Positions 1 to 64,000 of a stretch of DNA of 64,000 bases are shown here, in pieces. The position numbers and the translations under genes were made by a program. The DNA is taken from NCBI RefSeq assembly GCF_023705585.1, contig NZ_BOQE01000001.1:2822710-2886709 (forward strand), read 5' to 3'. The stretch is from Collibacillus ludicampi (GTDB taxonomy: Bacteria; Bacillota; Bacilli; Tumebacillales; BOQE01). Every line of letters begins with the position of its first letter. Within the stretch, counting starts at the first letter, position 1. The notes under the pieces were generated by a model that saw nothing but the letters and a program-made list of their open reading frames with translations, was not told the origin of the DNA and made no database searches.

Positions 1-158
1 ATGAAAAATTAATTTTTCATCTCGTAGGGGATAGAAGCCAGGCGGTTGCAGCCGATCCTTGGAAAGAAGATGAAGTTCGTGAAAATCGTCTGGTTTTTAT
101 AGGTAAGCGATTGGATTCCGAACGGATTCGGGAGCAGTTGGAATCCTGTCTGGTTTAA
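1..158 (+). CDS. CobW-family GTPase/metallochaperone, C-terminal fragment
   Basis: Open from the window edge to a TAA at 156-158 and ending just before ruvC. The last 51 residues include HLVGDRSQAVAADPW, RLVFIGKRLD and a final LESCLV. This pattern matches the CobW C-terminal domain of metal-insertion GTPases, whose usual ending is of the form 'RLVFIG..LD...L...L..CL'. The GTPase core lies outside the window, so the substrate metal cannot be inferred. Identification rests only on this short C-terminal signature. Confidence 0.6.
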   Translation, partial: EKLIFHLVGDRSQAVAADPWKEDEVRENRLVFIGKRLDSERIREQLESCLV

Positions 159-176
159 CGGACAGGAGGATTTGTG

Positions 177-695
177 ATGCGTATTTTAGGAATTGATCCG
201 GGTTACGGGCGAACGGGATATGGTGTAATTGATGTCTATGGGAATCGTTTGCAAGCGGCTGAATATGGATTGATTGAGACAGACGCCGCGCTACCGATGG
301 AAAGACGCTTACAACAAATCTATGATGCTTTGCGGGATATCATTGCGAGAACAAGTCCGGAACGATTGGCTCTAGAGCAACTTTTTTTTAATCGCAATGT
401 GACGACTGCCATCGCCGTAGGACAGGCGAGAGGCGTGATTTTGCTGGCAGGGGTACAGGCCGGACTTTCATGTGCCGAGTATACCCCGATGCAAGTGAAA
501 CAGTCGATTGTCGGTTATGGAAAAGCAGAGAAGCAACAGATACAGGAAATGGTAAAGATTTTTCTTAACCTTGCCCAGGTACCGAAACCTGATGACGTGG
601 CGGATGCATTGGCGATCGCGATCACCGATGCGCATATGTTTTCGTTTCAGACGAGTTTGGAAATGCGTGCTAAAAAAAGAGGGACAACCTCTTAA
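177..695 (+). CDS. ruvC: Holliday junction endodeoxyribonuclease RuvC
   Basis: RuvC resolves Holliday junctions by symmetric nicking together with RuvAB. The 172-residue product starts with GIDPG (Asp7) and carries Glu67 in ALEQLFFNRN and Asp140/Asp143 in KPDDVADALAIAI, the four acidic residues expected of the RNase H-like active site. Length is typical. I chose ATG 177 over GTG 174 because AGGAGGA at 164-170 gives better spacing. It is followed 15 nt later by ruvA, so ruvC-ruvA-ruvB looks like one operon. Confidence 0.97.
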   Translation: MRILGIDPGYGRTGYGVIDVYGNRLQAAEYGLIETDAALPMERRLQQIYDALRDIIARTSPERLALEQLFFNRNVTTAIAVGQARGVILLAGVQAGLSCAEYTPMQVKQSIVGYGKAEKQQIQEMVKIFLNLAQVPKPDDVADALAIAITDAHMFSFQTSLEMRAKKRGTTS

Positions 696-710
696 AGGGA
701 AGGTGCGACG

Positions 711-1325
711 ATGATCGCTTTTCTGGAAGGAACGGTTGCGTATACCGAACTTGATCAAATCATCGTAAACGTGGGCGGAGTAGGATATCGTGTCTATGTC
801 ACAACCCCATTCGCATGCCGCCTACAGGAAGGTGAGCATGTTCGCGTTCATACGCACCAACATGTACGGGAAGACGCGATTGTACTTTACGGATTTGCAA
901 CCCATGAAGAACGTGAGTTGTTTGTGCGTTTACAAAGTGTCTCCGGAGTGGGTCCTAAAGCAGCCCTGTCGATTATTGGAGCCGGATCGCTCCCGATGGT
1001 GTGTGCGGCCATACAAGGGGAAGATGTTCAGTTTCTTATGAAAGTGCCAGGCATTGGAAAGAAGACGGCGCAACGTCTGATTATCGATTTAAAAGATAAG
1101 CTTGATGATATACATAGACATGAACCTGTTTATCATCCGCATTCGCGAGATAATAACTCTCCTTCTCTATCAGGTGAAGGAGAGTTGTTTGCCGCACTAG
1201 TAGCATTAGGCTATACTGAGAAAGAAGCGCAAGGGGCCGTTCGCTCTCTTGCCCATGAGATCGAGCAAGGGGTGCCTGTTGAATCGTTGATAAAACTTGC
1301 TCTTCGAGTCTTAGCTCGAACATAA
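711..1325 (+). CDS. ruvA: Holliday junction branch migration complex subunit RuvA
   Basis: RuvA binds the four-way junction and loads the RuvB motors. The 204-residue protein has an N-terminal OB-fold ([20 protein letters not shown]), two helix-hairpin-helix motifs ([14 protein letters not shown] and [16 protein letters not shown], about residues 70-125), an acidic linker and the C-terminal RuvB-contacting domain ([15 protein letters not shown]). Start ATG 711 follows AAAGGGAAGG. It lies between ruvC and ruvB with short gaps. Confidence 0.97.
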
Positions 1326-1338
1326 GGGAGAGGACGAT

Positions 1339-2337
1339 GTGCACGATCGAATCATTTCAGCGCAATTTTTAGGGGAGGACGGAGGTTTGGAGACCTTACG
1401 CCCCCGTTATTTGGATGAATATATAGGACAGCAGCAGGTAAAAGAGAACCTGCGGGTGTTTATAGAAGCAGCGAAGATGCGAAATGAGGCGCTCGACCAC
1501 GTTCTTTTATACGGTCCTCCGGGACTTGGTAAAACGACATTGTCAAACATCATCGCCAATGAGCTCGGAGTCAACATTCGCACAACTTCCGGCCCGGCGA
1601 TCGAAAGAGCGGGCGATCTTGCCGCGATTTTGACGAATTTGCAAGAAGGAGATGTCCTTTTTATCGATGAGATCCACCGCTTGAACCGAACGGTTGAAGA
1701 AGTCTTGTATCCTGCGATGGAAGATTTTGCGTTGGATATTGTAATCGGCAAGGGCCCCGGTGCCCGCTCTGTACGTTTAGACTTGCCTCCATTCACACTG
1801 ATTGGTGCAACTACACGTGCCGGGCTCTTATCGGCGCCGTTGCGCGATCGTTTCGGTGTGATGAGCCATCTCGACTATTACTCGGTTGAAGATCTGGTGA
1901 AAATCGTGTTGCGTGCGGCGGATATCCTTTCTGTCCGCATCTTGCCGGAGGGAGCGGAAGAGATCGCTAGAAGGTCAAGGGGGACTCCGCGTATTGCAAA
2001 CCGTCTTTTGAAGCGAGTGCGTGACTTTGCTCAGGTCAAGGGGGATGGGGTGATTTCGCGCGAAGTTGCCGATCAGGCTTTACAATTGATTCAGGTGGAT
2101 CCGTTGGGGCTTGATCAAGTCGATCATCGCTTACTGCTTACGATCATCGAAAAATTTCAGGGAGGACCCGTAGGTCTGGATACGATTGCGGCGACGATCG
2201 GTGAAGAACCGGATACGATTGAGGATGTGTACGAACCTTACCTTTTGCAAATCGGTTTTTTGCAAAGAACGCCGCGAGGTCGTATCGTTACACCCAGAGG
2301 GTACATACATCTTGGAATGACGCCGCCTGAGAAATAA
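1339..2337 (+). CDS. ruvB: Holliday junction DNA helicase RuvB
   Basis: AAA+ motor of the RuvAB branch-migration complex. Visible are Walker [10 protein letters not shown] (about residues 59-67), Walker B LFIDEIHR, sensor 1 GATTRAGLL, the arginine-finger region PLRDRFGV, and a winged-helix C-terminus ([17 protein letters not shown]). The 332-aa length is normal. It begins with GTG after GGGAGAGGA. An out-of-frame ATG two bases upstream is not used. Last gene of the ruv operon. Confidence 0.97.
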
Positions 2338-2361
2338 GAGTTGGTAGGTTCTTTCTCTGTT

Positions 2362-2388
2362 ACCCTCAAAATAACAGAGTGCAACGAA
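2362..2388 (+). promoter_or_regulatory. putative SigI-type promoter of sigI-rsgI
   Basis: ACCCTC at 2362-2367 and CGAA at 2385-2388 are separated by 17 nt, close to the ACCCCC / CGAA pattern known for sigma-I promoters, and stand 17 nt ahead of sigI. Autoregulation of sigI is established in Bacillus. An 8-bp inverted repeat (CTCTGTTA 2355-2362, TAACAGAG 2372-2379) overlaps the site. The motif is short, so the call is tentative. Confidence 0.45.
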
Positions 2389-2404
2389 ATATGTAATAAG
2401 CGAG

Positions 2405-3157
2405 GTGGAATGGGTGGGATTCATACCGTTCCGTCGCAAACAGGATGACGAGATATGCGACCTGCAAAAAAAGTTGGAACGCATTCGGGCAGGAGACACC
2501 AAAGTGCGTAACCAACTTTTGCAAGAATATATTCCTTTTATCGCAAAAAGCGCATCTCAGGCGACAGGACGTTATATTCGCCGTGGTGAAGATGATGAAT
2601 TTAGTGTAGCATTGTCGGCTTTCAATGAAGCGATCGATCACTTTGATCTCAAGCGCGGCACCAGTTTTCTCAGTTTCGCGGACACCGTGATCAAAAGACG
2701 ATTGATCGATTTTTACCGTTCAAAATCGGCGAAAGATCGAGATGTTCCTTTCACGGAGTTTGAAGTGGAAGATGATGAAGACAACATTATTAATTATGTA
2801 GAAGTGCAAAAATCGATGGAAGCGCATGCCGTAAAGCTTGAAGAAGAGCAAAGGCGCGAAGAAATCGAGAGATATATGGAGTTGCTTTCCGCATTCAATA
2901 TCACTTTGGAGGAACTGGTGGAACTTTCGCCGAAACACGTCGATGCGCGGCAGAACGCCATGGAAGTCGCACGAATCATTGCGGAACGTGAAGAGTTACG
3001 AACCTATCTTTATGAAAAGAAATCTCTTCCCCTTAAACAACTGATGCAATATGTATCGGTTTCGCGAAAGACAATCGAGCGCCAACGAAAATATATCATC
3101 GCGATTACTTTGATATTGACAAACGATTTGAATATGTTACAAGAATACATTCTGTGA
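2405..3157 (+). CDS. sigI: RNA polymerase sigma factor SigI
   Basis: Alternative sigma factor of the SigI type (heat or cell-envelope stress in bacilli, polysaccharide sensing in clostridia). The protein has the sigma region 2-like segment (NQLLQEYIPFIAKSAS, FSVALSAFNEAIDHFDL, FADTVIKRRLIDFYR) and a C-terminal DNA-binding helix-turn-helix (LPLKQLMQYVSVSRKTIERQRKYI). About 250 aa, as usual for SigI. The start could be GTG 2405 or GTG 2414. GAGGTGG at 2402-2408 favours 2414. It is followed by its regulator rsgI, whose upstream end overlaps the stop region. Confidence 0.9.
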   Translation: MEWVGFIPFRRKQDDEICDLQKKLERIRAGDTKVRNQLLQEYIPFIAKSASQATGRYIRRGEDDEFSVALSAFNEAIDHFDLKRGTSFLSFADTVIKRRLIDFYRSKSAKDRDVPFTEFEVEDDEDNIINYVEVQKSMEAHAVKLEEEQRREEIERYMELLSAFNITLEELVELSPKHVDARQNAMEVARIIAEREELRTYLYEKKSLPLKQLMQYVSVSRKTIERQRKYIIAITLILTNDLNMLQEYIL

Positions 3158-3171
3158 AGGAAGGTCTAGGC

Positions 3172-4320
3172 ATGGAGCGCAAGGGGATCATCATGAAAAT
3201 AGCCGGTCAACAGGTGATCGTTCTGACATCCGATCGACAATTTATAACACTACCTTACGAAGCTCATATGAGAGTCGGAAAAGAAGTGATCATCCCCATT
3301 GTCACACAAACGGAGAAACGCAGTTTTTTTCGATCCCCTATAAAAATAATTGGGGTGTTCGTTGCCTCTGTTCTTATGGTGCTGGAATTTTGGCAAGGAA
3401 TACCCAAGCATCAAGGAAATCACGCGTATGCGTATATTACGATCGACGTGAATCCTAGTGTAGAATTGGCGATTGACCGGCAGGAGCTTGTTCTCTTCGC
3501 CAATCCGCTGAACGATGATGCGAAAAAGTTGCTGGAAAATACGCAGTTGACCGGTAAACAAGTCGATCAAGCGGTTGCTGTGCTCGCCGACGAGTCAGTC
3601 CGACAAGGATATTTAAAAGCTCAAAGCGAGGTACTTATTTCAGCGTCTCGCGTACAGGGAGAAGATGAGCGCACAATTGATTTGACGCAACTGGAAGATA
3701 AGCTCATGAACGCCTTTCACCATGCAGTTTCGCAGAATATCCCCGTCGATGTGGAAGGCGTGATCGTATCGGATGAGTTGCGACATGAAGCGATGAGCCA
3801 AGGGTTGTCGGCGGGTAAATACTATTTATATGAAACCGCACGTTCGCTTGGTGTTCCTGTGACGATTGATGAGTTAAGACATGAATCCATCACGGAAGTG
3901 GCGAATCGGTACGGATTGGATTTGTCACGGATTTTGCACCAACTGCGGGATGTTAACCATACATCCCGCGTAACGAATCATGAAGAACATGTCCTCGATG
4001 ATACAGTTAGCGAATCCGGTAATCTTAAAGGTAATAAGTCGAAACAAATTCTCGACGACGGGCAGCCAGCTTCGTCCGCTCAGCCTTCATCCCAACTGCC
4101 CTTTATTGGAAAAATAGAACGGGAAGAACGGCAAGTTCAAGGCCGGGAGGAGAGCAAAAAATCTCTCGATATGGATCCTCCCCATTCATTTCAGGTGCAT
4201 CCCCCTTTCCATCGGAATCGTGAAAACGACGAGGATAAGGTAAAGAAACACGATGAAGAGAAGAAGAATGATAAAGGAGATGAAGGGGATCGGGAGAAGA
4301 GGCATGACAAGAAACATTAA
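3172..4320 (+). CDS. rsgI: anti-sigma-I factor RsgI family protein
   Basis: Membrane anti-sigma factor that sequesters SigI. The N-terminus (MERKGIIMKIAGQQVIVLT) is the RsgI domain, one membrane segment lies at about residues 57-74, and the external part starts with the conserved ITIDVNPSVELAIDR module. The C-terminal ~110 residues are low-complexity, rich in Lys/Glu/Asp, with no carbohydrate-binding domain visible. ATG 3172 is preferred because AAGGAAGG lies 8 nt upstream. The frame is open back to GTG 3154. Overlapping transcription with sigI fits a sigma/anti-sigma pair. Confidence 0.9.
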   Translation: MERKGIIMKIAGQQVIVLTSDRQFITLPYEAHMRVGKEVIIPIVTQTEKRSFFRSPIKIIGVFVASVLMVLEFWQGIPKHQGNHAYAYITIDVNPSVELAIDRQELVLFANPLNDDAKKLLENTQLTGKQVDQAVAVLADESVRQGYLKAQSEVLISASRVQGEDERTIDLTQLEDKLMNAFHHAVSQNIPVDVEGVIVSDELRHEAMSQGLSAGKYYLYETARSLGVPVTIDELRHESITEVANRYGLDLSRILHQLRDVNHTSRVTNHEEHVLDDTVSESGNLKGNKSKQILDDGQPASSAQPSSQLPFIGKIEREERQVQGREESKKSLDMDPPHSFQVHPPFHRNRENDEDKVKKHDEEKKNDKGDEGDREKRHDKKH

Positions 4321-4394
4321 AGTATAAACTTCAAATTTTATTGTGACACTAGAGTACGACGGAATTTGTTGCTAGAGAGGATCGAGATAGTCAG

Positions 4395-6633
<2,239 letters not shown>

Positions 6634-6672
6634 GCTTCCTATAGGAAGCAACTGAAAGGAGATACATAGATA

Positions 6673-6960
6673 ATGATGGCAGTCCTTCAAAATTTGCTCC
6701 CTTTTCTTCTGATTTTTGTTATCTTTTATTTTCTTTTGATTCGTCCGCAACAGAAAAGACAGCGTGAACGGAACAACATGCTTTCGGCCCTGCAGAAAGG
6801 TGATCAAGTGATCACGATCGGTGGTATTCACGGTACGATTACGGATCTGACCGAGAGCACGGTGACATTGCGCGTTTCCGCCACGACTCAGATTACGTTT
6901 GAACGTTCTGCGATTTCGAGCGTGAAGAGCACAAAAGAAGAGACGCCGGCAAAATCTTAA
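6673..6960 (+). CDS. yajC: preprotein translocase subunit YajC
   Basis: Small single-span accessory subunit of the Sec translocon. A membrane segment (FLLIFVIFYFLLIRPQQKRQ, about residues 11-30) ends in the characteristic FLLIRPQQKR, followed by the cytoplasmic domain with LQKGDQVITIGGIHGTI. 95 aa is typical. AAAGGAG precedes ATG 6673, and ATG 6676 is equally possible. secD and secF, its functional partners, lie 3.5 kb downstream. Confidence 0.95.
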   Translation: MMAVLQNLLPFLLIFVIFYFLLIRPQQKRQRERNNMLSALQKGDQVITIGGIHGTITDLTESTVTLRVSATTQITFERSAISSVKSTKEETPAKS

Positions 6961-6972
6961 CCGGCGCATATT

Positions 6973-7082
6973 GCATGAGGGCGTATGCTTTGTTAAGAGA
7001 GCGACTCCAGAAGTCTTGTCGCCTGAGATATAACTCAAGCGAGATGACATCCATGGAGCATGAATACAAAGCGTATGCCCGT
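6973..7082. repeat. fold-back repeat, short copy (single-unit type)
   Basis: Imperfect inverted repeat between convergent yajC and the YrzE-like gene. Its ends are GGGCGTATGCTTTG and CAAAGCGTATGCCCG. Inside are AGCGACTCCAGAAGTCTTGTCGC on the left and GCGAGATGACATCCATGGAGCAT on the right. The pieces align with the longer repeats at 37.4 and 47.4 kb, but with only one unit per arm and considerable divergence. No protein is encoded. Confidence 0.65.
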
Positions 7083-7087
7083 TTTCG

Positions 7088-7495
7088 TTAATATTTACTT
7101 TTTCCACCCGTGTTTACCCCGATCATGCCTCCGAACATTCCGATCAACGACATGAGAGCAATCTGTACGACATTATATAGAGTGAACGAAACGCTTGCCA
7201 CTAACAATCCTATCACTGTGATGATTACAGAATAAGCGAGCGCTGTGATTCCCCCATAATACCATCCTTTTTCTCCCGCTATCCGCGCTGAGACGAATGC
7301 GCCGATGAGAGAAGCCAACATATTGATGATGTAGGTGATCGTTGGAAGACGGGCTTCAGCCATAGAAGTCCATGTGACGATCATGCTCGTTAAAAGAATA
7401 CAGATAAAAGCGAATACGAGTGCTGTGAGAAGTCCCCGCAAGATCGGGGCACCGCCGAGCCGGGGTGTGATATCAGAAAGGGGTTTACCATTCAT
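7088..7495 (-). CDS. TIGR04086/YrzE-like membrane protein
   Basis: 135-residue protein with four hydrophobic segments (GLLTALVFAFICILLTSMIV, YIINMLASLIGAFVSARIAG, GGITALAYSVIITVIGLLVA, LMSLIGMFGGMIG). The layout and the GAFVSARIAGEKGWYYGG loop match a family of four-helix proteins found beside yajC/secDF in Bacillota. Function is not known. Rev-strand AAGGAGAATGTTCG precedes ATG 7495. Confidence 0.75.
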   Translation of the reverse strand: MNGKPLSDITPRLGGAPILRGLLTALVFAFICILLTSMIVTWTSMAEARLPTITYIINMLASLIGAFVSARIAGEKGWYYGGITALAYSVIITVIGLLVASVSFTLYNVVQIALMSLIGMFGGMIGVNTGGKSKY

Positions 7496-7662
7496 CGAAC
7501 ATTCTCCTTCCCGTCAGGTTCGCTACATGTATATTCGCGGTAAACAAGCGTTATGTGTGGGGAAAAACGATTAGAAGTAACAGAATGGAAAAACGTGTAG
7601 CACATGACCCAGACACAATTGACGTATCCTAGGTTTGGACATTGGGTACAGGAGGAGCGCTA

Positions 7663-8343
7663 ATGGTTATCGGATTACTCTTGCGAACCATTCTCGTCTA
7701 CTTATATGTTCTGATCGCCATGCGTTTGATGGGAAAACGCGAGATCGGAAAATTATCTATTTTTGATTTGGTTGTCTCCATCATGATTGCGGAAGTTTCT
7801 GCTGTAGCCCTCGAAGATCCTTCCGCTCCGTTATCACGCGGGATGTTGATTATTGCCGCTTTGGTCTCCTTACAGATCCTCGTTTCTTATATCACGTTGA
7901 AGAGCCAACGATTGCGAAATCTTGTTGAAGGGCAACCGACTGTTTTAATTGCGAACGGGAAAATCAACGATGCGGAAATGAGGCGCACTCGGTATTCCAT
8001 GAGTGACTTAATGACTCAACTGCGCGAGAAAAATATCGCCAACGTGGCAGATGTGGAATTCGCGATTCTCGAAACATCGGGTAAATTGTCGGTGTTTCCG
8101 AAAGCACAGAAGCGGCCGCTTACGGCTGGAGACTTGAACTTGACAGTTCCCCGTACCGGTTTGCCGCTTCCGTTAATTATTGATGGACAACCGATCGATA
8201 AGAATATCGAAAAGATCGGGAAGACACGGTACTGGCTGAAGTACGAATTAAAAAAATTTGGGTATGAAGATTTTAAAGAAATTTTCTATTGTTGTGTGGA
8301 TAACCAGGGACAATTGTATGTCGATCAAAAAGAGGATGGTTAA
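7663..8343 (+). CDS. DUF421 (YetF-like) membrane protein
   Basis: Two to three N-terminal membrane helices (MVIGLLLRTILVYLYVLIAM and following), the conserved MGKREIGKLSIFDLVVSIMIAE motif of DUF421, then a soluble domain (VEGQPTVLIANGKI, MSDLMTQLREKNI, VEFAILETSGKLSVF) and a second YetF-type domain (YGYEDFKEIFYCCVDNQGQL-like end). 226 aa from ATG 7663. CAGGAGGAG at 7650-7657 selects this start over an upstream TTG at 7642. B. subtilis homologues are spore-associated or unknown. The end overlaps the convergent spoVB by 4 nt. Confidence 0.85.
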   Translation: MVIGLLLRTILVYLYVLIAMRLMGKREIGKLSIFDLVVSIMIAEVSAVALEDPSAPLSRGMLIIAALVSLQILVSYITLKSQRLRNLVEGQPTVLIANGKINDAEMRRTRYSMSDLMTQLREKNIANVADVEFAILETSGKLSVFPKAQKRPLTAGDLNLTVPRTGLPLPLIIDGQPIDKNIEKIGKTRYWLKYELKKFGYEDFKEIFYCCVDNQGQLYVDQKEDG

Positions 8344-9920
8344 TAACGAATGAACGGTATCCAGCGTAGACATAGGGACAAGACGGGCCCAATCTTGGGA
8401 ATCCGTTCAATCGAACGCAACGACACGATGCGGAACAAAAGCAAAAGTATGCAATAAACGCTGGAGGACAGAAGGATCGCGATGCTGATCATAGCAGGCT
8501 GCGACCAATGTGTGAGCGCCATTTTCGTCTGAATCACGATGAGAGCCATGATGCTTGCTGAGAAAGCGATTTTTAGCGTATCATGTAAATGAATTGTAAT
8601 ACCGACATATTTGGCGACTGTCGCTCCGTAAAAGAATGTGATGACCATGTACGTTAGACACAGTGAGATGGCGACACCACGAATTCCCAGATCGGGACGG
8701 GATGCGAGAAAGTAGATCAATGTCAGCTTGATGGCGGAGCCGATCAGGCTGATAGTTGTTTGTAATCCTGCACGATTTAACCCTTTCAGAACACCGGATA
8801 AAGGTCCATGCAAGTAAAGAAAGATACCGAATGGCGCCAAAATGGCCAAAAGAGGGCCGGCCATCGGTTCGTTGTAAATCGTGATGGCCAAATCTTTAGC
8901 CAACAGGGAAAATATGACGCTTGCGGGAAGCCCGATCAAGATTGTGACGCGGATCGCTTGATACAGTCTCCTTTGCACGAGATGGTACGCTTTGACGGCG
9001 ATCGCTTCCGAAACGGCCGGAATGATCGTCGTTTCCAGTGACCATGTGATAACCGTAGGCCATACAAACAGAGTGATCGCCATCCCAAGTGCACCATACT
9101 GAGCGGTTGCCGTTTGTTTCAAAATTCCGGCCGCTTGCAACGCATTCATCACGATCATCGGCTCCAAAGCAAATGCGATCGATGATAAGATCCGTTGAAA
9201 CGTGATAGGCAGTGCGATTTCTCCAAGAGAATAAAGCGTACGGACAAACCGTTCTGTTTTTAACGGTACTTGGGTGATTTTTGTGATTCGATATTTATTG
9301 AGATATAAATATCCGAGATAGAGAAATCCAACCAATTCTCCGGCAACGACTCCGATCATTGATCCTGCTGCAGCATAACCAAGACCATACGGCAACAAAA
9401 TGTAGATCATCGGAATGCCTACAGCAACCCGAGCGATCGTTTCCAAGATGGAGGAGACAGCCCGAGGCGTTTGATTTTGTATCCCCTGGAAATATCCGTG
9501 TATGACCCAAGCGATTGTAATGATCGGGATGGCGGGCGCCATGGCGATCATTGGATAGTATGTTCGAGGGTCGTTATTCTCGTGAGCTGATAACCAAGGA
9601 GCCATGTAGATAAAGATTGCCGTAATCATGCAGGAAAGCAGGGTCACTGTTATAAAGGAAAATTTCATGATACGTTTGACACGGCGCTGGTCATGAACGG
9701 CCAATGCTTCCGCGACGACTTTGGAGATGGCGATAGGAAAACCGACGGAAGACAGCGTAATGAGCAGTGACAAGATGGGCCAAACCAAGCGGAATAGACC
9801 GACACCTTCAGCCTGCATCAAACGTGAAGTATACACTTGCATGATGACTCCAAGGAAGCGCGTGATCAGGCTCGCGACGATGAGGACGAGCGCTCCTTTG
9901 AGAAACGATTGTTTACTCAA
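8340..9920 (-). CDS. spoVB: stage V sporulation protein B (MOP-family flippase)
   Basis: Polytopic MATE/MOP-type lipid flippase. SpoVB is needed for spore cortex peptidoglycan synthesis. The 526-residue product begins SKQSFLKGALVLIVASLITR, very like SpoVB proteins, and shows about 12-14 hydrophobic segments, with motifs such as SVGFPIAISKVVAEALA and HGYFQGIQNQTPRAVS. The frame stays open upstream to 10184, but TTG 9920 with GGGGG 8 nt before it fits the family N-terminus. It lies divergent from comN. Confidence 0.88.
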   Translation of the reverse strand: MSKQSFLKGALVLIVASLITRFLGVIMQVYTSRLMQAEGVGLFRLVWPILSLLITLSSVGFPIAISKVVAEALAVHDQRRVKRIMKFSFITVTLLSCMITAIFIYMAPWLSAHENNDPRTYYPMIAMAPAIPIITIAWVIHGYFQGIQNQTPRAVSSILETIARVAVGIPMIYILLPYGLGYAAAGSMIGVVAGELVGFLYLGYLYLNKYRITKITQVPLKTERFVRTLYSLGEIALPITFQRILSSIAFALEPMIVMNALQAAGILKQTATAQYGALGMAITLFVWPTVITWSLETTIIPAVSEAIAVKAYHLVQRRLYQAIRVTILIGLPASVIFSLLAKDLAITIYNEPMAGPLLAILAPFGIFLYLHGPLSGVLKGLNRAGLQTTISLIGSAIKLTLIYFLASRPDLGIRGVAISLCLTYMVITFFYGATVAKYVGITIHLHDTLKIAFSASIMALIVIQTKMALTHWSQPAMISIAILLSSSVYCILLLLFRIVSLRSIERIPKIGPVLSLCLRWIPFIRY

Positions 9921-10063
9921 GATGAATTCCCCCAGATACAGACTCACTAGAGAATATGCGGACAGGGGGAGAGTTAGTCCCTCTCCGTAAGAGAAGAAGG
10001 ATTTTATGAGCTCGGGGCGAATTTTTGATGAAAGGATCAATGGCATTGGGGAGGAACATAAGG

Positions 10064-10390
10064 ATGAACGGTTCAGATGACAAAGTGACCATCGGTTCAT
10101 CAGATGATACGAATGAATTCGTTGAGAGTCAAAAAACAGAAGAATCATCTGCAAAATCCTTACTTTCCGCCGATGAACTCTCATTGATGATCGAGGAACT
10201 TTGTCATTCCAAGGCAGAAGAGTTCTCCTTTTTCGGGTATAAAAACATCACAGGACAAGAAATATGGGAATGTGTATCGTCCCGTTACAAGAAAGGAATG
10301 CCGCCTCTCTATAAGATCGTCGATGATATTTTATCATTACGTGTGAACGCTTTTATGGATTGGGCCTTGATGTCGGTGTATAAACGGTAA
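10064..10390 (+). CDS. comN: ComN-type post-transcriptional regulator
   Basis: 108-residue soluble protein. The C-terminal ~70 residues (MIEELCHSKAEEFSFFGYKNI, EIWECVSSRYKKGMPPLYKIVDDILSLRVNAFMDW) match the ComN/YrzD family, which controls comE mRNA localisation in B. subtilis. The N-terminal 35 residues are acidic and Ser/Thr-rich. ATG 10064 follows GGGGAGGAAC. Location just before secD is conserved for this family. A terminator follows. Confidence 0.82.
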   Translation: MNGSDDKVTIGSSDDTNEFVESQKTEESSAKSLLSADELSLMIEELCHSKAEEFSFFGYKNITGQEIWECVSSRYKKGMPPLYKIVDDILSLRVNAFMDWALMSVYKR

Positions 10391-10416
10391 ATTTTTGAGA
10401 CAAAATTCATGAGCGA

Positions 10417-10446
10417 TGGAGCCTGTATCATGTAGGGCTCTTTTTC
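10417..10446 (+). terminator. rho-independent terminator after comN
   Basis: GAGCC (10419-10423) pairs with GGCTC (10436-10440), followed by TTTTT. Confidence 0.7.
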
Positions 10447-10463
10447 CTGTTTTATCCGCTCCA

Positions 10464-10493
10464 TTGACGATGATTACATGTTAATCGTATACT
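10464..10493 (+). promoter_or_regulatory. sigma-A-type promoter for secD-secF
   Basis: TTGACG (10464-10469) and TATACT (10488-10493), 18-bp spacer. The spacer contains a near-palindrome, GATTACATGTTAATC. secD starts 31 nt downstream. Confidence 0.6.
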
Positions 10494-10524
10494 TGACGCA
10501 TTGGAGTATGCAAGGAGGAGAAAT

Positions 10525-11763
10525 ATGGTTAAGTGGAGCAAGATCATCTCGTTACTGCTCGTTTTGGTCCTCTTCTTTGCATTAGCGGGTACAACTGCGA
10601 AGAAGTTGTGGACAGGCATTCCCCTTGGTCTTGATTTGCAAGGGGGTTTTGACGTGCTTTATCAGGTTCAACCTACCAAAGACCAACCCGTAACTAGAGA
10701 AGGTGTATTGGCTACACGCAATGCGATTGAAAACCGTGTCAACGCTCTCGGCGTGAAAGAGCCGGATATCAGTATAGAGGGGAATGATCGCATTCGTGTT
10801 CAGTTGGCCGGTGTGAAAGATCAACAGGAAGCCAAAGAAATCATCGGTAAGCCGGCGAAATTGGAGTTTCGTGCACCGGATGGAAAAACAGTCTTACTTA
10901 CAGGTAAAGATCTGAAATCGAATGCAAAAGCGGTGTTGGATCAACAAACAGGTGCTCCAGTCGTAACGGTGGAATTTAAAGATCCCCAAGCTTTTGCGAA
11001 TGTCACACAAAAGTACTTAGGACAGCCGGTAGGAATCTGGCTGGATAATCAATTGATTTCCAATCCTGTTATCCAGCAGGTCATCGGGGGAGGTCAGGCG
11101 CAAATCACCGGCGAGAAAACGTTAAAAGATGCGCAGACATTAGCCAATCTGCTGAATGCGGGTGCATTGCCTTACCCGATTAAAGAACTTTCCTCGATGG
11201 CTGTAGGGGCGACGCTCGGTCAAGCAGCCTTGAAAGATACATTAAAGGCCGGTTATATCGCCTTCGCGCTCATTTTTATTTTCATGCTGGTTTTCTACCG
11301 CATTCCTGGGCTCGTGGCGAACATCGCGTTGCTCATGTATGTTTATTTAATCATAGCGGTCTTCAAGGGATTGGGTATCGTTTTGACATTGCCCGGTCTA
11401 GCCGCATTGATTCTTGGTGTGGGTATTGCAGTCGATGTGAACATCATTGCGTATGAGCGAATCAAAGACGAATTCGCGAATGGAAAGACTTTGTTATCGT
11501 CTGTGATCATGGGTCAAAAACGCTCGTTACCTACCATTATCGATGCGAACATCACATCGTTGATTGCAGCGGCTCTTTTGTTCTGGTTCGGTTCCGGACA
11601 AGTACGTGGTTTCGCAGTCGCAGAAGTGATTTCAATTCTCGCCAGCTTCCTGACCGCCGTGTTGCTTTCCCGCTGGATGTTGATGCTGGTCGTCCGTTCG
11701 AATCTGATTAAAAATCCTTGGTGGTTTGGAGCGGATCGCCTGAAAGGAGGAGATGCCAAGTGA
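10525..11763 (+). CDS. secD: protein translocase subunit SecD
   Basis: RND-type membrane subunit that, with SecF, uses the proton gradient to complete Sec export. The N-terminal helix is followed by IPLGLDLQGGFDVLYQV (family D1 motif), a periplasmic-type P1 domain (residues ~50-230), then the SecD/SecF membrane region (ALKDTLKAGYIAFALIFIFM, GVGIAVDVNIIAYERIKDE, SLPTIIDANITSLIAAALLF). 412 aa. ATG 10525 has AGGAGGAG 6 nt upstream. Its stop overlaps the secF start. Confidence 0.96.
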   Translation: MVKWSKIISLLLVLVLFFALAGTTAKKLWTGIPLGLDLQGGFDVLYQVQPTKDQPVTREGVLATRNAIENRVNALGVKEPDISIEGNDRIRVQLAGVKDQQEAKEIIGKPAKLEFRAPDGKTVLLTGKDLKSNAKAVLDQQTGAPVVTVEFKDPQAFANVTQKYLGQPVGIWLDNQLISNPVIQQVIGGGQAQITGEKTLKDAQTLANLLNAGALPYPIKELSSMAVGATLGQAALKDTLKAGYIAFALIFIFMLVFYRIPGLVANIALLMYVYLIIAVFKGLGIVLTLPGLAALILGVGIAVDVNIIAYERIKDEFANGKTLLSSVIMGQKRSLPTIIDANITSLIAAALLFWFGSGQVRGFAVAEVISILASFLTAVLLSRWMLMLVVRSNLIKNPWWFGADRLKGGDAK

Positions 11764-12638
11764 AGCGCTTCGATATTGTGCGCAGACGCAGAATTTGGTT
11801 CTCTCTCTCCCTCTTGATTTCCTTGGCGGGCATCATTGCCATGTTCGTGATGGGCTTGAATTTGGGAACCGATTTTAAAGCGGGTACAAGGGTGCAAGTC
11901 GAACTCGGAAGCGGGTTTGACACACAAGCGGTTCGTAACGCATTTGCATCGATTCACTTGCAACCGGATCGCGTCACGGTTGCCGGTGCTACAGGAGATA
12001 CGGCTGTGGTGCGGTTAGCCGAGAAGATTACGCCGCAACAAGAGGCGGAGATCAATAAAGTGATAAAAGAAAAGTTCCCGCAGGCAAAGGGTCTGCAAGT
12101 TACTTCTGTTGACCCGATTGTCGCGAAGGAGCTTTCCCAGAAAGCGGTTTATGCGGTGCTTGCCGCTGCCGTTGGGATTATCCTCTATATGTCGATTCGC
12201 TTTGAATATCGTTTTGCCATTTCGGGCGTGATCTCGCTTTTGCAGGTGGTCTTGTTTGTCGTCTCGGTGTTCGCACTCTTGCAGGTGGAAATCGACTTGA
12301 CGTTTATCGCGGCATTATTAACCATCGTGGGGTACTCGATCCATGATACGATCGTGATATTCGACCGCATCCGCGAGAATCTGAAACATCGCAAGATCAA
12401 AACGGTTAAGGATCTGGAAGACCTTGTGAACGATTCATTATGGCAAACGATGAGGCGTTCAATCAACACGGTGGTAACCGTCGTAATTTCAGCTGGACTT
12501 CTGTATATCCTTGGGGGCCCCTCGATTCGTAATTTCTCGTTTGCCCTCTTGATTGGACTGGTTTTTGGTGCGTGGTCTTCCATCTTCATTGCTTCACAGA
12601 TTTGGGTAAGCTGGAGAAAACGAGGATTAAAAGCATAG
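11760..12638 (+). CDS. secF: protein translocase subunit SecF
   Basis: Partner of SecD. After one N-terminal helix comes MGLNLGTDFKAGTRVQVEL (the SecF GTDF motif), a short extracytoplasmic domain, then five helices with GYSIHDTIVIFDRIREN and RRSINTVVTVVISAGLLYIL. 292 aa. The GTG start at 11760 overlaps the secD TGA, with AAAGGAGGAG 8 nt ahead, a translational-coupling layout. The gene is separate from secD rather than fused. Confidence 0.96.
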   Translation: MKRFDIVRRRRIWFSLSLLISLAGIIAMFVMGLNLGTDFKAGTRVQVELGSGFDTQAVRNAFASIHLQPDRVTVAGATGDTAVVRLAEKITPQQEAEINKVIKEKFPQAKGLQVTSVDPIVAKELSQKAVYAVLAAAVGIILYMSIRFEYRFAISGVISLLQVVLFVVSVFALLQVEIDLTFIAALLTIVGYSIHDTIVIFDRIRENLKHRKIKTVKDLEDLVNDSLWQTMRRSINTVVTVVISAGLLYILGGPSIRNFSFALLIGLVFGAWSSIFIASQIWVSWRKRGLKA

Positions 12639-12649
12639 TGTGTGAAGAG

Positions 12650-12684
12650 CAAGCCGTTGAATGCAAATTCAACGGCATTTTTTA
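12650..12684 (+). terminator. terminator after secF
   Basis: Perfect 10-bp stem GCCGTTGAAT (12653-12662) / ATTCAACGGC (12667-12676), loop GCAA, then ATTTTTTA. Confidence 0.88.
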
Positions 12685-12723
12685 ACCCCATTGTGCTCTA
12701 TTTTTCGGACGGAAAACGACATA

Positions 12724-12752
12724 TTGCGACACGATAACGAAATCTATATAAT
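12724..12752 (+). promoter_or_regulatory. sigma-A-type promoter for recJ-apt-relA-dtd
   Basis: TTGCGA (12724-12729), 17-bp spacer, TATAAT (12747-12752), 35 nt before recJ. Confidence 0.65.
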
Positions 12753-12787
12753 AAAAATTATTCAATGATGGAAGGACCTTTTCACAA

Positions 12788-15190
12788 ATGCAAGAGAAGA
12801 GAAACATGCGCTGGGTCATGAAAGATGCCGACGAGACTCGTTCACAAGCCTTGGCGGAAGAGCTCGGCGTCCCCGTCGCAGTGGGGCGTCTGCTTGTGCA
12901 ACGGAACAAGGTAACGGTTGAAGAGGCTCAGCGTTTTCTTTATCCGGACAAACATGCATTCTATGATCCTTTCATAATGAAGGATATGGGTAAAGCGGTC
13001 GAGCGCATCCGTCGTGCGATTAAAGAACGTGAGCACATTATGGTGTACGGTGATTATGACGCGGACGGTGCAACAGCGACCAGTATGCTTTACCTTGCAC
13101 TCAAGGAACTTGGAGCTCATGTGGAATATTATATTCCCGACCGTTTTGCTGAAGGATACGGACTGAATGAAGCGGCGATCCGTATGGCAAAGGATCAGGG
13201 GTTTTCCCTTGTGATTACCGTAGATAACGGGATATCCGCTAACGATGAGGTTCGTATCGCAAGTGAAATCGGGCTGGATCTGATTATCACGGACCATCAT
13301 ACACCACCTGAACAATTGCCGGAAGCTTACGCGATTTTAAATCCCAAACAGCCCGGATGTCCGTATCCTGACAAAATGTTGGCAGGGGTTGGGGTGGTGT
13401 TTAAATTAGTTCATGCTCTTTTTGACAGAGTGCCTGAAGAGTACTTCGAGTTAGCAGCGATCGGAACGGTTGCAGACCTCGCGCCGCTCGACGATGAGAA
13501 CCGTCTGCTTACCGTATTCGGTTTGGAGCAGTTGAACCAACATCCACGGGCGGGAATTCAAGCGTTGATCGACGTATCAGGGCTGGCGGGTAGAAAGCTC
13601 ACCGCCGGACACATCGGATTTTCCCTCGGTCCGCGAATCAATGCGGCAGGACGTCTAGACTCCGCTACGAATGCGGTTGAACTGTTGATTACGGAAGATC
13701 CCCTGCGTGCCAAGGAATTAGCATTGTTTCTTGAGGAACAAAACCGTGAACGCAGGGAGATCGGCGACGTGATTTTTGAGGAAGCGGTTCAAGAAGTGGA
13801 AGCGCATCCCGAATGGTTGGAAGCTCGTATTCTTGTCCTCGCGAGCGGTCATTGGAACGCGGGAGTGATCGGGATCGTCGCCTCCCGTTTGGTGGAGAGA
13901 TACTATCGTCCCGTTTTGATGATCTCTGTGACGGACGGAATGGGGAAAGGTTCCGCGAGAAGCATTCAAGGCTTTCACTTGTATGAAGCGTTGCATGCCT
14001 GCGAAGATCTTTTGGAACATTACGGCGGTCACAAGATGGCGGCCGGATTTTCGGTTCGAGAAGAAAAAATTCCCTTGTTACGTAATCGTCTCCAAGCGCT
14101 CGCGCAAGAATGGCTTACTGAAGAAGATCTGATTCCACAACTGTCGATTGACGCGCAGATAAACCTCCCGGACATCGATATATCGCTCGTCGAACAGATT
14201 GCCGCTTTAGGCCCTTTCGGCTTCGGAAATCCGAGCCCTCGTTTTCTCATGCAAGCGCTCGATTTACGAGGTTACAGGGCTGTGGGCAAAGAGCAAGAGC
14301 ATCTTCAAATGACGTTGGGTCAGGGAGTTGCACAGATCGGTTGCGTTGCTTTTCAGCGCGGAACAGAAGTGGAACAAGTGAAAGAATGTTCCCAGCTCGA
14401 TGTCGTTGGAGAACTTGCGATTAACGAATGGAATGGGCAGAAGCGCTTACAGCTGATCGTCCATGATTGGCGACCAAGCAGCGTACAAGTGTTTGACTTG
14501 CGTGATCGGAAAGATCGGGTGCAATGGGTCGAGCAAATGCAGAGAAAGCGACCCTTGTTGCTGGCATGTTTTTCGGAAGCGGCTTACCATGAGGCGAAAC
14601 GAACATTCTGCTTGTATCCTTGGGAAGAGCAGGTTCCATCCCTCATTGTGAGAGTGAATGAAAATGGAACGATAGAAGGGGCGCCCGAGGGTCATCCGGC
14701 GGATGTGGTTGTGTATGATTTGCCTTATAGTTTGGAGCAATTCCAGGCGTTTGTAAGCCATCTGCATAACGGTGTGCGTCTTTATATGCTGCAAGGGGAG
14801 AAGGAATATCAACAAGCGTTGCGTGAAGCGAATGACTGGATACCTGACCGCGATGCGTTTGCCCATGTGTTTCGTACTCTTAAACGGTTGGAGAAAGCGA
14901 CGAAGGAAGAACTGTTAAGCGCGATTCACCGCACGTATGCGGAACATCTTGAATGGATGATGCAAGTCTTCATCGAACTGGGATTTGCTTATAACCACAA
15001 GAACACGTATTATGTGGTAAAGGATGCTGAAAAACGGTCGTTGACGGAAGCAAAGAGCTATCGTGAACGCTTGATCCGTACGGAAAGAAGAAAACGTGTG
15101 ATTGAAGTCATTGGTCATGCTTCTCGGGAAGAAATGTTGGCATGGCTGCAGGAGTTTTGTCTTAGATATAGGGAGGATTTCGTATCATGA
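12788..15190 (+). CDS. recJ: single-stranded-DNA-specific exonuclease RecJ
   Basis: 5'-3' ssDNA exonuclease for recombination and repair. DHH-family motifs are clear: [17 protein letters not shown] (motif I), [18 protein letters not shown] (the DHH), [18 protein letters not shown], and the DHHA1-region [11 protein letters not shown], then an OB-fold. At 800 aa it is longer than E. coli RecJ, as usual for Bacillota forms with an extra C-terminal domain (from about residue 560). ATG 12788 follows GGAAGGACC. ATG 12806 is an alternative. Its TGA overlaps apt (ATGA). Confidence 0.96.
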
Positions 15191-15699
15191 ACCTTAAGGA
15201 AAAAATTCGTGTCATTCCTGATTTTCCGGAAAAGGGAATCCGTTTTAAAGATATCACGACATTATTGCAAGATGCCGGTTCTTTTCACCATGCGATCGAC
15301 GAGTTGGCCGATTATGTCCGTGGGCGGCAAGCCGACGTGATCGTCGGTCCGGAAGCGCGCGGTTTTGTCATTGCCGCACCACTCGCATACGCGTTGGGAA
15401 AAGGATTCGTGCCCGTGCGCAAAAAGGGCAAATTGCCCGCAGAAACGGTTTCGATGGGATATGAACTGGAATATGGAAAAGATATCTTAGAGATGCACAA
15501 AGACGCCATCCGTCCCGGTCAGCGAGTGGTCATTGCCGATGATCTTCTGGCAACCGGAGGAACTACTCTCACTGCTATCAAACTCGTTGAAAAATTAGGG
15601 GGAATTGTTGTGGGAGTCGCATTTTTAATCGAGCTCACTTATTTAAACGGACGGGAGAAGTTGAGCGGCTATGATGTCCTCTCGCTTGTCCAGTACTAA
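15187..15699 (+). CDS. apt: adenine phosphoribosyltransferase
   Basis: Purine salvage: adenine plus PRPP gives AMP. 170 residues with the N-terminal [18 protein letters not shown], substrate motif [15 protein letters not shown], and the PRPP-binding loop [16 protein letters not shown] overlaps the recJ stop by 4 nt. recJ-apt-relA is the classic Bacillota order. Confidence 0.97.
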
Positions 15700-17905
15700 G
15701 CCTGAGTCGGATGAAAAGAAGGTGGCCGTGGTGGGAGTCGAGCGCCTGAGTCAAAAGGTAGCGGAATACGGTTCACCGGATGATGTCGTACTTGTAAAAC
15801 GTGCTTACGAGTATGCTTATAAAGCCCATCAAGGACAAGTGCGCAAATCGGGAGAACCTTATATCAATCATCCGGTTGCGGTCGCTGAGATCTTGGCGGG
15901 GATGGAGTTGGATGGAGTGACGCTCGCAGCCGCTCTCTTGCATGACGTCGTTGAGGACACGGAGGTATCAGATGAAGACCTGGTCAAAGAATTCGGTCCT
16001 GAAGTCGGGGCGTTGGTCGACGGCGTAACCAAACTCGGGCGCATCAAATACATGTCGAAAGAACAGCAGCAAGCGGAGAATCTGCGGAAAATGTTTTTGG
16101 CAATGGCCAAAGATATCCGCGTCATTCTCATTAAATTGGCTGACCGTTTGCACAATATGCGGACTCTCAAGCATCTTCCACCGGAAAAACAGGCGCGTAT
16201 CGCGCGTGAGACTCTGGAAATCTTTGCGCCTCTCGCGCATCGCTTAGGGATTTCTACGATCAAATGGGAGTTGGAAGATACCGCGCTCCGTTATCTGAAC
16301 CCTCAGCAATATTATCGTATCGTCAATTTGATGGCGAAAAAGCGGCGAGAGCGGGAAAGCTATGTGACTGAGGTCATCGAAACGTTAAAGAGCAAATTTA
16401 AAGATCTTAATATCAAAGCGGATTTGTCGGGACGCCCCAAGCATATTTACAGCATTTACCGCAAAATGGTCAATCAAAATAAACAATTTAATGAAATCTA
16501 TGACCTTTTGGCTGTACGTGTGATCGTGGATAATATAAAGGACTGTTATGCAATCCTGGGGATCGTGCATACCCTTTGGAAGCCCATGCCCGGACGTTTC
16601 AAGGATTATATCGCCATGCCCAAGGCGAATATGTATCAGAGTTTGCACACGACGGTTGTGGGCCCGCACGGTCAACCTTTGGAGATTCAGATCCGTACTT
16701 GGGAAATGCATCGTACGGCGGAATACGGGATCGCCGCCCATTGGCTTTACAAAGAAGGAAAAAGTGCCAGTTCGAACGATACGGCGTTCTTGCAGAAATT
16801 GGCGTGGTTCCGTGAAATTCTTGAGTGGCAACAGGATTTTAAAGACGCACAAGAATTCATGGAAACATTAAAAATCGATCTGTTTTCCGACGAAGTCTTC
16901 GTGTTTACGCCGAAAGGGGACGTGATCTCCCTGCCTGCGGGTTCCGTTCCGATCGATTTTGCTTATCGTATCCATACAGATATCGGAAACCGCTGTATTG
17001 GTGCAAAGATTAACGGCAAAATCGTTCCGCTTGATTATAAATTGCACACAGGTGACATCGTCGAGATCCTCACGTCGAAGCATACGTTCGGCCCGAGCCG
17101 CGATTGGTTAAAAATCGTCAAATCCTCGCAGGCGAAAAGCAAGATCCGCCAATGGTTTAAAAAGGAAAAGCGTGAAGAAAACATTGTTAAAGGCAAAGAG
17201 ATACTAACGAACGAGTTCCGCAAAAATAACCTTGATCCGGCCCTGTACATGTCGGACAAGTATCTCATGGATATTGCCGCGAAATTCAATTTTACGAAGG
17301 AAGAAGATCTGATCGCGGCCATCGGTTACGGGGCTGTTTCCGCGCAGCAGGTCGTTACCCGTCTGCTGGATAAATTGCGTAAAGAGGCTCCGCCGACGGA
17401 AGTCCCGCCGTTACCCGAGATCAAAGAACCGATCCGTAAACCTCGCAGACAACATGATGTAGGTGTTCGGGTTAAAGGTGTGGATAATCTTCTCATACGT
17501 TTTTCGCGATGCTGCAATCCTGTTCCTGGAGATGAAATCATCGGGTATGTGACACGCGGCCGCGGCGTTTCCATCCATCGCACGGACTGCCCGAACATCA
17601 TAAACGCCAAGAAAGATGGGGAAAATCGCTTCCTTGAAGTCCTATGGGAATCCAGCCCCGAGAACTGCTATAACGTGGATATCGAGGTCACCGGGCTTGA
17701 CCGGCGTGGCTTGATGAACGAAGTGATGAATGTGATCGCCGAAACGAAAACCGATATCACAGCAATGACCGGACGAACAGATAAACGAAGAATGGCGGTT
17801 ATGCATTTCTCTATCAATATACGAAACGTAGACCATCTTCATTCGGTTGTGGAGAAGATCAAACGGATCAAGGATATTTACACGGTTCGACGGATCATGC
17901 AATAG
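15671..17905 (+). CDS. relA: bifunctional (p)ppGpp synthetase/hydrolase RelA/SpoT
   Basis: Makes and degrades (p)ppGpp in the stringent response. Order of domains: HD hydrolase ([30 protein letters not shown], residues ~45-195), synthetase ([37 protein letters not shown]), TGS ([19 protein letters not shown]), zinc-finger/RIS segment ([20 protein letters not shown]) and a C-terminal ACT domain. Both HD and synthetase motifs look intact. 744 aa from ATG 15671, which overlaps apt by 29 nt. Starts at 15674 or a little later are possible. Confidence 0.96.
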
Positions 17906-17921
17906 AACGGAGGAATCGCGC

Positions 17922-18362
17922 ATGCGCATCGTTGTACAGCGTGCAAAATCTGGGCGCGTGCTTGTCGAAGGAAATGTGGTCGGTGAAATCGGTCATGGTG
18001 TCGTCTTGCTCGTCGGAGTCACTCACGACGACACCATGGATGATGTGAACTGGCTAGCTGAGAAAGTCGTAGGTTTACGTATATTTGAAGATGAAAACGG
18101 GAAAATGAACCATTCTCTTTTGGATGTGGGCGGGTCTATTCTCTCCGTATCCCAATTCACCTTATACGGGGATTGTCGAAAAGGGAAGAGGCCTAATTTT
18201 ATGGCAGCCGCCAAACCGGAACAGGCAAAGGAGTTATACACACAATTGAATGAGAAGATGCGCTCGTACGGTTGTCGTGTGGAAACGGGCATTTTTGGAG
18301 CGATGATGGAAGTGGAAATCGTCAATGACGGGCCGGTAACGCTTATATTGGATAGCCACTAA
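17922..18362 (+). CDS. dtd: D-aminoacyl-tRNA deacylase
   Basis: Removes D-amino acids (and Gly from tRNA-Ala). 146 residues, starting [13 protein letters not shown]. It has the conserved [17 protein letters not shown] block with the active-site SQxT motif and ends in the cross-subunit [11 protein letters not shown] (GP motif). The frame opens at 17847, but CGGAGGAA before ATG 17922 and the family N-terminus fix the start. The relA-dtd pair is conserved. Confidence 0.96.
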
Positions 18363-18493
18363 TGCTTCGAATTCTCATTGCAGAGAGCTTCGCCAGTTCC
18401 CTTGAAAAATTGGGCTCGTCTATGGGTGACCGCTTACACTCTTTCCGCGTAATCTGTGCAGTGTAATGACAATGTGGAAAGGGGAACACAAAC

Positions 18494-18733
18494 GTGTCAC
18501 ACAAAACTAGGATCAAAAAGTTCCGTATAGAATTATGCCTCGACGATGAATTGCGTTGTAAGCTGGCGGAATTGGTCAACGGACATACGGACACCGTTCA
18601 TATCGACGATGTCTTTTTCAGACACTTGAGAATCGAAGAAGTGAAGGCGGATTGCCTTAAAGTAGAAGATATCAAGATGAAAAAAGGCTGCATTGAATGC
18701 CTGAAGATTTCTGCTTTCCCACCAGGATCCTGA
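18494..18733 (+). CDS. hypothetical protein, 79 aa
   Basis: I do not recognise it. GTG start after GGAAAGGGGAACA. The product is charged and soluble, with four cysteines (LCLDDELRCKL, ADCLKVED, KKGCIECLKIS) including a CxxC near the C-terminus, and short beta-like alternations (HIDDVFFRHLRIEEVKADCL). It sits alone between dtd and a terminator. Reading frame and ribosome site support a real gene. Function is open. Confidence 0.55.
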   Translation: MSHKTRIKKFRIELCLDDELRCKLAELVNGHTDTVHIDDVFFRHLRIEEVKADCLKVEDIKMKKGCIECLKISAFPPGS

Positions 18734-18780
18734 GCACGCTTTTCATCAATCGAAAACTTTATACATCATGATCGTCAGAT

Positions 18781-18812
18781 CCCTCTCTCATACAGGAGAG
18801 GGGTTATTTTTG
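18781..18812 (+). terminator. terminator after the 79-aa protein
   Basis: CCCTCTC (18781-18787) pairs with GAGAGGG (18796-18802), followed by a T-rich GTTATTTTTGTTT. Confidence 0.75.
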
Positions 18813-18901
18813 TTTAAAAGACCCGAAAAAGAGGAAAGGCTAATCTTTTGCCGAATGGTATATATTAGTAGAGAGTATAAAAACAAAGGAGTGAATCTCA
18901 A

Positions 18902-20713
18902 TTGGCTGAACAGACAACTCGTACGCTACCGAAACGAAGTGAAATCGCAGATGAATATAAATGGGCATTAGAAGACATGTATCCAAACGATCAGGTTTGG
19001 GAAGAAGACGCCCGTCAAGCGAAAGAATGGATTGAGAAGATTCGCACGTATAAAGGCACACTGGGATCTTCCGGCAAGCGTTTGCTGGAAGTTTTGCAAC
19101 TTCAGGATGACATTCACCGCATCGTTCAAAAGCTGTATGTCTATGCACATATGAGAAGAGATGAGGACACGGCCAATCCGCATTACCAAGCACTAAGTGA
19201 TCGTTCGAGCAGTTTGAGTGTCACGGCATCGGAAGCTTCTTCTTATATCGTTCCGGAGATCCTCTCTCTTGATGCGGAAACTTTGAATCGTTTCATCAAT
19301 GAAGAAGAAGGTCTTGAGCTCTATCGTTTTCAATTGGAAGAGATCACGCGACAACGAGAACATTTCCTGTCCCCGGCGGAAGAACAGATTCTCGCCCAAG
19401 CGGGTGAGATCGCGCATGGTCCGCAAACCGTGTTCGGAATGTTAAACAATGCGGACATCACGTTCCCCACCATCCGTGATGAAAATGGACAAGAGGTAGA
19501 ATTGACAAAGGGGAATTTTATCCATTTTCTTGAAAGCCGTGATCGCCGTGTAAGAAAAGATGCGTACAACGCACTTTACAGTTCTTACCGGAAACATAAG
19601 AATACGCTTGCCGCATTGTTCCATGCGAGCGTCAAGAAAGATGTCTTCTACGCTCGTGTCCGCAAATATAATTCGGCGTTAGAGGCATCGCTTGATGTCG
19701 ATAACATCCCGACCGAAGTTTATGACAACCTGATTGCAACCATACACGAACATTTACCCTTAATGTATCGATATGTATCCTTGCGCAAGAAAGTGTTGGG
19801 GATTGACGACTTGCATTTTTATGATCTGTATGTACCGATCGTGCAAGAAGTAGATATTAAAGTCCCTTATGAGAAAGCAAAAGAGCTTGTTGCGGAAGGA
19901 CTCAAACCTTTGGGAGAAGAGTACATCAAGATTCTGAAGGAAGGATTTTCATCGAAGTGGATCGACGTCTATGAAAACCAAGGGAAGAGAAGCGGTGCGT
20001 ACTCATGGGGAGCGTATGATGTCCACCCTTATGTGTTGTTGAACTACCAGGAAACGTTGGACAATGCGTTCACGCTGGCACATGAAATGGGGCATGCCAT
20101 CCATTCCTATTATACCAACAAGAATCAGCCGTTTACGTATGCGGATTATACGATTTTCGTCGCAGAAGTGGCATCGACGGTGAATGAATCCCTCTTGATT
20201 GATTACATGTTGAAAAAGACGACGGATCCAAGAGAGAAGCTGTATCTTCTGAATCATTATTTGGAACAATTCCGCGGTACGGTTTTCAGACAAACGATGT
20301 TCGCCGAATTTGAGAAAATCACTCACGAGAAGGTAGAGGCGGGCGAAGCGTTAACGCCGGAACAACTCTGTGCAATATATCGAGAATTAAACGAGAAATA
20401 TTACGGTCCCGAACTCGTGTTGGATGAAAATATCGAGATAGAATGGGCGAGAATCCCACATTTTTATAACGCGTTTTATGTCTACAAATACGCTACCGGG
20501 TTCTCGGCGGCTACTTCATTGGCCACACAGATTCTCGAAGAAGGGCAACCCGCTGTTGAACGCTATCTCGGTTTTCTTAAAGCGGGAAGCTCAGATTATT
20601 CGATCAACCTGCTCAAAAAAGCGGGTGTGGATATGACAACGCCGCAGCCCATTCGTGACGCTCTGGGGAAATTTAAACAACTTCTGGATGAGTTGGAGCA
20701 ACTGATTGGATAG
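18902..20713 (+). CDS. pepF: oligoendopeptidase F (M3 metallopeptidase)
   Basis: Cytoplasmic zinc endopeptidase acting on short peptides. The catalytic motif LAHEMGHAIHSYY (HExxH, about residue 395) and the downstream glutamate segment FVAEVASTVNESLL define family M3B. N-terminal MYPNDQVWEEDA and C-terminal FYVYKYATGFSAA are PepF-like. 603 aa. TTG 18902 follows AAAGGAGTGAATC. A terminator lies directly after the stop. Monocistronic. Confidence 0.94.
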   Translation: MAEQTTRTLPKRSEIADEYKWALEDMYPNDQVWEEDARQAKEWIEKIRTYKGTLGSSGKRLLEVLQLQDDIHRIVQKLYVYAHMRRDEDTANPHYQALSDRSSSLSVTASEASSYIVPEILSLDAETLNRFINEEEGLELYRFQLEEITRQREHFLSPAEEQILAQAGEIAHGPQTVFGMLNNADITFPTIRDENGQEVELTKGNFIHFLESRDRRVRKDAYNALYSSYRKHKNTLAALFHASVKKDVFYARVRKYNSALEASLDVDNIPTEVYDNLIATIHEHLPLMYRYVSLRKKVLGIDDLHFYDLYVPIVQEVDIKVPYEKAKELVAEGLKPLGEEYIKILKEGFSSKWIDVYENQGKRSGAYSWGAYDVHPYVLLNYQETLDNAFTLAHEMGHAIHSYYTNKNQPFTYADYTIFVAEVASTVNESLLIDYMLKKTTDPREKLYLLNHYLEQFRGTVFRQTMFAEFEKITHEKVEAGEALTPEQLCAIYRELNEKYYGPELVLDENIEIEWARIPHFYNAFYVYKYATGFSAATSLATQILEEGQPAVERYLGFLKAGSSDYSINLLKKAGVDMTTPQPIRDALGKFKQLLDELEQLIG

Positions 20714-20719
20714 AAACGA

Positions 20720-20749
20720 AAACGTCTCCTTATTGGGGACGTTTTTTTA
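20720..20749 (+). terminator. terminator after pepF
   Basis: AACGTCTCC (20721-20729) pairs with GGGGACGTT (20735-20743) through one G-T wobble, then a run of T. Confidence 0.85.
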
Positions 20750-20883
20750 CACATCGAGCCTCTGCCTTGCATAGAGTCTTCCTATTTGTGGTGGACGATG
20801 ATTTTCAGGTCGATTATACTAGTAACAAGAAGTGAGTGAGTTTCATTTCACTTGATGGGGGAAGGACAATAGGAGGAATTTGT

Positions 20884-21606
20884 TTGCTACGGACTTGGAA
20901 ATGGATGAGTATTGCCGCGTTCGTTCCGGTGATACTCGGATTGACGGGTTGTAATGTGATCTCTACTGCCACGGAGAAGGTATCGTCGGGTTTCGCGGAA
21001 ACAGTTGCGAAATCGAATGAACACAGTGAGACATCTACCACCAAAAATTCTACGGATACATCGAACGGAACGAAGACAGCTCATGATAAAGGGGTACCGA
21101 CATCGGGCCCTGAACATGCAAGTATGCTGACAAACGAGCAATTGCTTGAGCAAATCAGAAAAACGCATTATATGGGCCCGACAGATGGGCCTTATCCCGT
21201 GTTGCATAAAGGGATGAATCTGTGGATTGATGTAAACCTCACGCAACAGAGGGTTTACATTAAAGATGGCGATAAAACCATATACACCATGCTCACGTCA
21301 TCGGGGCTCGATGATATTCCGGACAATACGACACCAAGGGGAACTTTTTATACGCAAAAGGAAAAAGGTATTTCTTTTTATGCGCCTAACTATAAGGAAG
21401 GGGCTGAATACTGGACTTCATGGAAAGATCATGGCGTCTTCCTCTTTCACTCCGTTGTCACGGATGAAAAAGGGAATATAAAGGTCGACGAAGCGGAGAA
21501 ACTGGGGAAAAAGGCATCACATGGTTGTTTCCGTCTCCCTGTTCTTGACGCGAAATGGATCTATGATAATATTCCCGAGAACACGAAAGTGGTTGTTCAC
21601 GATTGA
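20884..21606 (+). CDS. L,D-transpeptidase (YkuD) lipoprotein
   Basis: Cell-wall cross-linking or anchoring enzyme. Signal peptide with lipobox LGLTGC (Cys about residue 22), a Ser/Thr-rich linker, then a YkuD domain: LWIDVNLTQQRVYI, TPRGTFYT, FLFHSVVTDEKG and the catalytic KKASHGCFRLP (His, Ser, His-Gly-Cys, Arg). Start TTG 20884 has AGGAGG 7 nt upstream. The frame is open to 20836. 240 aa. A terminator follows. Confidence 0.88.
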   Translation: MLRTWKWMSIAAFVPVILGLTGCNVISTATEKVSSGFAETVAKSNEHSETSTTKNSTDTSNGTKTAHDKGVPTSGPEHASMLTNEQLLEQIRKTHYMGPTDGPYPVLHKGMNLWIDVNLTQQRVYIKDGDKTIYTMLTSSGLDDIPDNTTPRGTFYTQKEKGISFYAPNYKEGAEYWTSWKDHGVFLFHSVVTDEKGNIKVDEAEKLGKKASHGCFRLPVLDAKWIYDNIPENTKVVVHD

Positions 21607-21644
21607 TCTACGATTTGAACATATTCTCTTGAACAAAAATGGAT

Positions 21645-21668
21645 CCCCCTTGTGCAAGGGGGTTTTTG
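21645..21668 (+). terminator. terminator after the L,D-transpeptidase
   Basis: CCCCCTT (21645-21651), loop GTGC, AAGGGGG (21656-21662), then TTTTT. Confidence 0.88.
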
Positions 21669-21756
21669 GTGTTTCAACCGGAAGGAAGAAGTTTTTGCGA
21701 GAGTAAATCGGTGTGCTAGAATTAAAGTATCATTTTCACAAGAGGCAGGTTTTACC

Positions 21757-22269
21757 ATGAAAATCGGTTATGATGAACTGGAATCAGAGATCGGTTTGAT
21801 TCGCGTGATCGCAGATGAACAAGGAGTGCGGAAAGTGGCGATGTCAGACGAGGAATGGCAGGAATATCACGCAGAACTCGGGGATGTACCGAGGGATCCC
21901 GCGTTATGCAGGGAAGCGATACGCCAACTGGACGAATACTTCAAAGGAAAACGCCGCCAATTTAACCTCTCCTTATCCATTGAAGGGACGGAATTCCGCA
22001 AGCGAGTATGGAAGGCATTGTGCACGATTCCTTACGGTGAGACCCGCAGCTACGCGGAGATCGCGGCAGCAATCGGAAAACCAAAGGCGCCGCGTGCCAT
22101 CGGACAAGCAAACCGCGCGAACCCGTTGCCTATTATCATTCCTTGCCATCGCGTAATTGGAAAGAATGGAGATCTTGTAGGTTACGCGGGAACAAGAACG
22201 GATATCAAAAAGGCTTTGCTGCAATTAGAAGAGCGTGTTCAGAAAGAAGGATATTGGGTCGAACCTTAA
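21757..22269 (+). CDS. ogt: methylated-DNA--[protein]-cysteine S-methyltransferase
   Basis: Suicide repair enzyme for O6-alkylguanine. 170 residues with the active-site PCHRVIGKNGDLVGYAG and the DNA-binding GTEFRKRVWKALCTIPYGETRSYAEIA with the arginine-finger region. ATG 21757 follows AGAGGCAGG. The frame is open upstream to 21652 across the terminator. The stop lies 32 nt before the HAD gene, so the two may be co-transcribed. Confidence 0.93.
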   Translation: MKIGYDELESEIGLIRVIADEQGVRKVAMSDEEWQEYHAELGDVPRDPALCREAIRQLDEYFKGKRRQFNLSLSIEGTEFRKRVWKALCTIPYGETRSYAEIAAAIGKPKAPRAIGQANRANPLPIIIPCHRVIGKNGDLVGYAGTRTDIKKALLQLEERVQKEGYWVEP

Positions 22270-22301
22270 GGAGACACTTATATGGGACAGAGGTGTTATG
22301 T

Positions 22302-23096
22302 TTGATTCGCTTGATCGCCATCGATTTAGATGATACGTTGCTCGGCAACAACCTGACGATCTCCGTGGCCAACCACACGGCTGTTAAGAAAGCGATGGAA
22401 CGTGGAATCCATGTAGTGCTTGCGACCGCACGCGGCTGGTATTCTACCAGCCAGTTTTATCGTAAGCTTCATCTAAATAGTTTCGCTGTATGCGGTTCGG
22501 GAACGAAAATCTATAATCACATGGGGCAATGTGTGAAAACTTGGACCATTCCGCTGGAAACCGCGAAAACGATCCTGAAGATAGCCGAGCAAGAAGACAT
22601 TATGGTGATGTGCAGTGTCCCTGAGAAAAATTATTTTAACTTCGTACGGGAAGATTGGCGTTCACGCATTCGTCCGAAAGTGGATATTGAGGTTCCCGGA
22701 CTTGCGGATCAGTTGAACGAAGCACCGACACAGCTTTTTGTTAAAGGAGAGAGGGAGATCAATCGGTTGCTGGAACTACTCCCGAAAGAAACGCCTGAGT
22801 ATCGTATTCATACGTTGTTATATCGCGACGGGATTCCTGAAATGATGATCATTCATCCGGATGCCAATAAAGCGACAGGACTTTCCTGGGTATGTGAGAA
22901 TCTGGGCGTGAAGCGAGAGGAAGTCATGGCGCTTGGCGATAGTTCAAACGACATACCCATGCTTCGTTTTGCGGGGATCGGTGTGGCCATGGGCTGGGCG
23001 ACAGAACCCGTAAAAGAAGCGGCAGATTTTGTTACAGAAAGAAATGACCTTGATGGGGTAGCCACAGCCATTCATCGCTTTGTTTTCGATTCATGA
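22302..23096 (+). CDS. Cof-type HAD-family hydrolase
   Basis: Haloacid dehalogenase-like phosphatase of the Cof (C2B cap) group. Motif I IAIDLDDTLLGNN (DxD), motif II VLATARGW, and motif III/IV MALGDSSNDIPMLRFAGIGVAMG are present. Substrate is probably a sugar phosphate or flavin nucleotide and cannot be told from the sequence. 264 aa. TTG 22302 is chosen because AGAGGTG lies just upstream and the protein then begins LIRLIAIDLDDT as in homologues. Confidence 0.88.
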   Translation: MIRLIAIDLDDTLLGNNLTISVANHTAVKKAMERGIHVVLATARGWYSTSQFYRKLHLNSFAVCGSGTKIYNHMGQCVKTWTIPLETAKTILKIAEQEDIMVMCSVPEKNYFNFVREDWRSRIRPKVDIEVPGLADQLNEAPTQLFVKGEREINRLLELLPKETPEYRIHTLLYRDGIPEMMIIHPDANKATGLSWVCENLGVKREEVMALGDSSNDIPMLRFAGIGVAMGWATEPVKEAADFVTERNDLDGVATAIHRFVFDS

Positions 23097-23105
23097 TTCA
23101 TGAGC

Positions 23106-23156
23106 GTGCGCCGTACACCTTTAAACAATCTCTTACAAAGGGACGGCGCTTTTTCA
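23106..23156. terminator. bidirectional terminator
   Basis: GCGCCGT (23108-23114) pairs with ACGGCGC (23143-23149). An inner CCTTT/AAAGG pair extends the stem. TTTTT follows on the plus strand. It serves the HAD gene and probably the convergent small lipoprotein. Confidence 0.75.
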
Positions 23157-23171
23157 TATACATCTTCCCTG

Positions 23172-23291
23172 TCAATGAGACGAATGGTGCATCATTTGAG
23201 AATGATCGCCAACACTTGTCATGTTTCCGCCACAGCCGGTGAAAGTCGTTGAGACGACAATCAGTAATGCGGCTAAAAAGATTTTTCTCAT
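23172..23291 (-). CDS. small lipoprotein, 39 aa, His/Met-rich
   Basis: ATG 23291 (minus) with GGGAGG 8 nt before it. The product starts MRKIFLAALLIVVSTTFTGC, a classic signal peptide with lipobox (FTGC, Cys20), leaving a 20-residue mature part with GGNM, DHSQMMHHSSH. The His/Met cluster suggests metal (Cu or Ag) binding, but this is inference only. It is convergent with the HAD gene and divergent from the SLH gene. Confidence 0.65.
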   Translation of the reverse strand: MRKIFLAALLIVVSTTFTGCGGNMTSVGDHSQMMHHSSH

Positions 23292-23452
23292 GCATGTAAC
23301 CTCCCTGGCGGTTGATGGACAAACATCCTCTTTTATCATCCCCAAAAATTCTCGGCAAATCAAGTGGGTTGTCTCTCTTGTCATTTTGTAAAAAATTCAG
23401 TATTCTAAGTCAGGAAACATATGGATTTTCACTTTTGGGAGGTGCTTCATTC

Positions 23453-24343
23453 ATGAAACATTCAACTCTTTTATTGGTTTTCGGAGCGACTGTATTTATG
23501 GTTCAGAACGCTTATGCTAACGGTCAAGCGGACCCTGTGATCTCTCAACAGAAGGAAGTTGTACGGGATGACGTATGGGTGCATCATTATAGCTACATGT
23601 CGGCACAAGAACTTTGTCAATCAGGCATCTGGGATGCAATCACGGGACACGGACCGGATGAAACTATAAAACGAGGGGAATTTGTCGATCTACTTCTCAA
23701 AGTCACAGGTCAGGAACCTCCCGAGGCCCTTTTTAACAAAGAAGAAGAGTTAACACGCGCGGAGGCGGCAAAATGGGTCGCCGAACTCACACAATTGAAT
23801 ACAGGCATTGCCGGTCAATTGAAACCTTCGTTTCAAGATCTGGAAAACGGGGATGCTTACAACGATGCAATCGCATATGTGTATCATACCGGGATCATGG
23901 GAGGAGACGGAACCCGTTTTTATCCCAATCATCGTTTGACCCGCGGGCAGGCGGCAGTCATCCTCGATCATGTGCTCATGCGCATGCCGCAAATGGCGAG
24001 AGAGATTTCCTTTGAGAAGGTAGAACAAGATCTCCCGGCATCTGTGCAGTCACTCATAGAAGCACATAAGAAAGAAGCAGGCATTTACAGCGTTTCGGAA
24101 AGAGGATTCCGTTACGTGGTGGTTACAGCCGGCGAAAAACCGACAGGAGGATATTCGGTTACCATCGATCGTATGTACGAAACAAAACATGCCATCTATG
24201 TTGAGGCAAGTACAAAATCTCCTGAACCGGGCACTTTCGTCCCGATGATCATTACCTACCCTTTCGCTGTTGCAAAAATTAAAGAAACAAACAAACCCGT
24301 ATATTTACTCCGCAATCATGTGATACACCCCATTACGAAGTGA
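23453..24343 (+). CDS. SLH-domain protein with PrcB-like C-terminus
   Basis: Exported surface protein. Signal peptide (MKHSTLLLVFGATVFMVQNAYA), then two S-layer-homology-type repeats (IKRGEFVDLLLKVTG, ELTRAEAAKWVAELTQL; AYVYHTGIMGGDGTRFYPN, LTRGQAAVILDHVLMRM, residues ~50-190) that bind secondary cell-wall polymer. The C-terminal ~80 residues (YVVVTAGEKPTGGYSVTIDR...) match the PrcB C-terminal domain of protease-complex subunits. 296 aa. GGGAGGTG precedes ATG 23453. A terminator follows. Confidence 0.78.
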   Translation: MKHSTLLLVFGATVFMVQNAYANGQADPVISQQKEVVRDDVWVHHYSYMSAQELCQSGIWDAITGHGPDETIKRGEFVDLLLKVTGQEPPEALFNKEEELTRAEAAKWVAELTQLNTGIAGQLKPSFQDLENGDAYNDAIAYVYHTGIMGGDGTRFYPNHRLTRGQAAVILDHVLMRMPQMAREISFEKVEQDLPASVQSLIEAHKKEAGIYSVSERGFRYVVVTAGEKPTGGYSVTIDRMYETKHAIYVEASTKSPEPGTFVPMIITYPFAVAKIKETNKPVYLLRNHVIHPITK

Positions 24344-24353
24344 TGACATATGT

Positions 24354-24388
24354 AGGCCTCCTCCCAGATAAAGAGGCCTTTTTCTTTT
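24354..24388 (+). terminator. terminator after the SLH/PrcB gene
   Basis: AGGCCTC (24354-24360) pairs with GAGGCCT (24373-24379), then TTTTTCTTTT. Confidence 0.82.
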
Positions 24389-24463
24389 GGCCTTCTGCAA
24401 ACTTGTCATTGCAGATTTCAAAGCGTACACACACGAGCCAACCGATTTTCAATGAACAATGAA

Positions 24464-24492
24464 TTGTTTTACCGGTCTACTCTTGCTATATT
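24464..24492 (+). promoter_or_regulatory. sigma-A-type promoter for the phosphoesterase gene
   Basis: TTGTTT (24464-24469), 17-bp spacer, TATATT (24487-24492), 34 nt upstream of the start. Confidence 0.5.
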
Positions 24493-24526
24493 GAATGCAA
24501 ACTGACATGTGGAGGAGAATGGTAAA

Positions 24527-26113
24527 GTGTCTGCGGATAACCGTTTCGTACTGACTATTTTGGAGACGAGCGATGTGCACGGCAATATACTTCCACTCAA
24601 TTACGCGAATAACAAGCCGATGGATGTCGGATTGGCGAAAATAGCGACGCTTCTTCAAAAGGAACGACACAAGAATCCATACATGATCGTGATCGACAAC
24701 GGCGATTTGATACAAGGAACACCGCTCACTTATTACCATGCTCGTATCGATCAACAACCGCATAACCCGATGGTGCTGGTTCTGAACGAACTCGCGTACG
24801 ACGCTGCCGTTTTGGGGAATCATGATTTTAATTATGGACTCGACGTGCTCGGAAAAGCGATTCGAGAATCGAACTTCCCTTGGCTATCCGCCAATGTCGT
24901 CAAAAAAGGAACGGGCGAACCTTTTTTCGGTAAACCGTATCTTGTTAAACATTTCCCCGGTGACCTCAAAGTAGGCGTTCTCGGATTGACGACACAATAT
25001 ATCCCTATTTGGGAACATCCTCGTCATATCGAGGGAATGGATTTTCTTGATGCCGTTGAAGCGGCCAAACGATGGGTCAAGCTCTTGCGTGAGAAAGAAA
25101 GAGTAGATGTAGTGATCGTTTCATACCATGGCGGATTTGAAAGGGATCTTGAAACGGGAGAGCCTATCGAAGAATTGACGGGAGAAAATCAAGCGTATCA
25201 ATTATGCCAAGAAGTAGAAGGCATCGATGTGTTGTTAACCGGCCATCAGCATCGTTCGATAGCAGGGAAATCGATCCATGGAGTTACCGTTGTCCAACCA
25301 AGCAGTCAAGGGAGAATGATTGGAAAGGTAACCGTGGAGTTGCGTAAGCAACCGGACGGCTGGCAAATCGTTAGAAAGGATTCCGAACTTCTTTCCGTCA
25401 AACATGTTGTTCCTGACCCCCATATCGTACACATGGTTCAACCTTATGAAGAAAAGACACAGTTATGGCTTGACAAACCGATCGGTAAAGTACGCGGGGA
25501 TATGCGAATCCATGATCCGATGCTCGTACGTTTGAGAGATCATGCAGTCATCGAATTCTTTAATAAAGTGCAAATGGAATATGCGCATGTGGATATTTCC
25601 GCTACTGCATTATTTGATAATGCGTCCCCGGGATTTTCGGAGAACATTTCGATGCGGGATATCGTCACGAACTACATGTACCCGAACACGTTGAGGGTCA
25701 TTCGTATCAAAGGGAAGGATATCAAGGCCGCTCTGGAAAAATGCGCCTCTTATTTCGCTGCTTATTCGGGTGGTAAAATTGAGATGAATCCCGAGTTCAC
25801 GACACCGAAACCGCAACATTACAACTACGACATGTGGGAAGGAATCGAATATAAAATTAACATTTCCCGTCCGTTAGGGGAACGGGTGGTTCTACTGAAC
25901 TACAAGGGAAAGCCGATCGAAATGGAACAGGAATATGACGTCGTCATGAACAGCTACCGTGCGGGGGGAGGCGGGAATTATCGAATGTTTAAAGGAAAAC
26001 CGATCGTTCGCGATATTCCCGTCGATGTTGTGGAACTCATCGCGGAGTATATCATGGAACGCGGGACGATCGAAGCTACTGTCGATCACAATTGGGAAGT
26101 GATCCATGATTGA
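24527..26113 (+). CDS. 5'-nucleotidase / 2',3'-cyclic phosphodiesterase family protein
   Basis: Two-domain metallophosphoesterase. N-terminal calcineurin-like domain with ILETSDVHGNI (DxH), VIDNGDLIQGTPLTYY, VLGNHDFNYG (GNHD), VDVVIVSYHGG and LLTGHQHR (GHxH), then a 5'-nucleotidase C-terminal domain (from about residue 330) with NSYRAGGGGNY. 528 aa. No signal peptide is seen, although many relatives are exported, so a cytoplasmic role is likely. Start GTG 24527 is preferred (GGAGGAGA 8 nt upstream). GTG 24509 is also open. Confidence 0.87.
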   Translation: MSADNRFVLTILETSDVHGNILPLNYANNKPMDVGLAKIATLLQKERHKNPYMIVIDNGDLIQGTPLTYYHARIDQQPHNPMVLVLNELAYDAAVLGNHDFNYGLDVLGKAIRESNFPWLSANVVKKGTGEPFFGKPYLVKHFPGDLKVGVLGLTTQYIPIWEHPRHIEGMDFLDAVEAAKRWVKLLREKERVDVVIVSYHGGFERDLETGEPIEELTGENQAYQLCQEVEGIDVLLTGHQHRSIAGKSIHGVTVVQPSSQGRMIGKVTVELRKQPDGWQIVRKDSELLSVKHVVPDPHIVHMVQPYEEKTQLWLDKPIGKVRGDMRIHDPMLVRLRDHAVIEFFNKVQMEYAHVDISATALFDNASPGFSENISMRDIVTNYMYPNTLRVIRIKGKDIKAALEKCASYFAAYSGGKIEMNPEFTTPKPQHYNYDMWEGIEYKINISRPLGERVVLLNYKGKPIEMEQEYDVVMNSYRAGGGGNYRMFKGKPIVRDIPVDVVELIAEYIMERGTIEATVDHNWEVIHD

Positions 26114-26210
26114 GTCAGCATTCCTCCCACCCAAAGACACCATTCACTCGTCTGATGGCTCCGTTTGAGGCCCGGGTGACTACAATTTAAAAAGGAGAGG
26201 AGGAAGGTGA

Positions 26211-27275
26211 ATGATACGATTCTTGCTGGTGGCAATGATTCTTGTAATTTTCGTGTTTCGGCAACCTCTGGAACCCCTCGCGAAACAGTCGATCGCTTCC
26301 CTGGAAAATCAATGGATCATGATGCAACAAAACCTGAATGGGAATCAGGGATTTCTCGCATTGGAAGAGAAGATTGTCTCTCTCATGAAAATGTTAGGGT
26401 TGGATCATCTGGATGGAAATTCGTTGAATCAACAATTGGATCAAGTGATGGAAGCAATCGGCCAGCAGGTCGGTGATCAAAGGCTTCTTCACGGCTTGCA
26501 TATCCGCCGCTTGCCGTTCAAAGAAGGGCAGGGGAATCATGTTACGGCCGGGTCGGAATCGATTCAAGTTTCATCCGGGGATCCCGGTGTTTCCCAAAAA
26601 GAGGTACAAACGGCTGCTCACATGATCCAAACCATCTCCCTTCCTATTTTGAGGGAAAATGTATCAGCGCCTGTTCAACCGTCCCACGTTGTGCTTTTTT
26701 CTTCGAAAGCGGCTTATGCAAAAGCATTGGAAGACGCGGGCATTCAAAACGATTTGGTGAAACACATCGTCGAAAAGACAGGGGGAATCACCGTTGGTTC
26801 CGATGTCTGGATTCCGCTTTACGCGTTGCAATCCAACGGCGATCTCGCCAATGTCTTAACACATGAGCTCACACACGTGGTTCTCAATCAAAAAGGGATC
26901 GGCGATCATATTCCCGATTGGTTGAATGAAGGGATCGCTTGGCATGATGGAATGCTCGCTCTGCAGAACATTCAACCTCGTACCGCAAAACAGGAAACTG
27001 CACTTATGAACAGACAGATTCGACTCGTTGCACAACAAGGTGAACTGTTGCCGTTAACCGTTGACGAGCAAGGAATCCTGCAAGCCCATTATAACGTGGA
27101 ATGGGAGGACTTCCTCGCAGTTGAGAATCTGATTCAACAAGGGGGAATTGAAAAATTTCGCGCGTTTCTCGAAGATACCGTCAAGGATGGTGTTGACCAG
27201 AGTTTTTTAAATCAGTATCAGATGTCGATCAAAACATACGAGAATCAGTTTTATCAGACATTGAACAAAGGATAA
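26211..27275 (+). CDS. membrane-anchored HELTH zinc metalloprotease (peptidase MA-like)
   Basis: 354 residues with an N-terminal membrane segment (MIRFLLVAMILVIFVF), a long polar stretch, and a C-terminal gluzincin-like domain: NVLTHELTHVVLNQKG (HExxH, about residue 222) and PDWLNEGIAWHDGM, where the Glu in NEG is the likely third zinc ligand. This is the arrangement of the peptidase MA superfamily. Substrate unknown. GAGGAGGAAGG precedes ATG 26211. The 3' end overlaps the convergent permease by 22 nt. Confidence 0.72.
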   Translation: MIRFLLVAMILVIFVFRQPLEPLAKQSIASLENQWIMMQQNLNGNQGFLALEEKIVSLMKMLGLDHLDGNSLNQQLDQVMEAIGQQVGDQRLLHGLHIRRLPFKEGQGNHVTAGSESIQVSSGDPGVSQKEVQTAAHMIQTISLPILRENVSAPVQPSHVVLFSSKAAYAKALEDAGIQNDLVKHIVEKTGGITVGSDVWIPLYALQSNGDLANVLTHELTHVVLNQKGIGDHIPDWLNEGIAWHDGMLALQNIQPRTAKQETALMNRQIRLVAQQGELLPLTVDEQGILQAHYNVEWEDFLAVENLIQQGGIEKFRAFLEDTVKDGVDQSFLNQYQMSIKTYENQFYQTLNKG

Positions 27276-28768
27276 ATGATCATTTCGAGTACGATGACCA
27301 ACAGGGAACTGACAGCGATGAGAGAGACATTGCGTAAGATTTTGTTTTCTTCTGTACGAATCTCGCAAACGGTGGCCCCCAATAACACGCGTGAAGGAGA
27401 AGCCATTGTCATGTGAGAAGCGCTGGTGCATTGTGCTGCCGCCAATAATTGCGGAGACATGCCCAATTGGTGCGCCGCTTCGATCTGCAATTGAATAAAC
27501 ATTGCGTTTGCTCCCGTGTTGCTACCGGTAAGCAATCCGCCCAATCCGCCGATCAACGGCGAGAACAATATGAATGCGGGGCCTAAGGTTGACGCAGCCG
27601 CATGGGCAAGTATCGCATTCATTCCGGATGAAGACATGATATCTGACATGGCAACGAAGCTGATCGTTGACAAGGTCACAGGAATCCACTGTTTGCATGT
27701 GGACTGCCATGACTTTTTTATGACATCAATGCGCATGCGAAAGAGGCAGATTGTAAACAAAGAGGTAAGCAACAAAGCAAAGCCGGGCGAATACAACAAG
27801 GGCAAAGAAAATGAGTACCGTGGCAGATCGATCTTCAGGGATGATTGAAACATCTGTTCAACACCGGGGAGCAAACGCGTGATAAATAGAAACCCTGTCA
27901 AGAACAAGTAAGGACTCATCGCCTTGATGATGCTCATTTCACTTTCAGCTTCTGAACACGATACTTGGGAAAAAACATGTCCGTTCCCCGCTTTTCGTTT
28001 TGCTGAAATGCGGATCCATAAAAATTCTGTTCCGATCGCTGCCATAGATGCCAAGACTCCCGCGAGTTCGACACTCACATATTTGCTGAATAACCATATG
28101 GAAGCCGCCAATATCCCTGTAATGACACTCAATTCTCCCCACCTTTGTGCAAGACCTTTCCAGCCAGCCGCTATGAGGACAGAGGCGAAAGCGAATAAGT
28201 AGAATGTGGGAACACTCATGAGCGCAATCTCCGATCCCAATGTCTGAAGTGGAATCTTCCCCAGATTGGCACCGATGACTGTTCCGGTTGCCAGTGCCCC
28301 CCAAGGAACGGCACTTAAACTGACCAGTGATAAGAATGCGGCTTTATAACGAGGAAACCCGAGTGCGATCAAGATCGGTGCGATCACAATGATTGCGATA
28401 CCGAACCCACTGGATGATTCTACCAAAGGGGAGAAAGCAACCACCAGGAGAATCACTTGGCGGACAGGATCATCTGTCGCATGAGATATGAAAGAAGCGA
28501 TCGTACGAATCAATCCGGCTTCGTTCATCAGATGAAAGAGTAGGATGCCAAAAAACAACACGTACGCGACTACGGAAGAAATGAGGATTCCATGAATACT
28601 GGAATCGAAAATCTCCACCGTTCTCAAATGAAATGTCGGCACGAAAATCGCAAGTAAAACGGCAGTTCCGTACGCAGCGAATCCCGAGCGCACAGAAGAC
28701 TGTTTAAAGACAAAAAGCATCAGGAAGATCATAAGAAATGGAAGGAAAGCGATACCGATTTCCCGCAT
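27254..28768 (-). CDS. L-lactate/glycolate permease (LctP family)
   Basis: Polytopic 504-residue transporter with about 13 hydrophobic segments. Family features are SSGFGIAIIVIAPILIALGFP, SAVPWGALATGTVIGANLG, IGGLGGLLTGSNTGANAMFIQLQ and SHMTMASPSRVLLGA, the ion/lactate LctP pattern. Substrate (lactate or glycolate) is inferred from the family. It is divergent from an XRE-cupin regulator, which most likely controls it. Rev-strand GAGGAG precedes ATG 28768. Confidence 0.87.
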   Translation of the reverse strand: MREIGIAFLPFLMIFLMLFVFKQSSVRSGFAAYGTAVLLAIFVPTFHLRTVEIFDSSIHGILISSVVAYVLFFGILLFHLMNEAGLIRTIASFISHATDDPVRQVILLVVAFSPLVESSSGFGIAIIVIAPILIALGFPRYKAAFLSLVSLSAVPWGALATGTVIGANLGKIPLQTLGSEIALMSVPTFYLFAFASVLIAAGWKGLAQRWGELSVITGILAASIWLFSKYVSVELAGVLASMAAIGTEFLWIRISAKRKAGNGHVFSQVSCSEAESEMSIIKAMSPYLFLTGFLFITRLLPGVEQMFQSSLKIDLPRYSFSLPLLYSPGFALLLTSLFTICLFRMRIDVIKKSWQSTCKQWIPVTLSTISFVAMSDIMSSSGMNAILAHAAASTLGPAFILFSPLIGGLGGLLTGSNTGANAMFIQLQIEAAHQLGMSPQLLAAAQCTSASHMTMASPSRVLLGATVCEIRTEENKILRNVSLIAVSSLLVIVLEMIIYPLFNV

Positions 28769-28810
28769 GAAGGATCAACTCCTCAGAGTTAGGATTTTGT
28801 CTAGGAATAT

Positions 28811-28880
28811 ACTATAATGGATTTATGTTCATCATAGTACCATACTGATGAATCGTCAATCATTTTTCCACTATAGTGGA
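28811..28880. promoter_or_regulatory. divergent promoter/operator region, permease and XRE-cupin genes
   Basis: A perfect 14-bp palindrome TCCACTATAGTGGA lies at 28867-28880. A related imperfect copy, ACTATAATGG, lies at 28811-28820. Between them, on the minus strand, TTGACG (28859-28854) and TATGAT (28836-28831) with a 17-bp spacer form a permease promoter. The palindrome sits 24 nt ahead of the regulator start, as expected for autoregulation. Confidence 0.6.
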
Positions 28881-28903
28881 CAAACGGTAAAGGGGTTTTA
28901 TGA

Positions 28904-29449
28904 GTGAGTTTCGGTCTTAATGTAAAAAAAGCCAGAAAAGCGATGGGACTCTCGTTGCAAGAACTTTCGAAGCGTTCGGGAGTCAGCCGTTCGATGTTAT
29001 CACAGATTGAACGGGAAGAAAAAAACCCGACCATTCAAGTTGCGTGTCAGATAGCAGAAGGTTTGGACATGACACTGTCACAGCTACTGGGAGAAGAAGA
29101 AAAACAAGAAGTGATCGTCATTCGCAAGGAGCAGAGGCTCGTCTTTCGTGATGAACGATCCGGTTTTGAACGTTATCTTTTATCTCCGTCATTTCCTTCG
29201 AGGGGGATTGAGTTCATTTTAAATATGATTCCTCCAGGGAAAGAATCGGGAATTTTTCCTCCACATAAAAAAGGTGTGAAAGAATATGTAACGGTCTTAA
29301 GAGGACAGTTGCAGGTTGTGTTAGGGGAGACGAGCTATGAGTTGCACGAAGGGGACTCTATGTATTTTGAAGTGCATGTGGAGCATCGCTTTATCAACTG
29401 TGGAGACGGAGAATGTCGTTATTACCTTGTGATTGATTCGCGTGGTTAA
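28904..29449 (+). CDS. XRE-family regulator with cupin domain
   Basis: 181 residues: an N-terminal HTH_3 domain (NVKKARKAMGLSLQELSKRS, VSRSMLSQIEREEKNPTIQV, residues ~5-60) and a C-terminal cupin domain (VKEYVTVLRGQLQVVLGETS, ELHEGDSMYFEVHVEHRFIN, residues ~105-175) that probably senses a small metabolite. The divergent LctP-type permease is the obvious target. GTG 28904 follows AAAGGGG. An ATG four bases earlier is out of frame and stops after six codons. Confidence 0.87.
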   Translation: MSFGLNVKKARKAMGLSLQELSKRSGVSRSMLSQIEREEKNPTIQVACQIAEGLDMTLSQLLGEEEKQEVIVIRKEQRLVFRDERSGFERYLLSPSFPSRGIEFILNMIPPGKESGIFPPHKKGVKEYVTVLRGQLQVVLGETSYELHEGDSMYFEVHVEHRFINCGDGECRYYLVIDSRG

Positions 29450-29550
29450 TTCGGAATCCACTTTGAGAGAGAACCACTTTTCACCTATGTGAACGAGTCT
29501 GTGAACTATCGTTGATCGACTTTGAAATTGGTGTTCGGATGGGGGTATCT

Positions 29551-29642
29551 CTTGTGCTTATGTGAGAAGAAGGTCGTCCCGCATCGGAATTCTAAACCGA
29601 GGTTCGGAACGACCTTCCGCTCATCTCTTATTGTAAAGCGAG
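29551..29642. repeat. fold-back repeat, divergent single-unit copy
   Basis: Imperfect inverted repeat in the 316-bp gap between convergent genes. The left arm holds TTGTGCTTATG and GAAGGTCGTCCCGCAT. The right arm holds CGGAACGACCTTCCGCTCAT and GTAAAGCGAG. AAGGTCGTCCCG and CGGAACGACCTT pair with one mismatch. The left arm matches the unit of the 47.4-kb copy (GCGCTTATG..GAAGGTCGTCTCGCATGGAATT), and the right arm matches its outer right part (CGGAACGACCTTCCACTCA). The rest of the gap shows nothing else. Confidence 0.6.
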
Positions 29643-29765
29643 ACATCACACTTAAAAGCTGGTTTTTCTTCTTGTGTGACGTTTACAACCGCTTCATCGA
29701 TGGTATATCCCAAGAAACCATTCATCTTCCGATGACGAAAGCTATGGTATGGGAAACAATGCAAC

Positions 29766-30392
29766 CTACGCTTTTCTCCGGAATAAGCTGATCAGGGAAA
29801 GCAGGATGGCAACGCCGGAGAGTACATACGACCATGTGTTGCTACCAGAGGTCGAGACGTTTTTCTCGGGTGCCGGTTCTGTCTTTGCATCCGTTGGACT
29901 CTTCTCATCGTGTCCGTCCCCTTCAGCGGTGCCTTGTTTAATGGTTGTCACAGAAGCAGGGGTTTTTGAGCTCGGATCTCCCGTCCATTCCACAACAGAG
30001 CCATCCGCATATGTCTGATAGGCTTTCCATGCGATCTGGCCAGGTTGTTTCGGATTCGCTGCGACAAACGGGAATTCCATGAATTCGTGTGGTTTGATCC
30101 CGCCAGCCGTAGCCGTCCATGTGATCGCTTTGATGCGTCCGTCCGCATCTTTCTCGAACGTATAGTTCCATCCGGGGACGGGCTCTACAGAACTGACTTT
30201 AATGTCTGCCGGGAACTCGACACGCACTTTCGTGGTGTTCACATCTTTTTCAACAGGGACTCTGACGGTGTATTTTTCGTATGCAGAGGTGGTCGATTCT
30301 TTCGGCCAGACGGTCACGTGCGCGCTTGCAGTGCCCGCACATGCGATCAATGTCCCTGCCACGATGAGTGTTTTCAAACCGTTCATCTTCAT
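29766..30392 (-). CDS. ycnI: YcnI-type copper-binding membrane protein
   Basis: Extracytoplasmic Cu(II)-binding protein. Signal peptide ends TASA, giving a mature N-terminus HVTVWPKES, with His1 and a Trp as in the YcnI mono-histidine brace. A DUF1775 domain (YTVRVPVEKDVNTTKVRVEF, PVPGWNYTFEKDADGRI, residues ~30-150) is followed by an acidic linker and a C-terminal anchor (WSYVLSGVAILLSLISLFRRKA). 208 aa. The start is 2 nt after the copCD stop, so translation is coupled. GGAGGAG precedes ATG 30392. Confidence 0.9.
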   Translation of the reverse strand: MKMNGLKTLIVAGTLIACAGTASAHVTVWPKESTTSAYEKYTVRVPVEKDVNTTKVRVEFPADIKVSSVEPVPGWNYTFEKDADGRIKAITWTATAGGIKPHEFMEFPFVAANPKQPGQIAWKAYQTYADGSVVEWTGDPSSKTPASVTTIKQGTAEGDGHDEKSPTDAKTEPAPEKNVSTSGSNTWSYVLSGVAILLSLISLFRRKA

Positions 30393-30394
30393 GG

Positions 30395-31972
30395 TTATTC
30401 TCCTCCAGGTATAAATACTTTGTCGCTCCATCTCACATGGGTTCCTTCCCGAAACTCGGCATCAATGGAAAATTCCCATGTGCCGGCCATGGTAAACGGC
30501 AAGTCCGCTTGATATTCAGCCGACCCGATTTTTTGCGCGGGCGACGGATCGAACTCGATGTTGTGTGCTGGTACATTCATTTCCACTGTCACTTTTTGCG
30601 GTTCTTTGCCATCGGCTGTTTGTAAATGAATGGTCATTTTCTGCTTGCCGACATAAAGATTGGAAATCTCAACATAAGCTTGCCCATTTTCCGCTTGCAA
30701 CATTTTCGCATAATGTTTGAGCGGCAGGGGATAGTCGATTTGGCTCATCAAGACACCTGCCAAAATAACCATGACACCGATCGCCCATTCCCAGAGCAGC
30801 AGACGGCCGGAGATGGTTTGGCCTGTTTTTCGCCAACGAAGCGTCTGGCGCAAGGCGAGAATCAACATGAGAACAAAAAGGGCGATTTTCAAGAACAGCA
30901 GGCTCCCCCATGTGCTTCCATTTTGCACAAGGGATCGCCAGCCAGTCTGAAGGAAAACCATAACGATCCCAGTGAGTGCGACCATGGTGGACGCAACCAA
31001 GGCGATCCGCACAAAGAATGGGCGAAAAGCAGCAAGGTCGATCGTTTCGGTAATGAGACGCCCTCCTTGTAGACTGAGGAGCAGGTACGTCAGACCACCG
31101 AGCCACAGGGAGATCGACAACAGGTGAATGGTACGAACCGCCAATGCCAACCAAACAGGTTCAATTCCCCAAACATGCCCGCCGATCGCAAGGGTACATG
31201 CGAGTAAAGTCCAGCAGAGCAAATACCAGCCTTCCACCATGTTTGGAAGGGCAAGAAGTAGGGCCAGAAGTAATTGTATGATGATCATACGGGAGAATGG
31301 GGGTTGCCAGATCAGTTTCCATTCTCCAGCGCGCATTGCATTGATGAAAGCATGATCAGGCAGAGTGGCAAAATAGGCGATCCATTCCGTGATCAAGCCT
31401 GCGAACAGTGCGATCCCGATGGTGTGCCATCGCCCCGTTATTTGCGACAGGGAGGGAAAACCGCGTCGTTTTGCCAACCAGGATATCCAAAAGAGACCTG
31501 TGCCAAGCATCAGTATCCCTTCTATAAAGTAGCGCAGAATGAAGAGAACCGTTTGGAACAAGCTCTCGTATGGAGAAAAGGAAATTCCGCTGTTGCCAGT
31601 CGTCACTTTTCCCACAGAAAATGTAATCGAGCCGCTAACCGGATGTCCGTCCTCCGATACCACGTTCCATACCGCAGTGTATCTTCCGTCGTTAAGAGAG
31701 GGTATGTTCACATACATCTGGGACGCATCTCCCGGTGTCAATTGCGGTCGGGGAAGCGGAATCGTGTGCGCTTGCCAGTCATACAAGTGGAGATCTACCA
31801 GTTCAAGATCTAGCGGTTCACTGAATTTCAGTGTGATCTCTTTCGGCGATGTCTGCAACACTTCGTTATTCTTTGGGGTCGAGTCCAAAAGGTTTGCATG
31901 CGCATAGGCGGTTGAAGCGCCCATATAGACAAAGAGGCAAATGCTGATCCACCACATGACGAATCGTTGCAT
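30395..31972 (-). CDS. CopC-CopD fusion copper protein (YcnJ-like)
   Basis: 525 residues. Signal peptide ends AYA, exposing mature HANLLDSTPKNNE. A CopC domain follows (TLKFSEPLDLEL, AVWNVVSEDGHPVSGSITFSV, where Asp-x-His with His1 forms the copper brace), then about eight membrane helices of CopD (LSISLWLGGLTYLLL etc.) and a C-terminal soluble YtkA-like segment (about 430-525). Role: copper uptake or tolerance. ATG 31972 has AGGTGA 5 nt before it. Operon with ycnI downstream. Confidence 0.88.
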   Translation of the reverse strand: MQRFVMWWISICLFVYMGASTAYAHANLLDSTPKNNEVLQTSPKEITLKFSEPLDLELVDLHLYDWQAHTIPLPRPQLTPGDASQMYVNIPSLNDGRYTAVWNVVSEDGHPVSGSITFSVGKVTTGNSGISFSPYESLFQTVLFILRYFIEGILMLGTGLFWISWLAKRRGFPSLSQITGRWHTIGIALFAGLITEWIAYFATLPDHAFINAMRAGEWKLIWQPPFSRMIIIQLLLALLLALPNMVEGWYLLCWTLLACTLAIGGHVWGIEPVWLALAVRTIHLLSISLWLGGLTYLLLSLQGGRLITETIDLAAFRPFFVRIALVASTMVALTGIVMVFLQTGWRSLVQNGSTWGSLLFLKIALFVLMLILALRQTLRWRKTGQTISGRLLLWEWAIGVMVILAGVLMSQIDYPLPLKHYAKMLQAENGQAYVEISNLYVGKQKMTIHLQTADGKEPQKVTVEMNVPAHNIEFDPSPAQKIGSAEYQADLPFTMAGTWEFSIDAEFREGTHVRWSDKVFIPGGE

Positions 31973-32038
31973 GTGTTTCACCTGGCTTCTCGTAGAAGTC
32001 ACACGTTTAAAAAGTTGTTACACGCACTTTTAATCTAT

Positions 32039-32066
32039 AAAAAAAAGGGACCATGGGAAATGGCCC
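32039..32066 (-). terminator. terminator after the response regulator
   Basis: On the minus strand GGGCCAT (32066-32060) pairs with ATGGTCCC (32054-32047) with one bulged T, then eight T. It separates the two-component genes from copCD, so the latter may have their own promoter in 31973-32038. Confidence 0.6.
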
Positions 32067-32073
32067 ATCTGAG

Positions 32074-32721
32074 CTATTTTCCGCTTAAGCCGTGTCGTGC
32101 TGCATAAGCGGCCAGTTGCACGCGGTTTTCCAGCAACAGTTTTTCCAAAATATTTTTAATATGATTCTTGACGGTATTCTCGGAAATAAACAATCGTTCG
32201 GCGATTTGCCGGTTTGTTTCACCGGTTGCGACGTACATAAGGATTTCCTGTTCCCGTGGTGTCAATACATCAAGGCTCGGTTCGTCCATGCGGATTTCTT
32301 GATGGAAATGGTGAAACAGTTGACCGGCAAGTTGGCGCGAGACATTTTCGTCTTCACCGAGCAAAGCATGAAGATATGTCAACCACACTTCCGGTTCCAG
32401 GTTTTTTAATAGATATCCTTGTGCTCCAAATTGAATGGCAGCAATGAGATCGCCTACATCATCGGACACGCTTAACATGACGATGCGGATATGAGGATAC
32501 GTTTTTTTGATCTGGCGTGTCGCTTCGAGACCGTTCATATGGGGCATCTTGATGTCCATCAATACAACATCGGGTTGCAATTGATGACAGAGTTGAACCG
32601 CTTCTTGTCCATCCTTGGCTTCACCCACCAATTGGAACGAGGAATCATTTTCCAGGAGACTGCTGATGGCAGCCCTCGCCAACGGATGATCATCAGCCAC
32701 GAGAACGCGATATGACTTCAT
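32074..32721 (-). CDS. NarL/LuxR-family response regulator
   Basis: 215 residues: receiver domain with Asp10/Asp11 (VLVADDHPLARAAI), phospho-acceptor Asp56 (VVLMDIKMPHMNG) and a conserved Lys/Tyr side, then a C-terminal LuxR-type HTH (LTPREQEILMYVATGETNRQIAERLFISENTVKNHIKNI). ATG 32721 follows AAAGGAGAC and overlaps the kinase gene by 29 nt. It is the output partner of the upstream kinase. Location beside copCD suggests, but does not prove, copper-related targets. Confidence 0.92.
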   Translation of the reverse strand: MKSYRVLVADDHPLARAAISSLLENDSSFQLVGEAKDGQEAVQLCHQLQPDVVLMDIKMPHMNGLEATRQIKKTYPHIRIVMLSVSDDVGDLIAAIQFGAQGYLLKNLEPEVWLTYLHALLGEDENVSRQLAGQLFHHFHQEIRMDEPSLDVLTPREQEILMYVATGETNRQIAERLFISENTVKNHIKNILEKLLLENRVQLAAYAARHGLSGK

Positions 32722-33526
32722 GTACAGAGTCTCCTTTCCCGGCTGTGAGTACGAGTTCCGTCCCGCCTGTTGCAATGGTGTGAATATCGAAGGTTGCCCC
32801 CAATTGGGCGGCACGTTCACGCATGATCGACAAGCCGTATTTTTTTGTCTCCATGGTTTGGATATCCAATCCATGTCCGTCATCGGCAATCAATAATTGC
32901 CAGCCACCGTTTTTCATACCATGCAATCGGATCTCCACATGTTGCGCGTTCGCGTGTTTCCGTATGTTGGCCAACGCTTCTTGAATAATCGCGAAAACGT
33001 GCACTTCCTCTGCAGGACTGAAATGATCTTCAGGCAATAGGATCTCCTGCGAGACTTCGAGACCGGTGATATCGCTCCACTGCGTCAGTAAGCGCTGTAG
33101 ACGAAGGGAAAAAGATTCCCCTTTTTCCGGCTGGGAACGTAAATTGAAAATCGCGTGACGTACATGATTGTCGATTTCGGATACTGCCTTGCGCGCTTCT
33201 TCAATTTTTCCCTGTTGGAGTTTGACATTCAAATAAAAGAGTGTCTGTGCGATTCCGTCATGCAGTTCTCGGGCAAGACGCTCCCTTTCTTCGTAAACAG
33301 CTCGTCTCGCCTGCTCTTCTGCCAAACGCTCGTTGATCCGACGGATGGTTCGGAACATCCATGATGCATAAATAAAGGAAAGAAGGAAGGAGAGCAGCGT
33401 GATATAAAAATTTCCGGTTTCCATCGACATATAAGGGAGAAGGAAGGTATGGCGGATATATTCGAATCCCCCGATTAATAAAGGAGGGAGTAGAACCGTG
33501 AACCATTGAAGAGATTTGTAAGACAT
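32693..33526 (-). CDS. two-component sensor histidine kinase (HisKA_3 type)
   Basis: 277 residues with two N-terminal membrane helices (WFTVLLPPLLIGGFEYI; YITLLSFLLSFIYASWMF) and almost no extracytoplasmic loop, so sensing is probably in the membrane. HisKA_3 motif RERLARELHDGIAQTLFYLN (His89), HATPase motifs ALANIRKHANAQ, IADDGHGLDI and GLSIMRERAAQLGA. Pairs with the overlapping NarL regulator, similar in layout to LiaS/DesK-type kinases. Confidence 0.92.
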   Translation of the reverse strand: MSYKSLQWFTVLLPPLLIGGFEYIRHTFLLPYMSMETGNFYITLLSFLLSFIYASWMFRTIRRINERLAEEQARRAVYEERERLARELHDGIAQTLFYLNVKLQQGKIEEARKAVSEIDNHVRHAIFNLRSQPEKGESFSLRLQRLLTQWSDITGLEVSQEILLPEDHFSPAEEVHVFAIIQEALANIRKHANAQHVEIRLHGMKNGGWQLLIADDGHGLDIQTMETKKYGLSIMRERAAQLGATFDIHTIATGGTELVLTAGKGDSVHEVISRSRG

Positions 33527-33746
33527 TACAATTTTCTTCCTTTCCTATAATGCAGGATATTTTTACATTCATTCTAAGTATATAAAATCGTGAGAGCAAA
33601 TACAGCCAACCATTGTTCTTTCGGATAAGGAGTAAAAAAGGGAGAGATCATTGTTTGGATGCTGCTAGTAGGCATGTGAATTAATGGAATTGGGGAATCG
33701 GCAAGAGATGAAAGCGAAAGCCAAAGGAAAGATTGAATGATAGGGG

Positions 33747-33779
33747 ACACCTGACGAGGATGGACCTCATCAGGTGTTC
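33747..33779. terminator. hairpin downstream of the stalk-domain gene
   Basis: ACACCTGA-C-GAGG pairs with CCTC-A-TCAGGTGT around a short loop, one mismatch. No good T-run on either strand. It lies at the 3' end of the minus-strand gene and may act as a terminator or mRNA-stabilising hairpin. Confidence 0.45.
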
Positions 33780-33782
33780 ATT

Positions 33783-34973
33783 TTAATGTACAGGTACTTC
33801 GACAGCATTTTGTAATACATCTTGTGGGATGGAAATCGGGGGAACTTGATCAAAGTTCGAAAGCGTACCGTCAACGGTGATGTTCATTGAGCCCGCATCG
33901 GGGATTGCCATCTCCATGTTGATTGAAAATCCTTTTTGCAGAGAAGAAGCTTTATCGATCGTCTGTATGATATGGAAGGTTTTGAAGAATTGCAATTCTT
34001 CATCCGTTGGTATTGAAGGCACCGCTCCGTTTGAACCGGGTACTGGTGAATTCATAATGAGCTTTTTGAGCGCGCTCTTTGTGAGCGAGAAGTGAATTTC
34101 ATAGGTGTTACCGTTATCTTTCAATGTTGCCATAGGCAGCAACATATTTATTTGTTCTTCCTGTTGCGGCGTCATGGTTGTTGAGGTGCTCATCTGAATG
34201 AGCTGGTTCCATTCTGCTTGAGACATAATCGTTATTTTTTCCCATTTGTGAGTTTCAGGATTCAGATAATAGATTTTGCCATCAATCAAGTACATTTCGA
34301 TGTCAAAGTGTTGCGCCTGCGGTTGGATCGGGACATCTATACTGCCTTTTCCATGTAACGCAAACGGGTTTTTGTTGTAGTCAAACTGCATGTTACCTGT
34401 GAGATTCGCTTTTACAATCCCTGTAGGCAACGATGCTTTCAGTCCGAAATTCATCTGATAACTATTCTTTGCATTGGTCGCTTCTTGGGATTTGCGCAAC
34501 AGATCTTTAATCACTTCGCGTTTCTTGAGTACATCTTGCGAAGGAACAATGTTGACGGTATTTGTGCTTGCGTTGTAAAAGACCTGATAGCCAAACGATT
34601 CGGCGAAGTAACGAAGAGGCACCATCGTGCGTCCATTCATGATGCGCGGTGGGGGATCCATCGCGATCTGTTCACCGTTTTCCTTGACTACCCCTTGAAG
34701 AACGTCGATGGTAAATGTGATCTCGTCTTTTGTACATGTAACGGTATGCGTGCTTGCATCATACTCCACTCCAGCACCGACCCAATCGGCAAGAGTGTAT
34801 AAAGGGATGAATGTTCTGTCTTTAACAAGGATTGGTTGGACGTCTGTTTGTTTCTGGTTTTCAAGAGAGATCGTCAAACCATTCTCAGCTGCGTATGCCT
34901 GTGTGGTACAGAAACTGAGAGAACCGACGATCAATCCCGCTGCGAGGAAATTGACCTTTCTTCTTTTGGACAC
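33783..34973 (-). CDS. exported stalk-domain protein with LppX/DUF6612-like region
   Basis: 396 residues. Signal peptide (KVNFLAAGLIVGSLSFCTTQAYA), then a copper-amine-oxidase N-terminal-type 'stalk' domain (ILVKDRTFIPLYTLADWVGA, IMNGRTMVPLRYFAESFGY, residues ~40-150) used in bacilli as a wall-associated module. The rest (about 160-390: NSYQMNFGLKASLPTG, EMYLIDGKIYYLNPETHKWEK) resembles lipid-binding-like DUF6612 proteins. GTG 34973 follows AGGAGGG. Role unknown. Confidence 0.7.
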   Translation of the reverse strand: MSKRRKVNFLAAGLIVGSLSFCTTQAYAAENGLTISLENQKQTDVQPILVKDRTFIPLYTLADWVGAGVEYDASTHTVTCTKDEITFTIDVLQGVVKENGEQIAMDPPPRIMNGRTMVPLRYFAESFGYQVFYNASTNTVNIVPSQDVLKKREVIKDLLRKSQEATNAKNSYQMNFGLKASLPTGIVKANLTGNMQFDYNKNPFALHGKGSIDVPIQPQAQHFDIEMYLIDGKIYYLNPETHKWEKITIMSQAEWNQLIQMSTSTTMTPQQEEQINMLLPMATLKDNGNTYEIHFSLTKSALKKLIMNSPVPGSNGAVPSIPTDEELQFFKTFHIIQTIDKASSLQKGFSINMEMAIPDAGSMNITVDGTLSNFDQVPPISIPQDVLQNAVEVPVH

Positions 34974-35315
34974 TATGTATCCCTCCTAGAAACATGATTG
35001 GAGATAATTCTATTATATACCAATCTATCCAAAAATGATATATTTTTTTGCAAGAATCGATTGATTTACATAGAATTTTTTCTTAAAAGAATTCGAATGA
35101 ACGTAAAAAATACGACAGATGAAGTACCTGCCGTATTTAACAGAGAGCGCGTGCGGGGAAATCCACTACGGAAAACGGGTCATTTAGAAAACCCGATCAT
35201 TTGGACTGTTTGTAATTCATCGTAGAAACAGGTTCATGAGCAATATAACAGACACTATACCGTTCAAAAAAAAACTAAGGTTAGGATGCTCTCCTAACCT
35301 TAAGCCCATATCCCT
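34974..35315. other. 342-bp gene-free stretch with three hairpins
   Basis: No convincing gene. It holds an imperfect stem at 35105-35137 (AAATACGACAG / CTGCCGTATTT, with a T-run if read on the minus strand), a small stem ACGGGT / ACCCG at about 35177-35193, and the strong terminator at 35266-35301. Two minus-strand terminator-like structures in a row leave ~130 bp between them that could encode a small RNA. This is speculative. Confidence 0.35.
35265..35301 (-). terminator. terminator after the HTH-like small protein
   Basis: Perfect 10-bp stem AAGGTTAGGA / TCCTAACCTT, loop TGCTC (35277-35301). On the minus strand it is followed by a run of nine T. Confidence 0.88.
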
Positions 35316-35522
35316 TCATTGATAGTGCCCCTGTTCGCCTTTCTGTTTTTCCGCCCAATCCAAGAAGTCTTTCCCGTTTACGTAGAGTTCCCCGTCCGTA
35401 TAATGGGAATCCAGTTGGCCTCTTTCTACTAAACGGCGTATTTCTTCAACAGACATTCTTGCATGTTGGGCGAGCGACCAAAGAGTATAGGATTGGTCAC
35501 GTTGTACATGTTTGATCTGCAT
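35316..35522 (-). CDS. small HTH-like (excisionase/MerR-like) protein
   Basis: 68 residues: YTLWSLAQHARMSVEEIRRLVERGQ looks like a winged-helix DNA-binding helix-turn-helix, followed by LYVNGKDFLDWAEKQKG, similar to short MerR/excisionase-like domains. ATG 35522 has GGGGAG 8 nt ahead. ATG 35528 is too close to it. Monocistronic with a strong terminator. The specific target is unknown. Confidence 0.62.
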   Translation of the reverse strand: MQIKHVQRDQSYTLWSLAQHARMSVEEIRRLVERGQLDSHYTDGELYVNGKDFLDWAEKQKGEQGHYQ

Positions 35523-35659
35523 AACCATTCTCCCCAGTTTATAAAATTGTCACAACTGTAGTGTAACCGAGGCGAATTTACGTTATGAAACATCCTTTAC
35601 AATTTCTCAGTTTGGTATATGATGGATGTAACAAGATGTGAGAAAGAAGGGGAATCAAT

Positions 35660-36034
35660 ATGGCGAGAACGTTTCTTTTTTTGGGAAGTACATTGGCATT
35701 TTTATCGGTCGCCCTGGGAGCTTTTGGAGCGCATGCTTTAAAATCGCGCATATCATCGGACATGCTTTCCGTTTATGAAACGGGCGTCCATTATCACATG
35801 GTGCATGCGCTAGCTCTGATCCTGATCGCCATTTTGTCGGACAAAATGAGGTACTCTTCATTGGTTCCTTGGTCAGGTTGGTTATTGCTGATTGGTATCG
35901 TTCTATTTTCAGGAAGTTTATACGCCCTGAGTATCACGGGCATTCGCACACTCGGAATCATCACGCCTTTTGGCGGTATGGCTTTCCTGATCGGTTGGGC
36001 GTTACTGGCGCTAGCAGCTCTTCGTTCATTGTGA
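35660..36034 (+). CDS. DUF423 membrane protein (YwdK-like)
   Basis: 124 residues, four hydrophobic segments. Family signatures are LGSTLAFLSVALGAFGAHAL, SVYETGVHYHMVHALALI, GIVLFSGSLYALSITGIR and ITPFGGMAFLIGWALLA. Function unknown. AGAAGGGG precedes ATG 35660. The end overlaps the convergent flavoprotein by 9 nt. Confidence 0.88.
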   Translation: MARTFLFLGSTLAFLSVALGAFGAHALKSRISSDMLSVYETGVHYHMVHALALILIAILSDKMRYSSLVPWSGWLLLIGIVLFSGSLYALSITGIRTLGIITPFGGMAFLIGWALLALAALRSL

Positions 36035-37315
36035 AAAAGTTGTTTGTTGTATCTCTAGCGATCGTTCGGCTGCGCTTTTACCGGCTGTATATCCAGAGCT
36101 GAAGGCAACTGTTATGTTATAACCCCCTGTAAACCCATGCACATCAAGGATCTCTCCGCAGAAAAACAGACCCGGCATAAGTTTCGATTGCATGGTTCTC
36201 GGGTCGATTTCTTTGAGATGTACCCCTCCGCCTGTGACAAACGCTTCTTCGATCGATAACGTGCCATGCACGTAAAGAGGGAATTGTTTGAGCAGGCGGG
36301 CCATCTCCGCCCAGGGTGCTTTCGGTATATGCGAGAATGTAGTCTCACCGCTTAGCCCTGCTTTCCGTAAAACCAGGTGTACCATCCGTTCGGGAATATA
36401 CCCTTTCAGTACGTTTTTGATCGCTTTCTTCGGTTCATTCTCCGCAAGCGTAAATGTCTCGTTGCGAATGTCTTCAACCGATTTTTCGGGAAACAGGTCG
36501 ATGGTCATGAGAACCTCTTGTGTTTGCGATTGTTTCAATGCTTTGACGACAAATTGGCTGCAACGGAGTGCTGCGGGCCCTGAAATGCCAAAATGGGTGA
36601 AAATCATATCTCCTTCTTGTTCGGTCACCTTCTTCCCCTTCGCGTTCCATACGCTCAATTGGACATTGCGCAATGATAATCCTTGCAATTCGCGATTTTG
36701 GATCCATTCTTCGTTTGAAACGATCGGCACTTCCGTGGGATACAACTCCGTAATCGTATGACCGGCCTCTTGCGCCCATTTATAACCGTCCCCGGTTGAA
36801 CCTGTATGCGGAACCGATTTTCCACCCGTCGCTACAATGACGCATGGAGCGTCAATTTTTTCGCCAGATGATAGCGTGATACCGATCACTTGCCCATTGT
36901 CATAGCGTACGTGTTTCACCGGTGAATACAAACGAATGTGCGTCCCGACTTCCTTGACTTTCCGGATCAATGCGTTCACAACGTCCTTGGCTTTATCGGA
37001 GACAGGGAACATTCTGCCTCTGTCCTCTTCTTTGAGTTTGATACCCATACCCTCAAAAAAGTTGATAATATCCCGGTTATTAAAGACGGAAAAGGAACTG
37101 TACATAAAACGTCCATTGCCTGGGATATTTTTTATCAGCTCATCGATATCTTTATTGTTGGTTACATTGCAGCGGCCTCCGCCTGAAATAGCAAGTTTGC
37201 GTCCGAGTTTGTTTCCTTTCTCTACAAGCAAGACGCGCGCACCGTGCATTCCCGCTGATACGCACGCCATCAAGCCGGAAGGTCCGCCGCCGATCACAAT
37301 GACATCATAATTCAT
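36026..37315 (-). CDS. HI0933/YhiN-family FAD-dependent oxidoreductase
   Basis: 429 residues with an N-terminal FAD-binding fold (YDVIVIGGGPSGLMACVSAG), the diagnostic GRKLAISGGGRCNVTN, VIVATGGKSVPHTGSTGDGY and C-terminal FFCGEILDVHGFTGGYNITVAF. Relatives include BaiN-type and YhiN/YtfP flavoproteins. The substrate of this one is unknown. ATG 37315 is preferred by homologue N-terminus. TTG 37324, nine bases earlier, is closer to AAAGGATGA. Confidence 0.9.
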   Translation of the reverse strand: MNYDVIVIGGGPSGLMACVSAGMHGARVLLVEKGNKLGRKLAISGGGRCNVTNNKDIDELIKNIPGNGRFMYSSFSVFNNRDIINFFEGMGIKLKEEDRGRMFPVSDKAKDVVNALIRKVKEVGTHIRLYSPVKHVRYDNGQVIGITLSSGEKIDAPCVIVATGGKSVPHTGSTGDGYKWAQEAGHTITELYPTEVPIVSNEEWIQNRELQGLSLRNVQLSVWNAKGKKVTEQEGDMIFTHFGISGPAALRCSQFVVKALKQSQTQEVLMTIDLFPEKSVEDIRNETFTLAENEPKKAIKNVLKGYIPERMVHLVLRKAGLSGETTFSHIPKAPWAEMARLLKQFPLYVHGTLSIEEAFVTGGGVHLKEIDPRTMQSKLMPGLFFCGEILDVHGFTGGYNITVAFSSGYTAGKSAAERSLEIQQTTFSQ

Positions 37316-37420
37316 GAGAAGCAATCATCCTTTACAATCTTGAAGAAATAATTTTTTTCTAGTTAGTCCCCCATGCCGCAAGCGGCACCATCAGAGGATG
37401 AAAAGTGTCTTCATCGAGTG

Positions 37421-37634
37421 GGCGTAATGCTTTGCGTGAGACAGCGACTTTGGAGGTTGTCTCGCTTCCTTTCGGATGTAAAAGGGTATATGCATTGCGC
37501 GTAACAGCGACTTTGAAGGTCGTCTCGCAACATATGATTATGATTCCATGCGAGACGACCTTCACGGAGCATAAGCGCAATGCATATACCCGCTGAAACG
37601 ACCTCCACGGAGCGCGAACGCAAAGCATACGCCC
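37421..37634. repeat. fold-back repeat, double-unit copy
   Basis: About 214 bp, nearly the reverse complement of the 47.4-kb copy (about a dozen differences by eye, only two in the central ~130 bp). From the outside in: GGGCGTAATGCTTTGCG / CGCAAAGCATACGCCC, TGGAGGTTGTCTCGC / AAACGACCTCCA, GGGTATATGCATTGCGCG / GCGCAATGCATATACCC, and the core GGTCGTCTCGCA / TGCGAGACGACC around an ~18-nt loop. A frame open on the minus strand (37359-37628) is judged non-coding. The flanking 37316-37420 and 37635-37701 show nothing else. Confidence 0.88.
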
Positions 37635-37701
37635 GCCAAACTACACATTTTCAAAGTAGTGTCTCCATCCGGTTCGGTTACTACACGGTGTTGAAAATTG
37701 T

Positions 37702-39522
37702 CTATAACGTGATTTTTACTGCTCGGTTTCGGTCATCCCATGTCACCTGAGCACCCAGTGCTTCGCTGACAAAGCGTGCCGGCACCATCATTCTCCCGTT
37801 CTTCACTTGCGGATTTGCTTCGAGATGAATGGTAAGTCCGTTGATCGACGCAACATTGGAGTCAAGCTGCAAGCGGATGCTGATATTACCTTTTGTTGCA
37901 ATCGCCGTCCTTGTTTTTTCGTCCCATTCCACTTTAGCTCCCAAAGTTTCGAAGATCGCTCTCATGGGGACGAGTGTTCGCCCGTTTACAACGATCGGTG
38001 CAGGATCATAGGACTGTTTTTTCCCATTGACAAAAACAGTGATTGAGGAAGATTGTTCCTCGGAGGGGGAAGCACCGTTCGACGGAATATCGTTGCCATG
38101 ATCGGAATGATCCATTGTTTGTACGAAGTCCCCATATACCCAACCGGTGCGGTCATTCACTTTCACCTGATACCAGTTATCCGCTCCTTTTGACAGAAGC
38201 AACAGTTGTGTTCCTGGCTGAAGTACCCCAAATGTATTCGCATTTGTGGATGGTTGTGCGCGGAAATTGACAACATCAGTCGTGATCCCTTTCGTGTTCG
38301 GCGGAAACGGTGTCCGCTGCTGACCGTTGTCCGATCTGGGACGTTCTTGCCCGTCTGTTAATTCGTTGCCGTTATGCGAGGATGATGATCCTTCGTTCCC
38401 GTCATCCGATTTGATTTTGAGATAATCGCCGTAGATCCATCCGGTACGATTATTGACAGTTACTTTGTACCAGTTATTCGAACCTAGTCCTACGACCGTA
38501 ACCTTTGTTCCCCCCGGTAGCGTTCCATATAGATTAGCTGAAGTGGTGGGGAGTGTCCGGAAATTCACGTCATCAGTTGTCACTCCCCAAGTGCCAGGCG
38601 GGAATGTGGTTTTGAGAGTCGTATCGACAGTTGAAGATACAGGACCCTGCGGACGAGGACTCGACACTTGCAAGGGTGATTTGTTTATGTATTCATTCTC
38701 GTTATACGGATGTATTCGCTCCATAATCCCGCTGATCTTTTCCGCCCAATATGGGTCTGATGCGTAATGTACATTCATACCGTCCAGAGTGGGAGATCCG
38801 CCGTACCAAACACCATTAGCATTCAGATATTGCGTTGCGACAAAATAAGCCTGAAAGAAAATGGCGTCTTTATAAGACGGAAAAGAAGCAGCGTGGCCGT
38901 ACGGATCGTCGTCAAATGCCATATAGCCGAACAGATTATGTTTGTCCTTTGCGATCGAAGAAAATCCCCACCCGCTCTCAAGAATCGCATGGGATGCCAG
39001 GTAATGTGCGTTGACCCCGTATTTCGTTTGCGCATCTACAAATGTTTGTCCGAGTCCTATCAACGGGCTAGATGGGTAGTTCTGTTGGATAAAACGGTCG
39101 ATATCCTCCGCTCGGATGGAGGAAGGCAAACGTAGGTCGAGTGCTTCATAAGGCGGTGTATAAGATCCCAGAGGATGGTCTCCGTCAGGGTCGCGCTCAT
39201 AAAATAGGTGGTTAGCGTCACGAACGTATACCGCTCCCGGTTTAAGAAAAGAGGGGGCTTCACTCACGTAAAAGGAAGCTTCGCGATGATCGGGGGTTCC
39301 GATTACATGATAGAGATTGCCGTTCACAACTTCATAAAAATTCGGCTCGCTTGGGTAGGTAGTAATTCGAGATACGTACGAGACTCCCGAGTTGAAAGCG
39401 TATGCACTGCTTGAAGAGGATATTTGTGAAATGGTAATCGCAGCGAACAGTGTACCCATCATCAAAAGATAAGGCACTTTTCGTTTCTTTCGGACGGGAA
39501 ATCGATGCGATGTGATGTACAT
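37702..39522 (-). CDS. exported glucosaminidase with two SH3b domains and a stalk domain
   Basis: Cell-wall hydrolase of the LytG type. 606 residues from ATG 39522: signal/membrane segment (KVPYLLMMGTLFAAITISQI), a segment with YEVVNGNLYHVIG, a glucosaminidase domain (GVNAHYLASHAILESGWGFS with catalytic Glu, HNLFGYMAFDDDPYG, residues ~150-290), two bacterial SH3 domains (VNFRTLPTTSANLYG, VNFRAQPSTNANTFG) and a C-terminal copper-amine-oxidase-like stalk domain (VNGRTLVPMRAIFETLGAKV, GRMMVPARFVSEALGA). The frame is open to 39606. The ribosome site is weak (AGGAGTGAT, 13 nt). Confidence 0.85.
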   Translation of the reverse strand: MYITSHRFPVRKKRKVPYLLMMGTLFAAITISQISSSSSAYAFNSGVSYVSRITTYPSEPNFYEVVNGNLYHVIGTPDHREASFYVSEAPSFLKPGAVYVRDANHLFYERDPDGDHPLGSYTPPYEALDLRLPSSIRAEDIDRFIQQNYPSSPLIGLGQTFVDAQTKYGVNAHYLASHAILESGWGFSSIAKDKHNLFGYMAFDDDPYGHAASFPSYKDAIFFQAYFVATQYLNANGVWYGGSPTLDGMNVHYASDPYWAEKISGIMERIHPYNENEYINKSPLQVSSPRPQGPVSSTVDTTLKTTFPPGTWGVTTDDVNFRTLPTTSANLYGTLPGGTKVTVVGLGSNNWYKVTVNNRTGWIYGDYLKIKSDDGNEGSSSSHNGNELTDGQERPRSDNGQQRTPFPPNTKGITTDVVNFRAQPSTNANTFGVLQPGTQLLLLSKGADNWYQVKVNDRTGWVYGDFVQTMDHSDHGNDIPSNGASPSEEQSSSITVFVNGKKQSYDPAPIVVNGRTLVPMRAIFETLGAKVEWDEKTRTAIATKGNISIRLQLDSNVASINGLTIHLEANPQVKNGRMMVPARFVSEALGAQVTWDDRNRAVKITL

Positions 39523-39799
39523 AGGCAGCCTATCACTCCTCTGCGAATCTAACAACCTATTACAAGATTCGCTAAAGGATGATAACTTCCTGTCTAATCG
39601 TGCCATAAAATCTTATATTTTTGGAAAATGGAGCTTACGTTGCTATTGCTCATTTATAGATGGAATAATAAACTAATGATGATAAATAGAGGTTTTTCTA
39701 CTATCTATGAAATGTCCTTGACTTTCTGGATCATAAACAGCTTCAACCATCTTCTTAGATTTAAATTTATTGGAAAAACCAAGAAAAGAGGTTGTTTCG

Positions 39800-40942
39800 A
39801 TGAAAAGAACAAAAGCAGGAACCATTTTATTTTCGATGTTAGCCTCTCTCGTTTTTCTCCTTCCTTCCCAAGCGATGGCGGCTTATCCGGCGTCGACGAT
39901 TGAAGGAAGCGACAATATTTTTTTGGCGTATACGGGTTATCAAGCGGATTCGGACGGCTTGGTTCACCAACAGGATTGGGAAGAGAACGATTTTCAACCG
40001 ATTGTCACGCACATCAATCGTTCCGAGAGAAAAGCGGATGGAGAAATGTTTACAAACTTTCTGTTTGTGGGAACGGCTGTCAAACAATCATCGGGCACAT
40101 TGAAGTACATAGGAGTCAATGACGATGCCCCTGCGGATTTCACTGATTGGCAGACCTATAAGGATGAACTGTTCGCACCGGGCAAAAATATCAACGCACT
40201 GGCTCATGTTGCGACGAATAACGGACTAGGTAAAGAGATTAAAATTCACGTATGGATTGGACTTCCTTATCCCAATGCAAAAGTTTTTAAGACTGATACG
40301 GCCCGCATTACCGCCGTGAAGAAATGGATCGACTCTTTCTTAACGACCTGGAATGAAAATGGTTACGGAAACCATTTGAGTCTCGCAGGATTCTACTGGG
40401 CGGGTGAAAGTGAGTACGTAAGCGGCGGTCTTATCAATGACGGGTATGTGATGTCAACGGTCAATGCGTTTATTCATCAGAAAATGGTGGACGGTCATCC
40501 ATTGCATTCGCTTTGGATCCCTTATCAAGGGGCTGCAAGTTGGGACCGTTGGAAAACATTCGGATTTGATTTGTCCATTCTGCAAAATAATTACTATTTC
40601 CGAAAAGCGAGTTTCGAAACGGCCGCCGCAAATGCTTTCGAGAACGGACAAGGAATGGAAATGGAGCTGGATTTGGGAGTCACCTGGGATCCGGTCTCGC
40701 GTGCGAAGTTCAAAAAGTATCTGGATTCTGGTGTTACAGGCGGCTATGACAGTTCCAAACGTTACTATGGCCCGTATATGTCAAACGTGCCGCTGGCCTG
40801 GTATGTCGGTGGTTGGTACTGGCACGATGGTGTGCGCGACCATGTGATCCTGAGGTTATATAACACAGGCAACCCGTTGTATGATCACATTTGGGAGTTT
40901 CTCAAGGGCACATATCATGACGATTCAAAAAAAACGGAATAA
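39800..40942 (+). CDS. DUF4855 secreted protein
   Basis: 380 residues with a signal peptide (ILFSMLASLVFLLPSQAMAA). The mature protein has SDNIFLAYTGYQ, FNLAGFYWAGESEYV-like, LHSLWIPYQGAASWDRWKTF, and VPLAWYVGGWYWHDG. The pattern fits DUF4855, a TIM-barrel-like glycoside hydrolase-related family of Bacillota. No enzyme activity is known to me. AAAGAGG precedes ATG 39800. Neighbouring surface proteins suggest a cell-envelope role. Confidence 0.75.
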   Translation: MKRTKAGTILFSMLASLVFLLPSQAMAAYPASTIEGSDNIFLAYTGYQADSDGLVHQQDWEENDFQPIVTHINRSERKADGEMFTNFLFVGTAVKQSSGTLKYIGVNDDAPADFTDWQTYKDELFAPGKNINALAHVATNNGLGKEIKIHVWIGLPYPNAKVFKTDTARITAVKKWIDSFLTTWNENGYGNHLSLAGFYWAGESEYVSGGLINDGYVMSTVNAFIHQKMVDGHPLHSLWIPYQGAASWDRWKTFGFDLSILQNNYYFRKASFETAAANAFENGQGMEMELDLGVTWDPVSRAKFKKYLDSGVTGGYDSSKRYYGPYMSNVPLAWYVGGWYWHDGVRDHVILRLYNTGNPLYDHIWEFLKGTYHDDSKKTE

Positions 40943-40953
40943 GTGGGCTACCG

Positions 40954-40984
40954 AACCGCTGGAAAATCAAGCCGGCGGTTTTGT
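40954..40984 (+). terminator. weak terminator after the DUF4855 gene
   Basis: AACCGC (40954-40959) pairs with GCGGTT (40975-40980), then TTTTG. Confidence 0.55.
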
Positions 40985-41206
40985 TATGTATATCGACCTT
41001 GCTATAGAACAGCGTTTTCTTTTTGGTTTTGTTTGAAACAATAATGTAACAGTGATTATAACAACTGAAAAATTGACTATAATATTAGGATGAACAGCAT
41101 GAAACAGATAACTTATAACCAATATAACAGGCATTCAATTTCGAAGAAAATCCGCTTTTAGGTACAAGATTCGGGCTCCTTTATGCAATATCTCACGTTT
41201 TCAAGT

Positions 41207-41236
41207 TTGCAAGTTGAAAGAATCAAAACCTATAAT
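41207..41236 (+). promoter_or_regulatory. sigma-A-type promoter for pdhABCD
   Basis: TTGCAA (41207-41212), 18-bp spacer, TATAAT (41231-41236), 53 nt before pdhA. Confidence 0.55.
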
Positions 41237-41247
41237 TGAAGCAATAA

Positions 41248-42354
<1,107 letters not shown>

Positions 42355-42355
42355 A

Positions 42356-43336
42356 ATGGCACAAATGACGATGATACAAGCGATTACAGACGCCATGCGC
42401 GTTGAATTGAAGCGCGATCCGAGTGTCCTTGTATTTGGTGAGGACGTAGGTAAAAACGGCGGGGTATTCCGGGCAACGGACGGTTTACAGAAAGAGTTTG
42501 GCGAGAATCGTGTATTCGATACTCCGCTCGCTGAGTCGGGGATCGGCGGATTGGCCGTTGGTCTCTGCCTGACAGGATTTCGCCCGGTTGCCGAGATCCA
42601 ATTTTTCGGCTTCGTTTTTGAAACGTTCGATGCGATCGCCTCTCAAGCAGCAAGAATGCGTTATCGTTCAGGGGGACGTTATCATTGCCCGATCGTTTTC
42701 CGTTCACCGTTCGGCGGCGGCGTGAAAACACCGGAATTGCATGCAGATTCGCTTGAAGGTCTGATGGCGCAAACCCCGGGTGTGAAGGTGGTGATCCCAT
42801 CGAATCCGTACGATGCGAAAGGTCTCTTAATCTCTGCGATTCGTGACAACGATCCCGTGATTTTCCTTGAGCATATGAAACTGTACCGTTCTTTCCGCGG
42901 TGAAGTTCCGGAAGGAGAATACACGGTTCCGCTCGGTAAGGCGAACGTGGTGAAAGAAGGTAGTGATGTGACTGTCATCACTTACGGTGCGATGGTACAC
43001 ACGTCTCTCAAGGCAGCAGAACAAATCGAGAAAGAGCGCGGCGTTAAAGTCGAAGTGATCGACTTGCGCACCATCAGTCCGTTGGACACGGAAACGATCA
43101 TCAAGTCTGTCGAGAAGACCAACCGGGCGGTTGTGGTACAAGAAGCTCAACGCCAAGCGGGTATTGCCGCAGAAGTGATCGCGCAAATTAACGAACATGC
43201 GATCCTTTCTCTCGAAGCGCCTGTTGTGCGCGTGACCGCACCGGATACTGTGTACCCGTTTGCGCAAGTGGAAGATGAATGGTTGCCAGACCCGGCTCGT
43301 GTCATCGAAGGCATCAACAAAGTTCTGGACTTCTAG
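42356..43336 (+). CDS. pdhB: pyruvate dehydrogenase E1 component, beta subunit
   Basis: 326 residues. TPP pyrimidine-binding domain ([69 protein letters not shown]) and the transketolase C-terminal domain ([17 protein letters not shown]). Pairs with PdhA as an alpha2beta2 E1. ATG 42356 starts one base after the pdhA stop, with GGAGGGAAAG as ribosome site. Confidence 0.95.
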
Positions 43337-43351
43337 GAGGTGGCAAAGGAC

Positions 43352-44698
43352 GTGGCTTCAACATTTGCATTTAAATTGCCGGATATCGGCGAAGGTATTC
43401 ATGAAGGTGAAATCGTCAAATGGTTGGTCAAGCCGGGAGATGTCGTTGAAGAAGACCAAGTGATTCTCGAAGTACAAAACGATAAAGCGGTCGTAGAGAT
43501 CCCGTCTCCCGTATCGGGTAAGGTTTTGGAATTAAAAGTGAGCGAGGGTACGGTCGCTGTTGTCGGAGATGAATTGATCGTTTTCGAAACGGAAGGCGAA
43601 GTTCCGGAGCAAAATGCGCACGGCCAAACATCCTCCTCAGAGGAAGCGTCTCAAGAAGGATGTGCGGTAGGAAGTTCTGTGGCGGCAAATGTGGCTGCGG
43701 CGACAGTGGATACACCGATGGCTGCACCATCCGCGGGTACGCAAGCATCGGCTGCGGTAGATCCGAACCGTCGCATTCTTGCATTCCCCTCCGTTCGTAA
43801 ATTTGCGCGCGAACAGGGTGTAGATATTCGTCTCGTACCTGGAACGGGTAAACACGGCCGTATCACGAAGGAAGATATCATCAACTTCAAGAATGGCGGA
43901 CAGGTTGTTGCACAAGCTCCGACACAAACACAAGATACGGTCGACAAGAGTGCCGCTGTGGCTTCAGCGAGTGTCACTGCCGCTCCTGCAGGCGAACGTC
44001 TTGAAGAACGGGTACCGCTCAAAGGGATCCGTAAAGTCATTGCTCAAGCGATGGCGAAGTCGGTATATACCGCACCTCATGTGACTGTCATGGACGAAGT
44101 GGACGTCACCAAACTTGTCGCATTGCGCGAAAAAGCGAAACCTCTCGCTGAGAAGAAGGGTGTCAAGCTGACGTACTTGCCGTTTATCGTTAAAGCGGTC
44201 GTGGCCGGTTTGCGTCAATTTCCCGCACTCAACGCATCCATTGACGATGAACGAGGCGAGATCGTTTACAAAAAGTATTACAATATAGGTATTGCTACGG
44301 ATACGGACAACGGTCTCTTAGTACCGGTTGTTTCTGACGCGGATCGCAAGAACATCTGGACGATAGCAGGGGAAATTGCCGATCTGGCCAAGCGTGGACG
44401 AGAAGGAAAATTGGCTCCCAATGAGTTAAAAGGCAGCACCTTCACGATCACCAATATCGGTTCGGCGGGCGGCATGCTCTTTACACCTGTGATTAACTGG
44501 CCGGAAGTTGCGATCCTGGGAACCGGGCGCATCACCAAGAAACCGGTCGTTCGCAATGACGAGATCGTGATCGCTCCCGTACTGTCCCTCTCACTATCAT
44601 TCGACCATCGGATCATCGATGGGGCTACGGCACAACATTTTGTCAACTATGTGAAAGCACTGCTGGAAGATCCACAGTTGCTCGTTATGGAGGTGTAA
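43352..44698 (+). CDS. pdhC: dihydrolipoamide acetyltransferase (E2)
   Basis: Core of the PDH complex. 448 residues: one N-terminal lipoyl domain with the lipoyl-lysine motif [16 protein letters not shown], an Ala/Ser-rich flexible linker, the E1/E3-binding domain ([30 protein letters not shown]), a second linker and the catalytic domain ending with [12 protein letters not shown] (catalytic His). AGGAGG at 43335-43340 points to GTG 43352, which gives [17 protein letters not shown] 43340 overlaps the ribosome site. Confidence 0.95.
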
Positions 44699-44701
44699 GG
44701 C

Positions 44702-46117
44702 ATGGTCGTAGGCGAATTTACAACGGAGGTAGATGTCCTCGTTATCGGCAGCGGTCCCGGCGGTTATGTGGCTGCGATCCGTGCCGCACAGCTCGGTAAA
44801 AATGTAACGCTCGTTGAACGTGAAGATCTTGGCGGTGTTTGTTTGAACCGCGGGTGCATTCCTTCCAAAGCTTTGATTTCTGTCGCTCATCAATATGAGA
44901 CGGCGAAGCATGGCATGGAGAAAATGGGCGTCTTCGCAGAAGGAGTAAAACTTGATTTTACAAGAGCCCAAGCGTATAAAAACGAAGTTGTCAAAAAGTT
45001 GACCGGCGGCGTTGCGGGCCTGTTAAAAGGGAACAACGTGACGGTGCTCAAGGGTGAAGCGCTTTTTGTAAACGAAAACGAAGTCCGCGTGTTCGATAAC
45101 TATGAAGTGAATCGCTATCGTTTCAATCATTGTATCATTGCAACCGGTTCTCGACCGATCGAACTCAAATCCCTTCCTTTCAGCAAACGTGTGCTTTCAT
45201 CTACTGAAGCGCTGGAGTTGCCGGAAGTTCCGAAGAAGCTGATCGTGATCGGCGGCGGGTATATCGGTGTGGAATTAGGAACTGCGTATGCGAAGCTGGG
45301 CGCGGAAGTGACCATTCTTGAAGGTACCGATTCGATTCTCCCCGGATTCGAGGCTTCACTCGTACAACCTGTCAAGAAAGGGCTCAAAGCGAACCATGTG
45401 ACCGTACACACAAACGCTTTGGCGAAGTCTGTTGAAGAAACGGATTCCGACGTGACGGTTATCGCCGATATCAAAGGCGTCGAACAGAGATTGACGGCTG
45501 ATTATGTACTCGTAACAGTCGGGCGTCGTCCGAATACGGACAACCTTGGTTTGGATGCGATCGGGGTGAAACTCAATGAGCGCGGATATGTTGTTGTTGA
45601 CAAACAAGGCCGCACGAACATCCCGAACATTTATGCGATCGGGGATATCGTAGCAGGACCCGCTCTGGCGCATAAAGCATCCTACGAAGGAAAAGTGGCT
45701 GCGGAAGCGATCGCGGGACTTCCGAGCGAAGTCGATTATCGTGCGATTCCCGCTGTGGTCTTCTGTGATCCTGAAATCGCGAGCGTAGGTCTGACCGAAG
45801 AAGAGGCGAAAAAGCAAGGATTGAAAGTGAAGACGGGTAAATTCCCGTTTGCTGCAAACGGCCGTGCACTTTCGATCAATCAGGCGGACGGATTCGTGAA
45901 AGTGGTCGCGGAAGAAGGCACCGATGTAGTTCTCGGTGTTCAGATCGTTGGTCCGGCAGCTTCCAACCTTATCGCAGAAGCGGGACTTGCGATCGAGATG
46001 GGGGCAACATTGGAAGATATCGCACTGACCATTCACGCTCATCCAACACTTGGAGAAGTCACCATGGAAGCGGCAGAAGTGGCATTGGGTCATGGGATCC
46101 ATATTCTTTCCAAATAA
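44702..46117 (+). CDS. pdhD: dihydrolipoamide dehydrogenase (E3)
   Basis: FAD/NAD flavoprotein reoxidising lipoamide. 471 residues with [19 protein letters not shown], the redox disulfide [18 protein letters not shown]-binding [35 protein letters not shown] and the C-terminal catalytic AHPTLGE (His-x-x-x-x-Glu). The gene starts 3 nt after the pdhC stop, last in the operon, followed by a strong terminator. Confidence 0.96.
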
Positions 46118-46140
46118 AACTGGAAATTGAAACGTGATTC

Positions 46141-46173
46141 AAAACGGTCTCGTTTTTGGCGAGACCGTTTTTG
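46141..46173 (+). terminator. terminator of the pdh operon
   Basis: 11-bp stem AAACGGTCTCG (46142-46152) / CGAGACCGTTT (46160-46170), then TT. Confidence 0.9.
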
Positions 46174-46251
46174 CGTAAGGTCATGACTTTTCGGGAGGAT
46201 GCATAAAGGAAAATATTCCTACGCATAATTAAACATCAAAGGGGGAATTTG

Positions 46252-46542
46252 ATGTTTAGGCGAATATTTAATACATCATCACCGCTGGGGATTGCGCTGA
46301 CAGTCGCCGGAGTCGTTCTTGCTTTGTCCCCGGAAGCTCGTCAAGCGGCCCGGCGTATGTTGGTCAAGGGAACGGCCGCTATCTTGGGGGTCGTGGATCA
46401 GGTGAAGGAGGTCTCCGCAAATATGAGTCCGGAAGTTCAGAGATCTGCCGATTTTCTCGACGATGCAAAATCATCCGTTACTCATAGTGGTGAAGCCAGT
46501 GAACATTTGCACGGGAATGAGAACCATACGCAGCTTCACTAG
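46252..46542 (+). CDS. hypothetical protein with one membrane segment, 96 aa
   Basis: Not recognised. ATG 46252 follows AAAGGGGGAA. The N-terminus has SPLGIALTVAGVVLALSPEA, one hydrophobic helix ending at Pro, then an amphipathic stretch (RQAARRMLVKGTAAILGVVDQVKEV) and a polar His-rich tail (SEHLHGNENHTQLH). The layout recalls short YtxH-like envelope proteins, but the motif is not clear. It is monocistronic with its own terminator. Confidence 0.6.
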   Translation: MFRRIFNTSSPLGIALTVAGVVLALSPEARQAARRMLVKGTAAILGVVDQVKEVSANMSPEVQRSADFLDDAKSSVTHSGEASEHLHGNENHTQLH

Positions 46543-46551
46543 GTGTTTGAC

Positions 46552-46587
46552 GAAGGAGCCTGGTAAATCGGGACTCCTTCTTTCATT
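46552..46587 (+). terminator. terminator after the 96-aa protein
   Basis: GAAGGAG (46552-46558) pairs with CTCCTTC (46574-46580), then TTTCATTT. Confidence 0.7.
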
Positions 46588-46661
46588 TGCCGATACATGA
46601 CAGGCAATCCCTCTGAGAGCGTAGAGAAAGACCTCTTCGAGTTTGTTAGGAGGATTTCCGT

Positions 46662-47273
46662 TCAGTGACCGATGATGATGAGAAAAACCCCCTGAACGAG
46701 CCCGATCCCAAGGCCCATATAAAACCCCAACCATTCGATGAAAGTCAGCTCTTGTCGAGCCACTTTGCGCACCAATTGTTCCAACTCGACAAAGTCCAGT
46801 TGAATCAGTCGGTCATGGACGATTTGGCGAATGGGAATCATGTTTTGCAGGCGTTCAATATCATCGTATAAGTTATGGATCAGATGATTGAGCTCTTTAG
46901 AAACTATGTCGGATATGTATTCGAGCGCGGGTATGCGAATCGCCGTTGGCATCCACCGAGGAAATTGTACTTCTACTCGTTCCATGATTCGTTCGTGAAT
47001 CATTTTCGTGGCCTGTTGCAACAATTCCGCGTCCTTAATGAATTTTTTTATGTCTTCCTGGGAGAGAAGATCTGTTTCTACAACTTCCGCTAGACTATTG
47101 GCTATATTTTCTTTTCGTTTGGGTAGAACACCTTGAATTTGCCATCGTGTACCCCATACGCGGTAAGGGTTTTTTGGATTAAACAACAACCAGATGGCCA
47201 ATTTGTTTGTTATCCAGCCGTGCAGAGCGCCGATCAATGGAAGGATAAGGAAATCGACAACATAACGGTTCAT
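46662..47273 (-). CDS. DUF445 family membrane protein
   Basis: 203 residues. N-terminal helix with ILPLIGALHGWITNKLAIWLLF, whose GWxTNxLAIxxLF is the DUF445 signature, then FNPKNPYRVWG and WQIQGVLPKRKENIANSLAEVV. A long helical middle and a C-terminal helix (FIEWLGFYMGLGIGLVQGVF) complete the fold. Shorter than the ~380-aa YheB-type members. Role unknown. Rev-strand AAAGGAG precedes ATG 47273. Confidence 0.85.
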   Translation of the reverse strand: MNRYVVDFLILPLIGALHGWITNKLAIWLLFNPKNPYRVWGTRWQIQGVLPKRKENIANSLAEVVETDLLSQEDIKKFIKDAELLQQATKMIHERIMERVEVQFPRWMPTAIRIPALEYISDIVSKELNHLIHNLYDDIERLQNMIPIRQIVHDRLIQLDFVELEQLVRKVARQELTFIEWLGFYMGLGIGLVQGVFLIIIGH

Positions 47274-47400
47274 GTTTGGGCTCCTTTTTCATACATGTCA
47301 CATCAATGTTATGAAAGTGTATCATACATGTATTATACCCGCTTTTTTTCTCATCTTCACAAGCCTATTTTGTTTGACTAGAGATGCGAAAAATCTGTGC

Positions 47401-47722
47401 TTGGGTGGATGATATCGCTTTGCGCTTGGGTTCTTTGGGGCATATGCTTTGCGCTCATGCTCCGTGGAGGTCGTTTCAGCGGGTATATGCATTGCGCTTA
47501 TGCTCCGTGAAGGTCGTCTCGCATGGAATTATAATCATATGTTGCGAGACGACCTTCAAAGTCGCTATTACGCGCAATGCATATACCCTTTTACATCCGA
47601 AAGGAAGCGAGACGACCTCCAAGGTCGCTATTACGCCCAAAGCATATGCCCTCTTCTCGTTTAAAGGAAGCGGAACGACCTTCCACTCACCTCTGCGCTG
47701 CAAAGCGCTATCATCCACCCAA
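47401..47722. repeat. fold-back repeat, long copy with terminal inverted repeats
   Basis: 322-bp nested inverted repeat in a 580-bp gene-free gap (47274-47853). Ends: TTGGGTGGATGATA (47401-47414) / TATCATCCACCCAA (47709-47722), 14-bp perfect. Inside lie two direct ~48-bp units (TATGCTTTGCGC..CTCCGTGGAGGTCGTTTC and TATGCATTGCGC..CTCCGTGAAGGTCGTCTC), then the same two in inverted order. Inner 47438-47650 matches the 37.4-kb copy in opposite orientation. A 118-codon frame (47384-47740) crosses it and is judged non-coding. The rest of the gap shows nothing else. Confidence 0.9.
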
Positions 47723-47840
47723 AAGCCACTCTGTTACTAGTGGCAGACTTAAGCTTCTCTTTCGCATAAGAAACTCTTCATTCTCTAATGGTTCCATTTG
47801 TTACCGATGAGAAAGAGTAGCATTGGAGTCACAAGATAAA

Positions 47841-47881
47841 AACGACCGCCTCTTCATCTTTCAGGGCGGTCGTTGTCTTTT
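47841..47881. terminator. bidirectional terminator at the end of the 69-aa gene
   Basis: AACGACCGCC (47841-47850) pairs with GGCGGTCGTT (47865-47874). Plus side is followed by GTCTTTTTTT, minus side by TTTTATC. The right arm encodes the last codons of the minus-strand gene and the loop holds its stop codon. Confidence 0.82.
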
Positions 47882-48063
47882 TTAGGGATGTAGGGGACAC
47901 TTGAGAAGAGATCGGCAAATGTCTGCTGATCCTCGTGCAGATGGTTGCTTTTATCAGGAAGTCCCATGAGATGGAGCAATTCCTCGTTCATTTCTTCCAT
48001 TTGTTTTTGCGCGAGTTGTTCCAGAGTATCTTTTTTTATTTGAAAATATTTTTCGTTTCGCAT
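47854..48063 (-). CDS. hypothetical protein, 69 aa
   Basis: Not recognised. Rev-strand GAAGGAG lies 9 nt before ATG 48063. The product is soluble, charged and helical (KKDTLEQLAQKQMEEMNEELLHLMG) with a polar tail (FADLFSSVPYIPKKDNDRPER). The terminator hairpin overlaps its stop codon, which supports real expression. Next upstream on the same strand is another tiny gene (48147-48284), so a two-gene unit is possible. Confidence 0.6.
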   Translation of the reverse strand: MRNEKYFQIKKDTLEQLAQKQMEEMNEELLHLMGLPDKSNHLHEDQQTFADLFSSVPYIPKKDNDRPER

Positions 48064-48146
48064 GCTGTGTCTCCTTCGCGTGCGATTTTATATCCATCGT
48101 TTCTTGGGACGAGGAAACGAACCGCGTCCCAAGAAACTCCTTACAT

Positions 48147-48284
48147 TCATCTTTCAATCGGATTTCCATTATCGTCTTCTCGTTTGTAACCATCATAAGC
48201 GACAAGGATCACGCCTAACTGTGATTCCAAATCATTGATCATTTTCTTTTGCTCTTCCGTGAGGCTTGCCAGATGATACGTCAA
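48147..48284 (-). CDS. hypothetical protein, 45 aa
   Basis: TTG 48284 preceded by AAGGGGGTGGC at good spacing. Product TYHLASLTEEQKKMINDLES followed by QLGVILVAYDGYKREDD, soluble and acidic/helical at the N-terminus. Not recognised. It lies 83 nt upstream of the 69-aa gene on the same strand. The start codon is rare, but the Shine-Dalgarno site and uninterrupted, protein-like composition favour a real gene. Confidence 0.55.
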   Translation of the reverse strand: MTYHLASLTEEQKKMINDLESQLGVILVAYDGYKREDDNGNPIER

Positions 48285-48513
48285 GGTAGCCACCCCCTTG
48301 TCACGTGTTCGCGGATAGTTTTACCGAAAGGGGGGAGCTTCAAACAGCCTTTACGTTCCATCGTCACCAATTGGCGCATGAATAAGAAGAGGGGCGTGAA
48401 ATGTAGAGCTCCTCTTTTTGCGTCCATAAGAAGAGCATAACGGGACTGTGAAAGTATGCTAGAATAATAGAGAACTGGCATCAAAATAGGATTGTAGGAA
48501 GTGTATTGAAGGT

Positions 48514-49191
48514 ATGGCGATTTTGAAAAACGATTGGGCACCTTTGTTAGAACAAGAATTTGAAAAACCGTATTATTTACGGTTGAGACGTTTTTTAATT
48601 GAAGAGTATAGTACCCGCGTGATTTATCCTGACAAATATGAAATTTATACGGCTTTACATTTAACATCATTTGAAAACACGAAGGTCGTGATCATCGGAC
48701 AGGATCCTTACCACGGTCCAGGGCAAGCTCATGGGCTAAGTTTCTCCGTCAAACCGGGAGTAAGTATTCCTCCTTCCTTACAAAACATTTTTAAAGAGTT
48801 GCATGATGACCTGGGATGCTACATCCCCAATAATGGATATCTTGTGAAATGGGCGGAACAAGGGGTACTGATGTTAAATTCGGTTTTAACCGTACGCGCA
48901 GGTATTCCCAATTCTCATAAAGGGATGGGGTGGGAGACGTTCACAGACAAGGTGATCACGACGCTTAATCAAAGAGAGAAACCGGTGGTTTTCATCCTTT
49001 GGGGGAAACATGCGCAGGAAAAGAAAAAACTGATCACATCCGCTAAACATTTTATCATTCAATCTCCGCATCCGAGTCCCTTTTCGGCAAATCGAGGCTT
49101 TTTGGGCAGCCGTCCGTTCTCAAGAACCAATGAATTTTTGAAAAAAATTGGGGAAGAAGAGATCGATTGGCAGATACCGAATCTAACCTAA
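48514..49191 (+). CDS. ung: uracil-DNA glycosylase (family 1)
   Basis: Removes uracil from DNA. 225 residues with the catalytic water-activating loop [21 protein letters not shown], the uracil-binding [22 protein letters not shown] and the DNA-intercalating [18 protein letters not shown]. Complete and of normal length. A ribosome site of the form GGAAG lies a little far upstream. It converges on the TSUP gene across a strong hairpin. Confidence 0.95.
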
Positions 49192-49198
49192 ATATGTT

Positions 49199-49224
49199 CC
49201 TTGAGCGGGCGCACCCGCTCAAAG
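49199..49224. terminator. hairpin between convergent ung and TSUP genes
   Basis: Perfect 9-bp stem TTGAGCGGG (49201-49209) / CCCGCTCAA (49214-49222) with a 4-nt loop, extendable by CC/GG. T-runs are poor on both sides. Probably a bidirectional terminator. Confidence 0.6.
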
Positions 49225-49242
49225 GTGATTTCTTATCTGTGA

Positions 49243-50028
49243 CTATTCCGTCATGATACGAATTGACATAAATACTAAAGTGATGGCTAAAGACCGAAGG
49301 AGGGTTTTTGCAGGTAATTTTGCTGCGATCCTTGCACCTGCTTGTCCACCCAAAAATGCACCAATCGCCAAAAAGAACACCAAATGCCAAACGACGTTGC
49401 CGAGAATGATGTGAGTGATTGTACCTATACAGGAAGAAATCAAGATAATAAACATGGAAGTCGCCGTGGCAATATGAGCGGGAAAGCTCATCAGTAAAAC
49501 CATTGCCGGCACTAAAATCGATCCGCCGCCAATGCCTAAAAGAGAAGATAGAAATCCTGTCATGAAACTGACGATGAGTCCAAACCCGCGATGATACGAG
49601 AACACGACTGTCTCACCGTCATTTGTCATCTTCCGTGTGACGGTCGCAGGGAGAATATTCTTTGCCGGAATTCTGGGTTTCATAAGCAGGAAAACGGAAA
49701 CCGACAAAACGATCAAACCGAAGATCGTATAAAAAAGATGGCGGGATAATGCTTTGGAAAAAATGGCTCCCATGATCGAACCAGGGATCATAGCGGCACC
49801 AAACCAGAAACCGCTTGCAAAGTCGATTTTCTTCTGCCTTGCATAAGCGATCGTACTCGAAATCGAATTGATACATAAAACAGCCATCGAAGTTCCAGCA
49901 AGTAATCTTGGTTCAACGTGATACAAGAAAATAAGAAAGGGAATAATGATAAATCCGCCGCCTAACCCGACGATTGAACCTGCCAACCCGGCCAGTGTTC
50001 CAATCAAAAAAAGCGAAACAGCTTCCAT
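49243..50028 (-). CDS. TSUP (TauE/SafE) family sulfite/sulfonate exporter-like protein
   Basis: 261 residues, about eight hydrophobic segments. It begins SLFLIGTLAGLAGSIVGLGGGFIIIPFL with the repeated G-x-GGGxxxxP motif, seen again at LLGIGGGSILVPAMVLLMSF. Family members move sulfite, sulfoacetate or similar anions. The specific substrate is unknown. Reverse-strand ribosome site AGTGATTCGAAATGG is weak. An operator-like repeat lies upstream at 50101-50120. Confidence 0.85.
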   Translation of the reverse strand: MEAVSLFLIGTLAGLAGSIVGLGGGFIIIPFLIFLYHVEPRLLAGTSMAVLCINSISSTIAYARQKKIDFASGFWFGAAMIPGSIMGAIFSKALSRHLFYTIFGLIVLSVSVFLLMKPRIPAKNILPATVTRKMTNDGETVVFSYHRGFGLIVSFMTGFLSSLLGIGGGSILVPAMVLLMSFPAHIATATSMFIILISSCIGTITHIILGNVVWHLVFFLAIGAFLGGQAGARIAAKLPAKTLLRSLAITLVFMSIRIMTE

Positions 50029-50420
50029 TTCGAATCACTCCACAATTTTGCGATGTTTACAACATGAATCTTCGGGCGTGTTTCATCTCCGCGTTCATTA
50101 CATGTCTCGACATTTATGTCTATTATAAAACAACTTCCTGCACATAAGAAGAAGATTAACGCTCCAACGCAACATTTGGAAGTAGCCACCCATGCACTAA
50201 TTTTCATGCCATGTATTATCATTCCTTACGAAGCATTTCAAAATGAAGATTTTTTATATTTGACGAATAGGAATTATAAGGGTAAAATGGTAATGTAATC
50301 GTTTGGGCATTCTTTTGCCCACACACCTGCCTTTTTCACTTTGGATCTCTTCCGGAATATGGGGGAGATCATTTTTTCTAAAAGGGAAAGAGACCATGCC
50401 AGGTCTCTTTTGATTTATGT
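50029..50420. other. 392-bp gap with operator-like repeats and a terminator
   Basis: CATGTCTCGACATTTATGTC at 50101-50120 contains overlapping inverted repeats (ATGTC-TC-GACAT and GACAT-TT-ATGTC) beside ATTATAAAA, on the upstream side of the TSUP gene. They look like a repressor site. No gene in 50121-50386 is convincing. A terminator lies at 50387-50416. Confidence 0.4.
50387..50416. terminator. bidirectional terminator near the small membrane protein
   Basis: AAAGAGACC (50387-50395) pairs with GGTCTCTTT (50402-50410). The plus side is followed by TGATTT, the minus side by CCCTTTT. Confidence 0.7.
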
Positions 50421-50546
50421 TCATTCCATGTTTTTATTCTCGATTTCTGTGTAGAAAAATCCACTCCCGATTAATAAGACCAGGCTGCTTAACAAGAGAA
50501 AGAGAAGGACTGCAAAAAACTTGATGGTCGTGAGTTCATCCACCAT
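50421..50546 (-). CDS. small single-span membrane protein, 41 aa
   Basis: ATG 50546 with AAAGGATG upstream. Product MVDELTTIKFFAVLLFLLLS followed by SLVLLIGSGFFYTEIENKNME, i.e. one strong membrane helix with a short charged tail. Not recognised. A terminator hairpin follows 5 nt after the stop. Composition, ribosome site and terminator argue for a real small gene. Confidence 0.55.
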   Translation of the reverse strand: MVDELTTIKFFAVLLFLLLSSLVLLIGSGFFYTEIENKNME

Positions 50547-50764
50547 GCACCACATCCTTTGAATTTTCTGCTCTATAGAAATATTACGTCATTATTCCGG
50601 CTCAATCATCTCTCTCTTCATCGTATTGAAAAGGTAGAGACAATGGATCAACTGGTGACAGCCTATTATAAAAGTAATGGGTGTTTAGCCCTTTCAAATT
50701 CGTTCTTTATCGCATCAAATGTATCATGTGAATATCGCCTATTCTAGACAAAGGGAGTGTAAAC

Positions 50765-50995
50765 ATGCCTGGGCCAGTCGAGGAACGACTCATTGAAGAA
50801 ATTTATGGATTGTTCAAACATCGAATCATAAAAGAAAATGACCGATTACTTAATGAAATGATGTCAGAAACGAAAAGATTAGAAAAGAAATTAGATGATT
50901 TGCTCTGGGAATTGAAACATTTAGGAAGAGCGAAGTCTTATAAAGCAAAGAAGCGTCCGCGGGAGAAACATGGGAAACCGAAACTTTGGATATAG
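50765..50995 (+). CDS. hypothetical coiled-coil protein, 76 aa
   Basis: Not recognised. AAAGGGAGTG precedes ATG 50765. Helical and charged throughout, with a heptad-like stretch (NDRLLNEMMSETKRLEKKLDDLLWELKHL) and a strongly basic C-terminus (KSYKAKKRPREKHGKPKLWI) that could bind nucleic acid. Codon use looks ordinary. Between a gap and convergent speE. Confidence 0.6.
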   Translation: MPGPVEERLIEEIYGLFKHRIIKENDRLLNEMMSETKRLEKKLDDLLWELKHLGRAKSYKAKKRPREKHGKPKLWI

Positions 50996-51084
50996 ATTCA
51001 ACCATCATTTAGACCCATTTTCATCCGAAAGGGGCATGTAAGGTCATTTACCCATCCTATATGAGAATGTAAGGAGTCTATAAC

Positions 51085-51117
51085 ACGAATCCCCTGGTGG
51101 AATGCCAGGGGATTCCG
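51085..51117. terminator. terminator between the coiled-coil gene and speE
   Basis: Perfect 11-bp stem GAATCCCCTGG (51087-51097) / CCAGGGGATTC (51105-51115), loop TGGAATG. It lies 7 nt past the speE stop. T-runs are weak. Confidence 0.75.
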
Positions 51118-51121
51118 AGCT

Positions 51122-51976
51122 TTATAATAATTCTTTTACAAATTGAGGGACTTTGAAACATTGTTCCAGAATGTCTCGGTTGACATATCGGGTTTGCTTG
51201 TCAAAAGAGCGGATGTTGGCCGGTTGTTCGTGTATTTTGGAGCCGAGTGTGTAACTCCACAGTCCCCCCGGATAGGTAGGTACGACGGCCGTATAAAGGA
51301 GAGTGGTTGGAAATAACCGTTGGATGCTCTTATAGGTCTCAACCATCACTTCGGCATGGAAAATCGGAGATTGGCTTTGGCAAACCATTATGCCGTCAGC
51401 TTTTAAAGCGCGATGCAGGTTGCGGTAAAAATCAAATTCGAACAACTGTTTGGCAGGGCCAACCGGATCGGAAGAATCTACGATGATGACGTCATATGTA
51501 TCAACTGCTTCGCGGACGAAAGCTACTCCGTCACTATAAACGAAACGTACACGCGGATCTGAAAGGTTTCCCGATACTTCCTGTAAATGATCCTTGCATA
51601 CTTGGACAACCAATTGATCAATTTCTACAAGATCAATTTGTTCCACATTTTCATATTTAGCGATTTCACGGGCAGCCCCACAATCACCTCCGCCGATCAC
51701 CAGGACGCGCTTTGGATTCGGATGGAACGTCAGCGGAACGTGAGAAATCATTTCATTATAAATAAAACCGTCAATCGAAGTGGTTTGCACAACCCCGTCT
51801 AATACCAGCATTCGGCCGAAATCGTAGGAATCCAAAATCATCACATGCTGGTACGGAGATTGTTCTGCATATATAATGTCACGGATACGGTAACTGATCT
51901 TCAAGTTATCCCGTTCGTTTTCCGTTAGCCATAATTCGCCGTTTTGGTACTGAATAAAATTCGGCAATCCCTTCAT
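51122..51976 (-). CDS. speE: spermidine synthase (polyamine aminopropyltransferase)
   Basis: Transfers aminopropyl from decarboxylated SAM to putrescine. 284 residues with YQHVMILDSYDFGRMLVLDGVVQTT, the SAM-binding RVLVIGGGDCGAAREIAKYE, VEIDQLVVQVCKDHL, DVIIVDSSDPVGPAKQLFE (catalytic Asp), and PTYPGGLWSYTLGS. The frame opens at 52039, but GGAGGTTGA sits 6 nt before ATG 51976 and the family starts here. No speD neighbour is visible. Confidence 0.94.
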   Translation of the reverse strand: MKGLPNFIQYQNGELWLTENERDNLKISYRIRDIIYAEQSPYQHVMILDSYDFGRMLVLDGVVQTTSIDGFIYNEMISHVPLTFHPNPKRVLVIGGGDCGAAREIAKYENVEQIDLVEIDQLVVQVCKDHLQEVSGNLSDPRVRFVYSDGVAFVREAVDTYDVIIVDSSDPVGPAKQLFEFDFYRNLHRALKADGIMVCQSQSPIFHAEVMVETYKSIQRLFPTTLLYTAVVPTYPGGLWSYTLGSKIHEQPANIRSFDKQTRYVNRDILEQCFKVPQFVKELL

Positions 51977-52057
51977 TTTCAACCTCCAGTTGGAATCGAT
52001 GACATTGAAGTATGTAGGCGTTCTTATTATACACTTCATCCTTTCTTATAAGCAAAC

Positions 52058-52558
52058 TTATTGGTCAACACTAGACGGAGCGGTAACGACTATAGGATTG
52101 ATCACGGGTAAGTGAGTGATCGAAGCGAGCAGTTCCGTCATTCCATCCCGATAAAGAACCGTGTTCCGCTCAAACATACCGGAACCACACGCGGGGCAGG
52201 CCCTGTGATACTGGGGCAAATCTTTACGGAACAATTTTACGAATAGATGGGTCAATGGTGCCAATAGTGAAACACCGCCAATGAAAGCGAGAGGCATCGT
52301 GGCACAACCGAGACAGCCACAACCATCAAGCACTTCTGCACAGGCAAACCCTTCTAAGAAAAGGCAGCCCGGGCTCGCACAGCCACATCCCGATGAGCGT
52401 GGATAATCGGAGTGATGACGTCCCCCCCATCTTCCATGATCCCTGTATCCTCCATAACGAAGGATTTCCGCACGGATCAGGCGTACTTCTTCAAAAGGAA
52501 GATAAAACCATTTATATTGACATTTTGCGCATTGACATTCAATCTGGATGACGTTCAT
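52058..52558 (-). CDS. Cys-rich zinc-ribbon-like hypothetical protein, 166 aa
   Basis: Not recognised. The N-terminus has CQCAKCQYKWFYLPFEEV and the C-terminal part ACPACGSGMFERNTVLYR, which look like two halves of a zinc ribbon (CxxC...CxxC). Between them lies a Gly/Cys-rich block (SSGCGCASPGCLFLEGFACA, DGCGCLGCATMP) with one hydrophobic stretch (AFIGGVSLLAPLTHLFV). GAGGTGAAC precedes ATG 52558. It lies 11 nt downstream of yidD, likely co-transcribed. Confidence 0.6.
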   Translation of the reverse strand: MNVIQIECQCAKCQYKWFYLPFEEVRLIRAEILRYGGYRDHGRWGGRHHSDYPRSSGCGCASPGCLFLEGFACAEVLDGCGCLGCATMPLAFIGGVSLLAPLTHLFVKLFRKDLPQYHRACPACGSGMFERNTVLYRDGMTELLASITHLPVINPIVVTAPSSVDQ

Positions 52559-52569
52559 AGTTCACCTCG

Positions 52570-52782
52570 TTATGGATAATCGATCTTTGAACCGTGATAA
52601 TATCGATTGCAGCGAGCAAGACGTTTGGCAGTCTTCGCTATTCCTTTCCATATGCCATACTTGAGTAGAGCCAAGCGGGCATATTCTGAACATGTGGGTT
52701 CGAAGCGGCACCGTCGTCCAAATTTGGGTGAGATTTTACGTTGATACCATGCGATCAAACGAAGACAGAGACGGATGAACAT
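52570..52782 (-). CDS. yidD: membrane protein insertion efficiency factor YidD
   Basis: 70 residues. Signature LRLIAWYQRKISPKFGRRCRFEPTCSEYARLALLKYG with the three conserved Cys/Pro region (RFEPTCSEYA) and the ending RCNRYYHGSKIDYP. YidD aids YidC-mediated insertion. It is usually near rnpA/yidC, so a location beside speE is unusual. GGAGGTATG precedes ATG 52782. Confidence 0.9.
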   Translation of the reverse strand: MFIRLCLRLIAWYQRKISPKFGRRCRFEPTCSEYARLALLKYGIWKGIAKTAKRLARCNRYYHGSKIDYP

Positions 52783-52948
52783 AACATACCTCCATCTTCA
52801 TTATAAGTTTGTCGATCATCACATACAATTGAATGATCTTCATTTTTCAGTCTTCAATCAATCAAAGGACGGCAGTCTTGTTCGTTTTTTAGGGGTTATC
52901 ACGTAAAACATACTCTCTTCACACCTCATACAATATAGGAAGCAGGTG

Positions 52949-53029
52949 ATGAAGATGTGGCTATGGGTTCTAATAGGAATGGGGATCATAATGGTTCTTC
53001 GGCTGATCGATTTTTATGATACAAAATAA
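52949..53029 (+). CDS. possible tiny membrane peptide, 26 aa
   Basis: ATG 52949 or, better spaced from CAGGTG, ATG 52955. Product MKMWLWVLIGMGIIMVLRLI then DFYDTK, a single hydrophobic helix. A ribosome site and hydrophobic make-up suggest translation, but the length makes it uncertain. A long terminator follows at 53089-53130. Confidence 0.4.
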   Translation: MKMWLWVLIGMGIIMVLRLIDFYDTK

Positions 53030-53088
53030 AGGGGAAGAAATTCCGTCCATCCGACTCTCAACGGGTATCCCATTCTTAATAATCATGT

Positions 53089-53130
53089 AAACGCTTAAGT
53101 GAACGGGATCAGTTCTCCTAAGCGTTTTTT
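53089..53130 (+). terminator. terminator before the IS66 element
   Basis: AAACGCTTA (53089-53097) pairs with TAAGCGTTT (53119-53127). An inner GAAC/GTTC pair extends the stem. TTTTT follows. Confidence 0.8.
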
Positions 53131-53181
53131 GTTAAGTGGGGAGGGAAGATTGGAGGAGCCCAAATGAAAGGGGATTCGTCA

Positions 53182-53189
53182 GTTTGGTC
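53182..53189. repeat. IS66 target-site duplication, left
   Basis: GTTTGGTC directly before the left inverted repeat, identical to 55638-55645. Eight bases is the standard IS66 duplication. Confidence 0.9.
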
Positions 53190-53241
53190 GTAAGCGTAAA
53201 ATAATCCCCACCTTTTGAAGAGATGGGGATTTTCGTATGAT

Positions 53242-54815
53242 TTACGTATTCTTTTTTATAGCCCGGCAGGTAAGCGGTAGGCTTTCTGACCAAGGGAGAA
53301 GCTGATCTAAGGAATCTTTGTCTTTCATATCTAGGTTAGGTAGTTTCTCAAAGAGATAGGTAAGATAGAAATAGGGATGTAATCCATTTTCTTTCGCTGT
53401 CTCTATGATACTGTAAATGATCGCACTCGCCTTTGCACCACGCGGGGTATTGGAGAACAACCAGTTTTGCGACCGATCACAAACGGTTTGATCGAGCGTT
53501 CACTTCGGTTGTTATCGATCTCCAATCGCCCATCCTGTAAAACGCCTCTAATTTTTCCCACTGGTTCAGACAATACAAGATTGCCTGACCGAACGCACTT
53601 TGGGCAACACTTTCGGTTTCTGGGTACGTAGCCATGCCAAAAAGCATCCAACACAGGGCGGCTGCGTTCTTGACGGATTTGGTAACGTTCCTCAGGCGTG
53701 CACTCCTTTAAGTCCCGTTCAATCGCAAAGAGTTGATTGCAGAAATTGAGTCCCTCTTTGGCTGCTACCGGTGACGAGCGCTTCGATTCAGGCAGCGCCT
53801 TGAGTGCCTCATCGAATTTGCGCCGGGCGTGAGCCCAACAACCGACCAGGGTCACATCCGGTATCCCATGGTAACCCGCATAGCCATCGACGTGCAGGTA
53901 CCCTTTGAAACCGGAAAGAAACTGACGCGGGTGTTTGCTCGCCCGTGTCGTCTGGTAGTCATAGAGGATGATGGCCGGACCTTCTCTCCCGGTGCGGTAC
54001 AGCCATAGATAAGAAGTCGTCTGTGCGGCCCGACCCGGTTCGCGGAGCACTTGTAAGGTCGTCTCGTCTGCGTGCAGAATGTCCTGCTTGAGTAAGTGCT
54101 CGCGCATGCGATCATAGAGCAGACTCAACCAGGTATTCGCCGTAGAGGATCCAGTTGGCCAGGGTCTGACGAGACAACTCAATCCCCAGGCTTGCAAACT
54201 GTTGCTCTTGTCGGTAGAGAGGCATGCTCTCCACATATTTTTGACTCATGATATAGGCCATACTGGAAGCAGAAGCCAAACTCCCCGGAAAGACGGGGGC
54301 AGGCATAGAGGCTGTGACTATCGGCGTACTTGTCTCCTCACGCTCACAACGGCGGCAGGAGTAGACGTAACGGACATGCTTGACCACTTTGACTTCGGCC
54401 GGAATAATCTTCAGCTCTTGCCGTATCTCCGTGCTCATTTCATGCAAAGAATCACCGCAACACGAACAAACCTGCTCCTCAGATGGCAGGCGATACTCGA
54501 TCGTCTCCACTGGCAGGTTTTCAAGCAGGGTTTCCCGGTGGCCGCGTTTTTTGGAGCGGCGGTACGTAATGGTTTCGAGGGTAGGCTCCTCTACAGTGGG
54601 ATCTGCCTCCACCTCGGCTTCGTTAAAAAGCTCAAGCTGATCGGCATTCGTTCGTTCGCTCGAAGAGCCAAACCGGCGCTGTTGGCTGAGGCGAAACTGC
54701 TCCTCATACCACTTCAGTTTGGCGGTCAGTTCCGCATTTTGCTTTTTCAGCCAATCGCATTCTTTTGGAGATCTTCTATTGTAGTAGGGGTCGGGTTCAA
54801 TGTATGATTTTTCAT
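53242..54815 (-). pseudogene. tnpC: IS66 transposase TnpC, frameshifted
   Basis: Would encode ~524 aa. ATG 54815 ([18 protein letters not shown]) is out of frame with the next part after about 54765, where a G seems missing (CTGAAAAAGCAAAATGCGG frame then reads [20 protein letters not shown]). A second break lies near 54135-54145 (NWILYGEY | [18 protein letters not shown]). A third lies near 53465, where an A seems missing (KPFVIGRK | NWLFSNTPRGAKAS). Catalytic-region motifs HADETTLQVL, VGCWAHARRKFDEA and NNRSERSIKPF are otherwise intact. The breaks mark decay, or sequencing errors in homopolymers. Confidence 0.88.
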
Positions 54816-54885
54816 AATACTATTGATTTCGACAATGTACAGCCAATTCCTTTTCCATTCAAAAAAAATAGGTGGATGTGTGGAA

Positions 54886-55242
54886 TCATACGATTGTGCG
54901 CGCGGTCACCGCAGGGTGAGCTTGTCGCTGTTCGAGAGATAAACCATCGAGTAGCCAACGCAACTCCCGACGACTGATTTTCAACGGTACGGAGCTCGCT
55001 TCCGCTGGCCACTGAAATTTTCCTTTCTCTAACCGGCGGTAATAGAGCCAGAAACCGTTGTGTTCCCAGCGAAGAATCTTCAGTTTATCTCGCTTTCGAT
55101 TGCAGAAAACGAAGAGACAGGGCGAGAAAGGGTCGAGTTCAAACTCTTCCTTGACGAGTACGGCTAACCCGTCAATCGATTTCCGTAGATCGGTGCTTCC
55201 GCTGGCCAGATATACCCGCTCTACGCTAGCTTCGCTTAGCAT
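54886..55242 (-). CDS. tnpB: IS66 accessory protein TnpB
   Basis: 118 residues of the IS66 Orf2 family: VYLASGSTDLRKSIDGLAVLV, DPFSPCLFVFCNRKRDKLKILRWEHNGFWLYYRRLEKG. Required for IS66 transposition, molecular role unclear. Intact. Its start overlaps the end of tnpA by 7 nt. Confidence 0.93.
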   Translation of the reverse strand: MLSEASVERVYLASGSTDLRKSIDGLAVLVKEEFELDPFSPCLFVFCNRKRDKLKILRWEHNGFWLYYRRLEKGKFQWPAEASSVPLKISRRELRWLLDGLSLEQRQAHPAVTARTIV

Positions 55243-55553
55243 AACGTTTGGAGTGTTCGCACGACGTCGGCCAACAGTGCAGGATCAAAGCCAGACTGGA
55301 TTTCTACGGTTGCTTGCCCTACTCTAACGAGCAAGGTGTTTCTAGACTCGCCAGTCTGCCCGTCCACTTCTACCGATATCCATTTGGATGATGGGGTCAC
55401 AGCGGCTTCTTTGTGTTCCATCTTCCGGAGCCAATACCGGAACTGATGAAGCTTCAACTGATGAGCTCTACACCATGCTGATGCACTCTGTCCGCTAGCC
55501 CGAAAAGCAGCGATCCGTACCTCCCACTCTTTTCTCAATTCTACATGGGACAT
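55236..55553 (-). CDS. tnpA: IS66 protein TnpA
   Basis: 105 residues with an HTH-like N-terminus (EWEVRIAAFRASGQSASAWCRAHQLKLHQFRYWLRKM), the IS66 TnpA pattern, and a variable C-terminal half. Intact. First gene of the element on the minus strand, 84 nt inside the right inverted repeat end. Confidence 0.9.
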   Translation of the reverse strand: MSHVELRKEWEVRIAAFRASGQSASAWCRAHQLKLHQFRYWLRKMEHKEAAVTPSSKWISVEVDGQTGESRNTLLVRVGQATVEIQSGFDPALLADVVRTLQTLC

Positions 55554-55637
55554 TGAAAATTCTCCTCTCCGAATATCTTGAGGAGATTATCTCAAATACA
55601 AAACGAGGTTAGTAGGTGGGGAGTATTTGACGCTTAC

Positions 55638-55645
55638 GTTTGGTC
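55638..55645. repeat. IS66 target-site duplication, right
   Basis: GTTTGGTC, exact copy of 53182-53189. Confidence 0.9.
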
Positions 55646-55746
55646 AGTCCATTTGCAAGCCTTGCGGTAAAAAAGGATGTACATTTGCTAAAATTTAAGT
55701 AATGATTCCTTTGGAATTGTATCACAAACGACAGGGGGTGACAGCC

Positions 55747-55857
55747 ATGGAATTAGAAAAAGAAACGGGATTCGTGGATTGGGATGATTGGTTGATACTC
55801 GAGGTGGAAGACGAGAAATATCCGATACTCGCCCATCAGGAAGGGAAATCGCGATAA
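55747..55857 (+). CDS. small acidic hypothetical protein, 36 aa
   Basis: ATG 55747 after GGGGGTGACA. Product MELEKETGFVDWDDWLILEV followed by EDEKYPILAHQEGKSR, strongly acidic with Trp pairs. Not recognised. It is followed by a good terminator at 55934. Size and lack of homology keep confidence moderate. Confidence 0.5.
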   Translation: MELEKETGFVDWDDWLILEVEDEKYPILAHQEGKSR

Positions 55858-55933
55858 ATATACGAATAGAATGAGAGGTTCTTTGCAGAAAGCAGAGGGA
55901 ACCGTTCAATAATCTGAAAAGCAACAAGCAACT

Positions 55934-55958
55934 GAAGCCGTTAATGAAGCGGCTTTTT
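55934..55958 (+). terminator. terminator after the 36-aa gene
   Basis: AGCCG (55936-55940) pairs with CGGCT (55950-55954), then TTTTG. Confidence 0.7.
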
Positions 55959-56069
55959 GTAATTGTTAGGACTCGTAATTGGGGCTAATCTTTCAAGATT
56001 CATGGAGGTTGCATAGAAACATTATCCAATTTAAAATTGAGTTTAGGTTTATATTAGGAGGATTAAAGA

Positions 56070-56645
56070 GTGAAGAAGTTACAGTTCGTCGCTCCTCTTT
56101 TGGTTATCTCGCTTTTGACAGGCTGTAGTGTAGAGAAAAGTGCCGGGGTCAGCGAAAACGCAACGAAACCATCTGAAAAACCAAACGTGGAGTGGGCATT
56201 CACGCAAGCGGAACAACATCCTGAGAAAAAACTCATCGAGGTGATCGATGGAACAAAATCGAGTCTCGATATTGCAATCTACAGCCTGACTAAACCTGAT
56301 ATCGTTCAAGCTATTGAGAAGGCTCACGAACGCGGAGTACAAGTGAGGATCATAACAGATCATCAAGAGGCACAGAACAAAACGCAGCAGCAAGCGTTGA
56401 AGCGTTTGCGTGAAAAGGGGATTCCGATCAAAGAGAACACCCATAAGGGTCTCATGCATCTGAAGGTCACTATTGCGGATAAATCCGTGGTGACGACGGG
56501 CTCTTTTAACTATACGACAGCAGCGAGCACTACGAATGACGAAGTATTTGTTGTCATACATGACCCGATCATGGCAAAAGATTGGGAAGCACAGTTTGAA
56601 CATATGTGGAACGATCGTAGTAAGTTCACGGATTTACAAATATGA
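56070..56645 (+). CDS. phospholipase D-like lipoprotein
   Basis: 191 residues. Lipoprotein signal (FVAPLLVISLLTGC, Cys about residue 19), then one PLDc_2 domain: SSLDIAIYSLTKPDIVQAIEKA, GVQVRIITDHQEA and the HKD motif MHLKVTIADKSVVTTGSFNYT (H-x-K-x4-D). A single HKD motif suggests dimeric action as in Nuc-type endonucleases. Outer-surface location with possible DNase or phospholipase activity is inferred. GTG 56070 follows AGGAGGATTAAAGA. A terminator follows. Confidence 0.83.
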   Translation: MKKLQFVAPLLVISLLTGCSVEKSAGVSENATKPSEKPNVEWAFTQAEQHPEKKLIEVIDGTKSSLDIAIYSLTKPDIVQAIEKAHERGVQVRIITDHQEAQNKTQQQALKRLREKGIPIKENTHKGLMHLKVTIADKSVVTTGSFNYTTAASTTNDEVFVVIHDPIMAKDWEAQFEHMWNDRSKFTDLQI

Positions 56646-56654
56646 TATCCAATA

Positions 56655-56909
56655 TCATTTTCTCTCGTCCCGGTTGCATACCGGGTTTTTTTCTTCCATA
56701 AACAGGTTCCATAGCTCTTCAGCCGCTTGTTCCTTTGTTTCCACGTGTACTTCCATTCTCACACCGTTGTCCAATTCACATTTCCATGGAGCATTAGGAC
56801 TTTCTTTAATTATTAATCCTAAATTTCCTTCGTATGCGAATATCCGATATACTTGTGTACCAGGAGAAGAATGTCTTTTAATAAAGAAAAATGGCTCATG
56901 AAGGCTCAT
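56655..56909 (-). CDS. hypothetical protein, 84 aa
   Basis: Not recognised. CGAGGTGCAGT precedes ATG 56909. The product (SLHEPFFFIKRHSSPGTQVY, FAYEGNLGLIIKESPNAPW, CELDNGVRMEVHVETKEQAAEELWNLF) looks like a small alpha/beta protein. The frame is open further upstream to 56981 but without a ribosome site. Its 3' end overlaps the terminator of the convergent lipoprotein gene. Confidence 0.55.
   Translation of the reverse strand: MSLHEPFFFIKRHSSPGTQVYRIFAYEGNLGLIIKESPNAPWKCELDNGVRMEVHVETKEQAAEELWNLFMEEKNPVCNRDERK
56667..56693 (+). terminator. terminator after the PLD-like lipoprotein
   Basis: CCCGGT (56669-56674), loop TGCAT, ACCGGG (56680-56685), then seven T. Confidence 0.85.
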
Positions 56910-57023
56910 ACTGCACCTCGAAAAGATTGATATTACCAGTATTCCCGTTTTTGATCGTGAATCGAACCATAATGTTTCCACAACACTTGATGAGATTCAT
57001 GGTGTTCCACAGTTAACACAGTA

Positions 57024-57054
57024 AAGAGGCCCTTTCTTGGGCCTCTTGCATTTT
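57024..57054. terminator. hairpin at the edge of the AT-rich region
   Basis: AAGAGGCCC (57024-57032) pairs with GGGCCTCTT (57039-57047), followed by GCATTTTG on the plus strand. Probably a terminator. Its gene is unclear on the plus strand. It may serve the minus-strand kinase gene from the other side. Confidence 0.6.
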
Positions 57055-57176
57055 GTACAGTACAGGCCTGGCCTTACCATCAAAGTATCTTGACCAGTGG
57101 TTGTCGATTTGTCACAATAAGAACTGAGAGGAAAGAGAAGAAGTTGTCTGAAGACTCCGAGTTGTTTTATGCAACA

Positions 57177-59312
57177 TTAATGATGTTTTATAGGTAAAAT
57201 TATATTTACAGTAGTGCCTTCATTTATTTTACTTTCGATCGTTATTTTTCCGTTATGCGCTTCAATAATTTTATAGCATACCATTAATCCTAAGCCTGTT
57301 CCTTTTTCTTTTGTAGTATAGAAGGGTTCAAACAATTTTATTTGTCTCTCTTCTGGAATACCGCATCCCTGATCAATACAACGGATGAGGATTCTATCAT
57401 TCTGATATTTCATTGCTTGGACTCTGATTTCTCCACCGTTCGCCATCGCCTCAATTGCATTTTTCAGAATATTTATAAATAATTGTTTTATAAGGTTTTC
57501 TTCACACTCTATCAAGGGAATAGAAGGATCAAAATCAACATGGATTTGTACATTGTTTATGATCGCTTGGGTATTCAGCAAGATCGTGATGTTTTGCAAT
57601 ATCTTTAAAAGATCTTTCTTTTGAAAATTTATGATTTGTGGTTTAGCAAGTACTAAAAACTCATTAACAATAAAATTTATTCGATCTAATTCAGATAACA
57701 TGATATCGAAATATATCTTATTATCGTTTGTTTTTGATTGCAACAATTGGAGAAAACCTTTTAAAGAAGTAAGGGGATTCCTAATCTCATGAGCGACACC
57801 TGCAGCTAACTCGCCTACAACAGAAAGTTTATCGGATTTTCGTATGATTTCTTCAGTTTTTACACGTTCAGTAATGTCAAGATACATGCCTATAATCGCT
57901 GGTTTTCCTTCGTAGGTTGTAGTTGAACCGTGTATTTCCAGGTATATTAAGCTTTGATCTTTTTTTATTCCTCGTGCTTGATAACTAATCGAACTCAGTT
58001 GGTTATTCAATTGTTTTGAAATATTTTTTTCAATCAACGGTCGATCTTCTGTCACGAATAAATTCTTTATTTCCATATTGAGAAGTTCTTCTACTGTATA
58101 ACCAAATATTTCGGACATTCGGGGATTGACATACACGAATCGAGCCTCTTGGATAATGTATACACCTACTGGTGCTTTCTCAACTAAACTGCGGTATTTC
58201 GACTCAGCTTCTTTTAGAGCTTCTTCTGCGACTTTACGCGTGGTGATATCAGTCGCAACGCAAAGCATTTGTTTACCGGTTGAAGTATGAAAAGGGATCT
58301 TAATACTTTGTAACCAACGAGTACGTCCCTGCGAATCAATAAATGACTCCTCAGACTTTGATATAGTTTTATTAAATAAAATGACTAATTTTTCATCAAA
58401 CAGTCTTTCTGTCATTTCTTTATTTAAACAAAAATCTTCCTCTTTTTTTCCCACAAGATCCTTAACTGTAGTACCATATGCTGACGCAAATGTAACATTT
58501 GCAAGAGTAATATCACCATCTAAATTTTTGGCATATATAAAGGTAGGACTCATATCGATAATTTGTCGAAGAAAATCCTTTTGTTCTTTCAGGGATACGT
58601 TTATTTTTCTTATTGTTAGTGCTTGCATTCTTATAAACGCTACAAATATAGCAAGAGAATGAATCATGACGGAAATTCCGCTGGAAATCACTATAATGTT
58701 TTTCGACAAATTAAGTATTCCAACTCCATAAGTAATAGCCATGGCCGTTATAAAAAGTATCAGGAAGGTTCGTATGATAGAGTTATAAATTTTTATACTT
58801 ATTATAAAGCTTATTCCGATAATTACAGCAAATGCCATAAGATGTAATTTAAACGCCCAATTCCATTCACCATATAACGGATATAGTATAGTAGTATTCA
58901 TTGTATGAATAGAGTAGAGATTCACTATGCCTTTATGGCTCCAATTAACGGCATATACAAATAGGCTCCACAAGTATAAAAATACAATCAAATGTTTATT
59001 TATTAAGCGACTCCAAATACTTTTTCTGATATGCGGTAATGTCAAATCATTTAGCGCGACGTATGCGATATAGAGTAATGCAGGTGCTTGCATGATTGTT
59101 CCAAAGCGAAACAAACGAAATAAAAAATCTATTGTTTTCACTTGAAAGAATCTTTCGGAAAATAAGACAGACATGTCAATTTGCCATGAACATATTAATA
59201 ACATATAAATAAACAAGGCAAACGTTAATCTGTTTTTTTCAAACAAACAGATCATAGTGATCCCAAGTGTTAATGGAACTGCACTGATCGCCAGCATTAA
59301 TATAAAGGACAT
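57177..59312 (-). CDS. sensor histidine kinase with 7TM and two PAS domains
   Basis: 711 residues. About seven to eight N-terminal hydrophobic helices (residues 1-235) in a HisKA_7TM-like arrangement, then two PAS domains (IDMSPTFIYAKNLDGDITLA; VEKAPVGVYIIQEARFVYVN), a HisKA dimerisation helix with His508 in GELAAGVAHEIRNPLTSL, and HATPase motifs INILKNAIEAM, CIDQGCGIP and KGTGLGLMVCYKII. Overall similar to sporulation kinases (KinB/KinE type). ATG 59312 with GGGGTG upstream is preferred; 59354 is also open. AT-rich compared with the window. It follows the synthase gene by 17 nt. Confidence 0.87.
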   Translation of the reverse strand: MSFILMLAISAVPLTLGITMICLFEKNRLTFALFIYMLLICSWQIDMSVLFSERFFQVKTIDFLFRLFRFGTIMQAPALLYIAYVALNDLTLPHIRKSIWSRLINKHLIVFLYLWSLFVYAVNWSHKGIVNLYSIHTMNTTILYPLYGEWNWAFKLHLMAFAVIIGISFIISIKIYNSIIRTFLILFITAMAITYGVGILNLSKNIIVISSGISVMIHSLAIFVAFIRMQALTIRKINVSLKEQKDFLRQIIDMSPTFIYAKNLDGDITLANVTFASAYGTTVKDLVGKKEEDFCLNKEMTERLFDEKLVILFNKTISKSEESFIDSQGRTRWLQSIKIPFHTSTGKQMLCVATDITTRKVAEEALKEAESKYRSLVEKAPVGVYIIQEARFVYVNPRMSEIFGYTVEELLNMEIKNLFVTEDRPLIEKNISKQLNNQLSSISYQARGIKKDQSLIYLEIHGSTTTYEGKPAIIGMYLDITERVKTEEIIRKSDKLSVVGELAAGVAHEIRNPLTSLKGFLQLLQSKTNDNKIYFDIMLSELDRINFIVNEFLVLAKPQIINFQKKDLLKILQNITILLNTQAIINNVQIHVDFDPSIPLIECEENLIKQLFINILKNAIEAMANGGEIRVQAMKYQNDRILIRCIDQGCGIPEERQIKLFEPFYTTKEKGTGLGLMVCYKIIEAHNGKITIESKINEGTTVNIILPIKHH

Positions 59313-59329
59313 ATATTGGCACCCCAATT

Positions 59330-60514
59330 TTAATATTTTGATAATAATACGCAAGCATTATTCCCACCGTACCCGTGTGAAGTTATAGCTACGTGGGAAA
59401 CTTCACAATAGCGCGTTTGGAATACGATTGGCAAATGTGAGTATCCCTCTCCGGATGATTTAATTGTTGGTGGTATAAATCCATGTTCGATACTTAAAAG
59501 CGATGAGATGATCTGCAAAGCACCAGAAGCACCAAAAGCATGTCCAATCATCCCTTTTATTGAAGTAATAGGGATGGATGTTCCAAATAACGTTTGATGT
59601 GCGATACTGTCGATTCTATCGTTATCTTTTAGACCCAACGCCTGACTGTTTAAATAAGTTGGTGTAATGTCTCCAATTGCATTTTTCAGTGCGGAAATCA
59701 TGGTTTTTCCCGTTCTGTCCATTCCATTAATGGAAACTCCATCATTGTTCGTACTTACAGGATGGATAACCCCTAGTATCGGTGCCTTTCTAGAGACAGC
59801 ATCAACTTCACGTTCTAATATTAATACTCCTGCTCCCTCAGATATGACAAATCCATTATGTTTACTGGAAAAGGGGACACCAGACTGATTGACATCCTTA
59901 TCGATTGGCAGTAAGTTTAGCCTTGCTAAAGAGTAAATGACAATACGAGATAATGGAGTTTCCGCTCCACCAACAATACAAACGTCCGCCTTGTTACTTT
60001 CCAGTAATAATTGCCCCATAAGTACAGCGTCCGTACTAGCTGTACAGCCTGTGCTAAGAGTAAATGCTTGAGGTTTAATACCTAGATGTGCGGCAACAGC
60101 GGAAGAGACGCTGTGCATGTTCACTAATCCGGCAGTCCAATAGGGAAAGTTATCATATGTATCGTTCGTTGTATATGTAATAGACGATTCGAATTCTCGG
60201 TACCCACCGGTAGATGTACCGATAATGACTGCGATACGGCAATCATTTAAATTGTGTAAACCAGCCATCTCTACGGCATCTACAGTTGCCGCGATCGCCA
60301 ATTGGCTCACTCTCGGATATCTATTATATTTTTTTCCAGAAATAATTTCAAAGTTTTCATGTATGACACCACAAACAATGCTCGAATTTTTCGGTCCTAT
60401 CCCCTGAAGCACTTCTTGTGTACATATTCCTTTCTCCAATACCTTTCTGAATTCATCCCTGTTGCTTACTCCGGGTGCTTTCACACCATAACCTGTTATG
60501 ACTATCCGAGTCAA
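59330..60514 (-). CDS. beta-ketoacyl synthase family protein, variant triad
   Basis: 394 residues of the FabF/KAS fold. Nucleophile Cys157 is in LSTGCTASTDAV, Lys320 and His325 in TSIKGMIGHAFGASGAL, and the C-terminus has HGYGGNNACVLL. The position of the first catalytic His (NAHGTST in FabF) reads NSQALGL, so Gln291 replaces His. Cys-Gln-His is not the standard condensing triad, so decarboxylating activity may be lost or changed. No ACP, reductase or other fatty-acid gene is near. The only partner is the downstream kinase. AT-rich. ATG 60514 with GGAGGGATATGT upstream. Confidence 0.85.
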   Translation of the reverse strand: MTRIVITGYGVKAPGVSNRDEFRKVLEKGICTQEVLQGIGPKNSSIVCGVIHENFEIISGKKYNRYPRVSQLAIAATVDAVEMAGLHNLNDCRIAVIIGTSTGGYREFESSITYTTNDTYDNFPYWTAGLVNMHSVSSAVAAHLGIKPQAFTLSTGCTASTDAVLMGQLLLESNKADVCIVGGAETPLSRIVIYSLARLNLLPIDKDVNQSGVPFSSKHNGFVISEGAGVLILEREVDAVSRKAPILGVIHPVSTNNDGVSINGMDRTGKTMISALKNAIGDITPTYLNSQALGLKDNDRIDSIAHQTLFGTSIPITSIKGMIGHAFGASGALQIISSLLSIEHGFIPPTIKSSGEGYSHLPIVFQTRYCEVSHVAITSHGYGGNNACVLLSKY

Positions 60515-60590
60515 TACATATCCCTCCGAACAGGAATTAAACTGTAAGGTAATATATACATAGAATTAATACAGAGCCAGTAAATTAAAT

Positions 60591-60902
60591 TTATGAGGCA
60601 ATTTTGAATAACAAAAATCCGCCACTCATAGGTAAGATGTAAGTACGAACAAACATCACCACGAAAGACGGATATGGATTGATTTTACCACTAAGTTCCA
60701 CCAAAGAGAATCCTTTTATTGTATGATTTTCTCGTATTGGATATTTCATCTTATTGAAAAACTCCCATACACTTTCATGAACCGAAGTGGGTTTTCTTCC
60801 AATCAGTATTTGTGATGATAGGGAGATTCGTGCCGAAACTTTCTTATCCTTAGTAAATGAAGTCTTGACTTTCGCGAAATTTTTCCATCGCTTTTTCGCC
60901 AA
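60591..60902 (-). CDS. hypothetical protein, 103 aa (uncertain)
   Basis: Not recognised. The frame starts TTG 60902 without a clear ribosome site. It reads KRWKNFAKVKTSFTKDKKVS, VWEFFNKMKYPIRENHTIKG and a hydrophobic C-terminus (PSFVVMFVRTYILPMSGGFLL). Basic N-terminus, possible membrane tail. Base composition is like the adjoining AT-rich genes. It may be a remnant. Confidence 0.35.
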   Translation of the reverse strand: MAKKRWKNFAKVKTSFTKDKKVSARISLSSQILIGRKPTSVHESVWEFFNKMKYPIRENHTIKGFSLVELSGKINPYPSFVVMFVRTYILPMSGGFLLFKIAS

Positions 60903-60973
60903 TTTTTCATGAGCGTCTGTTCAGAAGGCGAACTTTTCTTTTGCTCAGGTTATTAGCCGTTTCAAGAAATGAC

Positions 60974-61018
60974 ATCCCCCGATAACATATAATATCTTGA
61001 TTTTGAGGGGTGAAGACA
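60974..61018 (+). promoter_or_regulatory. putative sporulation promoter of yjcZ-like gene 1
   Basis: CATATAATA (60986-60994) resembles the -10 box CATAnnnTA of sigma-E/K promoters. The block GATAACATATA..ATCTTGATTTT..GGGGTGAAGACAATG is repeated almost exactly before the second paralogue at 63818, which supports function. No clear -35. Confidence 0.4.
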
Positions 61019-61138
61019 ATGTTTGGATCTTTTACTCGTTGGGCTATTGTATTTCTTATCATCTTCGTCTTGTTCATCTTACTCGTTCCTGGTTATGGCG
61101 GTGCAGGCTATGGAGCTGCAGGTGCAGGAGGTTATTGA
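61019..61138 (+). CDS. YjcZ-family sporulation protein, 39 aa
   Basis: MFGSFTRWAIVFLIIFVLFI, then LLVPGYGGAGYGAAGAGGY: one membrane helix followed by a Gly/Ala/Tyr tail, the mark of the YjcZ family of tiny sporulation/spore-coat proteins (SscA-like). GAGGGG precedes ATG 61019. A paralogue with a Cys-containing tail lies at 63818. Followed by a terminator. Confidence 0.85.
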   Translation: MFGSFTRWAIVFLIIFVLFILLVPGYGGAGYGAAGAGGY

Positions 61139-61169
61139 TAAGAGCAGTCAACACAGCCCGTCGTTTAAG

Positions 61170-61198
61170 ACCGTCTGATTTATCAGGCGGTTTTTTTT
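61170..61198 (+). terminator. terminator after yjcZ-like gene 1
   Basis: ACCGTCTGA (61170-61178), loop TTTA, TCAGGCGGT (61183-61191), then TTTTTTT. A similar hairpin ends the second paralogue. Confidence 0.88.
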
Positions 61199-61354
61199 AT
61201 GGATCACGAATACAAAGTGAGGTCAGGTTCGTCAAATCACGGTCGGTATTCACAGCCGGTAAAGAGCCGTGCATGCGTGTAGGGGAGAAGGGATGGGGGA
61301 AAGCAAAACTGTAGTAGGATGATTTTACAAAAATACATAGGACTGAATTTGACG

Positions 61355-61398
61355 ATTGGATCCCCTTGCGAAATCACTGCTAGATTTGGGGATCCAAT
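61355..61398. repeat. 11-bp perfect inverted repeat around a gene end
   Basis: ATTGGATCCCC (61355-61365) / GGGGATCCAAT (61388-61398). The right arm lies within the last codons of the minus-strand 110-aa gene and its stop is in the loop. It may be a terminator without a T-run or an mRNA-end structure. Confidence 0.6.
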
Positions 61399-61712
61399 AT
61401 ATGCTCCAACATTCCGATCGCCTCCGCTTCAAGCATCGGCAACATGTAAGGTACCTCTTTGATCAAACCTTTCTCTTTAAACTTCACGACTACATCCCAG
61501 TTGCGCCATTCCTTTTCAATGATGAAGATCGCGTTGCTATGTAATTGCCGCCTGACTGTAACCATCTCTTCTGAGATCCTCTTATGCAACGTCTCGAACA
61601 TACTGCTCGCCCAGGATTGAGACGCTTTGATCTCTCGCTCAATCAATTTCAACATAAGCTCACGAAGCAACAGCTCGCGTATCAATGCAGTCGCACGTGC
61701 TTTGTTCATCAT
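61380..61712 (-). CDS. hypothetical helical protein, 110 aa
   Basis: Not recognised. Start ATG 61712 (or 61709) after GTAGGTGAT. The frame is open to 61754. Highly helical (NKARATALIRELLLRELMLKLIEREIKASQSWASSMFETL...) and charged, ending MLPMLEAEAIGMLEHILDPQI. Overlaps the inverted repeat at its 3' end. Lies between the YjcZ paralogues. Confidence 0.55.
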   Translation of the reverse strand: MMNKARATALIRELLLRELMLKLIEREIKASQSWASSMFETLHKRISEEMVTVRRQLHSNAIFIIEKEWRNWDVVVKFKEKGLIKEVPYMLPMLEAEAIGMLEHILDPQI

Positions 61713-61808
61713 ATCACCTACAACGAGAACGTATGTTCCTATTGTACTCATCATACGAGCAGGATTACATAGAAATTTTTACCAATTTAATAATGGTACG
61801 AAAACAAG

Positions 61809-61841
61809 AAACCGCCTCGTCACTCAGGGCGGTTTCTTATT
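61809..61841. terminator. orphan terminator hairpin
   Basis: AAACCGCC (61809-61816) pairs with GGCGGTTT (61828-61835), then CTTATT. No clear gene ends here on either strand. Confidence 0.55.
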
Positions 61842-61966
61842 CCTCAACCAATTGTTCATCATACATATTATTTAACCGATCTGATGCACTCACTGAATCA
61901 TTCTTCGTCCACACATTGGAATCACCAAATTCATTATAGCGGGTTTTATTTGCGAGTTCGAATGGA

Positions 61967-61991
61967 TATAATAAATACGAACATGAGTTCG
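61967..61991 (+). promoter_or_regulatory. promoter -10 box and LexA/DinR-type SOS operator
   Basis: TATAAT (61967-61972) is followed by CGAACATGAGTTCG (61978-61991), which matches the Bacillus LexA consensus CGAACRNRYGTTYG at all but one position. It lies 17 nt before the start of the WYL/YolD-like gene. The -35 is weak. Confidence 0.65.
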
Positions 61992-62007
61992 CATTTGAGG
62001 TGGTATC

Positions 62008-62226
62008 ATGCTGAAGGACTTGGAGCGCTATCTTGATACCGGGGCTCTCGTTGACATCATCTACATGGATCGTAACGAGCAATTTACCAAACGGACTGTT
62101 AAACTGAAGGAGATCAGTGGGGAACACGTGAAGGCATACTGTTATCAGAGACATGCGAACCGGATGTTTAAGATCGACAAAATCCTTGCGGCCATTCCGG
62201 CAAGAAAAAATAAGCCCCGGTTCTGA
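62008..62226 (+). CDS. WYL/YolD-like small protein
   Basis: 72 residues: DTGALVDIIYMDRNEQFTKRTVKLKEISGEHVKAYCYQRHANRMFKIDKI in two parts resembles a short WYL-type beta-domain, as in YolD-like proteins that precede UvrX/DinB-type polymerases. GAGGTGG precedes ATG 62008. The SOS box upstream supports a DNA-damage link. No polymerase gene follows. The family assignment is by pattern only. Confidence 0.6.
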   Translation: MLKDLERYLDTGALVDIIYMDRNEQFTKRTVKLKEISGEHVKAYCYQRHANRMFKIDKILAAIPARKNKPRF

Positions 62227-62375
62227 GCCACTGGGAGCAGATTCTGCGGAATCTGAGCGAGATCATCAAAGCGGCCGTTCCGCACGGTCATCTGTATGCC
62301 GGCAGTAAAAAGGCGAACCGGGGCATGGCGGGAAGAGATCGTACTTTTTTAGTTGCTTATAATGACATTTTATAA
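62223..62375 (+). pseudogene. coding-like remnant downstream of the WYL-like gene
   Basis: From 62223 a frame without a normal start runs to TAA 62373-62375: LSHWEQILRNLSEIIKAAVP, then HGHLYAGSKKANRGMAGRDR and [10 protein letters not shown]. The composition is protein-like and GC-richer than the surroundings. It overlaps the last codons of the convergent dehydrogenase. It may be the truncated end of a lost gene. Confidence 0.35.
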
Positions 62376-63520
62376 ATCTCCAAGATGTCTTCCTTGTTCA
62401 ATCGCTTAAACCTTCCGACTTCTCCTCTCGCCAACGCTTTCTCAGCCAGTACTTCGAGTTGTGAATCATCAATGTTATAATCAGCTAAGCGGGATGGAGC
62501 CCCGAGGCTGTTCCAGAATGCACGAAGCTTTTCGATCCCTTCTAATGCAATCTCATGATCCGATTTTCTTTCGGGGTTCACATCAAAGACGCGAATCGCT
62601 AACTGCTTAAACCGATCAACATTTTCCTCCAAACAATATTTCATCCAGTTCGGAAATAAGATAGCCAGTCCTCCCCCATGTGGGATGTCATAAACAGCGG
62701 AAACCGCATGTTCAATCTGATGAGTCCCCCAGTCGCCATCGAATCCCATGTCGAGTATTCCGTTCAATGCCATGGTACCGCAGTACAATATGGTTTCCCG
62801 ATGTTCATAATGATCAAAATCCTCTATAAGCTTCGGAGCGGTTTCGATCACCGTTTTCAAAATCGATTCACACATCCGGTCTTGCAGCGGTGTATTGGGG
62901 ACATGATGAAAATACTGCTCAAACACGTGTGACATGATATCAACGATTCCATAAACCGTATGATCTTTAGGTACGGTAAACGTATGAACCGGATCGAGAA
63001 TCGAAAACTTGGGGTAAACCAGAGGACTTCCCCAACCATATTTCTCCTTTGTTTCCCAATTGGTAATCACGGATCCTGAATTCATCTCGGAACCGGTTGC
63101 AGCTAAGGTCAGAACCGTTCCAAAAGGCAATGCATCTGTTGGCGTTACTTTTCGAGTGATAATATCCCATACATCGCCCTCATACTTTGCACCAATAGTA
63201 ATCGCCTTGGTGCAGTCAATAACGCTACCACCACCTACAGCGAGCAAAAACTCAATTCCTTCCGCTTTACATATGTCAACTCCTTTATGTACGGTGGATA
63301 AGCGGGGATTCGGCTCCACACCAGGCAATTCATAAACAGTTGCATCGATATCCTGTAATATTCTCATGACATTGTCATAAATTCCATTGCGTTTGATGCT
63401 TCCGCCACCATAAACAAGTAAAATTTTCTTCCCAAAAGGAGGAATTTCTGTGCGAAGCTGCTCAAGTTGCCCTTCTCCAAAAATAAGTTTTGTTGGATTG
63501 TGAAAAGTAAAAGGATTCAT
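62357..63520 (-). CDS. iron-containing alcohol dehydrogenase (YugJ/Bdh-like)
   Basis: 387 residues of the group III metal-dependent ADH family. Motifs: [64 protein letters not shown], and the metal-binding [32 protein letters not shown]. Likely an NADH/NADPH-dependent butanol or aldehyde reductase. AAGGAGAG precedes ATG 63520. Between the two YjcZ genes. Confidence 0.9.
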
Positions 63521-63817
63521 CAGGATCTCTCCTTCTTAGTATTTCTTACGCTGATTACCGCTCATTTAGGATGCGGTTACAGTCATTGCTCTAATAAACA
63601 TATAATAATGTTATGACACATAAAAGAGGCACTATTTCTTCGCAAATTACCTGAAGGAAATATTAGAATGGTAAAATGCTGGCAAATCGCTCGCAGGCAA
63701 CTCTCATAGGACAACTGGAAACAGGCGGATTTTCACTTTTAATATTGGATAAAAGCCGTTTCACAAATCCACATCTTTCGATAACATATAACATCTTGAT
63801 TTTAAGGGGTGAAGACA

Positions 63818-63949
63818 ATGGACGGCACATTCGGATACTTTACACGTTGGGCGATTGTTTTTCTTATCATCTTCGTCTTGTTCTTCTTACTTGTTCCTGG
63901 TTATGGCGGTGCAGGCTATGGAGCTGGCGCAGGAGCCTGCGGTTGTTAA
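63818..63949 (+). CDS. YjcZ-family sporulation protein, 43 aa
   Basis: Paralogue of the 61019 gene: MDGTFGYFTRWAIVFLIIFV, then LFFLLVPGYGGAGYGAGAGACGC. Same membrane helix and Gly-rich tail, but ending in two Cys. AAGGGG precedes ATG 63818. The upstream ~60 bp (CCGTTTCA..CATC....GATAACATATA..ATCTTGATTTT) and the terminator type are shared, so gene and control region duplicated together. Confidence 0.85.
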   Translation: MDGTFGYFTRWAIVFLIIFVLFFLLVPGYGGAGYGAGAGACGC

Positions 63950-63974
63950 GGATCATTGACTCGAGGTAACAAAT

Positions 63975-64000
63975 GACCGTCTGATTACCAGGCGGTCTTT
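63975..64000 (+). terminator. terminator after yjcZ-like gene 2 (reaches window end)
   Basis: GACCGTCTG (63975-63983) pairs with CAGGCGGTC (63989-63997), then TTT at the edge. Confidence 0.8.

What the first reader, a model, noticed from the sequence alone, without database searches (positions are those of the whole stretch)
47401..47722. Nested fold-back repeat built of doubled ~48-bp units with 14-bp terminal inverted repeats
The element reads unit-unit-inverted unit-inverted unit around a short spacer. The two direct units share TATGC(T/A)TTGCGC..ATGCTCCGTG(G/A)AGGTCGT(T/C)TC, and all four copies can pair into one ~150-bp-arm hairpin. Ends are TTGGGTGGATGATA/TATCATCCACCCAA. It has no transposase, lies between genes, and matches none of the classic repeat families I can name (not REP, BOX, ERIC or CRISPR). 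It could be a MITE, a mobile structured-RNA element, or a chromosomal protein-binding site.
Basis: seen in the sequence. Interest (0 to 1): 0.72.

Follow-up and report, generated by a model that had tools for sequence, protein, structure and literature searches.

The report
Bridge-RNA-type miniature transposons with nested hairpins
The hairpin is one of roughly 145 copies of a small gene-less mobile element whose two ends match IS110-family insertion sequences, which insert by means of a guide RNA, so it appears to be a parasite that borrowed that machinery from a relative now almost gone from this genome.

Summary
The fold-back is real, but its 14-bp ends are internal. It is the hairpin core of a ~442-bp element (window 47378-47819, minus strand), a decayed member of a dispersed family: 149 left-end motifs in the genome against 4 for the control pattern. 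Intact copies read: a 43-nt left end beginning at TAG, a nested hairpin, and a right end like ATTTTCAARRTAG. A like left end (79-93% identity) and right end (ATTTTCARGATAG) bound complete IS110-family elements in other genomes and in named Alicyclobacillus plasmids. Those elements carry bridge-RNA-like loops that match their target and right end (permutation p = 5e-5 and 0.0015). The hairpin family shows neither recombinase nor such loops; the genome keeps a 127-bp relic of a matching recombinase. Two other genomes carry ~61-65-bp elements made only of these two ends. Best reading: IS110-family MITEs, moved in trans by a recombinase and bridge RNA now lost. Hairpin levels are modular (106-bp size ladder, matched arms), and orientation follows replication (79 of 104). 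What the hairpin does is open. I found no description of natural IS110 MITEs in the library searched.

The parts
47378..47819 (-). whole element (class A, two nested levels beyond the base; decayed ends), left end at 47819, right end at 47378
   Evidence: boundaries set by eye on the sequence printed against intact copies; script extraction (left-end motif at 47790 with 3 mismatches, right end with 6)
47773..47819 (-). decayed IS110-type left end (intact form TAG[C/T]CC.CCATGCCGC..GCGGC.CCATCAGAGGATGAAAAG); TAG reads TAC here
   Evidence: intact form matches IS110 left ends
47723..47772 (-). class A lead sequence (~50 nt) between left end and hairpin
   Evidence: conserved in class A copies
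47401..47722 (-). nested hairpin (the reported finding)
47607..47669 (-). outer 63-bp arm unit
   Evidence: direct repeat D1
47544..47606 (-). inner 63-bp arm unit
   Evidence: direct repeat D1
47524..47542 (-). apical loop
   Evidence: between arms of inverted repeat I4
47481..47523 (-). inner 43-bp arm unit
   Evidence: direct repeat D2
47438..47480 (-). outer 43-bp arm unit
   Evidence: direct repeat D2
47378..47400 (-). decayed right end (intact form CACTNNTTTTCAARRTAG)
37364..37659 (+). second, intact copy in the window (class B, one extra level): exact left-end motif and exact right end ATTTTCAAAGTAG

Best explanation
The element is a non-autonomous (MITE-like) derivative of a bridge-RNA-guided IS110-family insertion sequence. 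SHOWN by sequence: more than 100 dispersed copies; both ends shared with full IS110 elements elsewhere; no recombinase gene and no detectable IS110-like bridge RNA inside; a TAG at the left boundary in 56 of 76 copies where that boundary can be placed; some copies abut and share one TAG; a relic of a matching IS110 recombinase gene in the same genome. INFERRED: an IS110 recombinase and its bridge RNA once acted in trans, joined the right and left ends into a circle at an AG core and recombined it into TAG sites that resemble its own right end; the partner was then lost. INFERRED: hairpin levels were gained by recombination between copies. The inner hairpin is one contiguous stretch anchored by repeated AGGTCGTCTCGC/GACGACCT motifs, so one conversion tract adds a matched 63+43-bp level. 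The hairpin's role, if any, is unknown. It may be neutral cargo kept paired by self-correction.
For: Copy number: 149 left-end motifs against 4 control matches; in the stretches fetched, 115 of 126 left-end hits carry the class A or B hairpin start and 104 of these also a right end. Left boundary: TAG in 56 of 76 placeable copies, in 3 of 76 in a control window ten bases upstream. Left end: 13 of 150 other genomes match it, 79-93% identity over short stretches, best E 5e-8. Of 9 such places refetched, 6 have left end, IS110 ORF signature and right end in order (Pfam DEDD_Tnp_IS110 and Transposase_20 for two of these ORFs), and two G006 copies are 99.8% identical over that 1592-bp span in different flanks. 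Named IS110 elements in Alicyclobacillus and, more weakly, Paenibacillus plasmids share the ends. In these IS110 elements the first loop matches the target and the second the right end (p = 5e-5 for 9, 0.0015 for 8). Relic: 127 bp, 74% nucleotide identity to L085. Two-end elements of ~61-65 bp in G096 (6 places) and G122 (4 places), genomes that also hold such IS110s. Published: IS621 recombines a 22-bp donor when its bridge RNA is supplied in trans (PMC11208160, section 8); ISEc11 cargo between its ends moved with transposase and RNA in trans (PMC11187229, passages).
Against: No intact partner was found: none of the three other IS110-type genes of the genome shows these ends within 1.5 kb. 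No empty site could be shown: the nearest genomes listed share only the order, and 53 joined flanks gave no convincing restored gene. 20 of 76 placeable copies lack the TAG. The hairpin has no clear homology to the IS110 left region or tail, so its origin is unexplained. Left-end homology is only ~42 bp and right-end ~13 bp. The window copy itself reads TAC instead of TAG at the left. Absence of the hairpin in relatives is weakly tested: one search scored at most four candidates per genome.
Confidence: 0.87

Rival explanations
1. The hairpin is a functional structured RNA (or its gene) that spread on IS110 ends: the strand from left end to right end is transcribed and its pairing is under selection.
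For: Stem columns are more conserved than the apical loop (0.982 vs 0.876 in class B; 0.968 vs 0.880 in class A) and, in class A, than the lead (0.853); in class B the five lead columns are 0.988. Single changes in stem pairs give G-U more often than A-C: 24 against 8. Double-sided compensatory changes occur, at 2 of 50, 4 of 44, 9 of 83 and 6 of 89 pairs in four length classes.
Against: With G-U forbidden in folding, the excess is 77 to 53, p = 0.04, on related copies. Strand-biased mutation could cause it, because copies are co-oriented with replication. No Rfam family. No promoter or transcript was tested. DNA self-correction of palindromes gives the same compensatory pattern.
Confidence: 0.2
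2. It is a REP/BIME-type or IS200/IS605-type element moved by a Y1 (HUH) transposase: GTAG next to a hairpin, extragenic, tandem.
For: GTAG-like tetranucleotide beside a GC-rich hairpin at the left end; tandem copies sharing the tetranucleotide. Replication-linked orientation is a habit I recall for IS200/IS605.
Against: No PF01797 match in the genome (0 of 1). The single TnpB gene has none of these ends nearby. Left and right ends match IS110 elements instead.
Confidence: 0.04
3. The 42-bp left end is a pre-existing repeat that IS110 elements use as a target, and the hairpin family is unrelated to IS110.
For: IS110 elements are known to target REP sequences (PMC11208160, passages); in G122 one IS110 sits in the right end of another.
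Against: In full IS110 copies the 42 bp lies inside the element: two G006 copies align from TTAG through the 42 bp to the right end and differ outside. Both ends, not one, are shared. The ~61-65-bp elements of G096 and G122 join the same two ends.
Confidence: 0.05

Closest known systems
IS110-family insertion sequences with bridge RNA (IS621: PMC11208160, start of abstract, passages and section 8; ISEc21/ISEc11: PMC11187229, passages)
   Same: Left and right ends; AG core (the complement of the CT core of IS621, by inference); insertion of one copy into the right end of another
   Different: No recombinase gene and no detectable bridge RNA; carries a nested hairpin; over 100 copies
Bacterial MITEs of other insertion sequences (for example MITEPye1 of the IS1182 family, PMC11578231, passages)
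   Same: Short, no gene, ends of an autonomous element, strong fold
   Different: Ends are asymmetric IS110 ends, without the terminal inverted repeats and direct repeats that bound MITEPye1; a guide RNA would be needed in trans
REP/BIME sequences with RAYT transposases (PMC2817692, search listing only)
   Same: Extragenic palindromes in >100 copies; tetranucleotide at the foot (recalled); the ~61-65-bp elements of G096 and G122 look very like them
   Different: No Y1 transposase found; ends are IS110 ends

Membership tests
IS110 family (as non-autonomous derivative) | Left end shared with IS110 elements | tested here: met
   ~42 bp, 79-93% identity, 13 of 150 other genomes; 6 places with left end, ORF and right end in order
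IS110 family (as non-autonomous derivative) | Right end shared with IS110 elements | tested here: met
   ATTTTCARGATAG-type end in IS110 loci and ATTTTCAARRTAG-type in the family; short, 13 bp
IS110 family (as non-autonomous derivative) | Matching DEDD/Transposase_20 recombinase in the same genome | tested here: inconclusive
   Only a 127-bp relic of the matching lineage; three other IS110-type genes without these ends nearby
IS110 family (as autonomous member) | Bridge RNA encoded in the element | tested here: not met
   Of 20 comparisons with the IS110 left region or tail none exceeds the shuffle maximum; 5 exceed the shuffles' 95% point, 4 of them in tails that include the shared right end. 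By sequence comparison only; an unrelated guide RNA is not excluded
IS110 family (as non-autonomous derivative) | Circular intermediate and scarless insertion | not testable with these tools
   No relative with empty sites; needs PCR or reads
MITE | Short, gene-less, multi-copy, ends of an autonomous element | tested here: met
MITE | Terminal inverted repeats and target duplication | tested here: not met
   True ends are asymmetric; the 14-bp inverted repeats are internal. A target duplication could not be tested without empty sites. IS110 elements lack terminal inverted repeats (PMC3852290, passage), so this feature is not expected for an IS110 derivative
IS200/IS605 or REP-RAYT | Y1 transposase | tested here: not met
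   PF01797: 0 of 1 genome
Known Rfam RNA | Match above gathering score | tested here: not met
   window 46801-48300: 7 matches, none above gathering score; two family loci and three IS110 loci: the only match above gathering score is a tRNA beside the A. dauci element

The most novel reading that the evidence does not exclude
A natural class of bridge-RNA-dependent MITEs, from ~61-bp two-end elements to hairpin elements of about 470 bp, all lacking recombinase and guide RNA; in this genome the lost partner's target loop read its own right end, so the family targeted itself and built tandem arrays, and its nested hairpin is a transcribed RNA under selection rather than idle cargo.
Probability: 0.2. 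Interest if true: 0.85.

Novelty: new variant of a known kind. Interest (0 to 1): 0.62.

Why it matters
Bridge RNAs are known to work in trans in laboratory assays; this family and the two-end elements of two other genomes suggest that nature uses it too, and that about 43 bp plus 13 bp of ends suffice. They give ready natural donor and target sets (over 100 insertions) for learning IS110 end and target rules. The matched, quantised hairpin levels and the replication-linked orientation are open puzzles that can be tested directly.

Tried and rejected
Rejected: Y1/REP-RAYT origin; TnpB/IS605 origin; known RNA family; presence in the plasmid and phage collections (window hairpin; a 51-bp left-end piece and a 67-bp IS110 left end against plasmids: no match in any); homology of hairpin and bridge RNA (counts in the membership test); orientation bias explained by target abundance (168 vs 144 candidate sites at a loose cut-off, 62 vs 45 at a strict one, against 79 vs 25 insertions; a part may be explained); hairpin as insulator between convergent genes (17 convergent, 26 divergent, 51 co-directional, 10 unclear of 104; the ORF caller was crude and distances of 0-2 are unreliable).

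Led nowhere: the scan of named genomes for a hairpin 19-mer gave 11 stretches with one match each, in unrelated organisms, which I take for chance without having computed it (the tool says the window's own genome may be left out). An empty site by joined flanks: 4 of 53 copies gave an open frame across the join, none convincing. The count of copies abutting an upstream right end (29 of 53) used a loose pattern and is not relied on; 9 of 53 are directly followed by another left end. In one search a TAG was required to place the boundary, so its TAG column is circular; one search repeats the count without that filter. My first impressions that L071 has foreign internal DNA and that the G014 match was spurious were wrong: one search shows L071 is an internal deletion derivative of the IS110 of its genome, and one search shows a left end with small gaps in L064 (G014).

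Failed scripts: searches (time limit; errors), rerun. One search was returned because a translated reference held a stop; not repeated.

Full report
1. The observation. The inverted arms and direct units are there and fold far better than shuffles: -169.4 kcal/mol against a mean of -94.6, z = -13.2. Unit spacing is 43 bp in one arm and 63 bp in the other, not ~48.

2. A dispersed family. Searching the window's own genome (G000, 4,090,762 bases, 7 contigs) with 47401-47722 gave 158 aligned pieces although only 40 of 198 candidates were scored. Reading the copies showed conserved sequence beyond the supposed ends. The left-end motif CATCAGAGGATGAAAAGT with up to 3 mismatches occurs 149 times, the control pattern 4 times (about 100 of the 149 places were listed). 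In the 409,637 bases of contig 1 held, 126 hits with up to 4 mismatches were examined: 74 class A, 41 class B, 11 neither; 104 had a recognisable right end.

3. Anatomy of an intact copy, left to right: TAG[C/T]CC.CCATGCCGC..GCGGC.CCATCAGAGGATGAAAAG; in class A a ~50-nt lead; the nested hairpin; right end like CACTNNTTTTCAARRTAG (class A) or ACTACACATTTTCAARRTAG (class B). The window copy is a decayed class A copy on the minus strand, 47378-47819; an intact class B copy lies at 37364-37659.

4. Hairpin levels. Lengths fall on a 106-bp ladder: 69 of 104 copies within 6 bp of base, base + 106 or base + 212 (A 42 of 66, B 27 of 38; a uniform spread would put about 13% there); 12 more sit at steps that add 43 or 63 bp alone, and 23 fit neither. 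The longest is 612 bp, which may join two copies; the next is 473. In 13 balanced multi-level copies the signature triplet of the two arms of one level agrees 25 of 26 times, between different levels 5 of 26. So levels behave as matched modules. Because an inner hairpin is one contiguous stretch, a single conversion tract between copies could add a level; this is inference.

5. The ends are IS110 ends. Searching 151 genomes with a tandem A-B pair, 13 of the 150 others matched, at the left end of either copy, some with the last bases of the right end before it (79-93% identity, best E 5e-8; at most four candidates per genome were scored, so absence of the hairpin there is weakly tested). Of 26 loci from that search, 22 hold the left-end motif by an ungapped scan; the other four (L064, L065, L067, L074) show it with small gaps or more changes by eye. 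Nine of the 26 also show a GLDVHK-type IS110 ORF; several others stop at contig ends. Nine places were refetched: 8 hold the left end by ungapped scan, 7 the ORF signature, 6 left end, ORF and right end in order. Two copies in G006 are 99.8% identical over 1592 bp, from TTAG before the left end to just beyond the right-end TAG, in different flanks. The ORFs of L058 and L063 match DEDD_Tnp_IS110 (E 2e-41, 4e-39) and Transposase_20. Relatives annotated as IS110 family transposase lie on plasmids of Alicyclobacillus dauci (78.8% identity to the L058 protein), A. fastidiosus and Paenibacillus urinalis, with like ends (the left end is only 14 bases long in P. urinalis by alignment).

6. Bridge-RNA-like loops in those relatives. 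Downstream of the left end each IS110 has two guide-like loops. The first matches the insertion target up to the AG core: mean 6.4 bases in own pairs against 3.2 in mismatched pairs, 9 elements, none of 20,000 permutations as good (p = 5e-5). The second matches the element's own right end: 7.5 against 4.8, 8 elements, p = 0.0015. L087 (same element as L089) was dropped before the count; its own target shares only 4 bases. L085 and L090 also share only 4. L090 had no right end. For L091 the script took the second of two adjacent right-end motifs, which lowers its score. The loops were picked by motif and position in the light of published IS110 anatomy, not by a covariance model, and no Rfam family matched them.

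7. The hairpin family lacks both parts. Of 20 comparisons of its inside with the IS110 left region and tail none exceeds the shuffle maximum (one equals it); 5 exceed the shuffles' 95% point, 4 of them in tails that include the shared right end. The genome has three other IS110-type genes, none with these ends nearby, and one relic of the matching lineage: 127 bp, 74% nucleotide identity to L085, with a stop.

8. Targets. Without any TAG filter, 56 of 76 copies whose left end can be placed have TAG just before it, against 3 of 76 in a control window; 28 of 104 could not be placed. In 24 copies that have the TAG and no upstream right end by a loose pattern, the bases before it lean to T-C-A/T-A-G-G/A, like the family's own right end; 9 of 53 copies are directly followed by another left end. 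So right ends themselves serve as targets. In G122 an IS110 sits in the right end of another, and its first loop contains that sequence.

9. Two-end elements elsewhere. In G096 (6 places) and G122 (4 places) short elements consist of the left end, a few bases and a right end. Five of the ten were measured: 61, 61, 61, 62 and 65 bp with 7-11 bases between the ends, one with two changes in the right end; the others were read by eye, some with the last bases changed. The same genomes hold full IS110 elements. G008 holds one internally deleted IS110 (L071: left end, ORF fragment, right end). These support the idea that the ends alone suffice.

10. Orientation. The sign of GC skew in the fetched stretches changes near 1.45 and 3.55 Mb of contig 1; taking the G-rich strand as leading puts the origin at the first (dnaA was not sought; two of the twenty bins are near zero). 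Left end to right end then points with the replication fork in 79 of 104 copies, p = 1e-7: class A 47 of 66, class B 32 of 38. In copies with nearly perfect ends it is 26 of 40, in the rest 53 of 64 (Fisher p = 0.06). Candidate target sites lean the same way only slightly (168 to 144; 62 to 45 at a stricter cut-off). The window copy is one of the 25 exceptions.

11. RNA or DNA? Stems are more conserved than loops, and single stem changes favour G-U over A-C, 24 to 8; with G-U forbidden in folding it is 77 to 53. Copies are related and co-oriented, so neither count is decisive.

12. Literature. Searches for IS110 with MITE and bridge RNA (none), with miniature inverted-repeat and non-autonomous (5), IS110 family with MITE (13), bridge RNA with non-autonomous and recombinase (none), IS110 with miniature and MITEs (15), two of IS110, IS1111, seekRNA since 2023 (18) and Alicyclobacillus with miniature inverted-repeat (none) showed no natural IS110 MITE in what I saw: the listings, and passages of eight papers. 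The other listed papers were not opened. The family of ISMdi3, parent of MiniMdi3 (PMC2680597), was not stated in the passages read. Most subscription journals, bioRxiv itself and ISfinder were not searched. That IS110-type ends can be moved with guide RNA in trans is published (PMC11208160 section 8; PMC11187229 passages).

13. Verdict. A non-autonomous, amplified IS110-family derivative with a modular nested hairpin: a new variant of a known kind. Membership of the IS110 family as an autonomous element is not met (no recombinase, no detectable bridge RNA); that it works like an IS110 donor is the inference with the most support.

Noticed in passing
G096: L067, L183-L186; G122: L187-L190: REP-like elements of about 61-65 bp made only of IS110 left and right ends, 6 and 4 places
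   Followed up: partly
L071 (G008:C134:14503-14736): Internally deleted IS110: left end, ORF fragment, right end; parent in the same genome
   Followed up: yes
G000 contig 1: Strong replication-linked orientation of the elements, weaker in the copies with best-preserved ends
   Followed up: partly
L027 (G000:C1:706862-710079) and L050: One-sided expansion: several 43-bp units in one arm without as many 63-bp units in the other
   Followed up: partly
L051 (G000:C2:83541-83741): Single TnpB gene in a genome without a Y1 match, not linked to this family
   Followed up: yes
window 46662-47273 and 48514-49191: Neighbouring genes: DUF445 protein and uracil-DNA glycosylase
   Followed up: no
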